From: Asanoa iriomotensis
GTDB taxonomy: Bacteria > Actinomycetota > Actinomycetes > Mycobacteriales > Micromonosporaceae
Length of the DNA stretch: 64,000 bases
Direction of reading: 5' to 3'
Assembly (NCBI RefSeq): GCF_016862515.1
Contig: NZ_BONC01000009.1
Location: 1 to 64,000 of the forward strand
Position numbers and translations under genes: made by a program. The notes beneath the pieces are model-generated. The model saw only the letters and a list, made by a program, of their open reading frames with translations. It ran no database searches and was not told where the DNA came from. This document shows positions 1-64,000 of the stretch, piece by piece. The stretch's first letter is position 1. Each line of letters starts with the position of its first letter.

Positions 1-6
1 TCGGGG

Positions 7-31
7 CCCGCCGCCGCTGCGCGGCGGCGGG
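7..31. terminator. GC-rich hairpin at the window edge
   Basis: Perfect 11-bp inverted repeat (CCCGCCGCCGC and its complement) around a 3-nt loop. There is no T-run, as is usual for high-GC actinobacterial terminators. It probably ends a gene lying left of the window. Confidence 0.5.
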
Positions 32-101
32 TGTACTCCGCACCTGGTAGTCCAGCGACGTCGGATCCGTGGCATGCGGCGGCAGGGTGCAGGATGAGGT
101 C

Positions 102-545
102 GTGGCTGTCGACGTGGTGACCGAGATCGTGATTGACCGTCCCTGTGCGGACGTCGCGGCGTACGCGGGCGATCCGTCGCACGCGCCGCAGTGGTACGTG
201 AACATCGAGTCGGTGCGGTGGCGCACACCCGAGCCGGTGGTGGTGGGATCGCGACTGGATTTCGTGGCACGGTTTCTCGGTCGGCGGCTGGCCTACACGT
301 ACGAAGTGGTCGAGTTCGTCCCCGGCGACCGCCTGGTGATGCGGACGGCGCAGGGGCCGTTTCCGATGGAGACGACCTACACCTGGACACCGGTGGGCGC
401 GGACCGGACGCGGATGACGTTGCGGAACCGGGGTGAGCCGGCCGGGTTCACCAAGGTGACCGGGCCGGTGATGGCGGCGGCGATGCGCCGGGCCAACCAG
501 AAGGATCTGGCCAACCTCAAGCGGATCCTGGAGGAGCCACGCTGA
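102..545 (+). CDS. SRPBCC (polyketide cyclase/dehydrase-like) protein
   Basis: A small START-like (SRPBCC) fold protein of about 147 residues. Family members bind hydrophobic ligands in a deep cavity; no substrate can be assigned here. The family pattern is clear: an N-terminal strand with EIVIDRP, then APQWY, a central run of alternating strands ending in YTWTPVG, and a long C-terminal helix (residues about 115-145) that closes the cavity. Several GTG codons could start it (69, 87, 102, 114). I chose 102 because homologues begin close to the first strand, but no strong ribosome binding site decides it. It stands alone, 137 bases before the chitinase gene, with a probable terminator hairpin upstream. 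The cytoplasmic location is inferred from the lack of a signal peptide. Confidence 0.75.
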   Translation: MAVDVVTEIVIDRPCADVAAYAGDPSHAPQWYVNIESVRWRTPEPVVVGSRLDFVARFLGRRLAYTYEVVEFVPGDRLVMRTAQGPFPMETTYTWTPVGADRTRMTLRNRGEPAGFTKVTGPVMAAAMRRANQKDLANLKRILEEPR

Positions 546-612
546 GCATGGTCCGCGTCCGGGAATGACGCGGTCGCTTCGCTAGCGATGGAGCTCCGCG
601 CCGCTATTAGTA

Positions 613-629
613 AAGTTTGTGAACAGAAG
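613..629. promoter_or_regulatory. possible operator upstream of the chitinase gene
   Basis: An AT-rich stretch, TAAAGTTTGTGAAC, lies about 60 bases before the chitinase start in otherwise GC-rich DNA. Half-sites TTAGTAAA and TTTGTGAA form a loose inverted repeat. Similar TTAGGAAAGTTT-type elements precede secreted polysaccharide hydrolase genes in related actinomycetes as I remember them. The site is inferred only. Confidence 0.3.
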
Positions 630-682
630 GTGCTACAGTCACGGACATCGATCCCTAACTCCCTCCGGAAAGGAGTGATCGC

Positions 683-1768
683 ATGTCGAGACTGCGTGCC
701 CTGCTCGTGGCGCTGGCCGTGGCCGTCGGCGGCGGACTGGTCGCGGTCATCCCGGCGACCGCGGCGTCGGCCGCCGCGTGCACGGCGGCGTGGCAGGCGT
801 CGACCGTCTACTGGGGCGGCGACCAGGCCTCCCGCAACGGTCGCAACTACCAGGCGAAGCGGTGGACGCAGGGCGAGGCCCCGCCCGGCACCACCGGCGT
901 GTGGCAGGACCTCGGCGCATGCGACGGCGGCGGTGGCGGTGGCGGTGGCGGTGGGACCACCTGCAACTACCCGAACTGGGCCGCCGGCACCTGGTACGCG
1001 GCGGGCGCGATCGTCCGCTACACCAACGGTCTGTACTACATCGCCGAGCACGACAACCCGGGCTACGACCCGATCATCAGCACCTGGTACTGGGACCCCT
1101 ACACCTGCGGCGGTGGCGGCAACCCGACCGACCCGCCACCGGGCACGGGCGGCTTCGTCGTCAGCGAGGCGCAGTTCAACCAGATGTTCCCGGGCCGCAA
1201 CTCGTTCTACACGTACTCCGGCCTGGTGGCCGCGCTCGGCGCCTACCCGGCGTTCGCCAAGACCGGCAGCACCACCGTCCAGCGCCAGGAGGCCGCGGCC
1301 TTCCTCGCCAACGCGCACCACGAGACCGGCGGGCTCGTGCACATCGTCGAGCAGAACACCGCGAACTACCCCCACTACTGCGACTGGAGCCAGTCGTATG
1401 GCTGCCCGGCCGGCCAGGCCGCCTACTACGGCCGCGGGCCGATCCAGCTCAGCTGGAACTTCAACTACAACGCCGCCGGCAACGCGCTCGGCCTGCCCCT
1501 GCTGACCAACCCCTGGCTGGTGCAGAACGACGCCGCGGTCGCCTGGAAGACCGCCCTCTGGTACTGGATGACCCAGAGCGGGCCCGGCACGATGACCCCG
1601 CACAACGCGATGGTCAACGGCGCCGGCTTCGGCGAGACCATCCGCAGCATCAACGGGTCGATCGAGTGCAACGGCGGCAACCCCGCCCAGGTGCAGAGCC
1701 GCGTCACCCGCTACCAGCAGTTCGTCGGCATCCTCGGCGTCGGCGCCGGAAACAACCTCTACTGCTGA
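683..1768 (+). CDS. Secreted GH19 chitinase with two chitin-binding modules
   Basis: An endo-acting chitinase that cleaves beta-1,4-GlcNAc chains outside the cell. The 361-residue product starts with a Sec signal peptide (about residues 1-32, ending AASAAA). Two CBM5/12-type chitin-binding modules follow (about 33-80 and 93-147, each rich in Trp and Tyr with terminal Cys), separated by a pure glycine linker of about ten residues. A short Pro-rich linker leads to the GH19 domain (about 161-361). The catalytic acids are E214 in HETGG and E223 in VEQNT; their 9-residue spacing is that of bacterial GH19 enzymes. The YYGRGPIQLSWNFNY substrate-cleft motif is intact. A strong AAAGGAG site at 670-676 fixes the ATG start. 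The gene is monocistronic, with a terminator directly after it. Soil actinomycetes use such enzymes on chitin and fungal walls. Confidence 0.95.
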   Translation: MSRLRALLVALAVAVGGGLVAVIPATAASAAACTAAWQASTVYWGGDQASRNGRNYQAKRWTQGEAPPGTTGVWQDLGACDGGGGGGGGGGTTCNYPNWAAGTWYAAGAIVRYTNGLYYIAEHDNPGYDPIISTWYWDPYTCGGGGNPTDPPPGTGGFVVSEAQFNQMFPGRNSFYTYSGLVAALGAYPAFAKTGSTTVQRQEAAAFLANAHHETGGLVHIVEQNTANYPHYCDWSQSYGCPAGQAAYYGRGPIQLSWNFNYNAAGNALGLPLLTNPWLVQNDAAVAWKTALWYWMTQSGPGTMTPHNAMVNGAGFGETIRSINGSIECNGGNPAQVQSRVTRYQQFVGILGVGAGNNLYC

Positions 1769-1774
1769 CCATTA

Positions 1775-1813
1775 GGCCCGGGAGCGACGCGCGTACGCGG
1801 TCGCTCCCGGGCC
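1775..1813. terminator. Bidirectional terminator after the chitinase gene
   Basis: Perfect 14-bp inverted repeat, GGCCCGGGAGCGAC at 1775-1788 and its complement at 1800-1813, with an 11-nt loop. It sits between converging genes and can serve both strands. Confidence 0.85.
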
Positions 1814-1816
1814 CTT

Positions 1817-2935
1817 TCACTGCGCCGTGCGGACCCATACCGCGTTGATGACCCACCTGAAGTTCGACTTGCTGTTGATTTCCATGTCGTTCGTGACCGA
1901 GCCGTCGCTGCTGCGGGTGCCGGCCCGGATGTGCACGGTCTGGCCGAGTTGGACCGGGCCGTTGCTGAACAGCCGCGCCGTGAAGGCGCCGCCCTGGGTG
2001 AGGAACTCGCGGGCGACGACCGCGGTCGAGTCGGTGACCCAGTTGAAGCGCGACATCAGCGCGAACGACGGCGCGGTGACGTTGGGGTGCAGGACGTGGG
2101 CCATCAGGAAGTTCTCCTGCGTCGTGGACGAGTCCGACGTGCCGAACTCGTCCTCCACGCGCAGCTCGTGCCGGCCGAGGCCGCACCGGGCCTCGATGAA
2201 GATCTCCAGCACGCCGGTCGCCGCGGCGCGGAAGTTGAAGCCGATCTGGGCGTCGGCGACGGCCCAGCCGTTGTCGAAGTCGTCCGCGTCGTTGTTGTCG
2301 AGCATGATCTGGTGACTGACCAGGCCGGCGAACCGGTCGATGTCGACGGTCCGGGAGACGCGGAACCCACCGAGGTTGTGTGGATCGAAGCCGTGCTGGA
2401 AGGCCGGGAACGGCGGACGGAACGCGGTCCAGGCCAACGGCGCGTTGGCCGCGTCCTGCTGTGCGGTCGTCGGTCCCTGCGCGTCGTGCAGCCACGCGGC
2501 GTGCCCGCCTTCGGCCTGCGTGGTCGGCGTCGCTTCCAGCACCGCGGCCTTGGTCTCCGCGACGATCCGCCGCAACTGCCCTTCGTCGACGTTCAGGCTG
2601 TCGAAGTAGGCCTGCACGTTCTTGCGGCGCTGCTGATTGAGCGCCTCGTAGTCGGCGTTGAGGCCGTTGGGCGGCTGGAGCAGGTCGCGGAACCGGGTGC
2701 GCTCGCCGCGCATCCGCCGCCGCAGCGACAGCCAGTTCTCCTCGCCCAGCAGCTCGGCGATGCGCCGGTTGCCACGCTCGACGATCTCGGCCACCTTGTC
2801 GCCACGCGCTTCGGCGGTGTTGCGCTGACGACGGTCGTAGTCCTCGGCGACCTCGGCCGCCATGCGGCGATCCGCTTCCGGAATGTCAGGATCGAACGGC
2901 ATGTGATACTGACTGAAATATTGCCCCGTCGACAT
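1817..2935 (-). CDS. Hypothetical protein, helical N-terminus and beta-rich C-terminus
   Basis: I do not recognise this 372-residue protein. Residues about 15-130 are highly charged and helical (many R, E and A, no Pro or Gly breaks), suggesting a coiled coil. Residues about 185-372 are rich in aromatic and beta-forming residues, with one internal Cys, and read like a single beta-sandwich. There is no signal peptide or membrane segment. The start at 2935 is preferred because a GGGGGGAC ribosome binding site lies just upstream and the reading frame above it looks non-coding. It converges on the chitinase gene and shares the terminator. The helix-plus-sandwich layout would fit a structural or binding protein, but nothing more specific is supported. 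Confidence 0.75.
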   Translation of the reverse strand: MSTGQYFSQYHMPFDPDIPEADRRMAAEVAEDYDRRQRNTAEARGDKVAEIVERGNRRIAELLGEENWLSLRRRMRGERTRFRDLLQPPNGLNADYEALNQQRRKNVQAYFDSLNVDEGQLRRIVAETKAAVLEATPTTQAEGGHAAWLHDAQGPTTAQQDAANAPLAWTAFRPPFPAFQHGFDPHNLGGFRVSRTVDIDRFAGLVSHQIMLDNNDADDFDNGWAVADAQIGFNFRAAATGVLEIFIEARCGLGRHELRVEDEFGTSDSSTTQENFLMAHVLHPNVTAPSFALMSRFNWVTDSTAVVAREFLTQGGAFTARLFSNGPVQLGQTVHIRAGTRSSDGSVTNDMEINSKSNFRWVINAVWVRTAQ

Positions 2936-3228
2936 GAGTCCCCCCGCTGGCCCCATGGGTCGTCCGGCGCGACTCCGCGCCCAGGCTGAACGTAGCAAGC
3001 CCTGATCCACTGCGGGCCGGATCGGAACGACCCACCGGGCAAGGGTGATGGACACCGTCTGTCAACCGGCACCGCCGGCGTTCGACAGCCGCCCGATCGA
3101 TGGCCTCGCCCGAAGGCCAGCTCAGCATGGTCACCTCGATGAGCAGCGCGGGGATCCGTTGGCTCGCCGAACGCTGAGCTCGACCTCGTTGACCCGCAGC
3201 ACAGATCGCACGCCCCATCGAACGCGGG

Positions 3229-3277
3229 TTGACGCAACCGTCCGGTTGCCATACGGTTATAGCAACCGGATGGTTGC
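3229..3277 (+). promoter_or_regulatory. Promoter of the DUF899 operon with two palindromic operators
   Basis: A TTGACG box (3229-3234) and a TACGGT box (3252-3257) are spaced 17 bases apart. Operator 1, GCAACCGTCCGGTTGC (3234-3249), fills the spacer. Operator 2, GCAACCGGATGGTTGC (3262-3277), lies over the likely start site. Their centres are 28 bases apart. Both have 7-base arms around a 2-base centre, typical of TetR-like dimer sites. A repressor bound here would block transcription. The stretch 2936-3228 upstream shows nothing else I can support. Confidence 0.65.
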
Positions 3278-3300
3278 ATCAACGATCGAAGGAGCGTCCG

Positions 3301-3501
3301 ATGCTCGTACCAACCGCCATGGTCATGGCCGACAATGCGACCAAGCAGCACGTGCTGTCGGCGCGCCCCACGGCGCCCACGACCCACGCGCCCGCGGCGC
3401 GCCGGAGGCAAGCGGGTGCCGCACGCCGCTTCACCGTCGCGACCCTGCGCCGGCTCGCCGACAACGTCGAAAATCGCGGCATTCCCGCGCCGACGCACTG
3501 A
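3301..3501 (+). CDS. Small basic protein, first gene of the DUF899 operon
   Basis: A 66-residue, Ala/Arg/Thr-rich basic protein with no recognised domain, signal peptide or membrane helix. Translation is likely because a GAAGGAG site (3288-3294) is correctly spaced before the ATG. The gene lies between the double-operator promoter and the DUF899 gene, 22 bases before it. The middle (residues about 20-45) is low-complexity; the last 20 residues (RFTVATLRRLADNVENRG) could form an amphipathic helix. It may be a small partner protein or a translated leader. No function can be given. Confidence 0.5.
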   Translation: MLVPTAMVMADNATKQHVLSARPTAPTTHAPAARRRQAGAARRFTVATLRRLADNVENRGIPAPTH

Positions 3502-3523
3502 CACTGCAACTGGAGGCGAAATC

Positions 3524-4264
3524 ATGAGCCACCACACACCGAACCCGGCCCTGCCGCCCGTCGTGGACAGGAAGACCTGGCAGGAGGCGCGGGAAGCACT
3601 GTTCACACGGGAGAAGGCGCACACCCGCGAGGGCGACGCGATCGCAGCGGCCCGGCGACGGCTGCCGATGGTGGAGGTCGACGCCAGCATCGAGGTCATC
3701 GGTCCCGACGGGCCGGTCACGATCCTCGACGTCTTCGAGGGCCGCAAGCAGCTCATCGCCTACTACCACGCCTGGTGGCCGGGCCGTCCCGCCGCGGAAC
3801 AATGCGAGGGCTGCACGTTCTTCAACAGCCAGGTCCGCGAACTCGCCTACGTCCATTCGCGCGACGCCACGTACGCCGTCCTCTGCAAGGGCCCCTTCGA
3901 GGAGAGCATTCGCTACCGGGACTTCCTGGGCCTGGACATGCCGTGGTACTCGGCCGCGGAAACGGCACCGCGACTCCTGGAGGGTCGCGACTGGCAGCGT
4001 CACCACCTGGTCTGCTACCTCCGCGACGGTGAGCGGGTCTACGAGACCTACTACACCGGCGGCCGCGGCGTCGAGATCATGGCACCCACGCACGGGCTGC
4101 TGGACATGACCGTCTACGGCCGCCAGGAGGCGTGGGAGGACTCCCCGGACGGATGGCCGCAGGGCTGGGGGGACGCGAAGAACCCCGAAGTCTGGCGTAC
4201 GAACGGACGCCCGATCGTCCAGTGGTCCCGCATCGAAGCCGGCCGCTCCGACGACCTGACCTGA
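3524..4264 (+). CDS. DUF899 family thioredoxin-fold protein
   Basis: A 246-residue cytoplasmic protein of the DUF899 family, thioredoxin-like proteins whose reaction is not established. Residues about 70-100 contain the family landmark YYHAWWPGRP, followed by EQCEGCTFF. The CEGC pair takes the place of a thioredoxin CxxC, so thiol chemistry is possible. The following segment (DATYAVLCKGPFEE, then a YRDFLGLDMPWYSA stretch) is also conserved in the family. A GGAGG site at 3512-3516 supports the ATG. It follows the small 66-residue gene in the same transcript and ends in a perfect hairpin terminator. Its operator-rich promoter implies tight repression by a regulator encoded elsewhere, since none is adjacent. 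Confidence 0.85.
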   Translation: MSHHTPNPALPPVVDRKTWQEAREALFTREKAHTREGDAIAAARRRLPMVEVDASIEVIGPDGPVTILDVFEGRKQLIAYYHAWWPGRPAAEQCEGCTFFNSQVRELAYVHSRDATYAVLCKGPFEESIRYRDFLGLDMPWYSAAETAPRLLEGRDWQRHHLVCYLRDGERVYETYYTGGRGVEIMAPTHGLLDMTVYGRQEAWEDSPDGWPQGWGDAKNPEVWRTNGRPIVQWSRIEAGRSDDLT

Positions 4265-4266
4265 AG

Positions 4267-4313
4267 GACGACGAGCCCGCGGATCGTCAGTTCGTGACCG
4301 CGGGCTCGTCGTC
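4267..4313. terminator. Strong terminator after the DUF899 gene
   Basis: Perfect 16-bp inverted repeat (GACGACGAGCCCGCGG at 4267-4282, complement at 4298-4313) with a 15-nt loop. It starts three bases after the DUF899 stop codon. Confidence 0.9.
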
Positions 4314-4416
4314 GCAGGCCCTGTGCACCGGGCTCCCGCAAGCCGCCCGCTTCGTAGACGCCGAGCGCGGCGTCGAAGGAGACGAACTTGACGCCGCCGA
4401 CCAGGGCGCCGTCCAG
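4314..4416 (-). pseudogene. Possible coding remnant, unassigned
   Basis: On the minus strand this stretch reads as about 30 residues of protein-like sequence (GALVGGVKFVSFDAALGVYE), with no start codon and immediate entry into the DUF899 terminator. It looks like the decayed tail of a gene. I cannot name the family. Confidence 0.25.
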
Positions 4417-5070
4417 TCAGCGTCGGACGACGGCGTCCGTCCGCTCCGCCGCTTTGGTCGCCGGTCGGCGCCGCCGCCGGCTTCGGACGAACTCGACGAC
4501 CACCGGGACGAACGACACCGCGACGATGGCGACCAGGATGAGCTCGACGTTTGACCGCACGAACCCGATCTGTCCCAGGAAGTAGCCGGCGACGGTGACT
4601 CCGGTGCCCCAGGCGATGCCGCCGACGACGTTGTAGGTCACGAACGTGCGGTAATGCATCCGCCCGGCTCCGGCGACGACCGGTGTGAACGTGCGCACGA
4701 TCGGCACGAACCGCGCCAGCACGACCGAGCGGGCGCCGTGGTTGGCGAAGAACGTCTCCGCGCGGCGCAGGTTCTGCTGTTTGAACAGCCGGGAGTCCGG
4801 CCGGCGGAACAACGCCGGGCCGACCTTGCGGCCGAACAGGTAGCCCACCTGGTCGCCGGCGACCGCCGCGACGCTGATCAGCAGGCACACCAACCACAGT
4901 GGAGCGTGGAGCACCCCGCTCGCGACCAGCAGGCCGGTGGTGAACAGCAACGAGTCGCCGGGCAGGAAGAAGCCCGCGAGGATGCCCGACTCCGCGAAGA
5001 CCACGGCCAGGATCCCGAGCAGGCCGAACGTGGAGATCAAGTGCGTGGGGTTGAGGATCACGTTCCCCAC
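4417..5070 (-). CDS. DedA/VTT family membrane protein
   Basis: A 217-residue inner-membrane protein of the DedA (VTT/SNARE-associated) family. The family is linked to lipid-carrier recycling and membrane homeostasis. Visible landmarks are the early helix with FAESGILAGFFLPGDSLLF (re-entrant region with conserved E and the FLPGD motif, about residues 23-43), the loop GDQVGYLFGRKVG (about 72-84), and the second re-entrant region with RFVPIVRTFTPVVAGAGRM (about 119-137). Length is normal. A highly basic, Arg-rich tail follows the last helix. It starts with GTG at 5070 and has no partner gene. Which lipid it handles cannot be told from sequence. Confidence 0.92.
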   Translation of the reverse strand: MGNVILNPTHLISTFGLLGILAVVFAESGILAGFFLPGDSLLFTTGLLVASGVLHAPLWLVCLLISVAAVAGDQVGYLFGRKVGPALFRRPDSRLFKQQNLRRAETFFANHGARSVVLARFVPIVRTFTPVVAGAGRMHYRTFVTYNVVGGIAWGTGVTVAGYFLGQIGFVRSNVELILVAIVAVSFVPVVVEFVRSRRRRRPATKAAERTDAVVRR

Positions 5071-5112
5071 AGTGCGCCGGCGAGCCTGAAACTGACCTGA
5101 AAGCGCTCGTGT

Positions 5113-5790
5113 TCAGCCGCCGTCGGCGGCGAGCCGGTAGCCGCTGCCGCGCACGGTCTCGATCGCCGCCCGGCCGTAGGGCAGATCGATCTTGCGGCGC
5201 AGGTAGCGGACGTACACCTCGACGATGTTGTGGTCGCCGTCGAAGTTCATGTCCCAGACGTTCTCGATGATGGCGGTCTTGCTCACCACGTCGCCGCGAT
5301 GGCGCATCAGGAACTCCAGCAACGCGAACTCGCGGCTCGTCACGCTGATCTCGTCGTCACCACGGGTCACCCGCCGCCGCGCCGGATCCACCGACAGGTC
5401 ACCGGCGGAGAGCACGGTCGGCCGTGCGGGCGCGCCGCGGCGGGCCAGCGCGCGCAGGCGTGCGACAAGGACGACGAACGAGAACGGCTTGGTGAGGTAG
5501 TCGTCGGCGCCGAGATCCAACGCGTCGGCCTGGTCGTAGTCGCCGTCCTTGGCGGTCAGCATCAAGATCGGCGTCCAGACCTCGCGGGCCCGCAGCTGCC
5601 GCGAAACCTCGTACCCGCTCATGCCCGGCAGCATGATGTCGAGCACGACGACGTCGTAGGGGTGCTCGGTCGCCGCCCACAGCCCGTCGGGGCCGTTGTG
5701 CATGACGTCGACGGCGAAGCCCTCCCCGGTCAGGCCCTCACGGACCATTTCCGCCAGCGCGACCTCGTCCTCGACGAGCAGGATTCGCAT
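5113..5790 (-). CDS. OmpR-family response regulator
   Basis: A 225-residue two-component response regulator. The receiver domain (1-120) has the acidic pocket EDE near residues 7-9, phospho-acceptor D51 in VVLDIMLPG, the switch Thr79 and Lys101 in DYLTKPFS. The winged-helix DNA-binding domain (about 128-222) has the usual SREFALLEFLMRHRG and YVRYLRRKID signatures. It lies 9 bases after its sensor kinase gene and is surely co-transcribed with it. A GGGGGGACG stretch just before the ATG is the ribosome binding site. The regulon is unknown. The large inverted repeat between the kinase gene and the divergent glycosyltransferase gene is the obvious place to look for its binding site. Confidence 0.95.
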   Translation of the reverse strand: MRILLVEDEVALAEMVREGLTGEGFAVDVMHNGPDGLWAATEHPYDVVVLDIMLPGMSGYEVSRQLRAREVWTPILMLTAKDGDYDQADALDLGADDYLTKPFSFVVLVARLRALARRGAPARPTVLSAGDLSVDPARRRVTRGDDEISVTSREFALLEFLMRHRGDVVSKTAIIENVWDMNFDGDHNIVEVYVRYLRRKIDLPYGRAAIETVRGSGYRLAADGG

Positions 5791-5799
5791 CGTCCCCCC

Positions 5800-7194
5800 T
5801 CACAGATCGGCCGGCGGCAGCCAGACGTGCAGCGACGCGCCGCCGCTGGACGAGGTCTCGGCAGTGATCCGCCCGCCGTGGCTCGCCACGATCTCGTGTG
5901 CGATGGCCAGTCCGAGGCCGGAGCCGCCGTCCGACCGGGTCCGGCTGTCGTCGAGCCGCACGAACCGGTCGAAGACCCGCTCGCGCTCGGCCTCGTCGAT
6001 GCCCGGGCCGTCGTCGTCGACGCGCAGGTCGGTGCCGTCGGGACCGACGGTGACCGTGAGCGTCACGACCTGTCGCGCGTAGCGGGCGGCGTTGTCGCAC
6101 AGGTTGCGGATCACCCGGTCGAGCTGGTGTGCGTCGCCGCGCACCCGGGCCGGTCGGATGCGCGACTCGATGCGCAGCTCGGGATGTTCGGCGTGGAGCC
6201 GGTCACGCTCGACGTAGGCGAGGTCGTCGAGGTCGACGTCGTCGTGCCGCACGGTCAACCCGTGCTCGTCGGCCCGCGCCAGCAGGAGCAGGTCGGAGAT
6301 GATCCGGCTCAGCCTGGCGGTTTCGCCCCGCATCCGCCGCAACTGCCGCCCGTGACCGGAGTCCGTCGCCTCGAGGAGCTCGAGCCCGACCTGCAGCGTG
6401 GCCAGCGGGCTGCGCAGCTCGTGGCTCGCGTCCGCGACGAACCGGCGCTGGGTCCGCGCGGCGCCGTCGAGTCGATCGAGCATCGCGTTCATCGTCTCCG
6501 CCAGGGCGGCGACCTCGTCGCGCGCTGCCGGGACAGGCACACGGGTACGCAGATCGCTGGCGGTGATCGTCGACACGCGGCGGCGGATCGCCTCGACCGG
6601 GCGCAGCGACTTGCCGACGAAGAAGTAGGTCGCCAGGCCCACGACGAGCGCCAGCGCCGGCACACCGACGAGCGCCGCCCGCACGATCACCTCGAGGCTT
6701 TCGTTGACGGGCCGCAACGACTGACCGACGACGACCACCCGCGCACCGTCGGCGGTCTGTGCTCCGGTGGCCAGGATCCGGAACTCGTCCTCGTCGTCGG
6801 GCGACAGCAGCCGCTGCTGCGTCACCGTCTGTCCCGGAGCCGGGCGGGCGGCGGTCAGCGCGGGCCGCGTGCCGAGGTCGGGCGACGCGTCCAGCACCCG
6901 ACCGGAGCTGTCGAGCACCTGCACGGCGGTGCGATCGCCGGCGGCGGGTTGCAGGGTCTGCGCGAGCCGGGTCGGATCGTCGGCCTGGAGGGCGGCGACG
7001 ACCTGACCGGCCCGCTGGGTCGCGGCGGCGTCGAGGTTGCCGGTCAGCGTGGCCCGCGTCGCCAGCAGCAGGCCGACTCCAGCCACCAGGACGGCGCAGG
7101 CGACGACGGCCGCGGCCGCCAGCGCGGAACGCACGCGGACACCGCCCAGACGCGCAGTCCAGGGCTGCGTGATGCGTCGTACGGCGGCCGTCAC
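5800..7194 (-). CDS. Membrane sensor histidine kinase
   Basis: A 464-residue sensor kinase, partner of the adjacent response regulator. Two membrane segments (about 24-46 and 170-193) frame an extracellular sensing domain of about 120 residues without a recognised fold. A HAMP linker (about 194-245) follows. The dimerisation helix carries the phosphorylated histidine H258 in DASHELRSPLA. The ATPase domain shows an N-box (NLCDNAARYA), a G1 box (DDDGPGID) and a G2 box (GGSGLGLAIAHE). All catalytic motifs are intact. The start is GTG at 7194. The gene is divergent from the glycosyltransferase-deacetylase pair, so this system may control surface glycan or lipid chemistry in addition to itself. 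Confidence 0.95.
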   Translation of the reverse strand: MTAAVRRITQPWTARLGGVRVRSALAAAAVVACAVLVAGVGLLLATRATLTGNLDAAATQRAGQVVAALQADDPTRLAQTLQPAAGDRTAVQVLDSSGRVLDASPDLGTRPALTAARPAPGQTVTQQRLLSPDDEDEFRILATGAQTADGARVVVVGQSLRPVNESLEVIVRAALVGVPALALVVGLATYFFVGKSLRPVEAIRRRVSTITASDLRTRVPVPAARDEVAALAETMNAMLDRLDGAARTQRRFVADASHELRSPLATLQVGLELLEATDSGHGRQLRRMRGETARLSRIISDLLLLARADEHGLTVRHDDVDLDDLAYVERDRLHAEHPELRIESRIRPARVRGDAHQLDRVIRNLCDNAARYARQVVTLTVTVGPDGTDLRVDDDGPGIDEAERERVFDRFVRLDDSRTRSDGGSGLGLAIAHEIVASHGGRITAETSSSGGASLHVWLPPADL

Positions 7195-7218
7195 CTGGGA
7201 AGCGTATGACTCCCCTAC

Positions 7219-7258
7219 CTGAGAACCCGCTGAACCGGACGCTTCAGCCGGTTCTCAG
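7219..7258. promoter_or_regulatory. Long inverted repeat between divergent kinase and glycosyltransferase genes
   Basis: CTGAGAACCCGCTGAA (7219-7234) and TTCAGCCGGTTCTCAG (7243-7258) match as an inverted repeat at 15 of 16 positions, with an 8-nt spacer. The position upstream of both divergent genes favours a shared operator, possibly for the adjacent OmpR-type regulator. A transcribed hairpin is the alternative. Confidence 0.55.
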
Positions 7259-7320
7259 CACGGCCTTCCTAGCGTCCCGCAGGCACGGGCGGCGACCGCC
7301 GACAGCAGGAAGGCACCGGA

Positions 7321-8406
7321 ATGCGACCAACCCCGCGGATAGCGATGATCTCGGCCAGCATCGGCGCCGGGCACGACCAGGCCGCCGACCAGCTGACGAC
7401 CGCCCTGGTCGCCCGCGGCTGCGCCGTGACCCGGCACGACTTCCTCGATCTGCTGCCGGCCCGGGCCGGCCACGGGCTCGCCCAGCTCTACGCGGCCCAG
7501 CTGCGCACGGCACCGGGCAGCTGGGGCGCCCTCGTCGGGACCCTGCGCCGGCCGTCGCTGGCCCGGGTGACCGGCAACGCCGTCGCCCGGGCGGCGGCCC
7601 CGGGACTCCTGCGGGCCCTGACCGGAGACGAGGACCTGGTCGTGTCCACGTTCCCGTTCGCCAGCCAGGCGCTCGGGCAGCTCCGGGCGGCCGGCCGGTT
7701 GGCGTCGCCCGTGGTCACGTTTCTCTGTGACCCGTCGGTGCATCCGCTCTGGGTGTCCGCCGGCGTCGAGACGCATATGGCGGTGGACACCGTCGCCGCG
7801 GCGCAGGCCCATCGCCTGGGCGCGCGCGGGATCGTGGTCTGCGCACCCGCCGTCGGAGCCGGCTTCCGTCCGGGGACCGAGGCCGAGAAGCGCGCGGCCC
7901 GCGCGCGCTGGGGTCTGCCGGACGGGCCGATCGCGTTGGTCGTAGGCGGATCCTGGGGCGCCGGAGCGCTGGCACAGACCGCGCGGGACATCGCCGCGAC
8001 CGGTCTGGCCACACCGGTGACCGTCTGCGGCCGCAACACGCGGTTGCACCGGAGGCTCGTCGCCGACGGGCCGGGCATCACCCTCGGCTGGGTCGGGGAC
8101 ATGGCCGAGCTGCTGCGGGCCGCGGACGTGGTGGTGCACAACGCCGGCGGGATGACCTGCTGGGAGGCGATCGCCGCGGGTGTGCCCCTGCTCGCCTACC
8201 GGGCTCTGCCGGGCCACGGCACCGCCAACGCCGCCGCGCTCGAACAAGCCGGCCTGTCCGCCTGGTGCCGCGACCGCGCCGACCTGCGCGCGGCCCTGCG
8301 CGACCCGCGACCGTTTCCGCCGCAGCCGGTGACGGCTCCCCGCCCGGCCGACGCGCTCACCCGGTTGCTGGGCGCGCCCGCCGCCGACCTGGCTCCCGCG
8401 GCGTGA
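7321..8406 (+). CDS. MurG/MGDG-synthase-like glycosyltransferase
   Basis: A 361-residue GT-B fold glycosyltransferase. The N-terminus, ISASIGAGHDQAADQL (about residues 10-25), matches the lipid-acceptor loop of MGDG synthase-type enzymes. The C-terminal half holds the nucleotide-sugar motif of the MurG/MGDG group: VVGGSWGAG, then ADVVVHNAGGMTCWEAIAAGVPLL (split here by position about 264-287). Such enzymes add a hexose or GlcNAc to a lipid. The downstream NodB-type deacetylase overlaps its stop codon by four bases, so an N-acetylated sugar product that is later deacetylated is an attractive inference. It is cytoplasmic or membrane-peripheral. The ATG at 7321 follows a long untranslated stretch containing the inverted repeat. 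Confidence 0.85.
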   Translation: MRPTPRIAMISASIGAGHDQAADQLTTALVARGCAVTRHDFLDLLPARAGHGLAQLYAAQLRTAPGSWGALVGTLRRPSLARVTGNAVARAAAPGLLRALTGDEDLVVSTFPFASQALGQLRAAGRLASPVVTFLCDPSVHPLWVSAGVETHMAVDTVAAAQAHRLGARGIVVCAPAVGAGFRPGTEAEKRAARARWGLPDGPIALVVGGSWGAGALAQTARDIAATGLATPVTVCGRNTRLHRRLVADGPGITLGWVGDMAELLRAADVVVHNAGGMTCWEAIAAGVPLLAYRALPGHGTANAAALEQAGLSAWCRDRADLRAALRDPRPFPPQPVTAPRPADALTRLLGAPAADLAPAA

Positions 8407-9101
8407 ACAGGTCCTGGCGGGCGGCGCTCGCCATCGGCGCGGCCGCCGTCACACCGGCGCTCGCGCCCTCGTTGCGGGTGGTCGCCCCGGCGCTGGCCGG
8501 AGTCGGAGACCCGCGACACGTCGCCCTCACCTTCGACGACGGGCCCCATCCGGCGTCGACACCGGCATTCCTCGACGCTCTCGGCCGGCTTCGCGTACGC
8601 GCGACGTTCTTCCTCCTCGGCGAACAGGCCGCCGCCTACCCGGAGCTGGCCCGCCGGATCGTCGACGACGGCCACGAGGTCGCGCTGCACGGGCACAGCC
8701 ACCGCCTGCTGCCCACGCGGAGCCCGTCGGCCACGCGGGACGACCTGCGCCGCGGCTTCGTCAGCGTCGGCGACGCGACCGGGATCGCGGCGCGGTGGTA
8801 CCGGCCGCCCTACGGAGTGCTGACCGCGGCCGCCCGAACGGCGGCGACCCGACTCGGGATGCGGTGCGTCCTCTGGACGGACTGGGGTCGCGACTGGACC
8901 ACCCGCGCCACACCGCGGACCGTCTGCGACACCGTCACCCGGCGGCTTTCCGGCGGCGCCACGATCCTGCTGCACGACAGCGACACCCAGTCGGCACCCG
9001 GCTCCTGGCGCGCCACCCTCGACGCGCTGGTCCCGCTGGTGACGACCTGCCACCAGCGCGGCTGGACGGTCGGCCCGTTGGCCGAGCACCAGATGCGGTG
9101 A
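8403..9101 (+). CDS. NodB-type polysaccharide deacetylase
   Basis: A 232-residue carbohydrate esterase family 4 enzyme that removes N- or O-acetyl groups from sugars using a divalent metal. Motifs are in order: LTFDDGPHP (metal-binding Asp and catalytic base, about residues 42-50), HGHSHR (metal-binding His pair, about 98-103), RPPYG (about 137-141), and LLHD near the C-terminus (about 195-198). A hydrophobic segment near the N-terminus could be a signal anchor. GTG at 8403 overlaps the glycosyltransferase stop (GTGA), so the two are translationally coupled. I infer that the pair makes a glucosamine-type glycolipid or wall sugar. Confidence 0.9.
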   Translation: MNRSWRAALAIGAAAVTPALAPSLRVVAPALAGVGDPRHVALTFDDGPHPASTPAFLDALGRLRVRATFFLLGEQAAAYPELARRIVDDGHEVALHGHSHRLLPTRSPSATRDDLRRGFVSVGDATGIAARWYRPPYGVLTAAARTAATRLGMRCVLWTDWGRDWTTRATPRTVCDTVTRRLSGGATILLHDSDTQSAPGSWRATLDALVPLVTTCHQRGWTVGPLAEHQMR

Positions 9102-9104
9102 CCG

Positions 9105-9314
9105 CTATCGCCGGCGGACGTCGACGACAAGTGCGACGGCGAACGACACCGCGATCAAGGCGCCGGTCAGCGCGACGGCGTAGCCGGGCAACACGTCGGT
9201 CCCGATCAGCGTGAGGCCGATCGCCAGGGAGAGCAGCGCGGCGACTGCGATCTTCCAGTCGTCGCCGACGATGAAGTCGTAGCCGAAGCGGTAGACACCG
9301 CGCACCAGGTTCAT
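9105..9314 (-). CDS. Small two-helix membrane protein
   Basis: A 69-residue protein with an N-terminal aromatic stretch (VYRFGYDFIVGDDW) and two hydrophobic helices (about 23-38 and 43-65) ending in a basic VDVRRR tail. Its ATG overlaps the stop of the upstream membrane-protein gene (ATGA), indicating translational coupling and probably a shared complex. I know of no assigned function. It converges on the deacetylase gene with three bases between stop codons. Confidence 0.75.
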   Translation of the reverse strand: MNLVRGVYRFGYDFIVGDDWKIAVAALLSLAIGLTLIGTDVLPGYAVALTGALIAVSFAVALVVDVRRR

Positions 9315-10111
9315 GCCGGACTCCCCAAGCGGTCGAGGTTGGCGGCGACCGATTTGCGCCGCACGTGAGGCAGGAGGGCGACCAGCACCCGGGACCAGAT
9401 CAGCCAGCCGGCCAGGATCACCACGAGTGCCCAGTCGCCGCCGGGCCAGTGCAGGCTTGACCCGCCGTGGAACACGCCGAGCCCTTCGACGGCCCAGAAG
9501 GTGCCGTAGGTGGTGAGCAGCAGCCCGACGGCGTACTTGAGCGCGTTCTCGGGCACGGCCGACAGCGGGCGGGCCACGACCGCGCCGATCCCGGCGACGA
9601 TCAGGCCGGCGCAGACCGCGGCGGCCACGGCAACCGGCACGTCGCCGGCGTTGAGGCCGAAGGTGATCACGATGAACACCACCTCGACGCCTTCGAGGAA
9701 CATGCCCTTGAACGAGACGACGAAGCCGAACCAGTCGAGCCCGAAACGATTGCGATGGCCGGCGGCCTCGGCCGCGGCGGTCTGCGCGGCGAACGCGGAG
9801 TCCTCGTCGTGGCGTGCCATGAGGCCCGCGCTGCGCAGGATCGCCTTGCGCAACCACTGCAACCCGAAGATCAGCAGCAACGTGCCCACCACCAGTTGCA
9901 GAACCGTCCGCGGCAGCCACGTCGCCAGCGAATAGCCGACCACGGCGCTGAAGAGGACCAACGCGACGAGGGCCGCGCCGGCACCGGCCAGGGCCGAGCG
10001 CCGGCCACGCGTCAACGCCATCGCCAGCACGATGGTGGCCGCCTCGACGAACTCGACGAACGCCGCGGCGAAGGTGGCCGAGGCCAGACCCCAGACCGCG
10101 TGGTTGCCCAC
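9311..10111 (-). CDS. COG4280-like multi-pass membrane protein
   Basis: A 266-residue polytopic membrane protein with about seven hydrophobic segments. Two similar acidic motifs, FVEFVEAATIVLAM (about residues 18-31) and FLEGVEVVFIVITF (about 137-150), lie in membrane segments at the starts of two halves. That is the layout of internally duplicated cation transporters with paired Glu residues. A soluble, Ala-rich loop (about 95-125) separates the halves. The family, as far as I recognise it, is an uncharacterised one close to COG4280. A metal substrate is only an inference from the repeated glutamates. GTG start with a GGGAGG site upstream. It is coupled to the small downstream membrane protein. 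Confidence 0.7.
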   Translation of the reverse strand: MGNHAVWGLASATFAAAFVEFVEAATIVLAMALTRGRRSALAGAGAALVALVLFSAVVGYSLATWLPRTVLQLVVGTLLLIFGLQWLRKAILRSAGLMARHDEDSAFAAQTAAAEAAGHRNRFGLDWFGFVVSFKGMFLEGVEVVFIVITFGLNAGDVPVAVAAAVCAGLIVAGIGAVVARPLSAVPENALKYAVGLLLTTYGTFWAVEGLGVFHGGSSLHWPGGDWALVVILAGWLIWSRVLVALLPHVRRKSVAANLDRLGSPA

Positions 10112-10130
10112 TGTTCACCTCCCGGCTTAC

Positions 10131-10150
10131 ACCTACAAGTTATAGGAGGT
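10131..10150. promoter_or_regulatory. Possible operator upstream of the membrane-protein pair
   Basis: The 20-base stretch ACCTACAAGTTATAGGAGGT has complementary ends (ACCT/AGGT and CCTA/TAGG) and is AT-rich for this genome. It lies about 20-40 bases before the GTG at 10111, where a promoter is expected. A metal-responsive regulator would be plausible but is not shown. Confidence 0.3.
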
Positions 10151-10206
10151 CGCCTCGAAACGGTCAGCTGTGATTGCCCGGGAGCACGATCGGGTAACGC
10201 GGTGCG

Positions 10207-12552
10207 ATGTCCTTGAATCCGAGCGACGGGCCTGTGGCGGACCCCCAGAGCCGAGTCGCACCGGCCGAACCCTCCGCCGGGCGACCCGCCAAGGCACCGG
10301 GCAAGCGCTCGCGCCGCAAGACGTGGCTGCTCGGCGGCCTGGCGCTGCTGCTGGTCATGTGCGGCGCCGGCACCGCGATCGGCACCTACTACGTGGACAG
10401 CGTGCCCCCGCCCGACGAACTGGTGCTGCCCGAGTCGACGACGCTCTACTACGCCGACGGGAAGACGCCGATGGCGAAGCTGGGCACGGAGAACCGCACG
10501 ATCGTGCCGTACGACCAGATGAACGACGCCGTCAAGCAGGCCATCGTGGCGGCCGAGGACCGGACGTTCTGGACCAACGAGGGCATCGACTTCAAGGGTG
10601 TGCTGCGGGCCGCGTGGAACAACGTCACGGGCGGTGACCGGCAGGGCGCCTCGACGATCACCCAGCAGTACGCCCGGATCGCCGCCGATCTGCAAGGGGT
10701 CACCTACTCCCGCAAGCTGCGCGAAGCCGTCATGGCCTGGAAGCTGGCCGACAAGCACAGCAAGGAGGAGATCCTCGGCTTCTATCTCAACACCGTGCCG
10801 TTCGGTCGGGGCGCGTACGGCATCGAGGCGGCAGCACAGGCGTTCTTCGGCAAGACGGCCCGCAAGGACGCCTCCCGCGCGAACCAACTGACGCTCGCGG
10901 AGGCCGCGGTGCTGGCCGCGATGGTCAAGCAGCCGGAGGCGAACCCGGACGACCCCGAGGGGCAACCCGGCTACGACCCGACCCGCAACGACAAGGCTCG
11001 CCAGAACTCGATCGAGCGGTGGCGCTACATCCGCGACGGGATGGTCGCCCTGGGCTATCTCACCGCGGCCGAAGCCTCGAACCTCGCCTACCCCGACACG
11101 GTCCGTGACTACGACCCGCGGGCCGGTCAGTCCGGCCTCGGCGGGCCCACCGGGCTGGTCGTCAACCATGTGCTGAGCGAGTTGCGGGGCACCGAACCGT
11201 TCAAGGACAGACCATTCGACTATGTCCGCAACGGCGGCTTCCGGATCGTGACGACGGTCGACAAGCGGGCGCAGGACGCGGCCGAGGCGGCCGCGAACAT
11301 CCACGGCGAGAAGGCACCCGACGCGGTGCGGGGACAGCCCAAGAACTGGCAGTCGGCGCTGGTGGCCGTCGAACCGGGCAGCGGCCGGGTCCTCGCGTAC
11401 TACGGCGGCAACGACGGCTCCGGCGCCGACTACGCGGGGTGGTACATCGACGACGAGGGCAACGCGGCCGGTTTCGGTCAGCACCCGCCGGGCTCCTCCT
11501 TCAAGGTGTACGACCTGGCGGAGGCGCTGCGGCAGGACATCTCGCCGAAGCAGACGTTCGACTCCCCCGCGACCAAGGAGTTCCCGGCCAGCGGCCGCAC
11601 CCGCGACAGCGCGGCCGGGCCGATCCGCAACTCCGGCAGCGCGGACTGCCAGCCGGACTGCGCGCTCTGGGAGGCGACCGTCGCGTCGCTGAACACCACC
11701 TACTTCGCGCTCACCGAGCAGCTCGGGGTCGCGGCGGTCATCGACATGGCCCGCAAGGCCGGCGTCGAGTCGATGTGGGCCAACGAGAAGGACAAGCCCG
11801 AACCCGTCCGGGTCGACCTGCGCGAGACGTCGGGCAAGGACGCCGCACCCCGATTCTCCACCGAGGTCGGCATCGGCCAGTACGGCATCACGGTGCAGGA
11901 CCACGCCAACGGCATGGCCACGTTCGCGGCCGGCGGCAAGCGCGCGGAGGCGCACTTCGTCCGCTCGGTGTCCAAGGGGGACGAGGAGCTCTACAAGGAG
12001 CAGTTGAAGCAGACGGACGTGGGGCTCGACGAGGAGCAGTCCAAGCAGCTCAACTGGACGCTGCGCCGGGTCGCCGCGGCGAAGGTGCCGGACTGGGACG
12101 CGGCGGGCAAGACCGGCACCTGGCAGGCCGGCAAGAGCACCACGCAGAACCTGCACGCGTGGATGGTCGGCTACACCGGTGCGATGTCCGCGGCGGTGTG
12201 GCTGGGCACCACGGACGGCAAGCCGTTGCGCACCAAGGACGGCAGCTACGACGTGTTCGGCGCGAGCCATCCGGGAAAGATCTGGCAGCAGTTCATGACC
12301 GAGGCGGCCAAGGCGATGAAGCTCAACCCGGACGACTACCGGTTCGCGGAGCCCAAGTTCCCGCAGGAGACCCCGTCCGCCCCGCCCAGCGCGGCGACGA
12401 CAGCCCCGTCGCCGACCCGCACGCCCGAGCCGACGGACGCGCCGGAGCCGACCCCGTCGGTGGAGCCCACCCGCGAGCCGGAACCGACCAGGACGCCGCG
12501 GCCGACCGGGTCGCCGCGCCCGACCGCGCCGGTCACGCCGCCACCTAACTAG
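10207..12552 (+). CDS. Class A penicillin-binding protein (transglycosylase/transpeptidase)
   Basis: A 781-residue bifunctional peptidoglycan synthase. A cytoplasmic basic tail precedes one membrane anchor (about 40-62). The GT51 glycosyltransferase domain has its catalytic E117 in AAEDRTFW and the GASTITQQYAR motif. The transpeptidase domain has the active-site SSFK (S430 to K433), an SLN triad around residue 497, and KTGT at 635-638. All catalytic motifs are intact. After about residue 720 there is a long Pro/Thr/Glu-rich tail of repeated PEPT-like units, typical of actinobacterial PBPs and probably spanning the wall. It stands alone and converges on the next gene, overlapping it by eight bases at the stop codons. 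Confidence 0.95.
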   Translation: MSLNPSDGPVADPQSRVAPAEPSAGRPAKAPGKRSRRKTWLLGGLALLLVMCGAGTAIGTYYVDSVPPPDELVLPESTTLYYADGKTPMAKLGTENRTIVPYDQMNDAVKQAIVAAEDRTFWTNEGIDFKGVLRAAWNNVTGGDRQGASTITQQYARIAADLQGVTYSRKLREAVMAWKLADKHSKEEILGFYLNTVPFGRGAYGIEAAAQAFFGKTARKDASRANQLTLAEAAVLAAMVKQPEANPDDPEGQPGYDPTRNDKARQNSIERWRYIRDGMVALGYLTAAEASNLAYPDTVRDYDPRAGQSGLGGPTGLVVNHVLSELRGTEPFKDRPFDYVRNGGFRIVTTVDKRAQDAAEAAANIHGEKAPDAVRGQPKNWQSALVAVEPGSGRVLAYYGGNDGSGADYAGWYIDDEGNAAGFGQHPPGSSFKVYDLAEALRQDISPKQTFDSPATKEFPASGRTRDSAAGPIRNSGSADCQPDCALWEATVASLNTTYFALTEQLGVAAVIDMARKAGVESMWANEKDKPEPVRVDLRETSGKDAAPRFSTEVGIGQYGITVQDHANGMATFAAGGKRAEAHFVRSVSKGDEELYKEQLKQTDVGLDEEQSKQLNWTLRRVAAAKVPDWDAAGKTGTWQAGKSTTQNLHAWMVGYTGAMSAAVWLGTTDGKPLRTKDGSYDVFGASHPGKIWQQFMTEAAKAMKLNPDDYRFAEPKFPQETPSAPPSAATTAPSPTRTPEPTDAPEPTPSVEPTREPEPTRTPRPTGSPRPTAPVTPPPN

Positions 12553-12928
12553 CGGTTCCGCCCGGACGGAGCAGCACCACGCCGTCGACGACGATACGCG
12601 CCTGGGCGGCCGATGCCGCGCAGTCGGTCAGGACCTCGCGCTGCGGTGCCTCGCAACCGGTCGGGTACGGCGTGACGAGCCGGCCGAGCAGCGCCGCGGT
12701 GACGGCGTCCTGCAAGGCGCCGCCGCCCTCGTCGACCACCATGCCGGCCTGTGCGAGGTCGGCGAAGAGGCGCTCGATGTTGGCACTCTCGATCGGCAGC
12801 AGCCCGGGGTCGAGATGGTCGGCGACCGTGACGGATCCGGATCGCAACGCCCCCAACGCCGCGCGGACCGACCGGGCGACCGCCGGCGACTCGGCACTGA
12901 CGTCGATGACCGCCGGGTGCGTCGCCAC
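12545..12928 (-). CDS. Hypothetical protein, partner of the 31-residue peptide gene
   Basis: A 127-residue cytoplasmic protein with no certain family. The stretch from about residue 25 to 70 (ALRSGSVTVADHL, then IERLFADLAQAGMVVDEGG) reads like a small winged-helix unit. That type of unit occurs in the peptide-recognition part of enzymes modifying ribosomal peptides, but the resemblance is weak. Three Cys residues lie in the second half. It starts with GTG and has no clear ribosome binding site of its own. It follows the tiny peptide gene by 18 bases, so translation may depend on that gene. It overlaps the PBP stop codon tail-to-tail. Confidence 0.55.
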   Translation of the reverse strand: MATHPAVIDVSAESPAVARSVRAALGALRSGSVTVADHLDPGLLPIESANIERLFADLAQAGMVVDEGGGALQDAVTAALLGRLVTPYPTGCEAPQREVLTDCAASAAQARIVVDGVVLLRPGGTAS

Positions 12929-12946
12929 CGATGTGCGTACGACGAA

Positions 12947-13042
12947 CTACCAGGAGCCGCAGGTGGTGGAGGCGCCGGGGGCGACGGTGACGGTCAGCCC
13001 ACCGGATGCCGTCGTGGCAACCTGGCTGGTGAAGCTCAGCAT
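12947..13042 (-). CDS. Short 31-residue peptide, candidate RiPP precursor or leader peptide
   Basis: A short gene with an excellent AAGGGAG ribosome binding site six bases before its ATG. The peptide begins MLSFTSQVATTASGG, continues through a hydrophobic Val/Thr-rich middle, and ends TTCGSW. It is rich in Ser and Thr, has one Cys near the C-terminus, and has no charged residue at all. That composition fits a ribosomally made, modified peptide or a small hydrophobic signal. It lies just upstream of the 127-residue gene in the same direction. No modifying enzyme family is encoded nearby, so the assignment is open. Confidence 0.45.
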   Translation of the reverse strand: MLSFTSQVATTASGGLTVTVAPGASTTCGSW

Positions 13043-13503
13043 GGGGGTCTCCCTTCTGGACGGTGGTGAGACGGCACTGACGTGCGTCGATGGTGAGCGC
13101 GAGATCAGCAGGGCCCGTGCGCCGAATAAAGATCGAGCGGCGTCATCTTCCGCAACGTGCACCGCGTGGCCGTCGGGCGTTCACCGTCCGGTATGGATCA
13201 CCGGTCAAACCTGATCGCGCTCTCTCACAAAGGTCGACGGACCCGTACCGGGGCAATCCCGTTCACGGCAGGCACCGCCTCCGACCTGGTCATTGACAGC
13301 ACCGAGCACCCCCGTTCAGGATGGGCGCACTGGCAGCCGGGTCTCTACCAACGAATCGGCGTCGTTGGTCGGGAAGCGCCTTCTGTGTGCCCTCCAACCC
13401 GAGAGCGATCACCGGCCGGCCGAACAAGGACGGGGAGCCCCAACGCGTGAACCGCGTCCCCGGACTCAGGCCCTAACGGATCGCACAGAAAGGGCACACC
13501 CAG
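13043..13503 (+). promoter_or_regulatory. Long intergenic region with promoter and leader of the M14 peptidase gene
   Basis: A TTGACA box (13293-13298) and a CAGGAT box (13317-13322) are 18 bases apart and point at the peptidase gene. Transcription would start near 13330, giving an untranslated leader of about 170 bases. The leader holds a perfect hairpin ACCAACGA/TCGTTGGT (about 13347-13369) and a second GC-rich hairpin near 13430-13462. I could not match it to a known riboswitch. The left part (13043-13290) must also hold the promoter of the minus-strand peptide gene, but no clear boxes are visible. Confidence 0.45.
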
Positions 13504-15942
13504 ATGCCCCACACCCCCAGTGGGCGGTGGCTGAGGCGGCTACCAGTCGTCACCCTCGCCGCCGTCACCGCCGTGCTCCTCGTCAGCCCGGCGGCCGCCG
13601 CACCGGACGGAGCTTCGCCCGCCGAGACACCCGCCGCGCCGGTCGAGCTCGAGCGTCTCCCCGGCGAGGAGGCGAGCGTCGTCGAGGTGAAGGTCTCCGG
13701 CACCGCGGAGATGGACCGCCTCGTCGCCACCGGCGTCGACCTCGACCACCACGTCTCGCAGGTCCCGGACGGCATCGTGCTGCACGCCGTCGTCACCCCC
13801 AACGAGGTCGCCGGGCTCCAGGCCAACGGCTACCAGGTCGGCAACGTCCTGTTCGCCCCCGAGGACTCCGCGGAGCGGGTGGGCGAGCGCGAGGCGACGA
13901 TCGCCGCGCACATCGCCGAGAACCAGGCGTTCACGGCGGAACTGGTGGACGACCCCACCACCAAGGACATCAAAATCATCCGGGCCGACTACTACACCTC
14001 GGGGACCAACCAGGTCCTGTCGGTCGAGGCGAAGTGGGCACAGGGCCAGACCTCGACCAGCGCCCTGACCGTGCAGCGGGACAGCGGACCCGGCACGGCG
14101 ATGGGCTCGGGCGGCTCGCAGAACATCTCGCGGTTCGTGGACGCCGGGGTCTACCTGTACCACCGCGGTGCCTCCACGATCACCAGCCGGCCGGACCGGA
14201 TCCAGATCACCAGCCCGACCGGGGATGTGGCCAACGTCCAGGTGAAGGAGTGGCTGCCGATTTCGGAGGAGTCGCCCGAGGGTCCGGGTTACCAGAAGGA
14301 CTTCGTCAGCAGCTACCTGACCCCGACCGAGCTGTACGACCGGATCAAGGCGCTGGCGGCCGAGTTCCCGCAGCTTGCCGAGATCGTCGAGCTGCCGTAC
14401 AAGACGAACGGCTACCGCCGCAAGGCGCAGGTGGTGCTCGGCACCGCGAACGCCAGCCGGGTGGCGGTCGACTCGCGGGCCTGGGGCCACGAGGGCGGCA
14501 ACGACATCTCCGTCGAGCTCGCCAACCCGGGTGCCGCCGACCAGCCGCTGTCGGTGAGCCTGACCGGCAACGACATCAAGGTCAGCCTGGCGACCAACGC
14601 CAGCGGCGCGGTGACCAGCACCGCGGCCGAGGTCGTCGCGGCGCTCAACGCCAGCGCCGGCTCGCTGATCCAGGCGTACACCTACCGGGGCAACACCGGT
14701 GCGGGTGTGGTGGCCACCGCCGCCCGCACGGCGCTGACCGACGGACTGCGGGCGCCGGCCAGCGTTTCCCGCGATCCCCAGCCGGTGTACGCGATCCGGA
14801 TCGGTAAGACCCGGGACGGATCGAAGACCGGTGTCCTGGCGTACGCCCAGGAGCACGCACGTGAGTGGGTGCCGCCGCTGGTCACCATCGAGACCGCGGA
14901 GCGGCTGCTGCGCAACTACGCACATGACGGCAAGACCAAGCAGCTGCTGAACAACCTGGACATCTGGATCGCCCCGTCGATCAACCCGGACGGCGGCCAC
15001 TACTCGTTCTACGACTTCAACTCGCAGCGGAAGAACATGACCAACCACTGCCCGCTGACCGGGTCGGCGGACGCCCTCGGCCGCAACTCGTGGGGCGTGG
15101 ACAACAACCGCAACTACACCGAGTACAGCCTCTTCGACGGCTACTCCGGTGCTTCCGCGAGCTGCACAGGCGAGACGTACGCCGGGCCCAGCGAGCTGTC
15201 CGAGCCGGAGAGCAGGAACGTGGACTGGCTGGCGGCTCGGCCGAACATCAAGTTCTCGATGAACCTGCACTCGTCCGGCAACTACTTCATGTGGTCGCCG
15301 GGCGCGTACGCCACCCCGGGCCGGATCTCGGCACCGCGGCCGACCCTGGCCCAGGAGTCGTTCTTCTGGGGTGCCTCGTCCCGGATCCTGACCGCGATCA
15401 AGCGCCACCGCAACATGGCGGTGACGCCGGCCCGGACCGGCCCGATCTCCGACGTGCTCTACTCGGCGGCGGGGAACTCCGGCGACATGCTGTGGTACAA
15501 GTACGGCATCTACGCCTGGAACTTCGAGGTCGGCACCTCGTTCCAGCCCTCGTGGGACTCGGCGCACAACGAGACGATGGAGTTCTCCAACGGCCTCGTC
15601 GAGCTGCTGCGGGTGGCGCGTGACTACTCCACCGACTACCAGCGCCCGGAAAGCACCCTGGCGGTGACCCCGAGCGCGACGGAGGGCATGGTCAACGTCC
15701 AGTTCAACGTGACCGAGGCGGCCGCCGTCTTCTACACCATCGACGGCGGCACGCCCACCTACGCGTCCACGCTGTACGCCTCCGCGGGCATCCGCGAGGC
15801 CGGGGAGATCCTGACCCTGCCCGTCGGGACCAGGATCAACTGGTTCTCGGTGGACGCGGCCGGCAACGTGGAGAAGAACTACGTTCCGAACGGCACAGCG
15901 AAGAACTTCAACAAGGGCCAGGCGGTTCTGGCCACCGGATAG
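13504..15942 (+). CDS. Secreted M14 zinc carboxypeptidase with an inserted domain
   Basis: An 812-residue extracellular metallocarboxypeptidase. A signal peptide (about 1-33) is followed by a propeptide-like region (to about 250). The M14 domain begins near 255 (SSYLTPTELYDRIKALAAEFP). Zinc ligands are H451 and E454 in QEHAREW and H589 in NLHSSG; the catalytic Glu is E675 in FEVGTS. Between the first strand and the HxxE motif lies an extra domain (about 331-420: GGNDISVELANPG onward) not normally found in M14 enzymes. It resembles repeats of phage tail and surface proteins. The C-terminus (about 715-800) is a chitobiase-like beta-sandwich with YTIDGGTPTYAST. The start follows a long leader and the gene ends in a strong terminator. 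It probably digests extracellular peptides. Confidence 0.93.
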   Translation: MPHTPSGRWLRRLPVVTLAAVTAVLLVSPAAAAPDGASPAETPAAPVELERLPGEEASVVEVKVSGTAEMDRLVATGVDLDHHVSQVPDGIVLHAVVTPNEVAGLQANGYQVGNVLFAPEDSAERVGEREATIAAHIAENQAFTAELVDDPTTKDIKIIRADYYTSGTNQVLSVEAKWAQGQTSTSALTVQRDSGPGTAMGSGGSQNISRFVDAGVYLYHRGASTITSRPDRIQITSPTGDVANVQVKEWLPISEESPEGPGYQKDFVSSYLTPTELYDRIKALAAEFPQLAEIVELPYKTNGYRRKAQVVLGTANASRVAVDSRAWGHEGGNDISVELANPGAADQPLSVSLTGNDIKVSLATNASGAVTSTAAEVVAALNASAGSLIQAYTYRGNTGAGVVATAARTALTDGLRAPASVSRDPQPVYAIRIGKTRDGSKTGVLAYAQEHAREWVPPLVTIETAERLLRNYAHDGKTKQLLNNLDIWIAPSINPDGGHYSFYDFNSQRKNMTNHCPLTGSADALGRNSWGVDNNRNYTEYSLFDGYSGASASCTGETYAGPSELSEPESRNVDWLAARPNIKFSMNLHSSGNYFMWSPGAYATPGRISAPRPTLAQESFFWGASSRILTAIKRHRNMAVTPARTGPISDVLYSAAGNSGDMLWYKYGIYAWNFEVGTSFQPSWDSAHNETMEFSNGLVELLRVARDYSTDYQRPESTLAVTPSATEGMVNVQFNVTEAAAVFYTIDGGTPTYASTLYASAGIREAGEILTLPVGTRINWFSVDAAGNVEKNYVPNGTAKNFNKGQAVLATG

Positions 15943-15949
15943 TCACATC

Positions 15950-15982
15950 GCGGCCGCGGCACCTCGTCGGTGCCGCGGCCGC
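15950..15982. terminator. Terminator after the M14 peptidase gene
   Basis: Perfect 14-bp inverted repeat (GCGGCCGCGGCACC at 15950-15963, complement at 15969-15982) with a 5-nt loop, eight bases after the stop codon. Confidence 0.9.
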
Positions 15983-16021
15983 GCCTTCCGTTGTGCGGCC
16001 CCGGATGCGCCAAAGGCTGAC

Positions 16022-16225
16022 GCGGGAAGCCCGTACCCCAACGCCCAGTTCACCGAGAAGCTGCTCGGCAACGCGGTGCTGCTCACCCTCGACGGCTACG
16101 GGCACCCGAGCTACCAGGTGCCGAGCGCGTGCATGGACGCGGCCCGGGTGACCTTCCTGGTCGACCTGGTCACTCCCCCGCCCGGGACGGTCTGCCAGCC
16201 GGACGAGACCCCGTTCCCGCAGTAG
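16022..16225 (+). pseudogene. C-terminal remnant of a tripeptidyl-aminopeptidase-type hydrolase
   Basis: This open stretch without a start codon encodes about 67 residues ending in a stop at 16223-16225. It contains YPNAQ, LLGNAVLLTLDGYGHPSY (catalytic His region), then a Cys, FLVDLVTPPPGTVC and PFPQ. That is the characteristic TAP C-terminal domain that follows alpha/beta hydrolase cores in secreted actinobacterial peptidases. The catalytic Ser and Asp parts are absent. The left edge is abrupt, just after the peptidase terminator. The fragment overlaps the end of the ClC gene on the other strand, which extends into it. A deletion that removed most of a hydrolase gene is the simplest reading. 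Confidence 0.75.
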
Positions 16226-17528
16226 GCGGTCGCGACCACGGGGAGAGATTGGCGGCGGTGACCCAGGCGACGACGACCGCGACGATCACCACCGAGATGA
16301 GGTTGAGGGCCTCGGACTGCAGGAAGAGCAGCGTGAACAGGACGGCGGTGAGCGGCAGGCCACCGAGCATGACCACGGTCATCGCGCCGATGCCCATGCC
16401 GACGCCGGCGGTCAGCGGCAGGCCGGCCGCATGCGACAGGGCGAGACCACCGGCCGCTCCGATGAACATGCCGGGAAACGTCGGGCCGCCGCGGAAGCTG
16501 CTCAGCGACACGCTGTAGGCCAGGCTCTTGAACAGGACCAGCAGCACCAACTCGCCGACCGACCAGGCGCCGGCCAGTTGGATCAGGGTAGGCAGCGCAT
16601 TCTGGCCCGAGAACAGCACCTCTTCCGGGCCCTTGTCGGTGACCGCGGCGAAGAGGGCCGCGAATCCCCCGACGACCACGCCCGCGAGGGGGGTGGCCAG
16701 CAGCACGCGCCGCGTCACGTACGGCTGGATCTGGAAGGCGAGGCGGCGGATCGCGGTGCCGAGCACGCCGGCGGCCAGGCCGATGACGATGGCCCAGCCG
16801 AACTCGCCGACGGTCGGCGGTCCGAGTGCGGGGATGTTCGGCACCGCGAGCGAGAACGTGCCGAACCCGGTGACGTGATTGAGGCCCACGAAGATGAGCG
16901 CGCCGATGCCCGCGGCCAGCAGCCCGGGCGCCATCACCACGCTGACCATGCTCCCGCCGACGCCGGCCGCCTCCAGCAGCAGGAACGCGCCCGCGAGCGG
17001 GGAGATCAGCAGGGTCGAGATGGCGGCGAAGCTGCCGGCCGCGCCGATCAGCACCACTGCCTGGTGTGGCGTGTCGCGCTTGAGCAGCCGCACGATCAGC
17101 ACTGCCAGCCCCGAGCCGATGAGCACCAGCGGGCCCTCCGGGCCGAGGACCGCGCCGAAGGCCAGCGTGGCCAGCGACGCGCAGGCGACACTGGGCAGGT
17201 CGCGTGTGCTCAGCGGCGAGCCCGCCACGAAGCCCTCCGCCGGGTTGTGCCCTCCCGGTCCTGGCAGGTACCGCAGGCTGAGGCCGACCAGCAGGCCGCC
17301 TACCGCGACCATCGGGATCGGCCACCACACCGGGGTGCCGCTGAAACCCAGGTCGCGCGGCAGGTCGGTGAGGAAGAAGGTCTGTGCGTTGTTGACTGCC
17401 TTGAGGTAGAAGTACGCGACGATCGACACCGGGACGCCGATCGCCGCGCCCACAACCAACAGGGCCAGGTAGCCGCGGCTCCTGAGCATCTCCGTCGGGC
17501 TGGGCGAGGTCGACGATGGGCTACCCAC
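16170..17528 (-). CDS. ClC-family chloride channel/transporter
   Basis: A polytopic membrane protein of about 452 residues in the voltage-gated chloride channel (ClC) family, moving chloride and possibly protons. The GPEGP motif (about 133-137) carries the gating glutamate. The later GGPTFPGMFIGAAGG (about 350-364) matches the family's third signature. The first signature differs: where most ClC proteins have GSGIP, this one has PGPGGHNPAEG, so the serine that normally coordinates chloride is replaced. The start is uncertain: GTG at 17528 or ATG at 17489; neither has a good ribosome binding site. The C-terminal tail is polar and runs into an old hydrolase remnant on the other strand, perhaps extending the protein artificially. 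Confidence 0.85.
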   Translation of the reverse strand: MGSPSSTSPSPTEMLRSRGYLALLVVGAAIGVPVSIVAYFYLKAVNNAQTFFLTDLPRDLGFSGTPVWWPIPMVAVGGLLVGLSLRYLPGPGGHNPAEGFVAGSPLSTRDLPSVACASLATLAFGAVLGPEGPLVLIGSGLAVLIVRLLKRDTPHQAVVLIGAAGSFAAISTLLISPLAGAFLLLEAAGVGGSMVSVVMAPGLLAAGIGALIFVGLNHVTGFGTFSLAVPNIPALGPPTVGEFGWAIVIGLAAGVLGTAIRRLAFQIQPYVTRRVLLATPLAGVVVGGFAALFAAVTDKGPEEVLFSGQNALPTLIQLAGAWSVGELVLLVLFKSLAYSVSLSSFRGGPTFPGMFIGAAGGLALSHAAGLPLTAGVGMGIGAMTVVMLGGLPLTAVLFTLLFLQSEALNLISVVIVAVVVAWVTAANLSPWSRPPTAGTGSRPAGRPSRAGE

Positions 17529-17701
17529 GACGATCTTGTGCGTCGGCGTGCACACCCATCCGCGACTCCCTCCGGTTTCGTAAGCTGATCTTCCGTAGGT
17601 TCCGGCGCCCGCGGGCCGACATCGCGAAATTCGCCTGGCCCCGGCCACGAAAGGCTGAACCTCCGAGCGGTGCCCGGGCCGCAGCGGCCCGGGCACTCGC
17701 G

Positions 17702-19927
17702 TCAGCTCACGGCGCAGCGTCTGCCGTTGAGGGTGATGTTGGGTGGGATCGGGTTGGTCACGTTGTCGAAGCTGGCGTTGAAGCCCACCCCCGACAGCGT
17801 CGCTCCCGGCGCCAGGGTCGCGTTCCAGCTCGCGTTGCGGACCGTCGTGGTCGGGCCGCTCTGGCTGAACGTGCCGTTCCAACCCAGGGTCACGGCCTGT
17901 CCGTTGGCGAACTGCCACTGGACCGTCCAGCCGTTGACCGGCGCCCCGGTCAGGTTGGTGATGCCGAGCTCGACCTGGAAGTTGCCGGTCCACGACGTCG
18001 TGACGGCGTACGTGACGCGGCAGGTCGCCGCGGGCAGGTCGTCGTCGGGCACCAGGAAGACGTTCGGGTTGATGTCGGCGGCCGGCGTGTCGGTGTTGCG
18101 GGCGATCACCTGTGCGAGGGTGGTGTGGAAGTCGACGCCGAACTGGTCGCGGATCCAGGACAGGCCCAGGTCGTTGCCGTAGAAGAAGCGGTCGCCGTCG
18201 CGGAGGGCCTGGAACTGCCGGGTCCAGATGGCGCGTTGCAGCTCGCCGAACTCGCTGCCGGTCACGTGCGGCTCGGCGATCATGCCGACGAACGCGTCGA
18301 CGTTGTCCACGCTGCCGTAGACGGCCCGCAACCGGGCCGCGACCGTCGACCGGCGGACGCCGGAGGTCGAGCCGTCGGCCTCGCCGACCACGGTCGGGCT
18401 GCCGTTGATGTCGGCCGTACTCAGGAAGTCGAGGCTGTTGGGGTTGTCCACGCCCGTGCCGGACGGGAACGTGTCCGTGGACTCGCCGGTGATGGCCCGG
18501 AACGAGGTCTTGGGCGGCAACCCGTACGCCTGCCGCATCTGGTTGTAGCTCGGCATCCCGTGGTCGCGTGACCGTTCGATGTCGATCGCGCCGAGGTCGA
18601 CCACGCCGCGGAAGCAGGCCGGCAGCGTCGGACCGTCCAAACAGGTCGGATTGCCCGGCACCGGCACCTGGAAGAGCACGCTGCGGAGCTGGTTGTCGAT
18701 CATTTCGTCGTTGCGGTACTGCGACTCCGACAGGCTGGTCATCAGCGGACCGAGGCCGAGCGCGGGAAGCAGGCCCGGGTTGAAGAACCCGACGTTGAGC
18801 GGCACGGTGATGGCCACGTCGGCGCCGTCGACCTCGACCTCGAGCCCCTGCGCGCGGAACGCGTCGAGCTGTGCCGAGGTGTAGCGGGATGCCTGCGTCT
18901 CGGCGGTGAACTCGCCGTGGATCTGGCTGTGGGCGCGGTAGCCGACGGTCGCGAACTCGTTGGACAGCGTCGTGTCGGTCGACGGCTTGTATCCGGTGTA
19001 CGCGGGCAGGTTGACGCCCATCACCGGGAGGAACTCGTTGTAGGTGATGTACTGCTGCTCGGCGACGACGATCCGGCGGGCGATCTGGAACCGGTCCTCG
19101 GCGCTCAGCGACGCCGGCAGCGACCGCGCGATCCGGTTGTGCTCGCGGGCGAAGAGGGTGTGGGTGGCGGTCAATGCGACGTTCTCGTTGGCCCGCACGT
19201 CGCCGGCGGTGACGGCGGCGCCGGAGTTGCCGATCAGCCGGCCGTCGACGTCCATGGCCGGCGCGGCGGCCGCGTTGCCACGTGCGTCACGGCGCGGCAG
19301 GTAGTTGCCCGGCATCATCAGCGTCGCCGCGTTGTTGGCCATGTTGTTGTCGACCGGCCCGTCACGCAACCATTCGAGCCGTTGCGGTGTGCCGCCGTAG
19401 ACGGCCCAGGCGTCGATGTAGGAGCTGACCGTGTTGACCGCCTGGCGCGGGTTGGTGACCCCGGTGCCGGTGGCCGCCCGGTCGCGGGTGAACGGGATCC
19501 CGCCGGCCGTGTCGACGAACTGCTCCAGCGGATCGGCGGCGTTGAACGGGATCGGCGCCGACTCGGTGCCGCCGGCGGCGAGGCCGAAGGTGTGGTCGAG
19601 GAACTGGCCCCAGGTCCAGCCCCATTGGGTCACCCGGTGCTCGGAGAAGATGTTCTGGTGCGCGTCGTTGAAGACGCGGTTGCTCACGTACCGGCTGTTC
19701 GGCCCTGTCACCGGCTGCCCGCGCCCGTCGGCGTAGCGGGCCGCGGCCACCCGGGAGTAGCTGGTGCCCACCTGCCCCTGCGCCGGCCGGAACAGGTTGT
19801 TGCCGCTCCCGTCGAGGCTCTGCACCTCGAAACCCACCGCGGCGCGGGCGTCAGGCATCACCACCAACACCGCCGCGGTCGCGACAACAAGGGCGAGGAT
19901 CGACTGTGGTACGCGGGCTGTGGGCAT
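17702..19927 (-). CDS. Secreted animal-type heme peroxidase fused to a CBM2
   Basis: A 741-residue secreted protein. The signal peptide is about residues 1-29 (cut after DARA). The catalytic domain (about 35-620) belongs to the animal/peroxinectin heme peroxidase family: distal His H112 in WGQFLDHTF, the TLFAREHNRIA helix (about 257-267) and proximal His H333 in GYRAHSQIHG. These enzymes use hydrogen peroxide to oxidise halides or phenolics. The last 100 residues (about 642-741) form a carbohydrate-binding module of family 2, with the expected Trp residues (TSWTGNF, WTVQWQF, GWNGTFS, ASWNATL) and flanking Cys. The module should tether the peroxidase to cellulose or chitin. A TGGAGGAG site decides the ATG at 19927. 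It is monocistronic. Confidence 0.92.
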   Translation of the reverse strand: MPTARVPQSILALVVATAAVLVVMPDARAAVGFEVQSLDGSGNNLFRPAQGQVGTSYSRVAAARYADGRGQPVTGPNSRYVSNRVFNDAHQNIFSEHRVTQWGWTWGQFLDHTFGLAAGGTESAPIPFNAADPLEQFVDTAGGIPFTRDRAATGTGVTNPRQAVNTVSSYIDAWAVYGGTPQRLEWLRDGPVDNNMANNAATLMMPGNYLPRRDARGNAAAAPAMDVDGRLIGNSGAAVTAGDVRANENVALTATHTLFAREHNRIARSLPASLSAEDRFQIARRIVVAEQQYITYNEFLPVMGVNLPAYTGYKPSTDTTLSNEFATVGYRAHSQIHGEFTAETQASRYTSAQLDAFRAQGLEVEVDGADVAITVPLNVGFFNPGLLPALGLGPLMTSLSESQYRNDEMIDNQLRSVLFQVPVPGNPTCLDGPTLPACFRGVVDLGAIDIERSRDHGMPSYNQMRQAYGLPPKTSFRAITGESTDTFPSGTGVDNPNSLDFLSTADINGSPTVVGEADGSTSGVRRSTVAARLRAVYGSVDNVDAFVGMIAEPHVTGSEFGELQRAIWTRQFQALRDGDRFFYGNDLGLSWIRDQFGVDFHTTLAQVIARNTDTPAADINPNVFLVPDDDLPAATCRVTYAVTTSWTGNFQVELGITNLTGAPVNGWTVQWQFANGQAVTLGWNGTFSQSGPTTTVRNASWNATLAPGATLSGVGFNASFDNVTNPIPPNITLNGRRCAVS

Positions 19928-20210
19928 GGCTCCTCCATGCACTGGGTCATCAGAGATCCGATCATTGACCCGCTTCACTGCGAGTCAAGGCAGCATTTGG
20001 GCGCCAGTGTGCGCTGCGCAACGATGCACGTCAATAGGTAAGATGGGATGTTTGAAGGCGCAACTGTTGAACGTGCGCGCAACGGCGAATACCGCACGGA
20101 TACCGGTGAAGAGCGGCGAGTGCCGGATGGAGACCCGGTGAGGGTCCGTCCCCCGGAGAGTACGGAGAGACGACGCGGCCCCGCGTCTCTGGCTCAGGGG
20201 AGGTTTCGTA
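19928..20210. other. Intergenic region with RNA-like hairpins
   Basis: No protein-coding gene is visible here. On the plus strand there is a TAAGAT box (20039-20044), then a run of potential hairpins: GACCC-GGTGA-GGGTC near 20133-20148 and AGAGACG/CGTCTCT near 20167-20191. The hairpins precede a short open frame with a strong ribosome binding site. The region could be a small RNA or a leader, but it leads into a minus-strand gene end, so it has no target downstream. No match to a known RNA family could be made by eye. Confidence 0.3.
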
Positions 20211-20249
20211 ATGGCAGACAAGGCCCGCGGCTGGGACTGGTCCAAGTGA
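20211..20249 (+). CDS. Twelve-residue open frame with a strong ribosome binding site
   Basis: A GGGGAGG site eight bases upstream of an ATG introduces the short frame MADKARGWDWSK followed by TGA. It contains two Trp and is strongly polar. It ends four bases before the stop codon of the converging oxidoreductase gene. It might be a leader peptide, a microprotein or chance. No function is assigned. Confidence 0.2.
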   Translation: MADKARGWDWSK

Positions 20250-20252
20250 AGG

Positions 20253-21245
20253 TCATGAACGGTCCGCCGACGTCAGCACGAGGCGTCCGCGAAGGGTGCG
20301 GTCCTCCATACGCTGGTGGGCGATGGCCGCCTCGCGGAACGGGAGGACGTCGACGACGGTCTCCCCCAGACCCGCGGCGACCGCCGTCAACGCGGCGCGG
20401 AGGGCGGGTCGGATGTGCTGCGGATGGGTCGGCAGGAACGCGCCGGCGTTGAAGCCGGAGATGGTGACGCTGCCGAGCCAGAGCTGGTTGCTGTCGATCT
20501 GGTGGGTCCAGTCGTCGCTGGCGTTTCCGGCAGCGATCAGGCGACCACCCGGCCTCAGGAGAGACAGGCTCCGCGTGCGGAGCTGACCGCCGACCGGGTC
20601 GATCACGACGTCGAACTTCTCGTCCGCCAGCGCCGTGGACAGGTCGGCCGAGTCCACGATCTTGTCGTAGGGCAGCCGGGTGTCGGCGGCCGCCGCCAGC
20701 TTGCCCGTCCGCACCGTGCCCACCACGCGGGAGGCGCCGAGCTGCCTGGCGATGCCGGGAAAGGCGGCCGAGAAACCGCCGAGCGCGCCGTGCACGAGCA
20801 CGGATTCGCCCTCGGCGAGGTGCGCGACCTGGGTGAGCGCGACGTGCGCCATCGCCGCGTTCGGCACGACGGAGACCGCCAGGCCCGGCTCGATGCCGTA
20901 GCCCGCGGTCGAGACGACGAGAGCCGCAGGGGCGACGTAGACGGAGGCATAGCCGCCGGTGCCGGCCGCGGACATGGAGACCACGGGCTCGCCCGGCGTG
21001 AATCCGGTGACGCCCGCGCCGATCGCGCGCACCGTTCCGGCGACCTCGAGGCCCGGCACGTACGGCGGTTGCGGCATCCCGGGCTGGTCCTTGAACACGC
21101 CACGCCGCATCAGCACGTCGACCAGCCCGACAGCGGAATGAGTGACATCGATGGCGATCTCGCCCGGCCCGGGAACGGGGTCCGGGAGCTCGGTGACGGT
21201 CAGCACCGACGGGGCGCCGAAGGAGGTGGCTTGCACTGCCCGCAT
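20253..21245 (-). CDS. Zinc-independent quinone oxidoreductase (MDR family)
   Basis: A 330-residue NADPH-dependent oxidoreductase of the medium-chain dehydrogenase superfamily, quinone-oxidoreductase branch. The N-terminal catalytic domain begins MRAVQATSFGAPSVL and contains PGEIAIDVTHSAVGLVDVLMR. The Rossmann domain has VLVHGALGGFSAAFPGIARQ as its NADPH loop (about 140-159). The Cys and His zinc ligands of alcohol dehydrogenases are absent. Start chosen at 21245 because GAGGAG lies nine bases upstream. Divergent from a TetR repressor with two operators between them, it is almost certainly repressed by that protein and induced by a reactive electrophile or quinone. Confidence 0.9.
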   Translation of the reverse strand: MRAVQATSFGAPSVLTVTELPDPVPGPGEIAIDVTHSAVGLVDVLMRRGVFKDQPGMPQPPYVPGLEVAGTVRAIGAGVTGFTPGEPVVSMSAAGTGGYASVYVAPAALVVSTAGYGIEPGLAVSVVPNAAMAHVALTQVAHLAEGESVLVHGALGGFSAAFPGIARQLGASRVVGTVRTGKLAAAADTRLPYDKIVDSADLSTALADEKFDVVIDPVGGQLRTRSLSLLRPGGRLIAAGNASDDWTHQIDSNQLWLGSVTISGFNAGAFLPTHPQHIRPALRAALTAVAAGLGETVVDVLPFREAAIAHQRMEDRTLRGRLVLTSADRS

Positions 21246-21261
21246 CAGAATCATCTCCTCA

Positions 21262-21283
21262 TAACGCATCACATGATGCGCTA
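21262..21283. promoter_or_regulatory. TetR operator 1 (oxidoreductase side)
   Basis: The core CGCATCACATGATGCG (21265-21280) has 7-base arms around a 2-base centre and is flanked by TA on both sides. It lies just upstream of the oxidoreductase start. Confidence 0.75.
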
Positions 21284-21310
21284 ACTCGACCGTAGCACGG
21301 CCGAGCCCGA

Positions 21311-21332
21311 TAGCGCATCGCGCGATGCACTA
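21311..21332. promoter_or_regulatory. TetR operator 2 (regulator side)
   Basis: The core GCATCGCGCGATGC (21315-21328) is a perfect palindrome within a nearly symmetric 22-base site beginning TAGC and ending ACTA. It shares the GCATC half-site with operator 1 and precedes the regulator gene, implying autoregulation. Confidence 0.8.
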
Positions 21333-21342
21333 AACTGGGAGC

Positions 21343-21993
21343 ATGCGTGAGCGAGCGCGATCGCCCGAAGACAAGGCACAACGTGCCGAGGACCTGCTGG
21401 CCGCGGCCGAGGCCCTCGCCCTCGACCTTGGTGGTGTTCGGTTCGTCACGGTCGCGGCTGTCACCGACCGCGCGGGGCTGCACCGGACAGGTGCGCGGCG
21501 GTACTACGCGAACCGCGAGGAACTGCTGCTCGAACTGGCCGAGCGCGGGTGGGGGCAGTGGCGCGACGCCGTCAAGGCCGCCGTCGGCGATCGAGCCGGG
21601 CTCGGCCCCGAGCAGGTCGCGGTGGCGGTCGCCTCGACGCTCGCGTCGCTGTCGGTGTTCTGTGACCTGCTCTCCCACGCGGCGATGAGCCTCGAAGGCG
21701 ATGTCGACATCGAACGCGCCCGCAGGTACAAGACGAACGCCACCGCCGCCGCGACAGAGATCACGAACGTCCTGGCAGAGGCCAGTAGCATGACCGTCGA
21801 GCAGATCGAGGGTCTCATCGCGGTCGCGGTCACGCTCGCGGCCGGCCTCTGGCAGGTCTCCCACCCCACTCCCACCCTGGCGGCGCTCTACGAACAGATG
21901 CCGGCCTGGGGACATGCCGCGCTCGACTTCGAGCCGAGGCTCACGCTCCTGCTCCGCGCGACAGCCGTGGGACTCGTCGACATCACGGCTTGA
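21343..21993 (+). CDS. TetR-family repressor of the oxidoreductase gene
   Basis: A 216-residue TetR-type regulator. The N-terminal helix-turn-helix covers about residues 17-65, with FVTVAAVTDRAGLHRTGARRYYANREELLLELAERG as the recognition region (helix about 46-62). The rest is an all-helical ligand-binding domain. It begins 10 bases after operator 2 and is divergent from the quinone oxidoreductase gene with two matching palindromes between the pair. It probably represses both genes until a small hydrophobic or reactive ligand binds. The recognition helix (HRTGARRYYAN) is atypical compared with the usual G-x-L/F-Y-x-H-F pattern, which fits a regulator with its own operator sequence. Confidence 0.9.
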   Translation: MRERARSPEDKAQRAEDLLAAAEALALDLGGVRFVTVAAVTDRAGLHRTGARRYYANREELLLELAERGWGQWRDAVKAAVGDRAGLGPEQVAVAVASTLASLSVFCDLLSHAAMSLEGDVDIERARRYKTNATAAATEITNVLAEASSMTVEQIEGLIAVAVTLAAGLWQVSHPTPTLAALYEQMPAWGHAALDFEPRLTLLLRATAVGLVDITA

Positions 21994-22002
21994 CGTACGT
22001 CA

Positions 22003-22016
22003 TGTTATCGCTCACA
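22003..22016. promoter_or_regulatory. LacI-type operator upstream of the arabinofuranosidase gene
   Basis: TGTTATCGCTCACA is an imperfect palindrome resembling LacI-family sites (TGTTA-n-TAACA type). Sugar-responsive repression would suit the following secreted hydrolase. The regulator is not in the window. Confidence 0.4.
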
Positions 22017-22158
22017 GTCGATGTCAACGCCGACGACAGGCTCACCGGGCAAGCCCGTTCGTCTGGCCTTCGTGCAGTCGCCTGAGGCGGCGTGCCTCCG
22101 TTGTGAACGATCACATCTCTGACCTGGCATGCCCCTCTTTCCCATGTGGAGGAAGATC

Positions 22159-23649
22159 ATGTCCGGGCTTCAACTGGCTCCGTCAACTCCGCGTCGCTGG
22201 TTGCGGCGCTTCATCGCTGGTGGCGTCGCCGCGGCGGTGATCGCGAGTGTTGCGGCGACCGTCCTGGCGACGCCCGCCGCGGCCGCGACCGTCGACACGA
22301 GCGCGTGGTACGTGCTGGTCAACCGTAACAGTGGCAAGGCGTTGGACGTCTACAACCTGGCCACGAACGACGGCGCGCGGATCGTGCAGTGGGCGCGGAA
22401 CAACGGCAACCAGCAGCAGTGGCAGTTCGTGGACTCGGGCGGTGGCTACTACCGGCTGCGGTCGCGGTTGTCGGGCAAGGTGCTCGACGTCTACAACTGG
22501 TCGACCGCCAACGGCGCCAACATCGTGCAGTGGACCGACAACAACGCGGCCAACCAGCAGTTCCGGCTGGCGGACTCCAGCGACGGCTACGTCCGGTTGG
22601 TCAACCGCAACAGCAACAGGGTCGTCGAGGTCCAGGGCGCCTCGACCGCCGACGGCGGAAGCATCGTCCAGTACGACGACTGGAACGGTGCCAACCAGCA
22701 GTGGCAACTCGCCCGCGTCGACAGCGGAAACCCGGGTGGCGGGTGCGCGCTGCCGTCCACGTACCGCTGGACGTCGACCGGCCCGCTGGCCACCCCGAAG
22801 TCCGGGTGGGTGTCGCTCAAGGACTTCACCTACGCCCCGTACAACGGCCGGCATCTGGTCTACGCGACCACGCACGACACCGGGACCAGGTGGGGCTCGA
22901 TGAACTTCGGCCTCTTCACGAACTGGTCCGACATGGCCTCGGCCAGCCAGAACACGATGTCATCGAGCACCGTCGCGCCCACCCTGTTCTACTTCGCGCC
23001 GCGCAACATCTGGGTCCTCGCCTACCAGTGGGGCGGCACCGCGTTCTCCTACCGCACGTCCAGCGACCCCACCAACGCCAACGGCTGGTCGGCGCAACAG
23101 ACCCTGTTCACCGGCAGCATCTCCAACTCCGGCACCGGACCCATCGACCAGACCCTCATCGGCGACAGCACCAACATGTACCTGTTCTTCGCCGGAGACA
23201 ACGGCAGGATCTACCGCGCCAGCATGCCCATCGGAAACTTCCCCGGCAACTTCGGCTCGACGTACACGACCATCATGACCGACACGACGAACAACCTCTT
23301 CGAAGCTGTTCAGGTCTACAAGCTTCAGAACGAGAACCGGTACCTCATGCTCGTGGAGGCCATCGGCGCGCAAGGCCGCTACTTCCGCTCGTTCACGGCC
23401 ACCAGCCTCAACGGCTCGTGGACACCGCAGGCCGCGACCGAGGGCAACCCGTTCGCGGGCAAGGCCAATAGCGGCGCCACCTGGACCAACGACATCAGCC
23501 ACGGGGAGCTGATCCGCGCCAACGCCGACCAGACCATGACCGTCGACCCCTGCAACCTGCAGCTGCTCTACCAGGGGCGCTCCCCCAACTCCGGCGGCGA
23601 CTACGGGCTCCTGCCCTACCGGCCGGGGCTGCTGACTCTCCAACGCTGA
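22159..23649 (+). CDS. Secreted GH62 alpha-L-arabinofuranosidase with ricin-type lectin module
   Basis: A 496-residue secreted enzyme that removes arabinose side chains from arabinoxylan. The start at 22159 is supported by GGAGGA five bases upstream; an upstream in-frame ATG lacks this. The signal region has a twin-arginine-like RRWLRRF before a hydrophobic stretch, with cleavage near ATPAAAA (about residue 44). A ricin B-type lectin domain (about 48-180) shows three repeats with QQW or QQF motifs. The GH62 five-blade propeller (about 190-496) begins [16 protein letters not shown] and holds [29 protein letters not shown] and the final Cys-containing [11 protein letters not shown]. Length is normal. 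The gene is monocistronic, preceded by a LacI-like operator. Confidence 0.94.
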
Positions 23650-23717
23650 TCGCGTCGCGGGAGTCGTTCGCCAAAGACGTCTCGCACCGGTCACGGGATC
23701 GATAGCCTAGGTGCGGC

Positions 23718-25454
23718 ATGGCACGAACGGTGGCGCAGGCGATGGTGGCGACGCTCAAGGCGTCGGGGGTCAAGCGGGTCTGGGGCATTCCCGGTGACTC
23801 GCTGAACGGTTTCACCGATGCGCTGCGGCGCGACGGCGGGCTGTCGTGGGAGCACGTGCGCCACGAGGAGGCGGCGGCCTTCGCCGCGGCCGGCGAGGCC
23901 GCGCTGACCGGTCAGCTCTCGGTGTGCGCCGGCAGTTGCGGCCCCGGCAACCTGCATCTGGTCAACGGGCTGTACGACGCCAACCGCAGCGGCGTGCCCG
24001 TGCTGGCGATCGCGGCACACATCCCGGCCGACGAGATCGGCAGCGGCTACTTCCAGGAGACCCACCCGCAGCAGTTGTTCGCCGAGTGCAGCGTCTACTG
24101 CGAGCTGGCCAGCATTCCGGAGCAGGTGCCGCGGCTGCTGGAGGCGGCCATGCGGGCGGCGTTGCAGCGCGGTGGTGTCGGCGTCGTGATCATCCCCGGC
24201 GAAATCTTCCTCACCGAAGCCACAGCCGGCGCCTGGCCCGGCGCGGTTCGGCGAGCCGACTCGGTCATCCGGCCCGACGACGCCTCGCTCGCGGCCGCCG
24301 CGGACATCCTCAACCGGGCCGAGCGGGTCACCATCCTGGCCGGTGCGGGCTGCGCCGGCGCGCACGAGCAGGTGGTCGCCATCGCCGGAGCTCTGCGGGC
24401 GCCGGTCGTGCACGCGTTGCGGGGCATGGAGCACCTCGCCTACGACAACCCGTACGACGTGGGCATGACCGGGCTCATCGGATACAGCTCCGGCTACCGG
24501 GCGATGGAGCACTGCGACGCCCTGCTCATGCTCGGCACCGACTTCCCTTACCGCCTGTTCTATCCGGACGACGTGCCCGTCATCCAGGTCGACGTGCGCG
24601 GCGAGCGCATCGGCCGCCGCGTTCCGGTCCGCGTCCCGCTGGTCGGTGCCGTCAAGGACACCGTCGACGCGCTCCTGCCCATGGTCGACGCGAAGGCGGA
24701 CACCGCCCACCTGGACCGGATGACCGCACACTACCGCCGCGCCCGGGCCCGGCTGGACCGCCTGGCCGAGCCGGGACGCGGCGCCGGGCCGCTGCACCCG
24801 CAGCACGTCGCGGCCGCGATCGACCGGCTCGCCGCCGACGATGCCGTGTTCACCGCCGACGTCGGCACCCCGAGCATCTGGGCCGCCCGCTACCTCCACA
24901 TGAACGGTCGCCGGCGGTTGATCGGCTCGTTCACACACGGCAGCATGGCCAACGCCCTGCCCCACGCGATCGGTGCCCAGGCCGCCGACCGCGACCGCCA
25001 GGTCATCGCCCTGTCCGGCGACGGCGGGCTGGCCATGCTGCTCGGCGAGCTGCTCACTCTGCGCCAGCAGCGCCTGCCGGTCAAGGTCGTGGTGTTCGAC
25101 AACAACGCGCTGTCGTTCGTCGAGCTGGAGATGAAGGCGGCCGGCATCGTCACCTACGCCACCGAGCTGGTCAACCCGGACTTCGCAGCCATCGCGACGG
25201 CGGCCGGGCTGTTCGGCCGGCGCGTCGAAAGAGCCGAGCAGCTCGAGGGCGCGCTGCGCGAGGCGCTCGCCCACGACGGGCCGGCCGTGGTCGACGCCCG
25301 CACCGCCCGCCACGAGCTCTCGCTGCCACCCAAGATCACCCGCGAGCAGATCAAAGGCTTCACGTTGTACGCGACCCGCACCATCCTGTCCGGCAACGCC
25401 GACGAGATCGTGGAGCTCGCACACACCAACCTGCGCCAACTCGATCGCGAATAA
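23718..25454 (+). CDS. poxB: Pyruvate:quinone oxidoreductase (PoxB-type)
   Basis: A 578-residue thiamine-diphosphate and FAD enzyme that oxidatively decarboxylates pyruvate to acetate and passes electrons to membrane quinone. The N-terminal domain has GIPGDSLNGFTDAL, the TPP-activating Glu in RHEEAAAFAA (about residue 52), CAGSCGPGNLHLVNGLYD and the PoxB-specific GSGYFQETHPQQLF. The central FAD domain follows. The C-terminal TPP domain has the GDG-n-N metal motif (GDGGLAMLLGELL, then VFDNNAL). The last 25 residues form the amphipathic tail typical of PoxB, which attaches to the membrane in the active state. Such enzymes act in stationary phase, which suits the following CsbD stress gene. Confidence 0.92.
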   Translation: MARTVAQAMVATLKASGVKRVWGIPGDSLNGFTDALRRDGGLSWEHVRHEEAAAFAAAGEAALTGQLSVCAGSCGPGNLHLVNGLYDANRSGVPVLAIAAHIPADEIGSGYFQETHPQQLFAECSVYCELASIPEQVPRLLEAAMRAALQRGGVGVVIIPGEIFLTEATAGAWPGAVRRADSVIRPDDASLAAAADILNRAERVTILAGAGCAGAHEQVVAIAGALRAPVVHALRGMEHLAYDNPYDVGMTGLIGYSSGYRAMEHCDALLMLGTDFPYRLFYPDDVPVIQVDVRGERIGRRVPVRVPLVGAVKDTVDALLPMVDAKADTAHLDRMTAHYRRARARLDRLAEPGRGAGPLHPQHVAAAIDRLAADDAVFTADVGTPSIWAARYLHMNGRRRLIGSFTHGSMANALPHAIGAQAADRDRQVIALSGDGGLAMLLGELLTLRQQRLPVKVVVFDNNALSFVELEMKAAGIVTYATELVNPDFAAIATAAGLFGRRVERAEQLEGALREALAHDGPAVVDARTARHELSLPPKITREQIKGFTLYATRTILSGNADEIVELAHTNLRQLDRE

Positions 25455-25535
25455 TACGGTTCTTCAAACATATGGGCGTTTTGTCCGGCATACTGATCTG
25501 GAAGGTCGATTTCGACACCGGAAGGTTGGCTCGGG

Positions 25536-25787
25536 ATGCATCCCATCGTTCCGCCGCCGCCGAACAGCCGGCTCGCCCAGACGCTGGGCCAACTCGACGA
25601 GGCCGTGCGCCAACTGCCTGCCGGTGCCGAGCATTCGGCGCCGGCATCGTTGCGACGGGAGGCGATCGCGCTGGCGGAAGTCATCCATCGCAACGGCGAT
25701 CGGTCCGGCGTCGCGCACACGGCCGAAGCGAACCGCTTGCTGCACCGGATCCGCGGCTATCTCGCGGCCACCGCCAAGACACGCTGA
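25536..25787 (+). CDS. Small hypothetical helical protein
   Basis: An 83-residue protein of unknown function, cytoplasmic, mostly helical after a short Pro-rich start. Leu and Ala heptads from residue 12 to 40 and 60 to 80 suggest a small helical bundle. It lies 81 bases after poxB and 20 bases before the CsbD gene in the same direction, so it may belong to a stress transcript. The start is ATG at 25536, with only a weak purine-rich stretch upstream. No domain recognised. Confidence 0.55.
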   Translation: MHPIVPPPPNSRLAQTLGQLDEAVRQLPAGAEHSAPASLRREAIALAEVIHRNGDRSGVAHTAEANRLLHRIRGYLAATAKTR

Positions 25788-25807
25788 CGAATCAGAGAGG
25801 ACTCTCC

Positions 25808-25981
25808 GTGGGACTCGACGACAAGATCAACAACAAGGCGGAAGAAGTAAAGGGCAAGGTCAAGAAAGGTGTCGGCAAGGCCACCGGCGACGAGGAGCTC
25901 GAGGCCGAGGGTCGCGTCGACCAGGCAAAGTCCAACGTGAAGCAGGCCGGCGAGAAAATCAAGGACGCGTTCAAGAGCTGA
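25808..25981 (+). CDS. csbD: CsbD-family stress protein
   Basis: A 57-residue, highly charged helical protein of the CsbD family. It begins MGLDDKINNKAEEVKGKVK and repeats Lys/Glu-rich helices with the family pattern K-x-K-x-G-x-A-T-G-D/N-E-E-L-E-AEG. CsbD genes are general-stress genes in Gram-positive bacteria; the molecular role is unknown. The start is GTG at 25808 with GAGAGG about eight bases before it. The product is cytoplasmic. The gene ends in a terminator hairpin shared with the converging VanW gene. Confidence 0.92.
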   Translation: MGLDDKINNKAEEVKGKVKKGVGKATGDEELEAEGRVDQAKSNVKQAGEKIKDAFKS

Positions 25982-25987
25982 CCACGT

Positions 25988-26016
25988 GGCGGGGGCACTG
26001 ATCCAGTGCCCCCGCC
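25988..26016. terminator. Shared terminator of csbD and the VanW gene
   Basis: Perfect 13-bp inverted repeat (GGCGGGGGCACTG at 25988-26000, complement at 26004-26016) with a 3-nt loop between converging genes. Confidence 0.85.
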
Positions 26017-26023
26017 CTGGTCG

Positions 26024-27829
26024 CTACCCGCAGGTGAAGCGGGGCTCGGCGGAGTAGGTCCAGGTGAACTTCTCCCGCTCGACGACCTTGCCGTCCTTCT
26101 TGAAGACGCGGAACGCGTCCTGGGTGAACCCGGGGATGCCGTTGGTCGCGATGCACGTCGGACCCTTCGGCAGTTTGATCACCTTCGGGCTGGTGATGTT
26201 CCGCCGCGGGCTGTACTCGGTGCTCACGCTGTCCCAGACCTTCGTGCTGTACATCGACACCGTGATCGAGTTGTCGGTCCACGAGGTGTCGATGACGACG
26301 CCGTACTCGGTGTTGTTCCGGAACTTCATGTCGAGGTCCGGCCAGAAGATCGTCGACTCGATGACCGCGGGATAGCGATCGAAATAGTACGAGTGCGGCT
26401 TGTGATGGACGTCCTCGAGCCCCGCGTAGTAGGCCGCGTTGAACAGGGTGGTCGTGAACTGCGACGTGCCGCCGCCGACGCCCGGCACGAGCTTGCCGTC
26501 GAGGATGACCGGAGCGTCCCGGTAGCCCTGCCGGTAGCCGCGCTCGCCGGTGTGCCCGTTGAGTGAGAACACCGCGCCGGGCTTGACCAACGTGCCGTCG
26601 ACGTCCTTCGCGATCTGGACGATGTTCTGGCTGCGCGGCGCGCCGAGGCCGCCGGTGAACTTGGTGGTGAACGTCGAGACGCGTTCCTTGATGCCGAGCT
26701 TGGCGACGTCGGCCGCGGTCGTCGCCGGTTTCGCCGCCACGAGCTTGCCGGTGACGGTGCGCTCGTCGGACTTCGGCAGCACGGCCAGCAGGTCGGTGGC
26801 GAGCGCGGTCACGTCGACCTGCCGGCCCTCCGTACCCTCGGTGACTCTCGGTTTGCCACTGACGATCGCGACCCGCGCGTCCTTGGGCTGCACCTCGACC
26901 GCACCCAGCGGGGTGGACAGCGCGGCGCGCAACTTCTTCGCGTCCAGCGCGGGCTCGATCCGGCCGGCCTTGTCGGCGACCAGCCGCAGGCTCTTGGCGA
27001 TCGCGGCCGGGGCCACCGTGACGTCGCCTCGCTCGGTCGTGACCGTGACCGGTGCCGAGACGGCCGGGCGGGCGAACTCGGCGACGAGCTTGTCGACGTC
27101 CTCCTTGGTCGTGGCGGGATGGATCTCGACGATCGGCACGTCCACCGGCCCGCCGCCGAGCCAGCCGGACCGGACCGCGTCCGCCGACCGCGCCGCGTCG
27201 AGACCGCGGCCGGGCTGCGGGTAGTTCGGCTTGGGCGTCGTGCCCGAGAACGTGATCGACGGTTGCTTCATCGCCCGCGCGTCCTTGCCGAGGGCGGTGC
27301 CCAGCAGGTCGTGCAGCTTGCCTTCGTCGAGGGTGACGACCGGTTCGACGGTACGCGAGCCGAGCAGCCGGCCGATCGGGTTGGGGCTCGCCTCGATCGC
27401 GACCGTGACCGTCGCCTCGACGTCGACCCCGAGGTCGATGTCGGCCGGCGTCACCTCGGCCGCCCGGTCGCCCAGCCGCACCGCGACCGGGTTGCCGAGC
27501 TTGCCGGCCTGCTTCGCCAGACCGGCGTGCAGCGCGGCGATCGCGTCGGACCGGTTCTTGCCGCCGATGTCGACACCGAGCACCGAGGTGCCCCGCGGAA
27601 CTTCGCCGGCGTACGCGTAGGCGCCGGCACCGCCGATCGCACCCAACACGGCCGCGGCGACACCGCCGGCCATGAAGAAGCGGCGCCGTGACGAGCGCTG
27701 GCGGCCGGGTGCCGGTGTGTGGCCGGATTGGACCGGGATGAAACCTGCCGAGGAGGGCTGCTGGTCGACCGGTAGGCGCGGTGCCGGGAACTGCACGGTC
27801 GGTGCGTCGGCGTCCGGCTGCTGGTTCAC
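26024..27829 (-). CDS. VanW-domain cell-wall protein
   Basis: A 601-residue membrane-anchored protein. A cytoplasmic Pro/Gln-rich tail is followed by RRRFF and a single membrane helix (about 52-74). The outside part holds two or more peptidoglycan-binding-like (PG_binding_4) repeats (about 85-400) and a C-terminal VanW domain (about 400-530), with FSLNGHTGERGYRQGYRDAPVI (read in two parts at about 433-454) and VGGGTSQFTTTLFNAAYYAG. A short Cys-containing tail follows. VanW proteins are found in some glycopeptide-resistance clusters and widely in actinobacteria; the biochemical role is not proven. No vanHAX genes are nearby, so I would not call this a resistance determinant. The gene is monocistronic. 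Confidence 0.93.
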   Translation of the reverse strand: MNQQPDADAPTVQFPAPRLPVDQQPSSAGFIPVQSGHTPAPGRQRSSRRRFFMAGGVAAAVLGAIGGAGAYAYAGEVPRGTSVLGVDIGGKNRSDAIAALHAGLAKQAGKLGNPVAVRLGDRAAEVTPADIDLGVDVEATVTVAIEASPNPIGRLLGSRTVEPVVTLDEGKLHDLLGTALGKDARAMKQPSITFSGTTPKPNYPQPGRGLDAARSADAVRSGWLGGGPVDVPIVEIHPATTKEDVDKLVAEFARPAVSAPVTVTTERGDVTVAPAAIAKSLRLVADKAGRIEPALDAKKLRAALSTPLGAVEVQPKDARVAIVSGKPRVTEGTEGRQVDVTALATDLLAVLPKSDERTVTGKLVAAKPATTAADVAKLGIKERVSTFTTKFTGGLGAPRSQNIVQIAKDVDGTLVKPGAVFSLNGHTGERGYRQGYRDAPVILDGKLVPGVGGGTSQFTTTLFNAAYYAGLEDVHHKPHSYYFDRYPAVIESTIFWPDLDMKFRNNTEYGVVIDTSWTDNSITVSMYSTKVWDSVSTEYSPRRNITSPKVIKLPKGPTCIATNGIPGFTQDAFRVFKKDGKVVEREKFTWTYSAEPRFTCG

Positions 27830-27948
27830 GCGTCACCTCGGAGCTTCGACGGAATCGACCCGCGGGCCGACGGGCGCCCGGAGGACGCCGGCACGATGCT
27901 ACTGCCAGCGGCGGTTTCGGATCGACGATCTCGTGGGTAGCAGGTGGC

Positions 27949-28467
27949 ATGAACCGCAACCTGGTCCGGGCGTTGCTCTCCGTATGGGATCGACCGGCGT
28001 TCCGGGACGGTGTGCGGCACCTCGTCGACCTCGACGAGGTGACGGCGCTGCTGGCGGCACTCGCTGCCGAGGACGGTGGCGACGAGGTCGACCTGCGGGT
28101 GATGGGCCTGCTGCGGTCGGCGCTGGAGACCACCGAGATCCGGCGCGCCGTCCTGCTGCTGGTCGACACCGATGACGTACGCCAGGAAGTGTCTTCGAGC
28201 ATCGCGGAAGGTCTCGCCGACCGCCCGGACCTCGCGCGGTCGATCGTGTCGGCGTTGGGCGATCCCGCCGTGCGTGCCGAGCTGACTGCGGCGCTCGAGT
28301 CCGCGCGCCTGCGGGAGGCGATCTGGCGGGCGGCGGACAACCAGCTCCGCGGCCGGCGTTGGAAGACGATCGGGGAGCTGGCCGTGGTGCTGGCGCGGCA
28401 CCGTCACGCGCGCCGCCTGGTGTGGCTGCTCAAGCGACACGGTGTGCTGCGGGCGCTTCGCCGCTGA
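27949..28467 (+). CDS. Hypothetical helical protein
   Basis: A 172-residue, all-helical protein without a recognised family. Its pattern repeats short helices of the type V-x-x-L-L-x-x-L (LVRALLSVWDRPAF, EVTALLAALAAEDGG, RVMGLLRSALETTE), so it could be an armadillo- or HEAT-like repeat protein. The C-terminus is very basic (RHRHARRLVWLLKRHGVLRALRR), perhaps membrane- or nucleic-acid-binding. There is no signal peptide. ATG at 27949 is preferred over upstream in-frame codons because the sequence before it does not look coding. It is divergent from the VanW gene and 41 bases before the ArsR gene. Confidence 0.6.
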   Translation: MNRNLVRALLSVWDRPAFRDGVRHLVDLDEVTALLAALAAEDGGDEVDLRVMGLLRSALETTEIRRAVLLLVDTDDVRQEVSSSIAEGLADRPDLARSIVSALGDPAVRAELTAALESARLREAIWRAADNQLRGRRWKTIGELAVVLARHRHARRLVWLLKRHGVLRALRR

Positions 28468-28480
28468 CGCCTCCGTAGAC

Positions 28481-28500
28481 GCGTAACCGATGTGTTACGC
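28481..28500. promoter_or_regulatory. ArsR-type operator and likely leaderless promoter
   Basis: GCGTAACCGATGTGTTACGC has perfect 7-base arms (GCGTAAC/GTTACGC) around six bases. A TACGCT box at 28496-28501 is about 8 bases before the GTG start, which suggests a leaderless transcript controlled directly by the ArsR protein. Confidence 0.7.
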
Positions 28501-28508
28501 TTTTCCGC

Positions 28509-28871
28509 GTGGACGAGGTGGCGGGAGCGATCGCCGACGGCGTGCGGCGGGAGATCCTGCTGATGCTGCGCGACGGTCCGCTCACCGCCGGGCAGATCGC
28601 CGACCGCTTCGCGATCAGCCGGCCCGCCGTCAGCCGGCACCTGCGGGTGCTGCGTGAGGCCGGGCTGGTGCGCGACACGGCCGACGGGCGCCGTCGGGTC
28701 TACGCGTTGGTCACGGCACCGCTCGACGAGCTGACGGGATGGCTGGTCAGACTGACGCGGCCGTCCGGCTGGCAGCACCGCCTCGACGCGTTGGAGACCG
28801 AGGTCTACCGCACCCGGCGCGAGAGCCGCTCGGCGGCCGGGCCAACCCGAGACCAGGAGAAAACCGCATGA
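28509..28871 (+). CDS. ArsR-family transcriptional regulator
   Basis: A 120-residue winged-helix repressor. The DNA-binding region (about 10-75) holds DGVRREILLMLRDGPLTAG, then FAISRPAVSRHLRVLREAGLV and the wing DTADGRRRVYALV. No Cys metal-sensing motif is present, so it belongs to the non-metal ArsR branch usually paired with an AHSA1/SRPBCC gene. That is the case here: its stop codon overlaps the start of the SRPBCC gene by four bases (ATGA). A perfect palindrome lies just upstream, implying autoregulation of the pair. The GTG start lies where transcription probably begins. Confidence 0.93.
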   Translation: MDEVAGAIADGVRREILLMLRDGPLTAGQIADRFAISRPAVSRHLRVLREAGLVRDTADGRRRVYALVTAPLDELTGWLVRLTRPSGWQHRLDALETEVYRTRRESRSAAGPTRDQEKTA

Positions 28872-29347
28872 GCCTGACACCCACCGGACAACTCTTCGGC
28901 AACGACCTCGTCCTGACCCGCACATTCCGGGCGCCCGCGGCCGACGTGTGGGCGAGCCTGACCGATACCGACCGCACGGCCCGCTGGTTCGGCCCGTGGA
29001 AGGGCGACGCGGCGCCGGGGCGCACGATCGAGGTCCAGATGGTGCACGAGGACGGCCAGCCCTGGATGGAGATGACGATCGACGCGTGCGAGCCGCAGCG
29101 CCGGCTGGCCCTTTCCGCGGTCGACGAGCAGGGCAGCTGGCTCCTGGACATGGTGCTGACCGAGAGCGGTGGTGTCACCGAGCTGCGGTTCACCCAGCAC
29201 CTGGCCGACACGGCCGCGGTCGGCGATCTCGGACCGGGTTGGGAGTTCTATCTGGACGCGCTGGTCGCCGCCCGCGAGGACCGCCCGGCCCCACGGTTCG
29301 AGGACTACTACCCGGCGATGAAGGACCACTTCGACGCGCAGCGATAG
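28868..29347 (+). CDS. AHSA1-like SRPBCC protein coupled to ArsR
   Basis: A 159-residue START-like protein of the AHSA1 (activator of Hsp90 ATPase homologue) branch. Signatures are LTRTFRAPAADVWASLTD, the TARWFGPW loop, and the C-terminal GWEFYLDALVAAREDR helix. These proteins bind hydrophobic ligands and in several actinobacteria form pairs with an ArsR regulator; the ligand is unknown. Start overlaps the ArsR stop, giving translational coupling. One may guess that the protein sequesters or senses the same compound that relieves repression. Cytoplasmic; no catalytic residues can be named. Confidence 0.9.
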   Translation: MSLTPTGQLFGNDLVLTRTFRAPAADVWASLTDTDRTARWFGPWKGDAAPGRTIEVQMVHEDGQPWMEMTIDACEPQRRLALSAVDEQGSWLLDMVLTESGGVTELRFTQHLADTAAVGDLGPGWEFYLDALVAAREDRPAPRFEDYYPAMKDHFDAQR

Positions 29348-29411
29348 GCCCGCATCCCGGTCTTACGCACGCCCGGCGCCGGCCGCGCGTTGGCTGCGTC
29401 GGCGCGTGCTG

Positions 29412-29933
29412 TCAGAACCATTGGGCGGTCAGTGCTCGCAGCAGCCCGGGGTCGATGTCCAACGGATCGGGCGTGCGGAGAGCCTTCTCCAAGGCGATCG
29501 CCGCGTCCCGTTCAGGCGAGTCGGCATGACACTCGCAGTCCAGCCATTCCGCGGCCACGTAGGCATCACCGATGGCACCGCCGGGATAGTCGAGAGCCGG
29601 GGCCAGCCGCGCCAGGAATCGGATCGCCGCGAACTCGTCGGCCGGTGGTCGTGTGGCTGCGACCGGACCTACCAGGCGCGCGACCAGATCGCTGGCCTGC
29701 TGCGTGGGCATCTCCCGGACGCCCAGTTCGACCAGCACCTCGGGCACCAGCTGGTCGATGCACCAGGGCGATGTCGCCCGTGGCAGGCCGGCGAGTTCCG
29801 AGACGGCTTGCCCATCGGCTCCCTGCGCGAGCAGATGAGCGGCTACGACCGGCCAATCACTGCTCAGGATGAGGCCGAGGTGCTGTGCGGCACCCACCAC
29901 GCGGCGTTCGTCGCCGGTGAGCAATCCGTCCAC
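29412..29933 (-). CDS. Hypothetical protein, alpha-helical
   Basis: A 173-residue cytoplasmic protein I cannot place in a family. It is acidic, mostly helical, and contains two Cys near residue 134 (DCECHAD) that might be metal ligands or chance. The N-terminus (DERRVVGAAQHLGLILSSDWPVVAAHLLA) looks like a short helical domain. It starts with GTG at 29933 and stands between the SRPBCC and VOC genes without a close neighbour in its own direction. Function unknown. Confidence 0.65.
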   Translation of the reverse strand: MDGLLTGDERRVVGAAQHLGLILSSDWPVVAAHLLAQGADGQAVSELAGLPRATSPWCIDQLVPEVLVELGVREMPTQQASDLVARLVGPVAATRPPADEFAAIRFLARLAPALDYPGGAIGDAYVAAEWLDCECHADSPERDAAIALEKALRTPDPLDIDPGLLRALTAQWF

Positions 29934-29971
29934 TGCCCCGCCCCGTAATCATGCGTAAAGCTCAGCCGAGC

Positions 29972-31141
29972 TTATTTCCCACGGACGATCACCAGTTCGT
30001 TGCCTTCGGGGTCGGCGACGCGCCAGCGATCGTCTGACTCGTCAAGTAGCCGGCCACCGGCTGCGATGGTCGTGGCAAGGCGCGCCTGCGCGATGTCCGA
30101 CGGCACGGCGAGCTCGAAGTGGATGCGGTTGCGCTGTCGGCGCCGCTCCGTATCCGAGGCGTCGAGCTCTTGGAACACCAGCACCGGGTTCAGCCGCCGT
30201 GGGTCGTGGATGTCGCTGACCCCGGCTCGGCGGTCGTGGGTGTATCCGAGTGCGGCTACCCAGAACGCGCGGACCGCGTCGACGTCGGCGGCGTCGAGGA
30301 AGAGCTGAGCGAAGCGCGGCAGCGCCGGATCCGCGGTGGCCCCGAGTTCGCGGGCAGCGGTCTGGAGGTTTTCGGCCAGGTCGGTGAAGTCGAGCGCGAG
30401 GCCGTGTGCGTCGTCCTCCGCCTGGTCCTTGCCGCTGTCGATGATCACGAGCCCGGGGCGCAGGTCGACCAGCAGGGGGAAGCCCGCGTCGTCGGCCAGC
30501 GCCGCTGCCGCGGTGGCCAGGTCGCGCTGCTGCGCCGGCAAGGTGACGCGGTAGCACGCCATCGCGCTGAACACCGCCTGCCAGTCGGAGGTCCGCTCGC
30601 CGAGCGCCCCGCCCGGCACCAGGTCAACCTCGTTGCCGTCGGGGTCGGCGTGGCAGACCCCGTAGGGTCCCGATGCCTCACCAAGGCTCGCCTCCTCGAC
30701 CGCCGCCGCCGGCCGCACCACGTCGAGGTGGATGCGGTTTCGCAGCGGCCGTGGCTCGGTTGACCGCCAGATCCGGATCGCCGGGTCGCGCCGCAACGGA
30801 TCCACCAAACCGCCGTCGTCCCCTGGCGCGTAGTCGAACACGCGCTGCCAGAACCGCCGCACATCAGACGGGTTCGCGGTGTCGAACACGACACTCAACT
30901 GCTGCAGCACGGCAGGGTTCGCGGCCAGCCCGAGTTCCCGCGCGGCCACCGACACCGCCTCGGCGTGCTCGTCGGAGTCGAGGCGCACCCGCACGCCGGT
31001 CGCGCGCAGATCGACCACGATCCCGGCCGACAGCCCAAGGATGCGCCCGGCCAGCGCAGCCCCCTCGATCAGCGAAGGCGCGTCGAACCATGCCGTCGTA
31101 ACGCCATCGACGACCCGCCAATCCGTTCCGATCTCTGCCAT
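29972..31141 (-). CDS. Duplicated pterin-dehydratase-like plus VOC/glyoxalase protein
   Basis: A 389-residue cytoplasmic protein built from two copies of one two-part module. In each copy a pterin-4a-carbinolamine-dehydratase-like domain (1-78; 197-272) precedes a vicinal-oxygen-chelate domain (80-180; 278-389). The repeat is visible in FDTANPSDVRRFWQRVFDYA against FLDAADVDAVRAFWVAALGY, LRNRIHLDVV against QRNRIHFELA, and ADPDGNEVDLVPGG against ADPEGNELVIVRG. The metal ligands of true glyoxalases are only partly visible (H138, H165 and E171 in the first; H and E in RIHFELA and GNELVI in the second). Single-module versions are common in actinobacteria; the tandem form is unusual. The reaction is unknown. 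ATG at 31141 is preceded by weak ribosome binding. Confidence 0.8.
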   Translation of the reverse strand: MAEIGTDWRVVDGVTTAWFDAPSLIEGAALAGRILGLSAGIVVDLRATGVRVRLDSDEHAEAVSVAARELGLAANPAVLQQLSVVFDTANPSDVRRFWQRVFDYAPGDDGGLVDPLRRDPAIRIWRSTEPRPLRNRIHLDVVRPAAAVEEASLGEASGPYGVCHADPDGNEVDLVPGGALGERTSDWQAVFSAMACYRVTLPAQQRDLATAAAALADDAGFPLLVDLRPGLVIIDSGKDQAEDDAHGLALDFTDLAENLQTAARELGATADPALPRFAQLFLDAADVDAVRAFWVAALGYTHDRRAGVSDIHDPRRLNPVLVFQELDASDTERRRQRNRIHFELAVPSDIAQARLATTIAAGGRLLDESDDRWRVADPEGNELVIVRGK

Positions 31142-31531
31142 GCCCGGCACTGTAGACCTCATGTCCCGTCGGGAGGTCCCACTCCTCCGGCATGGACCAT
31201 CATGCTTGTCTGTGGCGCGTTCGGCGTCTGGCGTCCGGCGAGAGTGAGCGTGTGTGCTGTTCATCGAGGAGCGTGGCCGCGGCCGGCCGCGTTGGTCCGC
31301 CTCGCGGTGGCAGGCGTGGCGGCGTTCGCCATCGTGGCGGACCGCCGTCGGCTGGGAGCGGATCGATGCGGTCGACCGTGACAAGGAAGGCGAGGTTCGG
31401 CTGCGCCTGAAAGCACGGCGCGTCCAGGTCAGCGACCCGGGCTGCGCCGTACCCGATGAGCGTCTTGGGTTTCTGCCTCGCCAATCCACATCGCCGGTCC
31501 GCCCTCGACACCCGAACCAGACAGAAACCAG
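31142..31531. other. Intergenic region of about 390 bases, no supported gene
   Basis: It separates divergent genes. Open frames exist on both strands but have Arg- or Pro-biased, patternless translations and no good ribosome binding sites. I see no tRNA, repeat or clear operator. A decayed gene cannot be excluded. Confidence 0.5.
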
Positions 31532-32329
31532 ATGCGTATGCGCAGAGTGGATGTCCGACGCGACGGCGTCACGCTGTCGTGCCTCGACGGCGGGACGGGT
31601 GACACGGTTGTCCTGCTGCACGGGCTGGCCGGAAGCGCCCGGGAGATGCTGGCCCCCGCCGAGTCCCTGCTGCCCAACCACCATGTCATCGCGGTGGACC
31701 AGCGGGGTCACGGCCATTCCACGCGGCGCCCGCAGGACCTTTCCCGGCAGGCGTACGTCGATGACGTGCTTGCCGTCGTCGACCACCTCGCCGCCGGTCA
31801 ACCGGTCACGCTGGTGGGGCAGTCGATGGGCGGACACACGGCGATGCTGGTCGCGGCGCGGCATCCGGGGCTCGTGCGCCGGCTGGTCATGGTGGAGGCC
31901 GGCGTCGGAGGCGACGCTCCGGAGGACTACCCGGCCAAGCTCGGGGGTTGGTTCGCTTCCTGGCCGGTGCCGTTCCCCGACCTGGCGGCGGCGACTGACT
32001 TCCTCGGCTCGACCCCGATCGCCCTGTCCTGGAGCCGTGATCTGGAGGAGCGTGCCGACGGGCTGTGGCCCCGCTTCGAGCCCGACGTCATGCGAGCCGC
32101 CATCGCCGCGGTCGCGGAGGAGGCGCGGTGGGAAGAATGGCAGACCATCAAGGCCCCAACCCTGCTCGTACGCGGCCAGCACGGCACCATGAAGACCGCC
32201 GAAGTCGAGCGGATGCGCGCGTTGCGCCCCGACGTGCAGCACGTCGTCGTTCCGAACGCCGGCCATGACGTACACCTGGAGCAACACGGAGCTTGGACAC
32301 GCGTGCTGAACGCATTTCTCGACCGTTGA
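31532..32329 (+). CDS. Alpha/beta hydrolase
   Basis: A 265-residue hydrolase of the alpha/beta fold. The oxyanion region VVLLHGLAGS (about 26-35), DQRGHGHS (about 56-63), nucleophile S98 in LVGQSMGGH, and the catalytic His in NAGHDVHLE (about residue 247) are intact. The acid is probably the Asp or Glu in the LLVRGQHGTM turn region. There is no signal peptide, so it acts in the cytoplasm on an unknown ester, amide or similar substrate. It lies 14 bases before the lipoprotein gene in the same direction and may share its transcript. A second ATG six bases downstream is an alternative start. Confidence 0.9.
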   Translation: MRMRRVDVRRDGVTLSCLDGGTGDTVVLLHGLAGSAREMLAPAESLLPNHHVIAVDQRGHGHSTRRPQDLSRQAYVDDVLAVVDHLAAGQPVTLVGQSMGGHTAMLVAARHPGLVRRLVMVEAGVGGDAPEDYPAKLGGWFASWPVPFPDLAAATDFLGSTPIALSWSRDLEERADGLWPRFEPDVMRAAIAAVAEEARWEEWQTIKAPTLLVRGQHGTMKTAEVERMRALRPDVQHVVVPNAGHDVHLEQHGAWTRVLNAFLDR

Positions 32330-32343
32330 CGATGGAGGTGGCC

Positions 32344-32841
32344 GTGCGGAAGTTGGTCGTACTCGTGGGAGTCTTTGCCGCCTTGACGGCCTGCACGTCG
32401 GTTGGCGACGTTGGCCGATACAAGCGCTACCAGGTTCGCTCACCGGCGATGGAACCCACGATCCCGGAAGGGTCGACGGTCACCGCCACGAAGGTGAAGC
32501 CGGGCGAATACCGTCCGGATGCCGGTGACCTCGTCGTCTTCGACCCGCCGGACAGGCCGGGCTGGAACCCTGACGGACGTCCGCGGATCCTGCGCGTGGT
32601 GGCGGTGCCGGGCGACATGATCGCGTGCTGCGACCCACAGGGCCGGATCACGCTCAACGGGACCGCACAGGACGAGCCCTACGCCAGGGTGTCGGAGTTC
32701 GATCCGCCGAAGGCGTTCGAGGCCATCACCGTGCCGGTCGACGAACTCTTCCTCCTCGGCGACTCCCGTGGCATGGCCAACGACTCATCGTTCAACGGAA
32801 CGGTCCCGCTCACGACCGTCATCGGCGTGATCAAGACCTAG
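32344..32841 (+). CDS. Signal-peptidase-I-like lipoprotein lacking catalytic residues
   Basis: A 165-residue protein with the S26 (signal peptidase I) fold but placed on a lipoprotein signal: MRKLVVLVGVFAALTAC, with lipobox Cys17. The Ser box reads RSPAMEPTI, so the catalytic Ser is Ala35. The Lys box reads RILRVVAVPGD, so the catalytic Lys is Leu83. The later box FLLGDSRGMANDSS is conserved. The fold is therefore kept while the Ser/Lys dyad is lost, pointing to a non-catalytic binding or scaffolding role on the outer face of the membrane. GTG at 32344 is chosen because GGAGGT lies five bases upstream; an ATG at 32332 overlaps that site. Convergent with the next gene, no terminator seen. Confidence 0.85.
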   Translation: MRKLVVLVGVFAALTACTSVGDVGRYKRYQVRSPAMEPTIPEGSTVTATKVKPGEYRPDAGDLVVFDPPDRPGWNPDGRPRILRVVAVPGDMIACCDPQGRITLNGTAQDEPYARVSEFDPPKAFEAITVPVDELFLLGDSRGMANDSSFNGTVPLTTVIGVIKT

Positions 32842-32843
32842 CT

Positions 32844-33746
32844 TCATACGGGCGGTTGGCGCTCACCATCGGTCAGGTGGATGTGCTCCAGGCCGGGGTT
32901 GAAGGCGGCCACGTGGTCCGCGGTGCCGTGGTGCGGCTTCGACGGTGTGAAGCGGCCTTCGCTGACCGCCGCGTCGTAGGCCCCACCGTAGAGATACTCG
33001 GCGAGGATTCCGGTGACCCGGTGCTCGGCCGCCCAGGCGAGTCCGGCGTCCGCGGTCTCGAACACGGCGCTGGCGTATCGGGCACGATCACCGTGGAAGA
33101 TCCAGACGGTCGGAGTGTGCTGATCGTTCGTGGGGCGGCGACGGAGGCCTTCGGGCGTGAACGAGAACGCGTCGGGAAACGCGCCTGGCCGGTGACGCGC
33201 GGCGAGAACGACGGGCTCCGGGTGTACGCCACGCGCGTTCCACAGGTGGATGCAGATCAGGTCGTCGTCCGGGTCTGCCGTGGTGTAGGCAAGCGTCTTG
33301 GGGTAGGCGGGGTTCGTGCCCCCGATCCACAGTGACGGCGTCCCGAACGTCTCGACGACATCGGACAGTGTGCGGTCCCGCGCGAGCCACGCGCCGATGT
33401 CCGAGGCGAACTTGCGACGCTCCACCGTCGACAACGCCCGGTCCAGGTCGAGCCAGCCGCACCGATGGGCGACCTCGGCGTAGACGGACGCCGTGGCGTC
33501 ACGCAGTCCCTCTGCCGGCAGGACGAAACTGTAGGCACCCCGGACGCCTGTGGCGATGAAGGCATGACGGTCGCGCAGCGCGTCGCACTCCGCCCGCCAT
33601 CGCGTCAGGGTGCCGTCCACCGCGGCCATCGCCTCGAGCAGCAGCCGTTCGACGATCTCGTCCGAGCCATACATGCCAGGGCGACGAAGCACATCGTTCA
33701 CGCGCTCGCGGTGATGCCGGTGCACCTCACCTTCACCGCTACTCAT
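32844..33746 (-). CDS. DUF7710-like domain protein
   Basis: A 300-residue cytoplasmic protein. The C-terminal 90 residues (IFHGDRARYASAVFETADAG, TGILAEYLYGGAYD, then FTPSKPHHGTADHVAAFNP) match a small actinobacterial domain I know as DUF7710-like. The N-terminal 200 residues form an unassigned domain beginning VNDVLRRPGMYGSDE, with a Trp/Cys-containing core and the central TPSLWIGGTNPAYPKTL. Its ATG overlaps the coaD stop codon (ATGA), so the two are translationally coupled, although no biochemical link is obvious. It converges on the signal-peptidase-like gene with two bases between stop codons. Confidence 0.7.
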   Translation of the reverse strand: MSSGEGEVHRHHRERVNDVLRRPGMYGSDEIVERLLLEAMAAVDGTLTRWRAECDALRDRHAFIATGVRGAYSFVLPAEGLRDATASVYAEVAHRCGWLDLDRALSTVERRKFASDIGAWLARDRTLSDVVETFGTPSLWIGGTNPAYPKTLAYTTADPDDDLICIHLWNARGVHPEPVVLAARHRPGAFPDAFSFTPEGLRRRPTNDQHTPTVWIFHGDRARYASAVFETADAGLAWAAEHRVTGILAEYLYGGAYDAAVSEGRFTPSKPHHGTADHVAAFNPGLEHIHLTDGERQPPV

Positions 33747-34174
33747 CTGCGCGTGCGGTTCAGCGCTCGTGCGGCCGTGGACGACACCGTTGTCAGTTCG
33801 GGTCGGGCCGGGACGAACAACGTCGCTATACCAAGGTTCTCGTTCATCGCGGCCAGTTCGGACTCGTATCGGAGGTCGCCGGCGTCGCGGATGCCGCGAA
33901 CGATCACGGCGGCCTGGTGGTCGCGACAGAAGGTCGCGGTCAGGCCCGACCATTCTGTTGCTTCCACGTTGCTCCAGCTCGGCGGGAGCAACTCGCGCAG
34001 CGCCGCCAACCGTTGGGCCGGTGCGACCGTTGGGTGTTTGTCCGCGTTGACGGCGACCAGGACCGTGACCCGCGCGAAGAGGTGCCTGACCCGGTCGACG
34101 ACGTCCACGTGGCCGGCGGTGAAGGGATCGAAGGTTCCCGGATAGACCGCATGCGCACCCGGCCTGCGATCCAT
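33743..34174 (-). CDS. coaD: Phosphopantetheine adenylyltransferase paralogue
   Basis: A 143-residue nucleotidyltransferase. It catalyses transfer of AMP from ATP to 4'-phosphopantetheine in coenzyme A synthesis, if it is a true CoaD. Landmarks: YPGTFDPFTAGHVDVVDR (ATP-binding TxGH at 19-22), NADKHPTVAPAQRLA, VIVRGIRDAGDLRYESELAAMNENL (two parts, about 90-114) and the VSSTAAR end. The protein is 15-20 residues shorter than usual, mostly at the C-terminus. Actinobacterial coaD normally lies beside rsmD and rpmF; none is here, so this may be a second copy. Its stop overlaps the next gene's start. Confidence 0.85.
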   Translation of the reverse strand: MDRRPGAHAVYPGTFDPFTAGHVDVVDRVRHLFARVTVLVAVNADKHPTVAPAQRLAALRELLPPSWSNVEATEWSGLTATFCRDHQAAVIVRGIRDAGDLRYESELAAMNENLGIATLFVPARPELTTVSSTAARALNRTRR

Positions 34175-34249
34175 CCGTTCAAGATACCGTGGGGCACAAA
34201 CCGCTTGGCGTGGCCGAAAAACGCCAACATCGACATCGCCGTCAAATGG

Positions 34250-34276
34250 GTTTCGGGTCGGGCGGGTCCGGGGTAC
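34250..34276 (+). promoter_or_regulatory. Stress sigma-factor (SigB/SigH-like) promoter
   Basis: GTTT (34250-34253), 17 bases, then GGGTAC (34271-34276) is a very good fit to the actinobacterial general-stress promoter pattern. It lies 40 bases before the ATG of the ribosome-hibernation-like gene, where stress control is expected. Confidence 0.6.
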
Positions 34277-34315
34277 ACGACCCTTGATCGTTTGTTGTCG
34301 ACTCGAGGAGGTCTG

Positions 34316-34645
34316 ATGAGTGGCGTCGCCAACCCGGCCACGGTCGAGCAGTGCCTGCGCATGGGCACCGGCTTCACCCAGGGCGACCGGGCCTGGATCG
34401 CCGAGCAGTTCGGTCCGTTGGACGCCCGCCTCGCATCGTTCGACGCTGACGCGACCGACCTCGAGATCTCGGTGAAGGACCGCCAGTCCCCCGGTCAGAA
34501 GGTCACCCTGGAGTGCTGGACGCCCGGCCTGGACAAGATCGTCACCACGTCGAGCGAGGACGACCTGCACGCCGCGGTCATGGACGTGCGCGACGACCTG
34601 CGCCGCCGCCTGACCGACGCCAAGGGCCGCCGCAGCCCGCGATGA
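34316..34645 (+). CDS. HPF/RaiA-like ribosome hibernation domain protein
   Basis: A 109-residue protein resembling the N-terminal S30AE domain of ribosome-hibernation promoting factors. The pattern beta-alpha-beta-beta-beta-alpha is visible: AEQFGPLDARLASFDADATDLEISVKDR (in two parts), then KVTLECWTPGLDKIVTTSSEDDLHAAVMDVRDDLRRRL at about 62-99. Such proteins bind the decoding region of the 30S subunit during stasis. It lacks the C-terminal dimerisation domain of long HPF. GAGGAGG seven bases upstream fixes the ATG. A stress-type promoter lies upstream, consistent with a stationary-phase role. Confidence 0.75.
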   Translation: MSGVANPATVEQCLRMGTGFTQGDRAWIAEQFGPLDARLASFDADATDLEISVKDRQSPGQKVTLECWTPGLDKIVTTSSEDDLHAAVMDVRDDLRRRLTDAKGRRSPR

Positions 34646-34746
34646 GCTGAGCAGGGCTTCCACATTCTGATCGGTCGGGTCGGCCGCCGCTGTCCCGTCC
34701 GGACGGGCGATCCGCGCGCACTCCCGGGGCCGTAACCTGGCCCGTC

Positions 34747-36072
34747 GTGACAGTTGATCAAGAGGCGGCGGCACCGGCACGCCGCCGCCGACGCGGTGTG
34801 CTGCTGGCGCTGTCGGGTGCGGTCGTCGCCGTCGCGCTCGCGGTGCCCGCAGCCATCGCGTGGACCTCGGCGAAGCCGTCGCAGCCCGCCGCCGCGGCAT
34901 CGCCCTCGCCCACCGCGGCCGCGTCGCCCAAGGCCGGCGATCCCCCCGAGGCCCGGCTCGCGTGGGCCCGCGAGCGGATCAGGGAAACGCTCGCGGAGAT
35001 GAGCGCGGCCATGATGTCCGGCGACCGGGCGGCGTTCACGGCGGCGGCGGGCGACACGGCGACCCGCGCGGCGCTCGACCAACGATTCCGGTCGCTGCGC
35101 GCGCTCAAGATCGTCTACTTCTCCCTGGCTCTCGACAGCGGCCCGTTCAAGGGCCGGATCGTCGACGGCCGTCAGGAGTGGGGGTTCACGGTCGCCCTGG
35201 ACCACTGTCTCGGTGGCCCCCAATGCTCGATCGACAAGCTGTTGATCGAGACCACCTGGCGGGACTCGGACGACGGCTTCCGGATCGTCGGCATCGGCAC
35301 CGCCAACGCCGACCAGAACGGCCCGCACCCGTGGGAGGTCAGCACGCTGACGGCGGCGGTCGGCTCCCGCGCCGTGGTCGCGGCGCCGCCGGCGTACGTC
35401 GCGCAGGCGCGCGCCTTCCTGCCCGTCGCCGAGCGCGCGGCGAAGATCGCCGACAAGTACCGGCTCGACGGCACGAACGGCACCTACATCGTCTACCTCG
35501 CCGGTCAGAAGGAATGGCAGACCTGGTTCGGCGGCAACCTCAAGGACTGGGTGGTCGGCTACGCGATACCGGCGACCGAGCGGCGATCCGACATAGTGCT
35601 GCGCTTCGACGCGATCGCCAGCGGCGACGCCGAGTCCGTGATGAAACATGAGATGGGGCACGTCGCGACGCTCGCCGGCCGCGACTACAACCAGTTCCAG
35701 GGCCCGATCTGGTGGGCCACCGAGGGCATCGCCGAACACATCGCGTGGGACGGCCGCAGCAACAACGCGTACGACGGGCGGCAGGCGGTGCGGCGTTACC
35801 TGCGCGAGAAGCAGTTCGCCGGCGACCCGGCAATGGTCATGCCGAACGACGACGCGGCCGACTGGGAGATCGACGGCGCGTACGGCATCGGCTTCTACTA
35901 CATCCGTTGCATCGCCGACCGGTACGGGCCGGAGAAGATGCTGGCGTTCAGCGAGGCAATGCTGCGCGGCGAGAAACCCGCGGCGCAGGCCGCCGCCGAC
36001 GTCCTCGGTGGCAGCTGGCCGGACATCTCGAAGCGCTGTCTGGCCTACACCCGCGATGCGGTCGGAGCCTGA
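34747..36072 (+). CDS. Membrane-anchored HExxH metallopeptidase-like protein
   Basis: A 441-residue protein. A basic N-terminus and one hydrophobic segment (about 18-38) form a signal anchor, followed by an Ala/Pro/Ser linker. The outer region has a nuclear-transport-factor-like part (about 70-200), then a gluzincin domain: HEMGH (H300-H304) in VMKHEMGHVATLAG and a second Glu in WWATEGIAEHIAWDGR (about 323-338). This matches the peptidase MA-like pattern, so zinc binding and proteolysis are likely. Start is GTG at 34747. It overlaps the converging TetR gene by 28 bases. The target is unknown. Confidence 0.82.
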   Translation: MTVDQEAAAPARRRRRGVLLALSGAVVAVALAVPAAIAWTSAKPSQPAAAASPSPTAAASPKAGDPPEARLAWARERIRETLAEMSAAMMSGDRAAFTAAAGDTATRAALDQRFRSLRALKIVYFSLALDSGPFKGRIVDGRQEWGFTVALDHCLGGPQCSIDKLLIETTWRDSDDGFRIVGIGTANADQNGPHPWEVSTLTAAVGSRAVVAAPPAYVAQARAFLPVAERAAKIADKYRLDGTNGTYIVYLAGQKEWQTWFGGNLKDWVVGYAIPATERRSDIVLRFDAIASGDAESVMKHEMGHVATLAGRDYNQFQGPIWWATEGIAEHIAWDGRSNNAYDGRQAVRRYLREKQFAGDPAMVMPNDDAADWEIDGAYGIGFYYIRCIADRYGPEKMLAFSEAMLRGEKPAAQAAADVLGGSWPDISKRCLAYTRDAVGA

Positions 36073-36644
36073 GGGGCCCCGAGTCGGCCGAGCAGCAGCG
36101 CGAGGCGGCGGTCGTGCTCCTGGCGCGGGAGGCGCCCGCCGCGGGTCAGTGACACGAGCCCGTGCAGGCCGCTCCAGAGCACCTCCGCCAACAGGTCCTC
36201 GTCGTCGTTCGCGGCGAAGGGACGGACCACCTGGCGCAACTCGTCGAACCCGGCCTGCAAGGCCTGCGGCGCCTCGGCGGTCGCGAAGGGCAGGCTGACC
36301 GCCTGGTTGAACATCGCGTCGTAGAGCGCCGGACGGTGCTCGGCGAACGCGACATAGGCCGCCGCGACGTTGGCCAACGCCCGCCGCGGGCTGCGCGTCG
36401 ACGTGCGGGCGGCCCGCATCTCGGCGGCGAGGTCGGCGAACCCCTCCACCGCCACCGCCGCCACGATCGCGTCCTTGCCCTTGAAGTGGCTGTAAAGCAC
36501 GGGCTGGCTGTATTCGACACGTTCCGCGAGCCGCCGGGTCGTGACCGCTTCCCAGCCCTCGGCCTCGGCCAACTCCCGGGCCGCGCTGACGATCAACCGT
36601 TCGCGGTCGGCTCGTTCGCGCTCTCGCCGCGCGTGTATCGACAT
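36045..36644 (-). CDS. TetR-family regulator
   Basis: A 199-residue TetR-type repressor. The N-terminal helix-turn-helix (about 14-60) contains WEAVTTRRLAERVEYSQPVLYSHFKGKDAIVAAVA. The C-terminal domain is the WHG-type (TetR_C_33-like) fold, with LWSGLHGLVSLTRGGRLP. It is divergent from a DUF4267 membrane-protein gene, with an inverted repeat between them, so it very likely represses that gene and itself. Overlaps the end of the converging metallopeptidase gene. Confidence 0.92.
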   Translation of the reverse strand: MSIHARRERERADRERLIVSAARELAEAEGWEAVTTRRLAERVEYSQPVLYSHFKGKDAIVAAVAVEGFADLAAEMRAARTSTRSPRRALANVAAAYVAFAEHRPALYDAMFNQAVSLPFATAEAPQALQAGFDELRQVVRPFAANDDEDLLAEVLWSGLHGLVSLTRGGRLPRQEHDRRLALLLGRLGAPQAPTASRV

Positions 36645-36654
36645 GACCGCAATC

Positions 36655-36667
36655 CTAGCACCGCTAG
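36655..36667. promoter_or_regulatory. Operator between TetR and DUF4267 genes
   Basis: CTAGC-ACC-GCTAG is a perfect inverted repeat in the 39-base gap between the divergent genes. Further CTAGCA half-sites follow at 36666 and near 36705. It is the probable TetR binding site. Confidence 0.6.
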
Positions 36668-36683
36668 CACTGAGGGCGGCGCT

Positions 36684-37082
36684 ATGTTAGCGTCGACCCA
36701 GTTCCTAGCAGCGCGTTTCATGCTCACCCCTGTCGCGTACGGCCTGGCCATCGTCCTGGACCTGCTGGTCGCCTTCATCGGTGCCCGGTTCCTGCTGCAG
36801 CCCGAAGCCGCCGCAACCGGCTACGGCGTGCCCGCCAAACCCGGCGCCTATCTGACCGTCAAGGGCCTGCGCGACCTCAGCTACGGCATCCTCGGCCTGG
36901 CCCTGCTCGCCTTCGCCGGCCCGCTGGCGGCAGCCTGGTTCATGCTGGTCGTGGCCCTGAACCCGCTCGGCGACACCCTGATCGTGCTGCGCAACGGCGG
37001 CACCAAGGCCGTCGCCTTCGGCATCCACTTCGCCACGGCCGTGGTGGTCCTGATCAGCGCCGCGCTACTGTTCGCCGTCTGA
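36684..37082 (+). CDS. DUF4267 small membrane protein
   Basis: A 132-residue integral membrane protein with four helices (about 16-38, 60-82, 84-100, 108-131). The conserved loop RFLLQPEAAATGYGVPAK marks the DUF4267 family, which has no known reaction. Its gene is divergent from a TetR repressor and probably induced by the repressor's ligand; small membrane proteins in such pairs often take part in solvent or drug tolerance, though this is inference. The start may be ATG at 36720 (MLTPVAYG) instead of 36684, because homologues begin close to that point. Confidence 0.8.
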   Translation: MLASTQFLAARFMLTPVAYGLAIVLDLLVAFIGARFLLQPEAAATGYGVPAKPGAYLTVKGLRDLSYGILGLALLAFAGPLAAAWFMLVVALNPLGDTLIVLRNGGTKAVAFGIHFATAVVVLISAALLFAV

Positions 37083-37294
37083 CCGCCCGTCCTTGAGGCT
37101 CCGCAACGTCTCGACCTTGCTCTCCGCATCCTGCCGGGAGTACGTGCCTAGCACCGACAGAGGCATCGCGTCGACGCCGCCGACGAAACGGACGACCGAA
37201 CGGCAGAGCGGCAAGCCTCTGCGCGGTGCCGTCCACCGTGCAGAGCGCGATCGCGCTTCAGCGCCTCGTTCACCCCGCTGCTCGTCGGGCCATG

Positions 37295-37728
37295 ATGAGC
37301 GACGTCGGCGACGTCAGCCTCTCCCCCGCCGCGTTCGCCGACGTCTGCCGTTCGTGGCCGGCCAACTGCTCCGACCGTGGGTCGGCGCCGCGATGAACCG
37401 CCACAAGAAGCTGCTTACGCTGGTTTGACCGCGGCTCGATCCTGCTGGTCGTCTACACCGCCTTCAGCGCCAGCGTGGTCGGCGGGATCTGGGGCAGCGT
37501 CGCCGTACCCGACCTGCTGGTCCTGGTCGCGGTCGTGCTCCTGGCCGCGGTGCTGGGGACGCTCGCCGCGCTGCGGTCGGCCGCGACGACAAGGTGGCCA
37601 TCGCGTTCTGCGGCTCGACCAAGAGCGTGCCCGCGGGCCTGCCGATGTCCTGGCCGGCCGCTGGGCCTTACCTCCCGATCCGGGCCCCGCCCACGTCGGC
37701 TGAATTCTCCGGGTTCGTCGAGCGCTGA
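37295..37728 (+). pseudogene. Frameshifted remnant of a bile acid:sodium symporter-like gene
   Basis: Pieces of one protein appear in successive frames: DVSLSPAAFADVC, then LPFVAGQLLRPWVGAAMNRHKK, then WFDRGSILLVVYTAFSASVVGG and LLVLVAVVLLAAVLG, then DDKVAIAFCGSTKSVPAGLPM. In this order they match the second half of SBF-like (bile acid:sodium symporter family, YfeH-type) transporters, including the FCGSxKS signature. At least three frameshifts separate them and the N-terminal half and the true C-terminus are missing. The bases 37083-37290 between it and DUF4267 may be further debris: on the minus strand a frame contains RFVGGVDAMPLSVLGTYSR, which I cannot assign. Confidence 0.75.
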
Positions 37729-38909
37729 GTGGTCGGGCGATGGTTTCCGGCCTTGGTGACGAGGGCGGCGAGCACGGTGGTTATCGGCACGGCGGCGATC
37801 AAGCCCAGGGTGGCGACGGTGGTGCGCACCAGTTCCTGAGCGACGAACTCGCTGGTGACGGACTCGACCGTGGACCGGCTGCCGGCGACGACGAGGAGCA
37901 CCACCTGCAGGGACGCGCCGGCGTACGCGAGGACGATGGTGTTGACGGTCGAGGCGATGTGCGCCCGGCCGACGCGGATGCCGCCCTGGTAGAGCTGGCG
38001 GTGGGTGAGGTTTGGGTTTGCCCGTGCCAGTTCGGCGACGGTCGCCGCCTGGGTGACGGTGACGTCGTCGAGCACCCCCAGGGAGCCGATGATGATGCCG
38101 GCCAGCAGCAGGCCGCGGAGGTCGATGGCGCCGTAGGTGAGGTAGACGTCGACGGCGGCGTCGTCTCCAGCGCCGGTCATGTGGGTGAGGGCGATGGCCA
38201 GCGAGCCCATGGCGCCGGTGAGGACGAGGCTGGCCAGGGTGCCGAGCACCGCGACGGACGTCTGTGCCGTGAGCCCGTGGGTGAGGTACAGGACCACGAA
38301 CATGATCAGAGCGGCGCCGACGACGGCCACGAGCAGCGGCGAGTGGCCGGCGAGGATCGCCGGAAGGATGAAGCCCAGCAGCACGGCGAAGCTGACGCCC
38401 AGACCCGCCAGCGCGGCGAGGCCGCGCCAGCGGCCGAATGCCGCGATCACGATCGCGAACACGGCGACGAGCCACAGCAGGGGTGTGCCGCGCTGGTGCT
38501 CCACGATCGTGTAGATGGCGTCTTCCGGGTTCAGTCCGTCGACGAGCGGCGAGACGATCACGTTGTCACCGATCTCGACCGACGGTGCGCCGCCACCGCT
38601 CGAGAGGTCGACCTCGGCCGACGTGCCATCCGCGGGGCCGTCGTCGAAGCTGACCGTGGCCGTGCCGCATTGACCGCTTGGCGCCGCGGCCTCCGGCGTC
38701 TCGGTGGCGGGCGAGCACGGTAGCTCGACGATGCGCGTCACGGTCGCGTGGTAGCGCGGGACCGGATCGACGGCGTTGCGCGACGGCGACCGTTCCGGCC
38801 AGAGCAGGACGGCGGACACCAAGGCCGTCAGGAACGACGGCACCAGGATCGCGGCGAGGACGACGCGCAGGCGGCTGCCCGATCTGGCGACGGTGGGGTG
38901 GTCGCGCAC
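37668..38909 (-). CDS. YibE/F-family membrane protein
   Basis: A 413-residue polytopic membrane protein. One N-terminal helix (about 15-36) is followed by an extracellular domain of about 100 residues, then seven or eight helices. The family motif GIIIGSLGVLDDVTVTQAATVAELARANP (in two parts, about 265-293) is intact. YibE/F proteins are widespread, mostly in Gram-positives; they have been proposed to export or import small molecules but no substrate is settled. Start is GTG at 38909. It lies nine bases after the CDF transporter gene on the same strand, which suggests co-transcription and perhaps a role in metal or ion homeostasis. Its end overlaps the transporter remnant. Confidence 0.9.
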   Translation of the reverse strand: MRDHPTVARSGSRLRVVLAAILVPSFLTALVSAVLLWPERSPSRNAVDPVPRYHATVTRIVELPCSPATETPEAAAPSGQCGTATVSFDDGPADGTSAEVDLSSGGGAPSVEIGDNVIVSPLVDGLNPEDAIYTIVEHQRGTPLLWLVAVFAIVIAAFGRWRGLAALAGLGVSFAVLLGFILPAILAGHSPLLVAVVGAALIMFVVLYLTHGLTAQTSVAVLGTLASLVLTGAMGSLAIALTHMTGAGDDAAVDVYLTYGAIDLRGLLLAGIIIGSLGVLDDVTVTQAATVAELARANPNLTHRQLYQGGIRVGRAHIASTVNTIVLAYAGASLQVVLLVVAGSRSTVESVTSEFVAQELVRTTVATLGLIAAVPITTVLAALVTKAGNHRPTTQRSTNPENSADVGGARIGR

Positions 38910-38918
38910 GCCGGAAGA

Positions 38919-39956
38919 CTACGCGGCGGGTGCCGAACCCGTCGGTGCCAGCGTGCGGGTCTCGTGCTGGGGGCTGACATGGACCAGCGCGCCGGCCATC
39001 TTCGGGATGTCCGCGAGCAGGGCGTCGCGGGCGCGGTCGGCGGTGTCGTGGGCGTCGGTGAAGCTGACGTGTTCGTCGGCGCGGATCGCGACGTCGGCGT
39101 GGAGTCGGTGGCCGAGCCAGCGCATCTGGACGCGGTCGACGGCGGTCACGCCGGGGACGTCGGCGAGCACCTGTTCCGCCCGGGTGATCAGGGTCGGGTC
39201 GACGCTGTCCATGAGGCGGTGGTAGATCTCCTTGGCCGCGATGACCAGGACGCCGACGATCGCGGCGCAGATGACCAGGCCGATGATCGGGTCGGCGAGC
39301 GGGAAGCCGAGCGCGACGCCGATGGCACTGGCGACGACGGCGAGCGAGGTGAGCCCGTCGGTGCGGGCGTGGAGTCCGTCGGCGACCAGAGCGGCGGACC
39401 CGATCCGCCGGCCGACCCGGATCCGGTAGAGGGCGACGAGTTCGTTGCCGGCGAAGCCGATGATGCCGGCGGCGAGGACCCAGCCGACGTTGTTGACCTC
39501 GCGGGGTTCGAAGAGGCGGCGGATCGACTCGTAGCCGGCCAGGGCGGCGGAGCCGGCGATGACCAGGACGATGACGATGCCGGCGAGGTCCTCGGCACGT
39601 CCGTACCCGTAGGTGTAGCGGCGGGTTGCCAGGCGTCGGCCGATGACGAACGCGAACCACAGCGGCACCGCGGTCAGGGCGTCGGCGAAGTTGTGCACGG
39701 TGTCGGCGAGCAGTGCGACCGATCCGCTGATCCAGACGACGAGCAGCTGGAGAACGGCGGTGACGCCGAGGGCGATGAGGCTGATCTTCAGTGCCCGGAT
39801 GCCTTCGGTGCTGCTCTGCAGCGCGTCGTCGACCTTGTCACCGGCGTCGTGGGAGTGAGGCGTGAGCAGGTGCCGGAGCCGGTCCCACCACGAGTGCCTG
39901 TGCTCGTGCCCGGAGTGCGCGTGGTCGCCGTGCTGGTGTGTGTCGGGCGCGGCCAT
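38919..39956 (-). CDS. Cation diffusion facilitator (CDF) metal efflux protein
   Basis: A 345-residue proton-coupled exporter of divalent metals such as zinc, cobalt or nickel. It begins with a His-rich segment (HQHGDHAHSGHEHRHSWW, about 7-24). Six helices follow. Metal-site residues appear in ALLADTVHNFADAL (helix 2; the canonical D-x-x-H is HNFAD) and in ALVADGLHARTDGL (helix 5). The C-terminal cytoplasmic domain (about 245-335) has the ferredoxin-like fold with HADVAIR. A GGAG site before ATG 39956 supports the start. It is followed by yibEF nine bases later. The neighbourhood of metal permeases and chromate genes supports a metal-resistance role. Confidence 0.93.
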   Translation of the reverse strand: MAAPDTHQHGDHAHSGHEHRHSWWDRLRHLLTPHSHDAGDKVDDALQSSTEGIRALKISLIALGVTAVLQLLVVWISGSVALLADTVHNFADALTAVPLWFAFVIGRRLATRRYTYGYGRAEDLAGIVIVLVIAGSAALAGYESIRRLFEPREVNNVGWVLAAGIIGFAGNELVALYRIRVGRRIGSAALVADGLHARTDGLTSLAVVASAIGVALGFPLADPIIGLVICAAIVGVLVIAAKEIYHRLMDSVDPTLITRAEQVLADVPGVTAVDRVQMRWLGHRLHADVAIRADEHVSFTDAHDTADRARDALLADIPKMAGALVHVSPQHETRTLAPTGSAPAA

Positions 39957-40142
39957 GTCAGGCTCCGGTCTCGTCGGCGGTGAAGGGCGCCGCATTTCGC
40001 GAATTGGGTTTTCTCAGTTAACCCGAGTTGACCGACGAAAGGCAAGGATCGACGTTTATCTCACCTCTTTGCTATTTGCGCGTACACGATTGTTGCCCCA
40101 CTTTTGCAGAAAGCCATTATTGGCTTTAAGTGCGATGCGAGA
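39957..40142. promoter_or_regulatory. AT-rich promoter region of the CDF gene
   Basis: By hand count, 40025-40134 is about 47% GC, against about 70% around it. It holds an inverted repeat GGGTT/AACCC at 40006-40024 and a CCATTATTGG palindrome near 40117. It probably carries the CDF promoter and a metal-dependent operator; no specific regulator box could be matched. Confidence 0.45.
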
Positions 40143-41126
40143 TCAGGCGACGACCAGGGTGTACGGCACGGACCGCAGCCGCCCGTCGATGTCGAGCTCG
40201 AGGTTGGCGCGGTAGCGGCCCGGGGTGGGCATGGTCAGCCACACCTTGAGGGCGCCGCCGACGAGTTCCGCGTCGGCATAGGTGGGGACGACGCCGAAAT
40301 CGCCTTCGCGAATGACGACGAGTCGTCCGAACGCGCCGTGATGGCGGGCAAGCCATGCAGAGGCGGGCGCGCCGGCCGCGTAGACCCGGAACTGCAGCGG
40401 CACGGACGCACCGGCCAACGGGGTGCCCTCCATGGTGACGGTGATGTCGCCGGTCACCTGCTCACGCTTGGGCGCCGGCGGCGGCTGCGGTCGGAACGTG
40501 CCGGGGGCGGTGTGGTCGACGCCGAGGGTGACGGCCTGTTCGCTGCCGTCGGCGCCCGTCGCGGTGAAGTCGGCGTAAACGCGGTAGGCGCCCGACCCGG
40601 GGATCGACAACGGCGTCGTCCAGGTGCCGTCCAAGGCCATCGTGGGATGCAGGTGCTGAAACCCCGTCAGGTCGGCGCGGACCACGGTGAGGTGCATCGC
40701 CTTGTCGCCGCTTCCCGTGAAAGCGGTGACGGGGGCCCGGTTCTTGTCGATGATCCGGTAGCGGAAATCACCCGCGCTCTGGGAGCGGGTCTGCGGTTCG
40801 AGGGTGAACCCCTGGGCGCTGACGGCCAGGCCGACCACGCCCGCTCCGCCCGCCGCCGCTGTGCCGCCGGCGTGGTTGTGGCTGCCCATGACACCGGCAC
40901 CTGAGGTCGGCTGCGTGGCCGAGGCCGTCGACGGCGCGGCGGGAACGTCCGGGCGCGCGCTGGTCAGCCGGGCCAGGGCGAATCCGGCGAGAACGGCGAC
41001 CAGCGCCGACGCGAGGGTGACGGTCGTGCTGACGGTGCGCGCCGGAGCCGGAGCCTGGGGCGGTGCGGGGTCGGGGCGGGGCTCGGCTTGGTCCTGGTCG
41101 AAGCTGGCACTCCAGCGGCTGGGCAT
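40143..41126 (-). CDS. Membrane-anchored HLHP-motif protein, YtkA-like
   Basis: A 327-residue protein: a cytoplasmic Pro-rich tail, one anchor helix (about 33-52), and an extracellular part of beta strands. It contains SHNHAGG near residue 82 and the motif HLTVVRADLTGFQHLHPTM at about 146-164. This layout, with DGTWTTPLSIPGSGAYRVYADF after it, matches YtkA/FixH-like proteins that may handle copper or other metals outside the membrane. A second similar sandwich follows (about 215-327). It lies between a CDF exporter and a HupE-type permease, nine bases after the latter's stop, so it is likely one transcript with it. Confidence 0.75.
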   Translation of the reverse strand: MPSRWSASFDQDQAEPRPDPAPPQAPAPARTVSTTVTLASALVAVLAGFALARLTSARPDVPAAPSTASATQPTSGAGVMGSHNHAGGTAAAGGAGVVGLAVSAQGFTLEPQTRSQSAGDFRYRIIDKNRAPVTAFTGSGDKAMHLTVVRADLTGFQHLHPTMALDGTWTTPLSIPGSGAYRVYADFTATGADGSEQAVTLGVDHTAPGTFRPQPPPAPKREQVTGDITVTMEGTPLAGASVPLQFRVYAAGAPASAWLARHHGAFGRLVVIREGDFGVVPTYADAELVGGALKVWLTMPTPGRYRANLELDIDGRLRSVPYTLVVA

Positions 41127-41135
41127 CCCCGCAAT

Positions 41136-41774
41136 CTAGCGGTATGGATGCGGGATCACCGCTGCCTGCCGTTGCCAGTCGGGGATCAGCGGCGTGGTGA
41201 GCCACATCGTCGCGGCGGCGGACACACCGACGACGATCAGGCCGGCATGCGCGGCCGGCCTGGTGTGGCGCCAGGTGATGTAGTGCCGCAGGACGTCGCC
41301 GAGCATGAACATGCCGCCGACCGCGAGCAGTTGGCCGATCTCGACGCCGACGTTGAAGGCGAGCACCCGCGGCAGCGACCCGCCCTCGGGCAGCCCGAGT
41401 GTCTGCAGGCGGGTCGCGAGGCCGAGCCCGTGTACCAGCCCGAAGCCGAGGACGTACGCCGCGATCCACCGCCGGTGGCGGTCGAGGTCGACGAAACCGG
41501 CCGCGCCGACGTAGGCGAGGCTCAACGCGATCACGATGTCGACGATGGTCGGCGGGAACTGCCAGCCGGCCAGCGTCGCGACGATCAACGTCGTCGAGTG
41601 GCCGAGCGCGAACAGCGACACAAGCTTCACGGTGGCCCGGACCTGGCTGGTGATCAGCACGATCCCGGCCAGGAACAGCAGGTGGTCCCACCCGCTGATC
41701 ATGTGGATGAACCCGGACCAGACGAACGCGCCGACGCTGTCGCCGGTGGTGGCCACACCGTGGGCCAGCTCCAT
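41136..41774 (-). CDS. HupE/UreJ-type metal permease 1
   Basis: A 212-residue membrane protein of the HupE/UreJ family of secondary nickel/cobalt transporters. It has six helices and the family signature HMISGWDH (H24, D30, H31, the HX5DH motif), followed by LFALGHSTTL and LGFGLVHGLGLATRLQ. Unlike its two paralogues it lacks a cleavable signal peptide: the protein opens MELAHG, so the usual processed HG N-terminus is only four residues in. GGAGGGG before ATG 41774 supports this short start. It is divergent from permease 2. Confidence 0.9.
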   Translation of the reverse strand: MELAHGVATTGDSVGAFVWSGFIHMISGWDHLLFLAGIVLITSQVRATVKLVSLFALGHSTTLIVATLAGWQFPPTIVDIVIALSLAYVGAAGFVDLDRHRRWIAAYVLGFGLVHGLGLATRLQTLGLPEGGSLPRVLAFNVGVEIGQLLAVGGMFMLGDVLRHYITWRHTRPAAHAGLIVVGVSAAATMWLTTPLIPDWQRQAAVIPHPYR

Positions 41775-41909
41775 GTCCCCTCCATCTGCCCGGGAAACGA
41801 CACTGTACCGACCTGCCGGGAACTTTCCGCCGACTGCCGACGACCAACTCAGACCGGCCGTCGCCCGTGCCGGCCAGGCGACGAAGGGACGGCTCGGTTG
41901 AGTCAGCTG

Positions 41910-42980
41910 ATGATGCGCGTCGGCGCGGTAGTAGTCGCCGCCGCAGTGGGAGTGGTCGGCCTCTCCGAGCCGGCCTGGGCACACGGCATCACTGGTGGGC
42001 TGGAGTCGATCCCGGACTTCGTGCTGTCCGGCATCACCCACATGCTCCTCGGCTGGGACCATCTGCTGTTCATCGTCGGCGTCGTGCTGCTGGCCGGTGA
42101 ACTGCGTCGCGCGGCGAGCCTGATCTCCCTGTTCGCGCTCGGTCACTCCACCACGTTGATCATCGCGACGTTGTCGCGGTGGCAGGTCAACGCGGCGCTG
42201 GTCGACGGGGTGATCGCGGCGAGCGTGGTGTTCGTCGGCGTGGTCGGCCTGATCGGCCGCCCGCAGCGGTGGGGCTGGTTCGCCGCCGCCGTCACCGGGT
42301 TCGGCCTCGTCCACGGGCTGGGTCTGGCGACCCGGTTGCAGGCGCTGGGCCTGCACGAGGAGACCGTGCTGTCGCGGGTCATCGCGTTCAACATCGGTGT
42401 CGAGGTCGGCCAGCTCATCGCCATCGGCGTCCTGATGTTGATCGTCGAGGTGGCTCACCGGTTCCCCGTGCCGAACAACGGCGCGCTGCCGGGCTGGCTG
42501 CGGACGCGGCGGGCCGCCAACGTGGCCCTGGTCGCCGGCGGCGTCCTCGCCGGGACCCTGGTGGCGGTCGGCGCCGTCGAGCAGGAGCCGGCGACCGCGA
42601 CGGCGGCCGGGTCCGGTGCGTGCCAGGTCCGGGACCGCACCGAGACCTTCCAGGGCATCGGCGGCCACCCGAAGAAGGACTTCTACGAGCCGACCGAGAC
42701 GACACCGCAGGACGACTTCGGCCACGTCGTCGGCGACGGGTACGTCGCCGTGCTCTACCAGCCCACGCTGGCCACCGCCCAACTCGACGAGCTGCGGGTC
42801 TTCGTCACCGGGCCGGACGGCAACAAGGTCGTCGGTGGTCCCGCGGCCGCCGGGCAGGCCGAGACCTTCAAGGCCATCCACGCCTACCAGACGCTGACCT
42901 GCACACAGTTCGACCTCGCCGCGTTGCGGGAGTTCAAGGCCGGTTGGGCCAATGATCCCCGCTCCCGCTCGACGGGCTGA
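41910..42980 (+). CDS. HupE/UreJ-type permease 2 fused to DUF3105
   Basis: A protein of about 356 residues. A signal peptide ends WA just before HGITGG (mature His1-Gly2, as in HupE). The permease part (to about 235) has HMLLGWDH, FALGHSTTL and FGLVHGLGLATRLQ. A linker rich in Ala/Thr leads to an extracellular C-terminal domain (about 240-345) with two Cys (ACQVRD and LTCTQF) and the pattern DDFGHVVGDGYVAVLYQP, which matches DUF3105. I do not know this fusion from the family. Start is uncertain: ATG 41910, ATG 41913 or TTG 41898, the last nearest an AAGGG site. It sits 39 bases before permease 3. Confidence 0.85.
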   Translation: MMRVGAVVVAAAVGVVGLSEPAWAHGITGGLESIPDFVLSGITHMLLGWDHLLFIVGVVLLAGELRRAASLISLFALGHSTTLIIATLSRWQVNAALVDGVIAASVVFVGVVGLIGRPQRWGWFAAAVTGFGLVHGLGLATRLQALGLHEETVLSRVIAFNIGVEVGQLIAIGVLMLIVEVAHRFPVPNNGALPGWLRTRRAANVALVAGGVLAGTLVAVGAVEQEPATATAAGSGACQVRDRTETFQGIGGHPKKDFYEPTETTPQDDFGHVVGDGYVAVLYQPTLATAQLDELRVFVTGPDGNKVVGGPAAAGQAETFKAIHAYQTLTCTQFDLAALREFKAGWANDPRSRSTG

Positions 42981-43019
42981 CGACTGCACCGCTGGTCGAT
43001 GCGGCCATATGCTGGCGCG

Positions 43020-43739
43020 ATGGCGTCCATCCACGGCGGACGACCCGCACGCGCGACCGGGCTCGTCCTGGTGACGGCTGCCTGCATCGTCGCCGCCACG
43101 CCGGCGGCGGCCTGGGCGCACGGGGTCTCGGGCCACGCCGACAGCGCCGGCGCGTTTCTCGGCCTCGGGTTCCGGCACATGCTCCTCGGCTGGGACCATC
43201 TGCTGTTCATCGCCGGGGTCGTGCTGCTGCTGGCACCCGAGATCGAACGGGCGATGATCACCTTGTCGCTGTTCGCGCTGGGCCACAGCGCCACGCTGAT
43301 CGCCGGCACGCTGGCCGGCTGGCGCTTCGATCCCGTCCTGGTCGACGTGGCCATCGCGCTGAGCCTGGCGTACATCGGCCTGGTCGGCTGGTTCGGCCCA
43401 CCGGCAAGATGGCGGCTGTTCAACGCCGCCGTCCTCGCCGTCGGCCTCGTGCACGGGCTCGGCTTGGCCACCCGCCTACAGGATCCCCAGTTCACCGGGC
43501 ACCTGACCCTCTGGCGCGTGCTGGCATTCAACGCCGGAGTCGAGCTCGCGCAGCTGTTCGGCGGCGGGATCATCGTGCTCATCGGACTGGCTGCCAAGGA
43601 GTCGCTCAAGGACCGGCTGAGCAGCGCGACGACATGGCGACTCGCACACGGCGGCCTCATCGTCGTCGGCCTGGGTGCCAGCGCCCTGCTGCTCACCACC
43701 GCTGCCAGTGGCGGCTCAACCGCGCTGACCTTGCCCTGA
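43020..43739 (+). CDS. HupE/UreJ-type metal permease 3
   Basis: A 239-residue membrane protein with a signal peptide ending WA before HGVSGHAD. The HX5DH motif is RHMLLGWDHLLF, and LFALGHSATL and AVGLVHGLGLATRLQ follow. Family members import nickel or cobalt for hydrogenase or urease; neither enzyme is in the window. It is a close paralogue of permeases 1 and 2 and is probably transcribed with permease 2. ATG 43020 is preferred; an in-frame ATG at 42999 is possible. Confidence 0.92.
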   Translation: MASIHGGRPARATGLVLVTAACIVAATPAAAWAHGVSGHADSAGAFLGLGFRHMLLGWDHLLFIAGVVLLLAPEIERAMITLSLFALGHSATLIAGTLAGWRFDPVLVDVAIALSLAYIGLVGWFGPPARWRLFNAAVLAVGLVHGLGLATRLQDPQFTGHLTLWRVLAFNAGVELAQLFGGGIIVLIGLAAKESLKDRLSSATTWRLAHGGLIVVGLGASALLLTTAASGGSTALTLP

Positions 43740-43814
43740 CCGACGTAACCGTGCCCGGACCGCCGTGGAATCCCTCGCCGGCGCCGGCGAACACGCCGAC
43801 GCACGAGGACGCAC

Positions 43815-44246
43815 ATGAGGTGGGCGACCCGCGCCGGCGTGCACATCGACCGGGCGGCATGCGCCTGGCTCATCGCCCGGCACGTGGACACCGAGGCCGA
43901 GTTCCTGTTCGTCGACGACCCGGCCGCGGTGCCGGCCGACGCGACACCGTTCGACATGCGGGGCGTCGCGCTCGGGCACCACGGCGGCAACTGCACCTTT
44001 GAGACGATCCTGCGCCGCTACGACCTGCACGACCCGGTGCTCTGGAAGCTCGCGGAGCTCGTGCACGAGGCGGATCTCGAGGACGAGCGGTACGACGCGC
44101 CGGAGGCGCCGGGGCTCGATGTCGTCCTGCGTGGGCTGTCCATGGTGCGCGGTGACGCCGACGTCCTGGCCCTGACCGGCCCGCTGTTCGACGGGCTCTA
44201 CGAATACTTCCGCCGGGCGCTGCTCCTGGACCGCCCACCAGCGTGA
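43815..44246 (+). CDS. ChrB C-terminal-domain chromate resistance protein
   Basis: A 143-residue protein matching the C-terminal domain of ChrB. Landmarks: ATRAGVHIDRAACAWLIARHVD, then FVDDPAAVPADATPFDMRG and LGHHGGNCTFETI. Stand-alone ChrB-C proteins accompany chromate transporters; their role is not settled (chromate-responsive regulation in full-length ChrB, possibly reduction or heme-related chemistry for the domain). It lies ten bases before chrA, so the two form one unit. Cytoplasmic. Confidence 0.88.
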   Translation: MRWATRAGVHIDRAACAWLIARHVDTEAEFLFVDDPAAVPADATPFDMRGVALGHHGGNCTFETILRRYDLHDPVLWKLAELVHEADLEDERYDAPEAPGLDVVLRGLSMVRGDADVLALTGPLFDGLYEYFRRALLLDRPPA

Positions 44247-44256
44247 GGGACAACCG

Positions 44257-45627
44257 ATGACCGCCACCGAGCAGCGGGCGACCACCGAATCCATACCGTT
44301 CACCCGGGCCCTCCGGGTCTGGTTCCTGATCTCGTGGCAGACCTTCGGCGGCCCCGCCGGTCAGATCGCGGTCATGCAACACCACCTGGTCGACCGGCAC
44401 CGCTGGATCGGCCAACGCCGTTTCCTGCACGCGCTCAACTACTGCATGCTGCTGCCCGGCCCCGAGGGCCAGCAGCTGGCGATCTACATCGGTTGGCTGC
44501 TCAACGGCCTGCGCGGCGGTCTGGCCGCCGGCACCCTGTTCGTCATACCGGGTGTCGTCTCGCTGCTCGCGCTGTCGATCGCCTACGTCGCCCTCGGCGA
44601 CACCGCGGTGGTCATCGGCCTGTTCGCCGGGCTGGCCCCGGCAGTGATCGCGATCGTGGTGCAGGCCGTGTGGCGAGTGGGTCGCCGCGCGCTGACCAGC
44701 CCGGTGCTCGCCGCACTGGCCGTCGCGGCGTTCATCGCCCTGGCCGTCTTCGCGGTGCCGTTCCCCGTCGTGGTGCTGGTCGGCGCGCTCGCCGGCTGGC
44801 TCGTCCACCGCCGCCGGCCACACCAGGTCGCCGGACGACCGGCGCACACCACCGAAGCGTCCGGCCCCGAACCCCTCATCTCCGACGACGCCCTGCACCA
44901 CGAGCACCCAAGCACCCGCCGTACCGCCGTGATCGCCTCCGTCGGTCTGCTCCTATGGTTCGTCCCGGTCGCGATCGTCGCCGGCCTGTTCGGCACGGGC
45001 AGCGTGTTCACCGAGCAGGCCGTGTTCTTCTCCGGAGCGGCCGTGGTCACCTTCGGCGGCGCCTACGCCGTGCTGTCCTATGTGGCCCAGCGCGCGGTCG
45101 AGCACTACGCCTGGCTCTCGGCCGGCGACATGGTCCGCGGTCTGGCACTGGCCGAGACGACCCCGGGCCCGCTGATCATGGTGGTGCAGTTCGTCGCGTT
45201 CCTCGGCGGCTACCACCATCCGGGCACCCTCGACCCGTGGGTCGCCGGCGTGCTGGCCAGCCTGCTGACCGTGTGGGTGACCTTCGTGCCCTGCTTCCTG
45301 TTCGTGCTCCTCGGCGCGCCCTACGTGGAGCGGCTGCGAGACCGCCACGGCCTCACCGCCGCACTGACCGGAATCACCGCGACGGTCGTCGGCGTGATCG
45401 CCAACCTCGGCCTCTACTTCACCGTCCACACGCTGTTCGGCACGGTTACCTCCGGACCCCTCGGCCTGCTGGTCCCCGACCCCACGACCCTGCGCGCCGT
45501 GCCGCTGGCCATCGCGATCCTCGCCGGCGTGCTGCTGATCCGGCTGCGCTGGTCGGTCCTGGTCGTACTCGGAATCTCCGCGGCAGCGGGCCTGGTCGCG
45601 GCGCTCGCGGGCCTCCCTGGCACCTGA
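44257..45627 (+). CDS. chrA: Chromate transporter ChrA
   Basis: A 456-residue ChrA-type proton-coupled chromate exporter with two homologous halves. Each half has the expected opening: WFLISWQTFGGPAGQIAVMQ in the first (about 19-38) and FFSGAAVVTFGGAYAVLSYV in the second (about 251-270). The signatures LNYCMLLPGPEGQQLAIYIG and GLALAETTPGPLIMVVQFVAF are intact. Around 200-225 a cytoplasmic loop joins the halves. It follows the ChrB-C gene by ten bases and gives chromate resistance by export. Length is typical of long-chain ChrA. Confidence 0.95.
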   Translation: MTATEQRATTESIPFTRALRVWFLISWQTFGGPAGQIAVMQHHLVDRHRWIGQRRFLHALNYCMLLPGPEGQQLAIYIGWLLNGLRGGLAAGTLFVIPGVVSLLALSIAYVALGDTAVVIGLFAGLAPAVIAIVVQAVWRVGRRALTSPVLAALAVAAFIALAVFAVPFPVVVLVGALAGWLVHRRRPHQVAGRPAHTTEASGPEPLISDDALHHEHPSTRRTAVIASVGLLLWFVPVAIVAGLFGTGSVFTEQAVFFSGAAVVTFGGAYAVLSYVAQRAVEHYAWLSAGDMVRGLALAETTPGPLIMVVQFVAFLGGYHHPGTLDPWVAGVLASLLTVWVTFVPCFLFVLLGAPYVERLRDRHGLTAALTGITATVVGVIANLGLYFTVHTLFGTVTSGPLGLLVPDPTTLRAVPLAIAILAGVLLIRLRWSVLVVLGISAAAGLVAALAGLPGT

Positions 45628-45716
45628 CCGAGCGCGCCGGAAATGGGCCGATCCTCCCGCTTACGATGTGAATGCGCCGTACGCTGGCCTCACGTCTGTG
45701 CGACAGAGGAGGTGGG

Positions 45717-46769
45717 GTGGACGGTCAGGGCCAGTGGCGCGCTTGGAGGGCCCGACTCCGATCCGCCCGCGGGCTGATCGCCGCCGCCCTCGTCGTCGGC
45801 GCAATCATGGGCTCGTCCACCGTGATCGGTCGGCAGAGCGAGTCAACCCACGATCCGTACACCGCCGAAGCCGCACGCGGCCAACGGCACCGCGGCGCCA
45901 CCGAGCCTCGACCCTCGGCGACCGCCGCCAGGCCGAGCCCGACGCCGACTCGACTCAACACCCCCGATCGGCCCTCGCCCTCGACGGCTCCCGACGGCGG
46001 ACCGGGACCGGCGCTCGGTCAAGTCCCCCAGGCACCCAAGATCCCTGACGCCTTCCCCGAGCGGATCATCGCCGGACCGGGCCAGCCGCCACTGGCGCCC
46101 GAGATAGGCGGGCCGTTCGAGAGCCGGATGACCACCGGGACCCAGCAAGTGGCACTCACCTTCGACGACGGACCCGATCCGACGTTCACACCCCAGGTGC
46201 TGGCGTTGCTGCGCCAGTACCACGTCAAAGCGACGTTCTGCGTCGTCGGCGAACTGGTCGCGCTCTATCCGGACCTGACCCGCGCGATCGCCGCCGACGG
46301 GCACACACTCTGCAACCACACCTGGTCCCACGACATCGGGTTCGCGAGCCAACCACCAGCCACCATGCGGGCCGAACTGGAACGCACCAGCGCCGAGATC
46401 CACAACGCCGCGCCCGGTGCCAAGATTTCGTACTTCCGCCAACCCGGTGGCGAATGGAGCGCCGGGGTGGTCGCGGTAGCCAAAGACCTCGGCATGTCGT
46501 CGCTCCACTGGGCGGTCGATCCGCAGGACTGGACCCAACCCGGCGCCGCGACCATCACGTCACGCGTGGAAGGAGAAACGGACCGCGGCTCGATCGTCCT
46601 GCTGCACGACGGCGGTGGCGACCGCGCCGGCACGGTCGAGGCGCTCAAGTCCATACTTCCCGACCTCACACAACGGTTCACCCTGGTCGCACTCCCACCC
46701 GGCGACGACCCACCGCGCCAAACCCCAGCCGCACGAACGATGTCTCCGCGCGAGCCGAGCCAGCGCTGA
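45717..46769 (+). CDS. Membrane-anchored NodB-type polysaccharide deacetylase
   Basis: A 350-residue family 4 carbohydrate esterase. An N-terminal anchor helix (about 18-40) is followed by a low-complexity Pro/Thr/Arg-rich linker (to about 135). The NodB domain has VALTFDDGPDPTF (metal site and base), NHTWSHD (His pair), RQPGGEWS and IVLLHDGGGD. These enzymes deacetylate peptidoglycan or secreted glycan at the outer surface. The GTG start at 45717 is set by GAGGAGG four bases upstream. It is the second such enzyme in the window; the first is part of a glycosyltransferase operon. Confidence 0.93.
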   Translation: MDGQGQWRAWRARLRSARGLIAAALVVGAIMGSSTVIGRQSESTHDPYTAEAARGQRHRGATEPRPSATAARPSPTPTRLNTPDRPSPSTAPDGGPGPALGQVPQAPKIPDAFPERIIAGPGQPPLAPEIGGPFESRMTTGTQQVALTFDDGPDPTFTPQVLALLRQYHVKATFCVVGELVALYPDLTRAIAADGHTLCNHTWSHDIGFASQPPATMRAELERTSAEIHNAAPGAKISYFRQPGGEWSAGVVAVAKDLGMSSLHWAVDPQDWTQPGAATITSRVEGETDRGSIVLLHDGGGDRAGTVEALKSILPDLTQRFTLVALPPGDDPPRQTPAARTMSPREPSQR

Positions 46770-46781
46770 CCAGCCCCGGAC

Positions 46782-47522
46782 CTAGTCCTGCGTAACCGCT
46801 GGGGAACCGATTCTCTGAAATTCGGGGAGGGATGCGGTCGCTTCGCTTGTGGTGGCTCGCGGTCCGCGCAGTAAGGCGACGCCGGTCATGGCGAGGAACA
46901 GCAGCCACACGGCGAAGCCGGCGTAGCCGAGGTTGATCCACGGCGATCCGTTGGTGACGGCGACCGCCGGGCCGGCCGCGACCACCAGCAGCACCGCGCC
47001 GAGGGCCGTGACGGGCGAGAGCCACCGCGGGACCAGGTCCGCCAGGACGGCCGCGCGGCCCAGGCCGAGCAAGGCTAGACCCACGCCGGCCATGTTCAGG
47101 GTGAACATCGCGTTGTGGAACGTCCACAGGAGATCGATCAGCGCCGAATCGAGGCCGTCGCGGGCCGCGACCATCGTCACCTGGACGACGTTGATGATCC
47201 CGAACAACACGGCGACGACGATCGTCGACGCGGCGCCGAGGCGGGCCCACGAGGCCGCGGCCGGGTTTCGCCGCGCGCACCAGTCCCCGATGTTCGCGCT
47301 GAACCACAACAGCGCCAGCATCCCCACGAGATATGTGATCACCATGAGGTGGACCGACCAGGCATGCTCGTGCAGCAGTGTCGATATGTCCGATGTGGAC
47401 GCTGCGGCGGTTGGCCCGAGAATGCCGCGCAGGACGTTCTGGAACAGGACCAAGCCGAAGAAGCACAGTGCGGCGCCACCCAGCATCGCGGTTTCGCGGC
47501 GGCCTTCGCGAACCGTCACCAT
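46782..47522 (-). CDS. Multi-pass membrane protein of unknown function, TetR-linked
   Basis: A 246-residue membrane protein with six to seven helices. The first large loop (about 35-60) is outside and polar. The protein resembles DUF4386-like membrane proteins in length and layout, but I cannot confirm the family. A GGAGG site six bases before ATG 47522 decides the start. It is divergent from a TetR repressor and probably its target. It converges on the deacetylase gene with 12 bases between stop codons. Confidence 0.7.
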   Translation of the reverse strand: MVTVREGRRETAMLGGAALCFFGLVLFQNVLRGILGPTAAASTSDISTLLHEHAWSVHLMVITYLVGMLALLWFSANIGDWCARRNPAAASWARLGAASTIVVAVLFGIINVVQVTMVAARDGLDSALIDLLWTFHNAMFTLNMAGVGLALLGLGRAAVLADLVPRWLSPVTALGAVLLVVAAGPAVAVTNGSPWINLGYAGFAVWLLFLAMTGVALLRGPRATTSEATASLPEFQRIGSPAVTQD

Positions 47523-47600
47523 CTGTAGCCTCCATTGACTAGAGATCACGTTCATTCGTTAGAAGTCGTCTATAGTCATGAGACGCTTAAGCTATTCGGT

Positions 47601-48203
47601 ATGTCAAGGCCCATGGGTCGGCGTGCGCGCCAGGCGGAGGAGACCAGGCGGGACATCCTGGACGCGGCGTTACGGCTGTTCGCCGAACGGGGCTACGCAG
47701 CCACCGCGATCGCGGACATCGCGGCGGAGGCAGGGGTCGCGGTGCCGACGGTCTACGCGAGCGTCGGTGCCAAGCCCCTGCTCTTGAGGGGTCTCCTGGG
47801 GACCATCGACCTCGAAGCCGGCGTGCCCGAGTTGGCGCGGGCTCTGGGGGCGGCGACCGACCCGCGGGAGGTCCTCCGGCTCGCGGTCCGGATCACCCGG
47901 CAGGTCGCCGAGCGCGGTTCGACCATCATCAAGGTGCTCGCGTCAGCCGCCGGCTCCGAGCCCGACATGGCTCAGACCTACGCGGAAGGCTTGGCCAAAC
48001 ACCGCGCTGGCGCGACGGCTACGGTCGGCCGGGTTGCGGCACTCGGCGCACTGTCAACGGACCTGTCCGAGGCCGACGCGGTCGCCATTTTCACCACGAT
48101 GACCGACACACCGGTGTACGACGCCCTGACCGGCAACGGCTGGTCGTACGACAAATGCGAGACCTGGCTGTTCGACACCCTCGCGGCGCAACTCCTGCGA
48201 TAG
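47601..48203 (+). CDS. TetR-family regulator
   Basis: A 200-residue TetR-type repressor. The helix-turn-helix (about 13-60) reads TRRDILDAALRLFAERGYAATAIADIAAEAGVAVPTVYASVG in two parts. The ligand domain ends with WLFDTLAAQLLR. It is divergent from the membrane-protein gene at 46782-47522 and probably controls it. A TATAGT box at 47571-47576 may be its own promoter. The start could be ATG 47601 or 47613. Confidence 0.9.
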   Translation: MSRPMGRRARQAEETRRDILDAALRLFAERGYAATAIADIAAEAGVAVPTVYASVGAKPLLLRGLLGTIDLEAGVPELARALGAATDPREVLRLAVRITRQVAERGSTIIKVLASAAGSEPDMAQTYAEGLAKHRAGATATVGRVAALGALSTDLSEADAVAIFTTMTDTPVYDALTGNGWSYDKCETWLFDTLAAQLLR

Positions 48204-48444
48204 ACCCTCCGGGTCGATGGCTCGCGATTGGATGGCCATGGATATTGACGCGCTTTAGGTTGATGGGAATCCCTGTGGGATCTGTTCAGGGACACATTGG
48301 ACGCGGCACAGCAACCGCCGAAGCTGGTCCACCGGTTGCCGTCCGACTACCGCGACCGAGCGACTGGGCGACCTCGCGGGCGGTCGCCCGGAACGATGTG
48401 GGACTGACACCGAGCATCGTCCGTACCTCGTTTACGGTGGTGTC

Positions 48445-48981
48445 GTGATTGACCGGTTCGCCTTGGGTAGCGTCGTGCATCGCCGTGAGGTGTTGCACGG
48501 TGATGTGTGGCTCTCGATGCCCGTGCGGGTCATCGCCGACGACGACGTGCTCGCCGTCTGGCTTGCCGAGGGCACGCCGCTCACGTTCCCGCCGCACCCG
48601 TTCGGCCCGCACCCGTGGTCGGACCACACACATTGGACCACCACCGGTGTGCTCCACCTGCACCGCGTCGGCGACGCCCACGCCGTCTGGGGATTCTTCC
48701 GTGGCGACCAACTGGACCACTGGTACGTCAACTTCCAAGCGCCCTACCATCGCACCGGCGACGGGTTCGACACCGTCGACCACGGCGTCGACATGGTCAT
48801 CAGTGAGGACGAATGGCACTGGAAGGACCGGGACGACGTCGCCGAACAGGTCCGCATCGGCCGGCTCACAGCCGTCGAGGCACAAGCGGTCTGGGCCGAG
48901 ACCGAACGTGTGGCCAACGCCCTCGACAACGGCGAACGCTGGTGGCTACCCAGATGGTCCGACTGGCAGCCAGCTGATTGA
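48445..48981 (+). CDS. DUF402 (FomD-like) protein
   Basis: A 178-residue protein of the DUF402 family. Members such as FomD hydrolyse nucleoside di- or cytidylyl phosphonates with divalent metal; others act on nucleoside diphosphates. The acidic metal-binding pattern is visible: WYVNFQAPYHRTGDGFDTVDHGVDMVI (in two parts, about 94-118), then WHWKDRDDVAEQV. Start is GTG. The bases 48204-48444 before it contain no gene I can support. Cytoplasmic. Substrate unknown. Confidence 0.85.
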   Translation: MIDRFALGSVVHRREVLHGDVWLSMPVRVIADDDVLAVWLAEGTPLTFPPHPFGPHPWSDHTHWTTTGVLHLHRVGDAHAVWGFFRGDQLDHWYVNFQAPYHRTGDGFDTVDHGVDMVISEDEWHWKDRDDVAEQVRIGRLTAVEAQAVWAETERVANALDNGERWWLPRWSDWQPAD

Positions 48982-49009
48982 CCTCAGGTTCCGCCGGGTC
49001 TGACGAGGC

Positions 49010-49125
49010 CGTCGTCAGGTCCGGCAGTGGCGGCGGAGCCGAAGCGTCGGCGGGTGGTGGCCGGCGGACGTGGTCGGCGATCAGCCGGCGGGTGATCGTC
49101 GGGTCGAGCAGCGCCTCGCCGGTGG
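49010..49125 (-). pseudogene. Internal remnant of a NarL/LuxR-type response regulator
   Basis: On the minus strand the sequence reads GEALLDPTITRRLIADHVRR followed by a Pro/Ala-rich linker and LPDLT. This is the recognisable junction between receiver and LuxR DNA-binding domains in actinobacterial NarL-type regulators (GEALLxPxxTRRLI). Neither the receiver nor the helix-turn-helix is present. It lies between DUF402 and DUF4253 genes. Confidence 0.65.
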
Positions 49126-49157
49126 CGCCGGACCACGGCTGGCACACTGACGCGTCG

Positions 49158-50018
49158 ATGATCGGGGACACTGTCGCGGTGCGAATCGACCTCGACCGGA
49201 TAGAAGCGGCGTTCGCCGGCACGCCGTTGGCCGGCTTGCCGATCGGGTACGGCCCGTCGGGAACCGTCCTCGTGGCCGGCGTCGAACCTGGACGCCTCCA
49301 CGAGGCCTGGCAGGCCGCGGAGGCGCTGGTGCCGGTCCTCGGGCGCCGGCCCGTCATGGTCACCGACGACTTCGACGACACGATGCGGATCCGGCCCGAG
49401 CCCCAACAGGGTCCGTCGGAGTCGGAGGTGCGCCAATTCGCCGAGGCGGCCCGGGCTTCCGAACCCTGGCTGGCCTACCGCCACTACAGCCAGGACGATC
49501 AGGTCGGCGAGGGCGAGGCCGAGAACTACCTGCGCGGCATGGCGGCCCTGGTGTCGCATGTGGAGTTGCCGACGTCGCGCCAGTCGCTCGAACGGGCGCT
49601 GTACGACCGACTGCTCGCCGACGCCGACCTGCACGCCCGAGCGCTCGGCCGCGTGCGGTTCGTGACGCAGGCCGACTACTGGTTCACGCCGGACAGTGTC
49701 CTCCTCATGTTGGTACCCACCAGCGACGTCCGCGGCGCGGCGTACTGGGTGGACTTCTGGGGTGCGCTCACGCGCGACTATCGCGAGATGCTCGCCGAGG
49801 TGTTGGCGCAATGGCGTGATCGGTGGGACGCCCGCCTGGTCGCTTCGTGGGGCACCATGCTGCAGTTTCAGGTGGGTCGTCGCCCGGCGCCGGGTGACGA
49901 CGCGTGGACCGCGGCCGGCCAGCTCAAGGCGCTCGCCCCGAACCTAGACCTGAGTCGATGGGAGGTCGCCGTCGCCATGACCGCCGGTGACGCCTGGTTC
50001 GTCCACAATCGACCCTGA
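49158..50018 (+). CDS. DUF4253-like protein
   Basis: A protein of about 286 residues, cytoplasmic. The C-terminal 110 residues (LMLVPTSDVRGAAYWVDF, WRDRWDARLVASWGTMLQFQVG) match the DUF4253 domain seen in many actinobacterial proteins of unknown function. The N-terminal part begins with RIDLDRIEAAFAGTPLAGLPIGYGPSG. There is no signal peptide. The ATG at 49158 is the first plausible start downstream of the NarL remnant, but there is no clear ribosome binding site, so the start is tentative. Function unknown. Confidence 0.7.
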   Translation: MIGDTVAVRIDLDRIEAAFAGTPLAGLPIGYGPSGTVLVAGVEPGRLHEAWQAAEALVPVLGRRPVMVTDDFDDTMRIRPEPQQGPSESEVRQFAEAARASEPWLAYRHYSQDDQVGEGEAENYLRGMAALVSHVELPTSRQSLERALYDRLLADADLHARALGRVRFVTQADYWFTPDSVLLMLVPTSDVRGAAYWVDFWGALTRDYREMLAEVLAQWRDRWDARLVASWGTMLQFQVGRRPAPGDDAWTAAGQLKALAPNLDLSRWEVAVAMTAGDAWFVHNRP

Positions 50019-50030
50019 CAAGGGCCCCCT

Positions 50031-51383
50031 TTACCGCGGCGTGACGGGGACCTCGTGGTTGGCCTGGAAGAGCCGGTCGGGATCGACCGCCGCGCGGATG
50101 CGGCACAGCCGGCCCCAGACGTCCGGGTCGAAGCCACGACTCGAGTCGCCGCCGACCTCGTCGTAATTGAGGTACATCCGTCCGCGCGACCACGCGGACA
50201 CGGCGTCGACCGTGCGCTCGCAGTCGGCGATCGTCTGCTTCGCCATGTCGCCGATCAGCACGCCGGCGGCCAGCAGGAGGAACTGGCCGTCGAACCGGGC
50301 GGCGGCGCCGGCGCCGGGCGCGACCCGACCGACCGCGCCGCCGAGCTGGCGGATGTCGATCACGTTGAGGGTGGTGCCGGCGTCGGGTCCCGCGACCTCC
50401 AGCAGCCGGTCGATGGCCTCTGGTGGCAGCCCGTCGAGCAACGCGGACCGCCCGCCGCCGGGGACGGGCTGCTCGGGATCCATGTGCACACGCGCGACGG
50501 CCGGTGCTGGGACGCGGGCGAAGGTGTCGATCTCGGGGTCGAGCGCACGCAGCGAAGCCAGGATCGCCTGCGCGTCGTCGCCGAGCACTGCGCCGTCGAC
50601 GGCGACGAGTTGATGGCCGCGGAAGACCTCGGGCACGTCCGCGATCGGCGGGAACCGCAGCAGCCGGAAACAGGTGGTGGCTGCTTCGGGCGCGGTGACC
50701 GACCAGGGCGCCCAGGCGCTCAGCACCCGGTGGGCGGCCGAGATATCCCAGACCATCATCCCGGCGTACGCGGTCTCGATGGGAAACAGCGTGAACTCGA
50801 CCGCGGTGACGACGCCGAAGTTGGCCGCGTTGCCGCCGCGCAGCGCCCAGAAGAGGTCGGGCTCGTGGTCGGCGTCGGCGCGGACGACGGTGCCGTCCGC
50901 GGTGACCAACTCCACGGCGGTGACGGTGTCGGCCGCGAGGCCGTGCGCGCGGGCGTACCAGCTGAGGCCGCCGCCGAGCAGGTAACCCACGACTCCGGTG
51001 TCGGGGCTCGATCCGTGCAACGCGGCCAGCCCGTGTTCGGCGGCCTTCTCGACGATCGGCAGCCAGACCTCGCCGGCCCGCACCCGGGCGGTGCGGCCGT
51101 GGATCTCGATGCCCTTGAGCGCGGACATCCGCATCAGCACGGTGCGCGACAGGTCGACACCTTCGAGCGGGTGCGCGTTGTGTCCGGTGCCGAGCGGCGC
51201 GACCCGCAGGCCGCCCTCCGCGGCGGCACGGACCACAGCGGCAACCTCGTCGACGGTACGCGGAAAGACCACGGCGGCGGGCCGCACGTCGACGGCGAGT
51301 GCCCAGGTGGTCCGCGCCCGGTCGTATCCCTCGTCGTCCGGCAGGTAGACGCCGCCGCTGGCCACTGTCTTTTCGATACTCAC
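50031..51383 (-). CDS. FAD-dependent oxidase, berberine-bridge/VAO type
   Basis: A 450-residue flavoprotein oxidase of the VAO/BBE-like group. The FAD-binding domain has VRPAAVVFPRTVDEVAAVV, the PLGTGHNAHPLEG loop whose His is the covalent flavin attachment point (about residue 68), and YLLGGGLSWYARAHGLAAD. In bicovalent BBE enzymes that second region has a Cys (GxCxxV); here there is Ser-Trp, so only one covalent link is expected. The berberine-bridge tail motif YLNYDEVGG is present near the C-terminus, followed by DPDRLFQANHEVP. Such enzymes oxidise sugars or secondary metabolites with oxygen. Start is ATG 51383. Confidence 0.9.
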   Translation of the reverse strand: MSIEKTVASGGVYLPDDEGYDRARTTWALAVDVRPAAVVFPRTVDEVAAVVRAAAEGGLRVAPLGTGHNAHPLEGVDLSRTVLMRMSALKGIEIHGRTARVRAGEVWLPIVEKAAEHGLAALHGSSPDTGVVGYLLGGGLSWYARAHGLAADTVTAVELVTADGTVVRADADHEPDLFWALRGGNAANFGVVTAVEFTLFPIETAYAGMMVWDISAAHRVLSAWAPWSVTAPEAATTCFRLLRFPPIADVPEVFRGHQLVAVDGAVLGDDAQAILASLRALDPEIDTFARVPAPAVARVHMDPEQPVPGGGRSALLDGLPPEAIDRLLEVAGPDAGTTLNVIDIRQLGGAVGRVAPGAGAAARFDGQFLLLAAGVLIGDMAKQTIADCERTVDAVSAWSRGRMYLNYDEVGGDSSRGFDPDVWGRLCRIRAAVDPDRLFQANHEVPVTPR

Positions 51384-51409
51384 GTCTCGTACCCCCGTCC
51401 GCGCGTTCT

Positions 51410-51422
51410 TCTCATTGTGAGA
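51410..51422. promoter_or_regulatory. Inverted repeat between the oxidase and oxidoreductase genes
   Basis: TCTCA-TTG-TGAGA is a short perfect inverted repeat 27 bases upstream of the FAD oxidase start. It could be an operator in the 149-base divergent region. No regulator gene is adjacent. Confidence 0.35.
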
Positions 51423-51532
51423 GTAACCAGCGAGCGGCCTTCGTCACGCCGTCGTGACGGGGATCTCGTCGGACCCGACCGTCACAATGGCGTGGTCCCT
51501 CATGACACCCCTGCGCAACAAGGAGCGCTCAC

Positions 51533-52543
51533 ATGCGTTTCGGACTGGTCGGCTACGGGTTCGGCGGCCGCTACTTCCACGCGCCGCTGCTCGCGTCGGC
51601 ACCGGACATCTCTTTCGCCGGCGTGGTGACGCGCTCACCGGACCGCCGGGCCGAGCTCAGGAAGGACCATCCCGACGCCACGGCCTACGACTCGCTGCGG
51701 GCGCTGGCCGCGGACGGCGTCCAGGCCGTCGCGATCTCGACCCCGGCCGACACCCACGCTCCCCTGGCACTCGAGGCGATCGGCCTCGGCATGGCGGTCG
51801 TGGTCGACAAGCCGTTCGCCCTCGACGCGGCCGAGGCCCGCACGGTGATCGAAGCGGCCGAGCAGGCGGGAGTGGCGCTGAGCGTCTACCAGAACCGGCG
51901 CTGGGACTCGGATCTGCTGACCGTGCGGCGCCTGATCGACACCGGCGCGTTGGGCGACGTCAGCCGCTTCGAGTCACGCTTCGAGCGCTTCGCACCGGAC
52001 CCGGGCCCGCCCGCGGCCGGCGGCGGCACCCTGCGCGACTTCGGCGCACACCTGGTGGACCAGGCGTTGCTTCTTTTCGGCCCCGCGGAGCACGTGTACG
52101 CGCGGATGGCTGCCCGGCACACACTCGACGACGACTTCTTCGTCACCATCCGCCACACCGGTGGTGTCGAGTCACAGCTCTGGGGCAGCTGGGTCCAGGG
52201 CGCTCCCGGCCCACGATTCCGCGTCACCGGCACGACGGGCACCTACATCGTCGACGGCGTGGACGGCCAGGAGGACGCCCTCGTCGCCGGCCGCACACCC
52301 GCGACCGAACGCGACCTGTGGGGCACCGAACCGGAGAACCGCTGGGGCCGCGTCTACCGCGGCGGGCCGGGCGAGCCGGTGCCGACGGAACGGGGACGCT
52401 GGGACACGTACTACCCGGCCTTCGCCGCCGCTGTCCGTGGCGAGGCTCCGGTTCCCGTCGATCCCTGTGACGTCCTGCGCAACACCGAGGTTCTGGACGC
52501 CGCTCGGGCCAGCGCCACAACGGGCACCACGATCAGGCTGTGA
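51533..52543 (+). CDS. Gfo/Idh/MocA-family oxidoreductase
   Basis: A 336-residue NAD(P)-dependent sugar or inositol dehydrogenase-like enzyme. The Rossmann domain opens GLVGYGFGGRYFHAPLL, with VVDKPFALDAAEA (about 100-112, containing the catalytic-motif Lys of EKP/DKP type) and SVYQNRRWDSDLLTV. The second domain carries GGTLRDFGAHLVDQALLLFG, with the family's conserved D-x-G-x-H-x-x-D. An AAGGAG site nine bases upstream supports the ATG. It is followed by a terminator and is divergent from the FAD oxidase gene. Substrate unknown. Confidence 0.92.
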   Translation: MRFGLVGYGFGGRYFHAPLLASAPDISFAGVVTRSPDRRAELRKDHPDATAYDSLRALAADGVQAVAISTPADTHAPLALEAIGLGMAVVVDKPFALDAAEARTVIEAAEQAGVALSVYQNRRWDSDLLTVRRLIDTGALGDVSRFESRFERFAPDPGPPAAGGGTLRDFGAHLVDQALLLFGPAEHVYARMAARHTLDDDFFVTIRHTGGVESQLWGSWVQGAPGPRFRVTGTTGTYIVDGVDGQEDALVAGRTPATERDLWGTEPENRWGRVYRGGPGEPVPTERGRWDTYYPAFAAAVRGEAPVPVDPCDVLRNTEVLDAARASATTGTTIRL

Positions 52544-52549
52544 CCCGGC

Positions 52550-52584
52550 CACTCGGGCCGCGTCTGGAATACGCGGCCCGAGTG
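52550..52584. terminator. Terminator after the Gfo/Idh gene
   Basis: Perfect 14-bp inverted repeat (CACTCGGGCCGCGT at 52550-52563, complement at 52571-52584) with a 7-nt loop, between converging genes. Confidence 0.9.
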
Positions 52585-52596
52585 GCGTGGGACTCA

Positions 52597-53079
52597 TTAC
52601 CCGAAACAGCGGTACCAGCCGGTCCACGGTGGCTTGTACGTTTTGCAGTACGGCTCATTGTCCAATCCGTTCCCGTACACGATGAGCGGGTCCGGCTTCA
52701 ACAGGTTCGCGCCACTGAGGAAGCCACCGCCCATCGACGACCAGCCGCTCCACGAAGCGTCGCCGGGGTAACGCTGGTAGATGTGCCACATGGCTTGGTC
52801 ATACCCGATGATGAACGTTTCCTTGCGCCCGTCAGGATGCGTGTAGTCCTGGGATCGGTAAGCACCGCCACACAGCATTCCGCCCCGGTACGCACCGCGG
52901 TAGATGTTGCACATCCCGGCAGCGGTGAAATCCGGTCCTCCGCTTGTCGCGACTTCCGGCCCTGGAGACGGATCCGCTGCCGCGGCGGGCGCCGCGGATA
53001 TCCCGGTGAGCGCGGCGGCCGTCAGCAGAACCGCTGCCAACACCGCAGCAATTCTGGTCCGATGGGTTCGCGGTCTCAT
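52597..53079 (-). CDS. Small secreted protein with one lectin-propeller-like blade
   Basis: A 160-residue secreted protein. The signal peptide (about 1-34) ends AAPAAAA. Four to six Cys follow in the mature part (MCNIYRG, GMLCGG, EPYC, WYRCFG), so disulfides are likely. The core, TFIIGYDQAMWHIYQRYP, then SWSGWSSMGGGF, resembles one blade of the PLL/tectonin lectin propellers (WxxW plus GG). Normal propellers have five to seven such blades; here there is one. It might oligomerise to bind sugar, or be a different fold. ATG 53079 is preceded by GGAGCG. Function unknown. Confidence 0.65.
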   Translation of the reverse strand: MRPRTHRTRIAAVLAAVLLTAAALTGISAAPAAAADPSPGPEVATSGGPDFTAAGMCNIYRGAYRGGMLCGGAYRSQDYTHPDGRKETFIIGYDQAMWHIYQRYPGDASWSGWSSMGGGFLSGANLLKPDPLIVYGNGLDNEPYCKTYKPPWTGWYRCFG

Positions 53080-53350
53080 TCGCAAGTGACGCTCCTGTCC
53101 GTGTGGGTGAGCGGTGACGAATGGTCGGATCGTTCTGCCCCGGCGCGGCGGGAATGTCGCGGCACAGCGCTCGTCAGCTGCAATTAGCCAATTGCCCGTC
53201 GCATCGAAGCTCGTCGGTTGACGATGAGCAAAGCATCGTCGACACATCGCCATCTGTCAACTACTCGACGCGATGCAGATGCCGCGAAACCTTCCTATCA
53301 GTTGACAGCATGGACCCAGTCGTTGGCCGGACGGCGAGCTGGCCTTCCGC

Positions 53351-53776
53351 TCAGGAAAAGAAGGCGTCGATCGGGGCGCGGGCCTCGTCGAACAGTGCCG
53401 GGCCTTCGCGTGGCACCCGCTTCGGGTCGGCGACGCCCGACAGCGCCTCGAACTGGTCGCCCGACAGGGCGAACACCACCCGGCCCAGGCCGGAGCGGTC
53501 GATCGCGTACGAGCACATCGGGCACGGCTCGCAGCTGGTGTACATCGTGGTGCCGGCGACCGTCGACGCGTCGAGCTCGCGGGCCGCCCATCGGGCGAGC
53601 TTGAGTTCCGGGTGCGCGGTGATGTCGCCGTCAGCCGGCACGGTGTTGTGGTCCTCCGCGAGGATCGCACCGTCCGGCCCCACCAGCAGCGAACCGAAGG
53701 GCCGCCCGCCGGCAGCCGGCGCGGCCGCCGCGAGCGCGATGGCGCGGCGCAGATACTGCTCGTCTCGTTGGTCCAC
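53351..53776 (-). CDS. Nucleoside/guanine deaminase-like zinc enzyme
   Basis: A 141-residue deaminase of the cytidine-deaminase superfamily. The zinc and catalytic motifs are intact: THE-like DITAHPELKLARWAA (His and catalytic Glu, HPE, about residues 54-56) and TSCEPCPMCSYAI (PCxxC, about 81-91). The size and sequence are closest to the guanine deaminase/nucleoside deaminase branch (YfhC/TadA-like). It probably deaminates a free base or nucleoside for salvage rather than tRNA, since a main tadA is expected elsewhere. Start is GTG 53776. Confidence 0.9.
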   Translation of the reverse strand: MDQRDEQYLRRAIALAAAAPAAGGRPFGSLLVGPDGAILAEDHNTVPADGDITAHPELKLARWAARELDASTVAGTTMYTSCEPCPMCSYAIDRSGLGRVVFALSGDQFEALSGVADPKRVPREGPALFDEARAPIDAFFS

Positions 53777-53787
53777 GGCGTCAAACC

Positions 53788-56700
53788 TTACCGATCAGCC
53801 AGCGCCGCCAGAAGCTCCTCCGCACGTTGGGCGAACAGGTGGGCCTCGCGTTCGACGGACAGCGCACGCGCCCGCTCGGCCACGGCTCGGACGCTCGCGA
53901 CCGGCTCGCCGCGGGCGTTCATCACCCGGGCCCGCAGCAGGAGCAGCAGGCCCTCGGCATAGCGCTCGCCGTGCGTGTCCAGCAGCGAGTCCGCCCGGTC
54001 GAGCGCGGCGGCGGCCTCGTCCAGCTTGTCGCCCGCGAGCCACATCTCGCCGAGCAGGCCGCACCAGGTGGCCAGGCCGGAGCGCGGCGGTTCGGCCAGG
54101 ACCGCCGAGATGATTCCTTCCGCCTCCAGTGCGGCGCCGGTCGGGTCCTGGCCCGTCACCGCCCGGCCCCAGCACTGTGCCAGCCGCTGGTAGCCGCCGA
54201 AGTAGCCGAACGAGAAGTCGCGATCGACGGCGATCCCGCGGCGCGCGACGCGCAACGCCCACGCCGGATCACCGGCCAGCGCAGCGACGGTGACGGTGAA
54301 CGCGGCCCACACCGTGATCACGTAGGGTTCGTCGCCGATGGCTGACTCGATGGTGTCGAGCAGCGCCCGCGCCGCCGTGACGTCACCGTGCAGCGCGGTC
54401 ATCAACGCGAGCATGACCGGCCCGAGCATCCGCAGGTCGCGCCGGAGCTGGTCGTCCGCACCGTCGGCCAGGACGTCCCGCACCGTGGAGTCGGTGCGGC
54501 TCAGATACCGGTACGCCGCGCCGATGTTGCCGATCTCCCATTGGTGAATGCCCCACGCGTACCGGCCGTACGCCTGGATGATCGGGTCTTGAGACGCCTC
54601 GCCCGACGACAGCAACCGGGCCGCCAACCGGCCCGCACGGTCGAGTTCGATGCCCTGGGCGTGCGCCACCCAGCGGGAGAAGAGAAAGTCGGCGGCGTCC
54701 CGTTCCCGGCCGAGGTGACGGGCCAGCTCCTCGGCCCGCTCGAGCGGTTGCTGTGCCGCGCCGTAATAGCCTTCCCGCATCCCGTCCACGGCGGTCAGCA
54801 GCGCCAGGGCCGACAGTTCGAGCTCCGCCAGACCCGCCGTCCGGGCCAACCGCGACGCCCTCTTCACGTGCCGCGCCGCGGCGTCGCAGGCTCCTTTGGC
54901 GGCGGCGCAACGGCCGGCGCGGATCAGCATGGCCACGGTCCGCCCCGGCTCGGCCAGCGGGCCGGCCGACCACAGGTGATAGGCGAGGCGCTCGACCATC
55001 GTCTCGTCCTGCGCGACCGCGGGTTCGAGGACGTCGCCGATCCGCAGGTGCAGGCGGGCGGCGTGCGGCGGCGACACGGCACCGGCGACCGACTCGCGGA
55101 CCAGATCGTGCGTGAAGCGGTACGAGTACGGGTTTCCGGGCGCCGGCTCGATGAGGGCGAGCCCCTCCAACCGCTCCAGAAGGCCGAGACACGTCGCCAC
55201 ATCGAGCCCGGCGCTGCCGGCCAGCAACGGGATCTCGAACTCGCGTCCGATCAGCGCGGCGATCCGCAACAGGCTCTGTGCCTCGTCGGCCAGAGCGGCC
55301 ACCCGGCCGCGAACGACGTCCTGGACGGTGGCCGGCACCTCGGTGCACACTGCCTCGGCGGCGAGCTGCCGGGACAGCTCCCGGACGAAGAAGGGATTGC
55401 CGCCGGTACGGGCAACGATCTGCTGCGTAACCCGCGAGCTCGGGTGCTGGCCGGTCTCCCGGCGGACCAGCTCGGCGACCTCGGACACCCCGAGCGGCCC
55501 GAGCCGGACCCGGCGGTGCACCGGCAAGCGGCTGGCGGCGGAGAGCACGCGGCTGAGATCCGGCCCGGGCGTCGGTGCACTGGCACGGAACGCGGCGATC
55601 ACGGCTGTGCCGCTCGGCTGCCGCGCGATCAGGTGGCTGAACAGATCGAGCGAGGCAGCGTCGGCCCACTGGAGATCGTCGACCAGCAGCACCACCGGCC
55701 TGCGCAGCGACACCTGGCCGACGATCGCGACAGCCTGCTCGAACAGGTGGAACCGGCCGCCACCCGGCGGCAGCGGCGCCGCGGCGGCGGAAAGTCCGAG
55801 CAGGGGCCCGAGCTCGTTGCCGCGAACCTGTTGCCGCGCCGCCGGCGGCAGCGCGTCGACGACCGCGCCGACTGCCTGCACCCACGGCCACATCGACGGC
55901 GCGACGTCCCCTTCCAGGCACCGTCCCCAGGCGACGAGCGCGCCGCGCCGCTCCGCCTCGGCGGCGATCTCCTCCAGCAGGCGGGTCTTGCCGACCCCCG
56001 GCTCACCCTCCACCAGGCCGAGCCCGGTGGCTCCGCCCAGCGCCGCCTCCACCGTCCGCCGCAGCTTCGCGAGATCCTCGGCCCGGCCGATCAGGTGGCC
56101 GGACACCGAGGCGGAGGCGGACGGACGAGGGTCCGGCGCCTTCTCCAGCACACGCCGGTACGCGGCGACGAGCGCCGGGCCGGGGTCGATGCCCAGCTCC
56201 TCGGCGAGCCGGCTGCGAACCGTCCGCAACAACGACAGCGCTTCGGCCGGTTGACCCGCGTCGGCCAGGGCGTTGGCGAGACTCGCGTGCACAGCCTCGT
56301 GCAGCGGCGCCATCCGGGCGGCGAGGCGCAGCGCATGGAGTACGCGCCCGGGCTGCCCGCACGCCACCGCGAGGTCGGCGGCCGCGACGCACACCTCGAG
56401 GAACTCCGCGTCCAGCGACGCGAAGATCGACATCCCCGTCGGTCCGTGGGCCAGCCCCTCACCGGCGGAGCCGCGCCAGAGCCCGAGCGCGCGGACGTAC
56501 AGGTCGAGCGCCGCGTCGGGCCGCTTCTCGGCGGCGGCGACCTGAGCCGCGCCGACCAGCTCCTGGAACAGGGCGACGTCGAGCCGAGCGGGGTCAGCGG
56601 TGAAGAGGTAGCCGCTGCCGTGGCGGCGCAGGTGCGAGCCGGTCGCGCGCGCGGGCAGCGTGGGCTCGAGCAGGCGACGCAGCGCACCGACGTACTTCTG

Positions 56701-56907
56701 CAGGATGTTCGCCGCCGAGACCGGCACGTCGTCGGCCCAGACCAGGTCGACCAGCGCGCTCATGCTGGTCGGCTTGCCGGCGTTGGCGAGCAGCACCGCC
56801 AGCAGATAGGCCTGCTGCCGGGGTCCCACGTCCAGTTCGACGCCGTCCCGCCAGACCCGCAACGGACCGAGAATCTGCAGACGCAGACTTCCGCCCGTCG
56901 ACGCCAT
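53788..56907 (-). CDS. SARP-type giant regulator (SARP-ATPase-TPR)
   Basis: A protein of about 1039 residues. The N-terminus is an OmpR-type winged helix (about 8-85; LGPLRVWRDGVELDVGPRQQA, LRRLLEP) followed by the bacterial transcriptional activation domain (about 100-240, with GIDPGPAL). An AAA_16-type ATPase follows: Walker A in VEGEPGVGKTRLLEE, Walker B in VVLLVDDLQWADAASLD. The last 450 residues are TPR-like helical repeats. SARP proteins activate secondary-metabolism or specialised gene sets. Start at 56907 follows a GGGGA stretch; longer in-frame starts at 56937 and 56958 are possible. The following LuxR-type gene is only 13-64 bases upstream, so both may be one transcript. Confidence 0.9.
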   Translation of the reverse strand: MASTGGSLRLQILGPLRVWRDGVELDVGPRQQAYLLAVLLANAGKPTSMSALVDLVWADDVPVSAANILQKYVGALRRLLEPTLPARATGSHLRRHGSGYLFTADPARLDVALFQELVGAAQVAAAEKRPDAALDLYVRALGLWRGSAGEGLAHGPTGMSIFASLDAEFLEVCVAAADLAVACGQPGRVLHALRLAARMAPLHEAVHASLANALADAGQPAEALSLLRTVRSRLAEELGIDPGPALVAAYRRVLEKAPDPRPSASASVSGHLIGRAEDLAKLRRTVEAALGGATGLGLVEGEPGVGKTRLLEEIAAEAERRGALVAWGRCLEGDVAPSMWPWVQAVGAVVDALPPAARQQVRGNELGPLLGLSAAAAPLPPGGGRFHLFEQAVAIVGQVSLRRPVVLLVDDLQWADAASLDLFSHLIARQPSGTAVIAAFRASAPTPGPDLSRVLSAASRLPVHRRVRLGPLGVSEVAELVRRETGQHPSSRVTQQIVARTGGNPFFVRELSRQLAAEAVCTEVPATVQDVVRGRVAALADEAQSLLRIAALIGREFEIPLLAGSAGLDVATCLGLLERLEGLALIEPAPGNPYSYRFTHDLVRESVAGAVSPPHAARLHLRIGDVLEPAVAQDETMVERLAYHLWSAGPLAEPGRTVAMLIRAGRCAAAKGACDAAARHVKRASRLARTAGLAELELSALALLTAVDGMREGYYGAAQQPLERAEELARHLGRERDAADFLFSRWVAHAQGIELDRAGRLAARLLSSGEASQDPIIQAYGRYAWGIHQWEIGNIGAAYRYLSRTDSTVRDVLADGADDQLRRDLRMLGPVMLALMTALHGDVTAARALLDTIESAIGDEPYVITVWAAFTVTVAALAGDPAWALRVARRGIAVDRDFSFGYFGGYQRLAQCWGRAVTGQDPTGAALEAEGIISAVLAEPPRSGLATWCGLLGEMWLAGDKLDEAAAALDRADSLLDTHGERYAEGLLLLLRARVMNARGEPVASVRAVAERARALSVEREAHLFAQRAEELLAALADR

Positions 56908-56970
56908 TCCCCGATCGCCCCCCACCTCGTACGCCATCTGTGCCCAGACGGTAGGCAAAGCCGGGCGGCG

Positions 56971-59631
56971 TCAAACTACGTCGGATGACGTAACCTTCCG
57001 GGCCAGTTCGGCGCGCGAGCTGACGTCGACCTTCGGGTAGATGCGGTACAGGTGGGTGCTGACCGTCCGCGGGGAGAGGAACAGCCGCTCGCCGATCTCC
57101 CGGTTGCTCAGACCCTCCGCGGCCAGCCGGGCGATCTGCTGCTCCTGCGGCGTGAGCGTGGCCAGCGCGTCCATCGGCTTGCGCCGGGTCTCGCCGGTCG
57201 CGCGCAGCTCGGCGCGGGCCCGGTCGGCCCACGGCGTGGCTCCGAGCGCGTCGAAGGTGGCCGCGGCGGCCCGCAGCAGCGGCCGGCATTCGGTGATCCG
57301 GTGCGCGCGCCGCAGGGACGCGCCGTAGGTGAGCTGCAACCGGGCCCGGTCGAACGGCCAGTCAGCCAGGTCGTCGGCCAACGCGGCGGCGTAGTCGCCG
57401 GTGAGGACAGCGCGGCCGTACGCGAGCCCGACGGTCAGCGCGGGTGACCGACTCTGCGCGGCGAGCGGCACCAGGCGGGACACCACCGGACTCAGTTCGT
57501 CGAGCAGGCCGCCGCGCACCGCCGCTTCGGCCAGGTCACCGAGCATCAGGAGCTCGTAGTTCGGGAAGTGCGCACTGTCCGCCGGGTCGTAGACCCGCAT
57601 CAGCTGGCGGAAGGCGTCGTCCGCCCGACCGTCGGCGAGCGCGGCGACGCCCCGCACCCGTTGCACGAGCGCCAGCATCGGAAACCGCCGGGCGGCCACG
57701 AGCACCCGTTCGGCGTCGTCGGCGCGCCGGCGGGCGGCATCGACGTCACCGCGGCGCGCTTCGGCCAGCGCCGCGACCAGGCTGCCGCCCAACATCCACG
57801 TCGGCTGCCCGGTCTCCGCGGCCAGTGCGATGCACTCGGCAGCCAGCGGCAACGCGCCGCGCGTGTCACCCAGTGCCGCCGCAGCGGAGGCGGCAGTGCT
57901 GAGCGCCTTGGTCAGCGAGCCGATCTGGCCTTGCCTGCGCAGGTCGGCCGCGGAGGACAGGGCGAAGTCCCGAGCAAGGTCGAATGCGCCGATCGCGAAC
58001 GCCGCGACACCCAGTTCCATTCGTCTGCCGGCGGGCAGATCCATCCGGTGCACCAGTCGTCGCAGGCGCTCCAGGCCGGTCGCGCCGTGCTCGACCGGCG
58101 CGATCTGCAACAGGTTCACGGTCAGCCGTGGATCGTCGTCGTCGAGACCCAACGCGAACAGGACCCCGACGAACCGGTCGCGGACCACTGCCGGAGCGCT
58201 GGAGTAGTAGACGCGTAGGGCCAGCTCGGTTATCGCCTTGACGGCGAGGTCGGGCTGGCCGTCGCGACGTATCGTGTCGATGAGGTCGGCGTAGGCGAGC
58301 AGTCGTTCCGATCCGGACCAGGAATCACCCAATGACGCCTCGCGGATCCAGGTCAGCCGGGCCTGGTCGGCGGGCCGCAACGCGCTCTCGTCGATCTCGG
58401 CCATCAGCCGGCGCACGGTGACCGCGTCGCCTTGGCTCGCAGCCAGATCGCAGGCCCAGACCTGCCGGCGGCCACGCTCGGCCGGATCCTCGCTGAGTTG
58501 CACCGCCCGGCTGACCGCGGCCAGCGCGACCGCGATCGCCTGCCGCTCGGAGGCCCCGACGGCCGCCTCGGTCAGTTCCCGGGCCAACGCTTCGTTGCGG
58601 CCCGACTCGGCGGATGCCCGGTGCCACAGCCGGCGCTCCGGTTGGTGGGACAGCACTTCGGCGAGCGCCGAGTGGATGCGGCGCCGGTCGCCGGCGCCGG
58701 CCTGCTGGCGCAGCGCCGAGCGCAGCAGGGGGTGCCGGAACCGCACCTCGTAGCGTTCGTCGACGGTCACGAGCCGGGCCGCCACGGCGGGCTGGATCGC
58801 GTCGGGCGACACGTCGGCGCCGGTGGCGAGCGCGGCGGCGGCCAGGATCTCGTCCAGGTCGCCGCCGTCGTCCAGCGCCGCGATCAGCAGCAGGTCCCGG
58901 GTCAGCGGCGGCAGCTCGGCGACCAGACCGGCGAAGGTCTGCTCGACCCGCGTACTCAACGGCAGCGCCGAGGGCAACAGGGCGGACCCGCCTTCCCGCC
59001 CGGCGGCGGCACCCAGCTCGACGATGCCCAGCGGGTTTCCGGCCGCTTCGTCCAGCACCCGCGCCCCGAGTGCCAAGGGCAGCCCCGGCGCGGTGCGGTC
59101 CAGCAGCGCCCTGGAATCGGCCGCACCGAGCGGTTCCAGCCGCAGCTCGGGCAGCCCGGCGGCGGCCAACCGCCGATCGATGTCCTCGCCGTCACGCACG
59201 GCCATGATCAGCGCGATCCGGTCCACCTCGATCCGCCGACACAGGAACGTCAGCGTCTCCCAACTCGAGACGTCCAGCCAGTGCGCGTCCTCGATCGCCA
59301 TCAGCACGGGCGCGTCGTTCTCGCCCAACAGTTCAAGAACCTCGAGGGCCAGCCGGTACGGCGACCCGGTGTCGGACGCGCCGGGACGCAGGGGTCGGAG
59401 CAGATGGTCGAGGCCGGCGTACGGAATCTGCACCTCGGCCTGCACCCCGGTCACGCTCAGCACCCGCATGCCGCGCTTCCGCCCGGCCCGGACGGCGTGC
59501 TCCATGAGCACCGACTTGCCGATGCCGGCCTCACCACGCAGCACGAGGGCCGCCCCGTGCCCGTCGCACGCCCGGTCGAGCAGCGCCTCGAGCACGCCGA
59601 TCTGACCGTCCCGCCCGACGATCTCCACCAT
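56971..59631 (-). CDS. LuxR-family LAL regulator (ATPase plus LuxR HTH)
   Basis: An 886-residue regulator. The N-terminal AAA_16 ATPase has Walker A in RGEAGIGKSVLME (about 33-45) and Walker B in VLMAIEDAHWLD (about 111-122). A long TPR-like region follows (about 350-800). The C-terminus (about 822-875) is a LuxR helix-turn-helix: LTPQEQQIARLAAEGLSNREI and LSPRTVSTHLYRIY. LAL regulators respond to nutrients or metabolites and control specialised genes. It is upstream of the SARP gene and 29 bases downstream of the SDR gene on the same strand, so the SDR-LAL-SARP trio may be one operon. Confidence 0.92.
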   Translation of the reverse strand: MVEIVGRDGQIGVLEALLDRACDGHGAALVLRGEAGIGKSVLMEHAVRAGRKRGMRVLSVTGVQAEVQIPYAGLDHLLRPLRPGASDTGSPYRLALEVLELLGENDAPVLMAIEDAHWLDVSSWETLTFLCRRIEVDRIALIMAVRDGEDIDRRLAAAGLPELRLEPLGAADSRALLDRTAPGLPLALGARVLDEAAGNPLGIVELGAAAGREGGSALLPSALPLSTRVEQTFAGLVAELPPLTRDLLLIAALDDGGDLDEILAAAALATGADVSPDAIQPAVAARLVTVDERYEVRFRHPLLRSALRQQAGAGDRRRIHSALAEVLSHQPERRLWHRASAESGRNEALARELTEAAVGASERQAIAVALAAVSRAVQLSEDPAERGRRQVWACDLAASQGDAVTVRRLMAEIDESALRPADQARLTWIREASLGDSWSGSERLLAYADLIDTIRRDGQPDLAVKAITELALRVYYSSAPAVVRDRFVGVLFALGLDDDDPRLTVNLLQIAPVEHGATGLERLRRLVHRMDLPAGRRMELGVAAFAIGAFDLARDFALSSAADLRRQGQIGSLTKALSTAASAAAALGDTRGALPLAAECIALAAETGQPTWMLGGSLVAALAEARRGDVDAARRRADDAERVLVAARRFPMLALVQRVRGVAALADGRADDAFRQLMRVYDPADSAHFPNYELLMLGDLAEAAVRGGLLDELSPVVSRLVPLAAQSRSPALTVGLAYGRAVLTGDYAAALADDLADWPFDRARLQLTYGASLRRAHRITECRPLLRAAAATFDALGATPWADRARAELRATGETRRKPMDALATLTPQEQQIARLAAEGLSNREIGERLFLSPRTVSTHLYRIYPKVDVSSRAELARKVTSSDVV

Positions 59632-59660
59632 GCCCTACATCCTGCCCTGCCGCGTCGGCC

Positions 59661-60428
59661 TCACCAGGGCACGGAACCCTCCTCGTCGAAGAATCCGGCG
59701 GTCGGTCCGTCCGAGCCGAGCGAAGCCAGCCGCACCACGACCGCGGCGCCCTGCGCGACCGTGCGGAACCCGGTGTGGTTGTTGCTGTCCGTGTCGACGA
59801 AGCCGGGGGCGACGGCGTTGACGAGCACGCCATCCTTTCGCAGCTCGTTGGCGTACTGCACCGTCAGCGCGGTGAGCGCGCTCTTGGACGGCGAGTACGC
59901 GGCCGACGGCAGCAGCGCGGCGAACGGCCCGTCCGGGTCGCTGGTGAGAGCCAGCGAAGCGGCGTGACTGCTGACGTTGACGATGCGTGGCGCGGCGGAG
60001 CGCCGCAGCAGCGGCAGCATCGCGTTGGTCACCGCGATCACCCCGAAGACGTTGGTCTCGAACACGGCTCGAACCATGTCCAGGTCGACGGAGCTCGGGA
60101 CCTGGTCGTGGGCGTCTTCGGGTGAGACCTGCCCGGAGCCGGTGATGCCAGCGTTGTTGACCAGTATGTCGAGGCGGCCGAAGCGCTCGTCGATCCGATT
60201 CGCGGCCGCTCGGACGGTGGCCTGGTCGGTGACGTCCAGAACGACAGCGTACGCGCCGAAACCGGCCGCGCGCAGCTCCGCCGCGGCCTCCTCACCGCGT
60301 CCGGGGTCTCTGGCGCCGATCAGGACCGTCATGCCCAGTGCCGCGAGTTGCTCGGCCACCCCTCGACCGATCCCTTTGTTCGCCCCGGTGACCAGCGCGA
60401 CCTTTCGGTGTGTCGGCTCTTCGCTCAT
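59661..60428 (-). CDS. Short-chain dehydrogenase/reductase (SDR)
   Basis: A 255-residue SDR enzyme. Cofactor loop TGANKGIGRGVAEQLA (about 14-29), the NNAG motif (about 91-94), catalytic Ser in VNVSSHAASL, and YSPSK with the catalytic Tyr and Lys (about 177-181). A loop rich in Pro/Asp (SPEDAHDQVPSSVDLD) is longer than average. It reduces or oxidises a carbonyl with NAD(P)H; substrate unknown. It is the first gene of a likely three-gene unit with the LAL and SARP regulators. A near inverted repeat (GGCGGTTCT/AGAACCCGCC) lies just upstream around 60445-60472, which may be an operator. Confidence 0.9.
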   Translation of the reverse strand: MSEEPTHRKVALVTGANKGIGRGVAEQLAALGMTVLIGARDPGRGEEAAAELRAAGFGAYAVVLDVTDQATVRAAANRIDERFGRLDILVNNAGITGSGQVSPEDAHDQVPSSVDLDMVRAVFETNVFGVIAVTNAMLPLLRRSAAPRIVNVSSHAASLALTSDPDGPFAALLPSAAYSPSKSALTALTVQYANELRKDGVLVNAVAPGFVDTDSNNHTGFRTVAQGAAVVVRLASLGSDGPTAGFFDEEGSVPW

Positions 60429-60556
60429 GACCCGCTCCTTGTGGTCGGGCGGTTCTCCCGCAGAACCCGCCTTCGCACCCCGAGACGAGACAGCCCGACC
60501 GTCTATGACACGCGGACGGTAGAGCCCCGTTGCGACGGCGCTCTACGCTGCGGCTC

Positions 60557-61258
60557 GTGTCGATTCGACTTCTCCGGCTGGGGAATCAGCTCGGTGCGGC
60601 GTACCTCGCCGTGCTGACCGTCGTGTCGGCTCTCGGCGGCGCCCTGGTGGCGACCGCGTGGATCCGGGCCGACCTGGTGGCTGTGCTGGGCACCTTCCTG
60701 TGGTTTGTGGCCTTGGCGGCGGCGGTGCTCGTGACCAGACCCGCACCGCCTCCCCGCATGGGCCTGCTCGTCGTGGCCTGGCTCGTGTCCGCGCTGCTCA
60801 TGTTCGCCAGTGCGTGGGGCTTCTACACCGCCGTCCTCGAAGCGCGGGGCGAGCGGGTCGAGGCCACCGTGACGCAGGTGCGCGACGGCAGCGAAAAGGG
60901 GCGCCACCTCTACTACGCGCTTGCCGATCCGGCTGGGGCGCGCATTCCCGGCGAGCTCGGCGCGTGGCCCGGGGCGGAGATCGGTGCGAGCAACAACCCG
61001 GAAGGCGAGGTCGGTGCGCGGGTCACGGTGATCCGGGACCCGGCGGGCCTCGTCGATCCACGCCTGCCGGGCGACGTCGACGGTCCGGCCGCCGTCCTCC
61101 TCTGGCTCGTGGTCTTCGTCCTGACCGCCGTGGCCTGCATGCTCGCCGGACGACCGCCGACGGCAACGCCCGTGGTGCGCCATCCTCGCCCGACCTCAGA
61201 GACCGGCCGCAGCCGTCAAGCCCGGCGGCGACGCAAACGACGCCTCCGCCGGTCCTGA
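60557..61258 (+). CDS. Membrane protein with an extracytoplasmic loop, unknown function
   Basis: A protein of about 233 residues with four membrane helices (about 10-28, 35-58, 68-90, 172-195) and a loop of about 75 residues between the third and fourth (VEATVTQVRDGSEKGRHLYYALADP). That loop has the beta-rich look of DUF3592-like proteins (EATVxxxxxxxxxx plus YYALADPAG). The C-terminus is very basic (RQARRRRKRRLRRS). GTG 60557 is the likely start; a TTG at 60530 is less likely. A TACGCT box eight bases upstream suggests a leaderless transcript. Function unknown. Confidence 0.65.
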   Translation: MSIRLLRLGNQLGAAYLAVLTVVSALGGALVATAWIRADLVAVLGTFLWFVALAAAVLVTRPAPPPRMGLLVVAWLVSALLMFASAWGFYTAVLEARGERVEATVTQVRDGSEKGRHLYYALADPAGARIPGELGAWPGAEIGASNNPEGEVGARVTVIRDPAGLVDPRLPGDVDGPAAVLLWLVVFVLTAVACMLAGRPPTATPVVRHPRPTSETGRSRQARRRRKRRLRRS

Positions 61259-61368
61259 TCTGTGTCCGACGACCGACATCGACATCAACCGCGTGGTGAT
61301 CGCGAATATGGTGGTGACGCTCGCGGGCGCCTGACGTCCGACGTCCCGGCCTCACTCAGGAGCGACGC

Positions 61369-61746
61369 ATGCGTGAGATCGTCAGCACTCCCGACGCACC
61401 AAGCTCGCCGCTGTACAGCCAGGCCGTGAAAGCCGGCAACCTGGTCTACGTCTCGGGTCTGGTCGGCATCGACGTGACCACCGGTGCGTTGGCCGGGCCG
61501 ACGATCCAGGAACAGACGCGGCAGGCGCTCGCCAACTGCCGCACCGTCTTGCAGGCGGCCGGCGCGACCTGGGACGACGTCGTCGAGGTGGGTGCGCTGC
61601 TGACCTACCCGGCCGACTTCGCGGGCATGAACGAGGAGTACGCGACGTGGTTTCCCGGCACGCCGCCGACGCGCTACGTGGCCAAGCTCGGCGTCGAACT
61701 GCCGGGCGTGCTCGTGTCGATCCGGATGACCGCGTTCATCGGCTGA
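61369..61746 (+). CDS. ridA: RidA-family enamine/imine deaminase
   Basis: A 125-residue RidA-family protein. RidA hydrolyses reactive enamines made by PLP enzymes, protecting the cell. The fold starts STPDAPSSPLYSQAVKAGNLVYVSG; the later QTRQALANCRTVLQAAGATWDDVVEV and TYPADFAGMNEEYATWF are standard. The catalytic Arg occurs in the last strand as VSIRMTAFIG (about residue 119). A TCAGGAGCGACG stretch before the ATG gives a good ribosome binding site. It is followed three bases later by the DUF1295-like gene, so one transcript is likely. Confidence 0.93.
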   Translation: MREIVSTPDAPSSPLYSQAVKAGNLVYVSGLVGIDVTTGALAGPTIQEQTRQALANCRTVLQAAGATWDDVVEVGALLTYPADFAGMNEEYATWFPGTPPTRYVAKLGVELPGVLVSIRMTAFIG

Positions 61747-61749
61747 GGC

Positions 61750-62505
61750 ATGAACGGCATCGGGTGGTACGGCGCGTTGGTCGCGCTGGAGTTCGGGCTC
61801 GCTGTCGTGACCGTCGTCGCTCTCTTGTGGATTAAGGCGCCTTACGGGCGCTATCAGCGTCGTGGTTGGGGTCCGACGGTTTCCGGTCGGGTCGGGTGGG
61901 TCGTGATGGAGTCGCCCGCCGTCGTGGTGTTCACCGCCGTGTTCCTCTCCGGGGCACACCGGGCGCAGCTCGTCCCGTTGGTGCTGCTGGGTCTGTGGCT
62001 GTGCCACTACGTGTACCGGGCCTTCGTCTACCCGGTGTTGATGAGGCCGGGCAGTCGCATGCCGCTGCTGATCGTGGCGCTCGCGATGGCGTTCAACGTG
62101 CTCAACGCGACCGTCAACGCCTGGTGGGTGGCCGAGGTCGGCGGTTACGCCGACAGTTGGCTGCGCGATCCGCGCTTTCTCGCCGGGGCGGCGCTCTTCC
62201 TCGCCGGGCTGGTCGTGCACGCGCGCTCGGACCGCACCTTGCGCCTGCTGCGCTCGCCTGGTGAGACCGGCTACCGCATTCCGTACGGAGGCGGCTTCCG
62301 CTGGGTCAGCAGCCCGAACTACGCCGGTGAGATCGTGCAGTGGTTCGGGTGGGCGTTGGCGACCTGGTCGCCGGCGGGGCTGGCGTTCGCGGTCTACACC
62401 ACCGCGAACCTCGCACCGCGGGCGATCGACCACCACGCCTGGTACCGCGAGCGCTTCCCCGACTACCCGCCCGACCGGCGGGCGCTCGTACCACATCTGC
62501 TGTAG
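61750..62505 (+). CDS. DUF1295/steroid 5-alpha-reductase-like membrane protein
   Basis: A 251-residue membrane enzyme of the steroid-reductase/DUF1295 group. About six helices. The C-terminal signature is complete: GYRIPYGGGFRWVSSPNYAGEIVQWFGWALATW (in two parts, about 176-208) and NLAPRAIDHHAWYRERFPDYPP. These residues bind NADPH in relatives that reduce steroid or fatty enone double bonds. The natural substrate in a bacterium is unknown. It lies just after ridA, which may be a co-transcribed neighbour only. Confidence 0.9.
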   Translation: MNGIGWYGALVALEFGLAVVTVVALLWIKAPYGRYQRRGWGPTVSGRVGWVVMESPAVVVFTAVFLSGAHRAQLVPLVLLGLWLCHYVYRAFVYPVLMRPGSRMPLLIVALAMAFNVLNATVNAWWVAEVGGYADSWLRDPRFLAGAALFLAGLVVHARSDRTLRLLRSPGETGYRIPYGGGFRWVSSPNYAGEIVQWFGWALATWSPAGLAFAVYTTANLAPRAIDHHAWYRERFPDYPPDRRALVPHLL

Positions 62506-62588
62506 CGGTCAGCCGACGGCGAAATGCCTGGTAGTACGGTGTAAGCCAGGAACCGCTTCAGACCGAAAGCCGTCAAACTGGCTGTGAG

Positions 62589-63773
62589 GTGCGAGTCTTG
62601 GGCGAAGAGGTTCATAACCGGCGCTGGCTCGGCGTCGGCCGGAGCGCTCTGACCGATTCGGCCGCCGCGGCGACCCAGGCCGTGACCGAGGCGCAGACCG
62701 GGCCCGACCCGAAGCTGTTGATCGTGTTCGCGGCCATCACCCATGACACCGAGGCGGTGCTGGCCGGCGTCACGAAGGCCGCGCCGGGGGTGCCCGTCAT
62801 CGGGTGCACCACGCACGGCGAGATCGGGGTCGGCGGGCCCGCCGACGGCACGGTCACCGTGGCCGCGATCGGCGGCGCCGGGCTGGAGATCGCCACCCGC
62901 GCCGCCGAGCACGTCTCCGGTCGCCAGGCCGACGCGGGTTACGAGGTCGCGGCCTGCGTCGGCGACGTCCGACAGCCGCACCGGGTCCTGATGCTGCTCA
63001 CCGACGGCCTGGTCCGCGACCAGGAGAGCATCGTCCGGGGCTGCTATCGCGCATTGGGTGCGGGCACTCCGCTGTTCGGCGGGGCCGCGGCCGACGGCTG
63101 GCGGATGAGTGGGGCATACCTCTTCAAGGACGGGCAGGTGCTGACCGACGCGGTGATCGGCGCGGCCATCGCGTCCGAGGCGCCGATCGCGGTGGGTGTC
63201 GGCCATGGGTACCGCACGGTCGGCCAGCCGATGATCGTGACCCGCGCCGCCGACGGGCGGGTGCTGACTCTCGACGACCGGCCGGCGCTCGACGTCTACC
63301 TGGAACGGCTGAACGCTCCGCCGGAGGCGTACACCGACCCGTCGGCGTTCACCGCTTTCGTGCTGCCACGCCCCCTCGGCGTGCAACGGCGCAGCGGCGT
63401 CGAGGCCCGCAACCTCTCCACCGAGGTCGACCTCGAGGGCCGGACCATCGGCGGTGGCGGTGCCATCGACCCGGGCGGACTGACCTGGGTGATGACCGGC
63501 GACGAGGAGTCCATTTTGGACGCCGTGGACCGGGTCTGCCAGGATGCGCGCGACCGGCTCGAGGGGCACGAGCCGATCGGCATGCTCACGTTCAGCTGTG
63601 CCGCGCTGCGCGCCGTGCTCGGCGACGACGGCATCCAGCGCGAGTGCGAGCGCCTGCAGCGGTGGGCCGGCACGATGCCGTTCGCCGGCTTCTACACGTA
63701 CGGCGAGATCGCCCGCAACCACGGTATCGACGGGTTCCACAACCAGACGCTCGCCGTGCTGGCCTTGAGCTGA
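62589..63773 (+). CDS. FIST-domain sensor protein
   Basis: A 394-residue protein with FIST N and FIST C domains. FIST proteins are signal sensors proposed to bind small ligands such as amino acids. The FIST N part (about 30-225) includes LIVFAAITHDTEAVLAGV and VIGCTTHGEIGVGGP; the FIST C part (about 230-380) includes LPRPLGV and MLTFSCAALRAVLGD and the final FAGFYTYGEIARNHG. There is no membrane segment, so it is cytoplasmic. Start may be GTG 62589 or TTG 62598; a GAGG site fits the latter. The next gene starts after a one-base gap and should be its signalling partner. Confidence 0.9.
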   Translation: MRVLGEEVHNRRWLGVGRSALTDSAAAATQAVTEAQTGPDPKLLIVFAAITHDTEAVLAGVTKAAPGVPVIGCTTHGEIGVGGPADGTVTVAAIGGAGLEIATRAAEHVSGRQADAGYEVAACVGDVRQPHRVLMLLTDGLVRDQESIVRGCYRALGAGTPLFGGAAADGWRMSGAYLFKDGQVLTDAVIGAAIASEAPIAVGVGHGYRTVGQPMIVTRAADGRVLTLDDRPALDVYLERLNAPPEAYTDPSAFTAFVLPRPLGVQRRSGVEARNLSTEVDLEGRTIGGGGAIDPGGLTWVMTGDEESILDAVDRVCQDARDRLEGHEPIGMLTFSCAALRAVLGDDGIQRECERLQRWAGTMPFAGFYTYGEIARNHGIDGFHNQTLAVLALS

Positions 63774-63774
63774 G

Positions 63775-64000
63775 ATGGCCGGGCCCGCGGAGTCGCTCTA
63801 CATCCAGCAGCTCGTGGAGCTGCTGGCCGTGGTGTCCTCCTCCCCCGACGAGGCCACGGCGGTCCAGAACGCGGTGGAGCGCTCGGCTCAGGCACTGGAG
63901 GCGGAGGTCGCCGCGGCGGTCATCGACGGGAACGTGGTGGCGTCGATCGGGTTCCCGCCCGGCGCCGCGCCGGACGACGAGATCGTCGCGATGACCCGGG
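63775..64000 (+). CDS. Start of a signalling protein coupled to FIST (partial)
   Basis: The window cuts this gene after about 75 residues. It begins MAGPAESLYIQQLVELLAVVSSSPD, a helical segment, and continues into EAEVAAAVIDGNVVASIGFPPG, the beginning of a GAF-like sensing domain. It starts two bases after the FIST stop codon. FIST genes usually sit next to a histidine kinase or a diguanylate cyclase, so this is probably one of those. The output domain is beyond the window. Confidence 0.6.
   Translation, partial: MAGPAESLYIQQLVELLAVVSSSPDEATAVQNAVERSAQALEAEVAAAVIDGNVVASIGFPPGAAPDDEIVAMTR

What the first reader, a model, noticed from the sequence alone, without database searches (positions are those of the whole stretch)
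32344..32841. Lipoprotein with a signal-peptidase fold but no Ser/Lys dyad
Both catalytic residues are replaced (Ser to Ala35, Lys to Leu83), while the surrounding boxes and fold remain. It is anchored as a lipoprotein instead of by N-terminal helices. It may bind signal peptides or C-terminal tails without cutting them, an accessory or decoy role not usually described.
Basis: partly seen in the sequence, partly recalled or inferred. Interest (0 to 1): 0.55.

Follow-up and report, generated by a model that had tools for sequence, protein, structure and literature searches.

The report
Inactive lipid-anchored signal peptidase relative
This gene makes a membrane-tethered protein built like the enzyme that trims exported proteins but lacking its cutting residues; it is maintained by selection in a small, scattered group of bacteria and probably holds peptides rather than cutting them, as one streptococcal relative is thought to do.

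Summary
Window 32344-32841 (+) encodes a 165-aa Peptidase_S26 protein (Pfam E 1.7e-23) with a lipobox (LTA-C17). Ser is Ala35 and Lys is Leu83, exactly as stated. A third catalytic-site residue, the LepB Ser278 equivalent, is also lost (Ala145). It belongs to a supported clade (96/90) of seven loci in six of 356 same-family genomes. In the six full-length members position 35 reads A/T/S/A/T/T, 83 reads L/L/S/F/Y/L and 145 is always Ala. Of 25 positions conserved in 27 dyad-bearing relatives this protein changes five; three are the catalytic ones. The substrate cleft stays hydrophobic. There is no His and no invariant Lys, so no replacement base. Codon-position divergence matches the active lipoprotein clade, so it is not simply decaying. 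No neighbour is conserved. Dead signal peptidases are not new (S. pyogenes SipA, S. aureus SpsA), and in 33 sampled family genomes 7 of 122 S26 ORFs lack both residues. The lipid anchor and triple loss make it a new variant. Best reading: a lipid-anchored pseudo-signal peptidase that binds peptides without cutting. Loss of catalysis is well supported; ligand and role are inferred. The single-sequence fold was uninformative.

The parts
32344..32841 (+). CDS of the pseudo-signal peptidase lipoprotein (165 aa, GTG start, TAG stop)
   Evidence: PF10502 E 1.7e-23; TIGR02227 E 1.6e-23; GC3 0.85
32334..32338 (+). GGAGG, likely ribosome-binding site, 5 nt before the GTG
   Evidence: read; inference
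32344..32394 (+). lipoprotein signal peptide with lipobox L-T-A-C; C17 is the expected lipidated residue
   Evidence: sequence; lipobox-like Cys also seen in the other five full-length clade members; Lgt and LspA present in genome
32446..32448 (+). codon of Ala35, at the position of the nucleophile Ser (LepB Ser90, SpsB Ser36)
32590..32592 (+). codon of Leu83, at the position of the general base Lys (LepB Lys145)
32776..32778 (+). codon of Ala145, at the position of LepB Ser278, which stabilises the catalytic Lys
   Evidence: alignments; role of Ser278 as stated in PMC4049620
31532..32329 (+). alpha/beta hydrolase gene ending 14 nt upstream; possibly co-transcribed here, arrangement not conserved in relatives
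   Evidence: Abhydrolase_1 E 3.9e-26; no conserved neighbour

Best explanation
It is a catalytically dead, lipid-anchored relative of type I signal peptidase. It is exported, lipidated on C17 by the usual Lgt/LspA route, and held on the outer face of the cytoplasmic membrane, where signal peptidases work. Its shallow S1/S3 cleft is kept, so it most likely binds an extended peptide (a signal-peptide c-region, a C-terminal tail or a lipopeptide) and presents, shields or retains it without cutting, in the manner proposed for SipA. Shown by sequence: homology, loss of all three catalytic-site residues in a clade, retained cleft side chains, purifying selection. Inferred: lipidation, peptide binding, and any client.
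For: S26 membership. A clade of seven loci with support 96/90 in a tree built without columns 35, 83 and 145. At 35 A/T/S/A/T/T, at 83 L/L/S/F/Y/L and at 145 A in 6 of 6 full-length members, against S/K/S in 27 of 27 dyad-bearing rows, which were picked for S and K. Of 25 columns conserved at 90% or more in those 27 rows, the window protein differs at five (29 F to Y, 35, 72, 83, 145), so the changes centre on the catalytic site (chance that all three are among the five: 10/2300 = 0.004, hand arithmetic). The SpsB P1/P3 pocket residues Tyr30, Ile32, Met37, Leu41, Val66 and Val76 (PMC4704075, passages) map to Y29, V31, M36, I40, V65 and I82, hydrophobic in 6 of 6. No His in the protein and no invariant Lys in the clade. 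Third-codon-position share of differences is 0.455 in this clade and 0.431 in the active lipoprotein clade; dN/dS 0.28-0.69. The genome keeps other S26 genes with an intact dyad (L001 pair, L003, L164), so bulk signal-peptide cleavage does not need it.
Against: No peptide binding was measured here, and direct binding tests with SipA failed (PMC4049620 discussion). No conserved neighbour or client. Patchy distribution: 6 of 356 family genomes. One of two G149 copies is broken. L010 keeps Ser35, though without Lys. No usable structure model.
Confidence: 0.55

Rival explanations
1. It modulates an active signal peptidase in the same membrane, by pairing with it or competing for the same signal peptides, rather than having a client of its own.
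For: The genome carries a tandem pair of membrane-anchored S/K signal peptidases and an S/K lipoprotein paralogue (L001 pair and L003).
Against: Only 2 of the 6 clade genomes (G000, G326) also show the S/K lipoprotein paralogue at E 1e-34; no genetic linkage to a dyad-bearing signal peptidase gene.
Confidence: 0.15
2. It is a non-adaptive leftover: a duplicate that lost activity and is only slowly decaying.
For: Patchy distribution (6 of 356), no conserved neighbours, one broken copy in G149.
Against: Open frames in all six full-length members at 51-80% identity, third-position excess like that of the active clade, 20 of 25 conserved positions kept with losses centred on the catalytic site.
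Confidence: 0.15
3. It is a sink for lipopeptide inhibitors of signal peptidase (arylomycin type) made by actinomycetes, protecting the real enzyme.
For: The cleft is kept; in SipA the bound N-terminal peptide lies like arylomycin in LepB (PMC4049620); a membrane-tethered place would suit it.
Against: As recalled, arylomycin also contacts the catalytic Ser and Lys, which are missing here; a paper search for arylomycin with self-resistance and gene cluster found nothing; no such cluster was sought in these genomes.
Confidence: 0.08
4. It is still a protease, using another serine (S33 or S148) or the Ser/Thr found at position 35 in some members.
For: S33 and S148 are invariant in the clade; position 35 is Ser or Thr in 4 of 6 members.
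Against: No Lys or His base is available: no His in the protein, position 83 is L/L/S/F/Y/L, and A145 removes the residue that stabilises the Lys. S33 is at the LepB Ser88 position and S148 is common in dyad-bearing rows (21 of 27).
Confidence: 0.05

Closest known systems
Streptococcus pyogenes SipA (pilus-assembly signal peptidase-like protein)
   Same: S26 fold family, Ser and Lys both replaced (Asp48, Gly85), Ser278 equivalent replaced (Arg145), peptide cleft kept (PMC4049620: abstract, Results part 2 and Discussion part 1); weak profile match here (4n31 E 1.1e-5)
   Different: SipA is encoded in a pilus/sortase operon and essential for it. The window gene stands alone, with no pilin or sortase beside it, has a lipobox, keeps the LepB Gly272 equivalent (G139), and has different replacements.
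Staphylococcus aureus SpsA
   Same: a signal peptidase paralogue lacking two conserved catalytic residues beside an active enzyme (PMC12445088, passages)
   Different: described there as dispensable with no assigned role; its sequence and anchor were not examined here
S/K lipoprotein S26 paralogues of the same bacterial family (such as L003, L017, L018, L020, L024, L028)
   Same: lipobox, S26 boxes and CCD motif, about 35-41% identity; L003 is in the same genome
   Different: they keep Ser, Lys and the Ser278 equivalent
Type I signal peptidase (LepB, SpsB)
   Same: boxes B to E and cleft residues
   Different: active Ser/Lys dyad; anchored by membrane helices

Membership tests
Peptidase family S26 (homology) | S26 domain over curated cut-off | tested here: met
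   PF10502 83.9 bits against cut-off 22.9; TIGR02227 83.4 against 47
Type I signal peptidase (active enzyme) | catalytic Ser in box B | tested here: not met
   Ala35
Type I signal peptidase (active enzyme) | general base Lys (or His) in box D | tested here: not met
   Leu83; no His in the protein
Type I signal peptidase (active enzyme) | cleaves signal peptides | not testable with these tools
   needs an assay
Bacterial lipoprotein | short N-terminal signal with lipobox Cys, and Lgt/LspA in the cell | tested here: met
   LTAC at 14-17; PF01252 and PF01790 hits in the genome
Bacterial lipoprotein | lipid actually attached to the Cys | not testable with these tools
   needs labelling or mass spectrometry
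SipA-type pilus pseudo-signal peptidase | both dyad residues replaced with cleft kept | tested here: met
   PMC4049620
SipA-type pilus pseudo-signal peptidase | encoded with pilins and a sortase | tested here: not met
   none of the nine window neighbours scanned is a pilin or sortase; none of the genome's 10 sortase matches is on contig C9

The most novel reading that the evidence does not exclude
A lineage of lipid-anchored, peptidase-dead signal peptidase folds has become a surface peptide receptor that captures signal peptides, or signal-peptidase-blocking lipopeptides, at the membrane, and so regulates or protects secretion without proteolysis.
Probability: 0.12. Interest if true: 0.7.

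Novelty: new variant of a known kind. Interest (0 to 1): 0.38.

Why it matters
Pseudo-signal peptidases are known from few examples, and the one with a phenotype that I read about (SipA) has no proven ligand. A lipid-anchored clade with the catalytic site erased and the cleft kept, standing outside any pilus operon, is a second system for asking what a signal peptidase fold does once it cannot cut. The survey also suggests that dyad-less S26 proteins are common enough in these bacteria (7 of 122 ORFs lack both residues) that automatic naming as signal peptidase I will sometimes be wrong: the TIGR02227 equivalog model accepts this protein.

Tried and rejected
Structure: a single-sequence AlphaFold2 job gave mean pLDDT 33.6, so no fold search was run.

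Conserved gene neighbourhood: none at 10 kb either side for the clade. The hydrolase upstream here and one downstream in L011 share only 28% over 106 residues.

Viral contigs: no relative. Genome contigs: one stretch in Brevibacillus (L038), a short match at residues 127-160, taken as chance. Plasmids: 41 records, all under 60% identity; of the 12 listed, those with an annotated feature are called signal or leader peptidase.

Apparent Lys loss in L023, L027 and L035 in a pairwise view was an alignment artefact: all three have Lys in the full alignment.

Lipobox flags by regular expression in the survey: 12 of 122; seven judged false by eye because the Cys lies inside a transmembrane stretch.

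Full report
OBSERVATION. The finding's coordinates match a complete gene: GTG 32344, TAG ending 32841, 165 aa. It carries GGAGG five bases before the GTG and has GC3 0.85. Pfam Peptidase_S26 matches residues 22-163 at E 1.7e-23, TIGR02227 signal peptidase I at 1.6e-23. By single-sequence phmmer the best solved relative is 4me8 at 1.6e-5; a 13-sequence profile reaches 4nv4 at 4.2e-18, 4wvg at 8.1e-18 and E. coli 1b12 at 5.3e-11. In these alignments Ala35 sits at the nucleophile and Leu83 at the general base. A145 sits at LepB Ser278, described in PMC4049620 as stabilising Lys145. So all three catalytic-site residues are gone.

ANCHOR. The N terminus MRKLVVLVGVFAALTAC is a lipoprotein signal with lipobox L-T-A-C. 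The genome has LspA (PF01252, E 7.3e-35) and Lgt (PF01790, E 2.5e-64). Lipidation is inferred.

THE CLADE. Searches of 300 genomes of the same family, 160 of one genus, 67 of another and 6 of the window's own genus cover 356 distinct family genomes (handles G000-G355, counted from the calls; the number of candidates scored per genome was limited). Close relatives occur in six: G000, G224, G289, G149 (two copies), G326, G151. By genus that is 1 of 6, 4 of 160 and 1 of 67. A class-wide sample of 394 genomes added none outside the family; three hits from another family (L059-L061) fall outside the clade. In a tree of 42 S26 domains, built without columns 35, 83 and 145, the seven loci form one group (96/90; 96% of bootstrap trees). 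Nine near-identical active rows were dropped before that tree. Several end branches are long, and the order inside the clade is not resolved.

WHAT CHANGED AND WHAT DID NOT. In the six full-length members (window, L009, L010, L011, L012, L042) position 35 is A,T,S,A,T,T, position 83 is L,L,S,F,Y,L (same order) and position 145 is A in all. All 27 dyad-bearing rows have S, K and S; they were selected for S at 35 and K at 83, so only position 145 is an independent result. L010 retains Ser35 but has Ser83. The seventh locus, L054, is a fragment with a stop upstream; it has Y83 and A145. Of 25 positions conserved at 90% or more in the dyad-bearing rows, the window protein keeps 20 and changes F29Y, S35A, the Trp at column 72 (P here; a Trp stands two residues on, so this may be alignment), K83L and S145A. 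SpsB pocket residues Tyr30, Ile32, Met37, Leu41, Val66 and Val76 (PMC4704075, passages) correspond to Y29, V31, M36, I40, V65 and I82, hydrophobic in 6 of 6; Asp74 corresponds to P80. The protein has no His and the clade no invariant Lys, so neither a Ser/Lys nor a Ser/His mechanism seems open to it.

SELECTION. Pairwise dN/dS (NG86, mature part) is 0.28-0.69 over 15 pairs; the higher values (0.43 and up) all involve L011 or L012. The share of differences at third codon positions is 0.455 (832 of 1827 over 15 pairs), against 0.431 (1015 of 2356 over 21 pairs) in seven active lipoprotein relatives. Pairs are not independent, but the dead clade does not look less constrained than the active one.

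HOW UNUSUAL. In a sample of 33 family genomes, 122 S26 ORFs were recovered (one fetched place, L157, gave none). Ser and Lys are both present in 106; at least one is replaced in 13; both are replaced in 7; 3 could not be read. The seven are the window gene, a membrane-anchored V/L or V/V family (L124, L125, L127, L128, L129) and L126 (E/Y). L066, about 5 kb from L010's gene, is a further membrane-anchored case (A/F). True lipoproteins by eye: 5 of 122 (L003, L008, L027, L034, L073), of which L073 has Ala for Ser but keeps Lys. So dyad loss recurs, and the lipid-anchored triple loss is one instance. Read-outs for distant members depend on a profile alignment.

CONTEXT. No neighbour within about 10 kb is shared across the clade. 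The upstream alpha/beta hydrolase ends 14 nt before the GTG, but the arrangement is not repeated; the hydrolase downstream of L011 is only 28% identical over 106 residues. The genome has 10 sortase matches, none on this contig.

MECHANISM. The pattern (catalytic site erased, cleft and scaffold kept, selection like that of active relatives, lipid anchor expected on the outer membrane face) fits a protein that binds peptides without cutting. SipA is the working model: it lacks the dyad, keeps the cleft and is required for pilus assembly, yet its ligand binding could not be shown (PMC4049620: abstract, Results part 2, Discussion part 1). Which peptide is bound here is unknown. Alternatives are a partner of an active signal peptidase, a leftover gene, a sink for lipopeptide inhibitors, or (least likely) a protease with another mechanism.

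KNOWN OR NEW. Dead signal peptidases are in print (SipA; SpsA in PMC12445088, passages). Searches with lipoprotein, pseudoenzyme, pseudoprotease and S26 terms showed no report of a lipid-anchored one in the titles and abstract openings listed; the library omits most subscription journals. I rate it a new variant of a known kind.

Noticed in passing
L124, L125, L127, L128, L129: A second, membrane-anchored family of S26 proteins with Ser replaced by Val and Lys by Leu (or Val), in 5 of 33 sampled genomes.
   Followed up: partly
L066:15411-16466 (reading frame on the minus strand, numbered on the reverse complement) and L126: A third membrane-anchored dead S26 type: A/F in G289, some 5 kb or less from its lipoprotein pseudo-signal peptidase, and E/Y in G025.
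   Followed up: partly
L014 (same gene in L073), L016, L043, L059-L061: Other lipoprotein S26 genes missing only one dyad residue (Ala for Ser, or Ser/Ala for Lys), suggesting repeated loss in lipoprotein forms.
   Followed up: partly
L054 (G149 contig C83): A second, broken copy of the clade gene with a TAG in the frame and no N-terminal part.
   Followed up: no
window:26024-27829 (-): VanW-like protein with a PG_binding_4 domain.
   Followed up: no
window:32844-33953 (-): Convergent neighbour carrying DUF7710 (E 4.9e-28).
   Followed up: no
window:32626-32631 (residues 95-96): Adjacent cysteines Cys-Cys are invariant in all 27 dyad-bearing rows and in the dead clade; role not known to me.
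   Followed up: no
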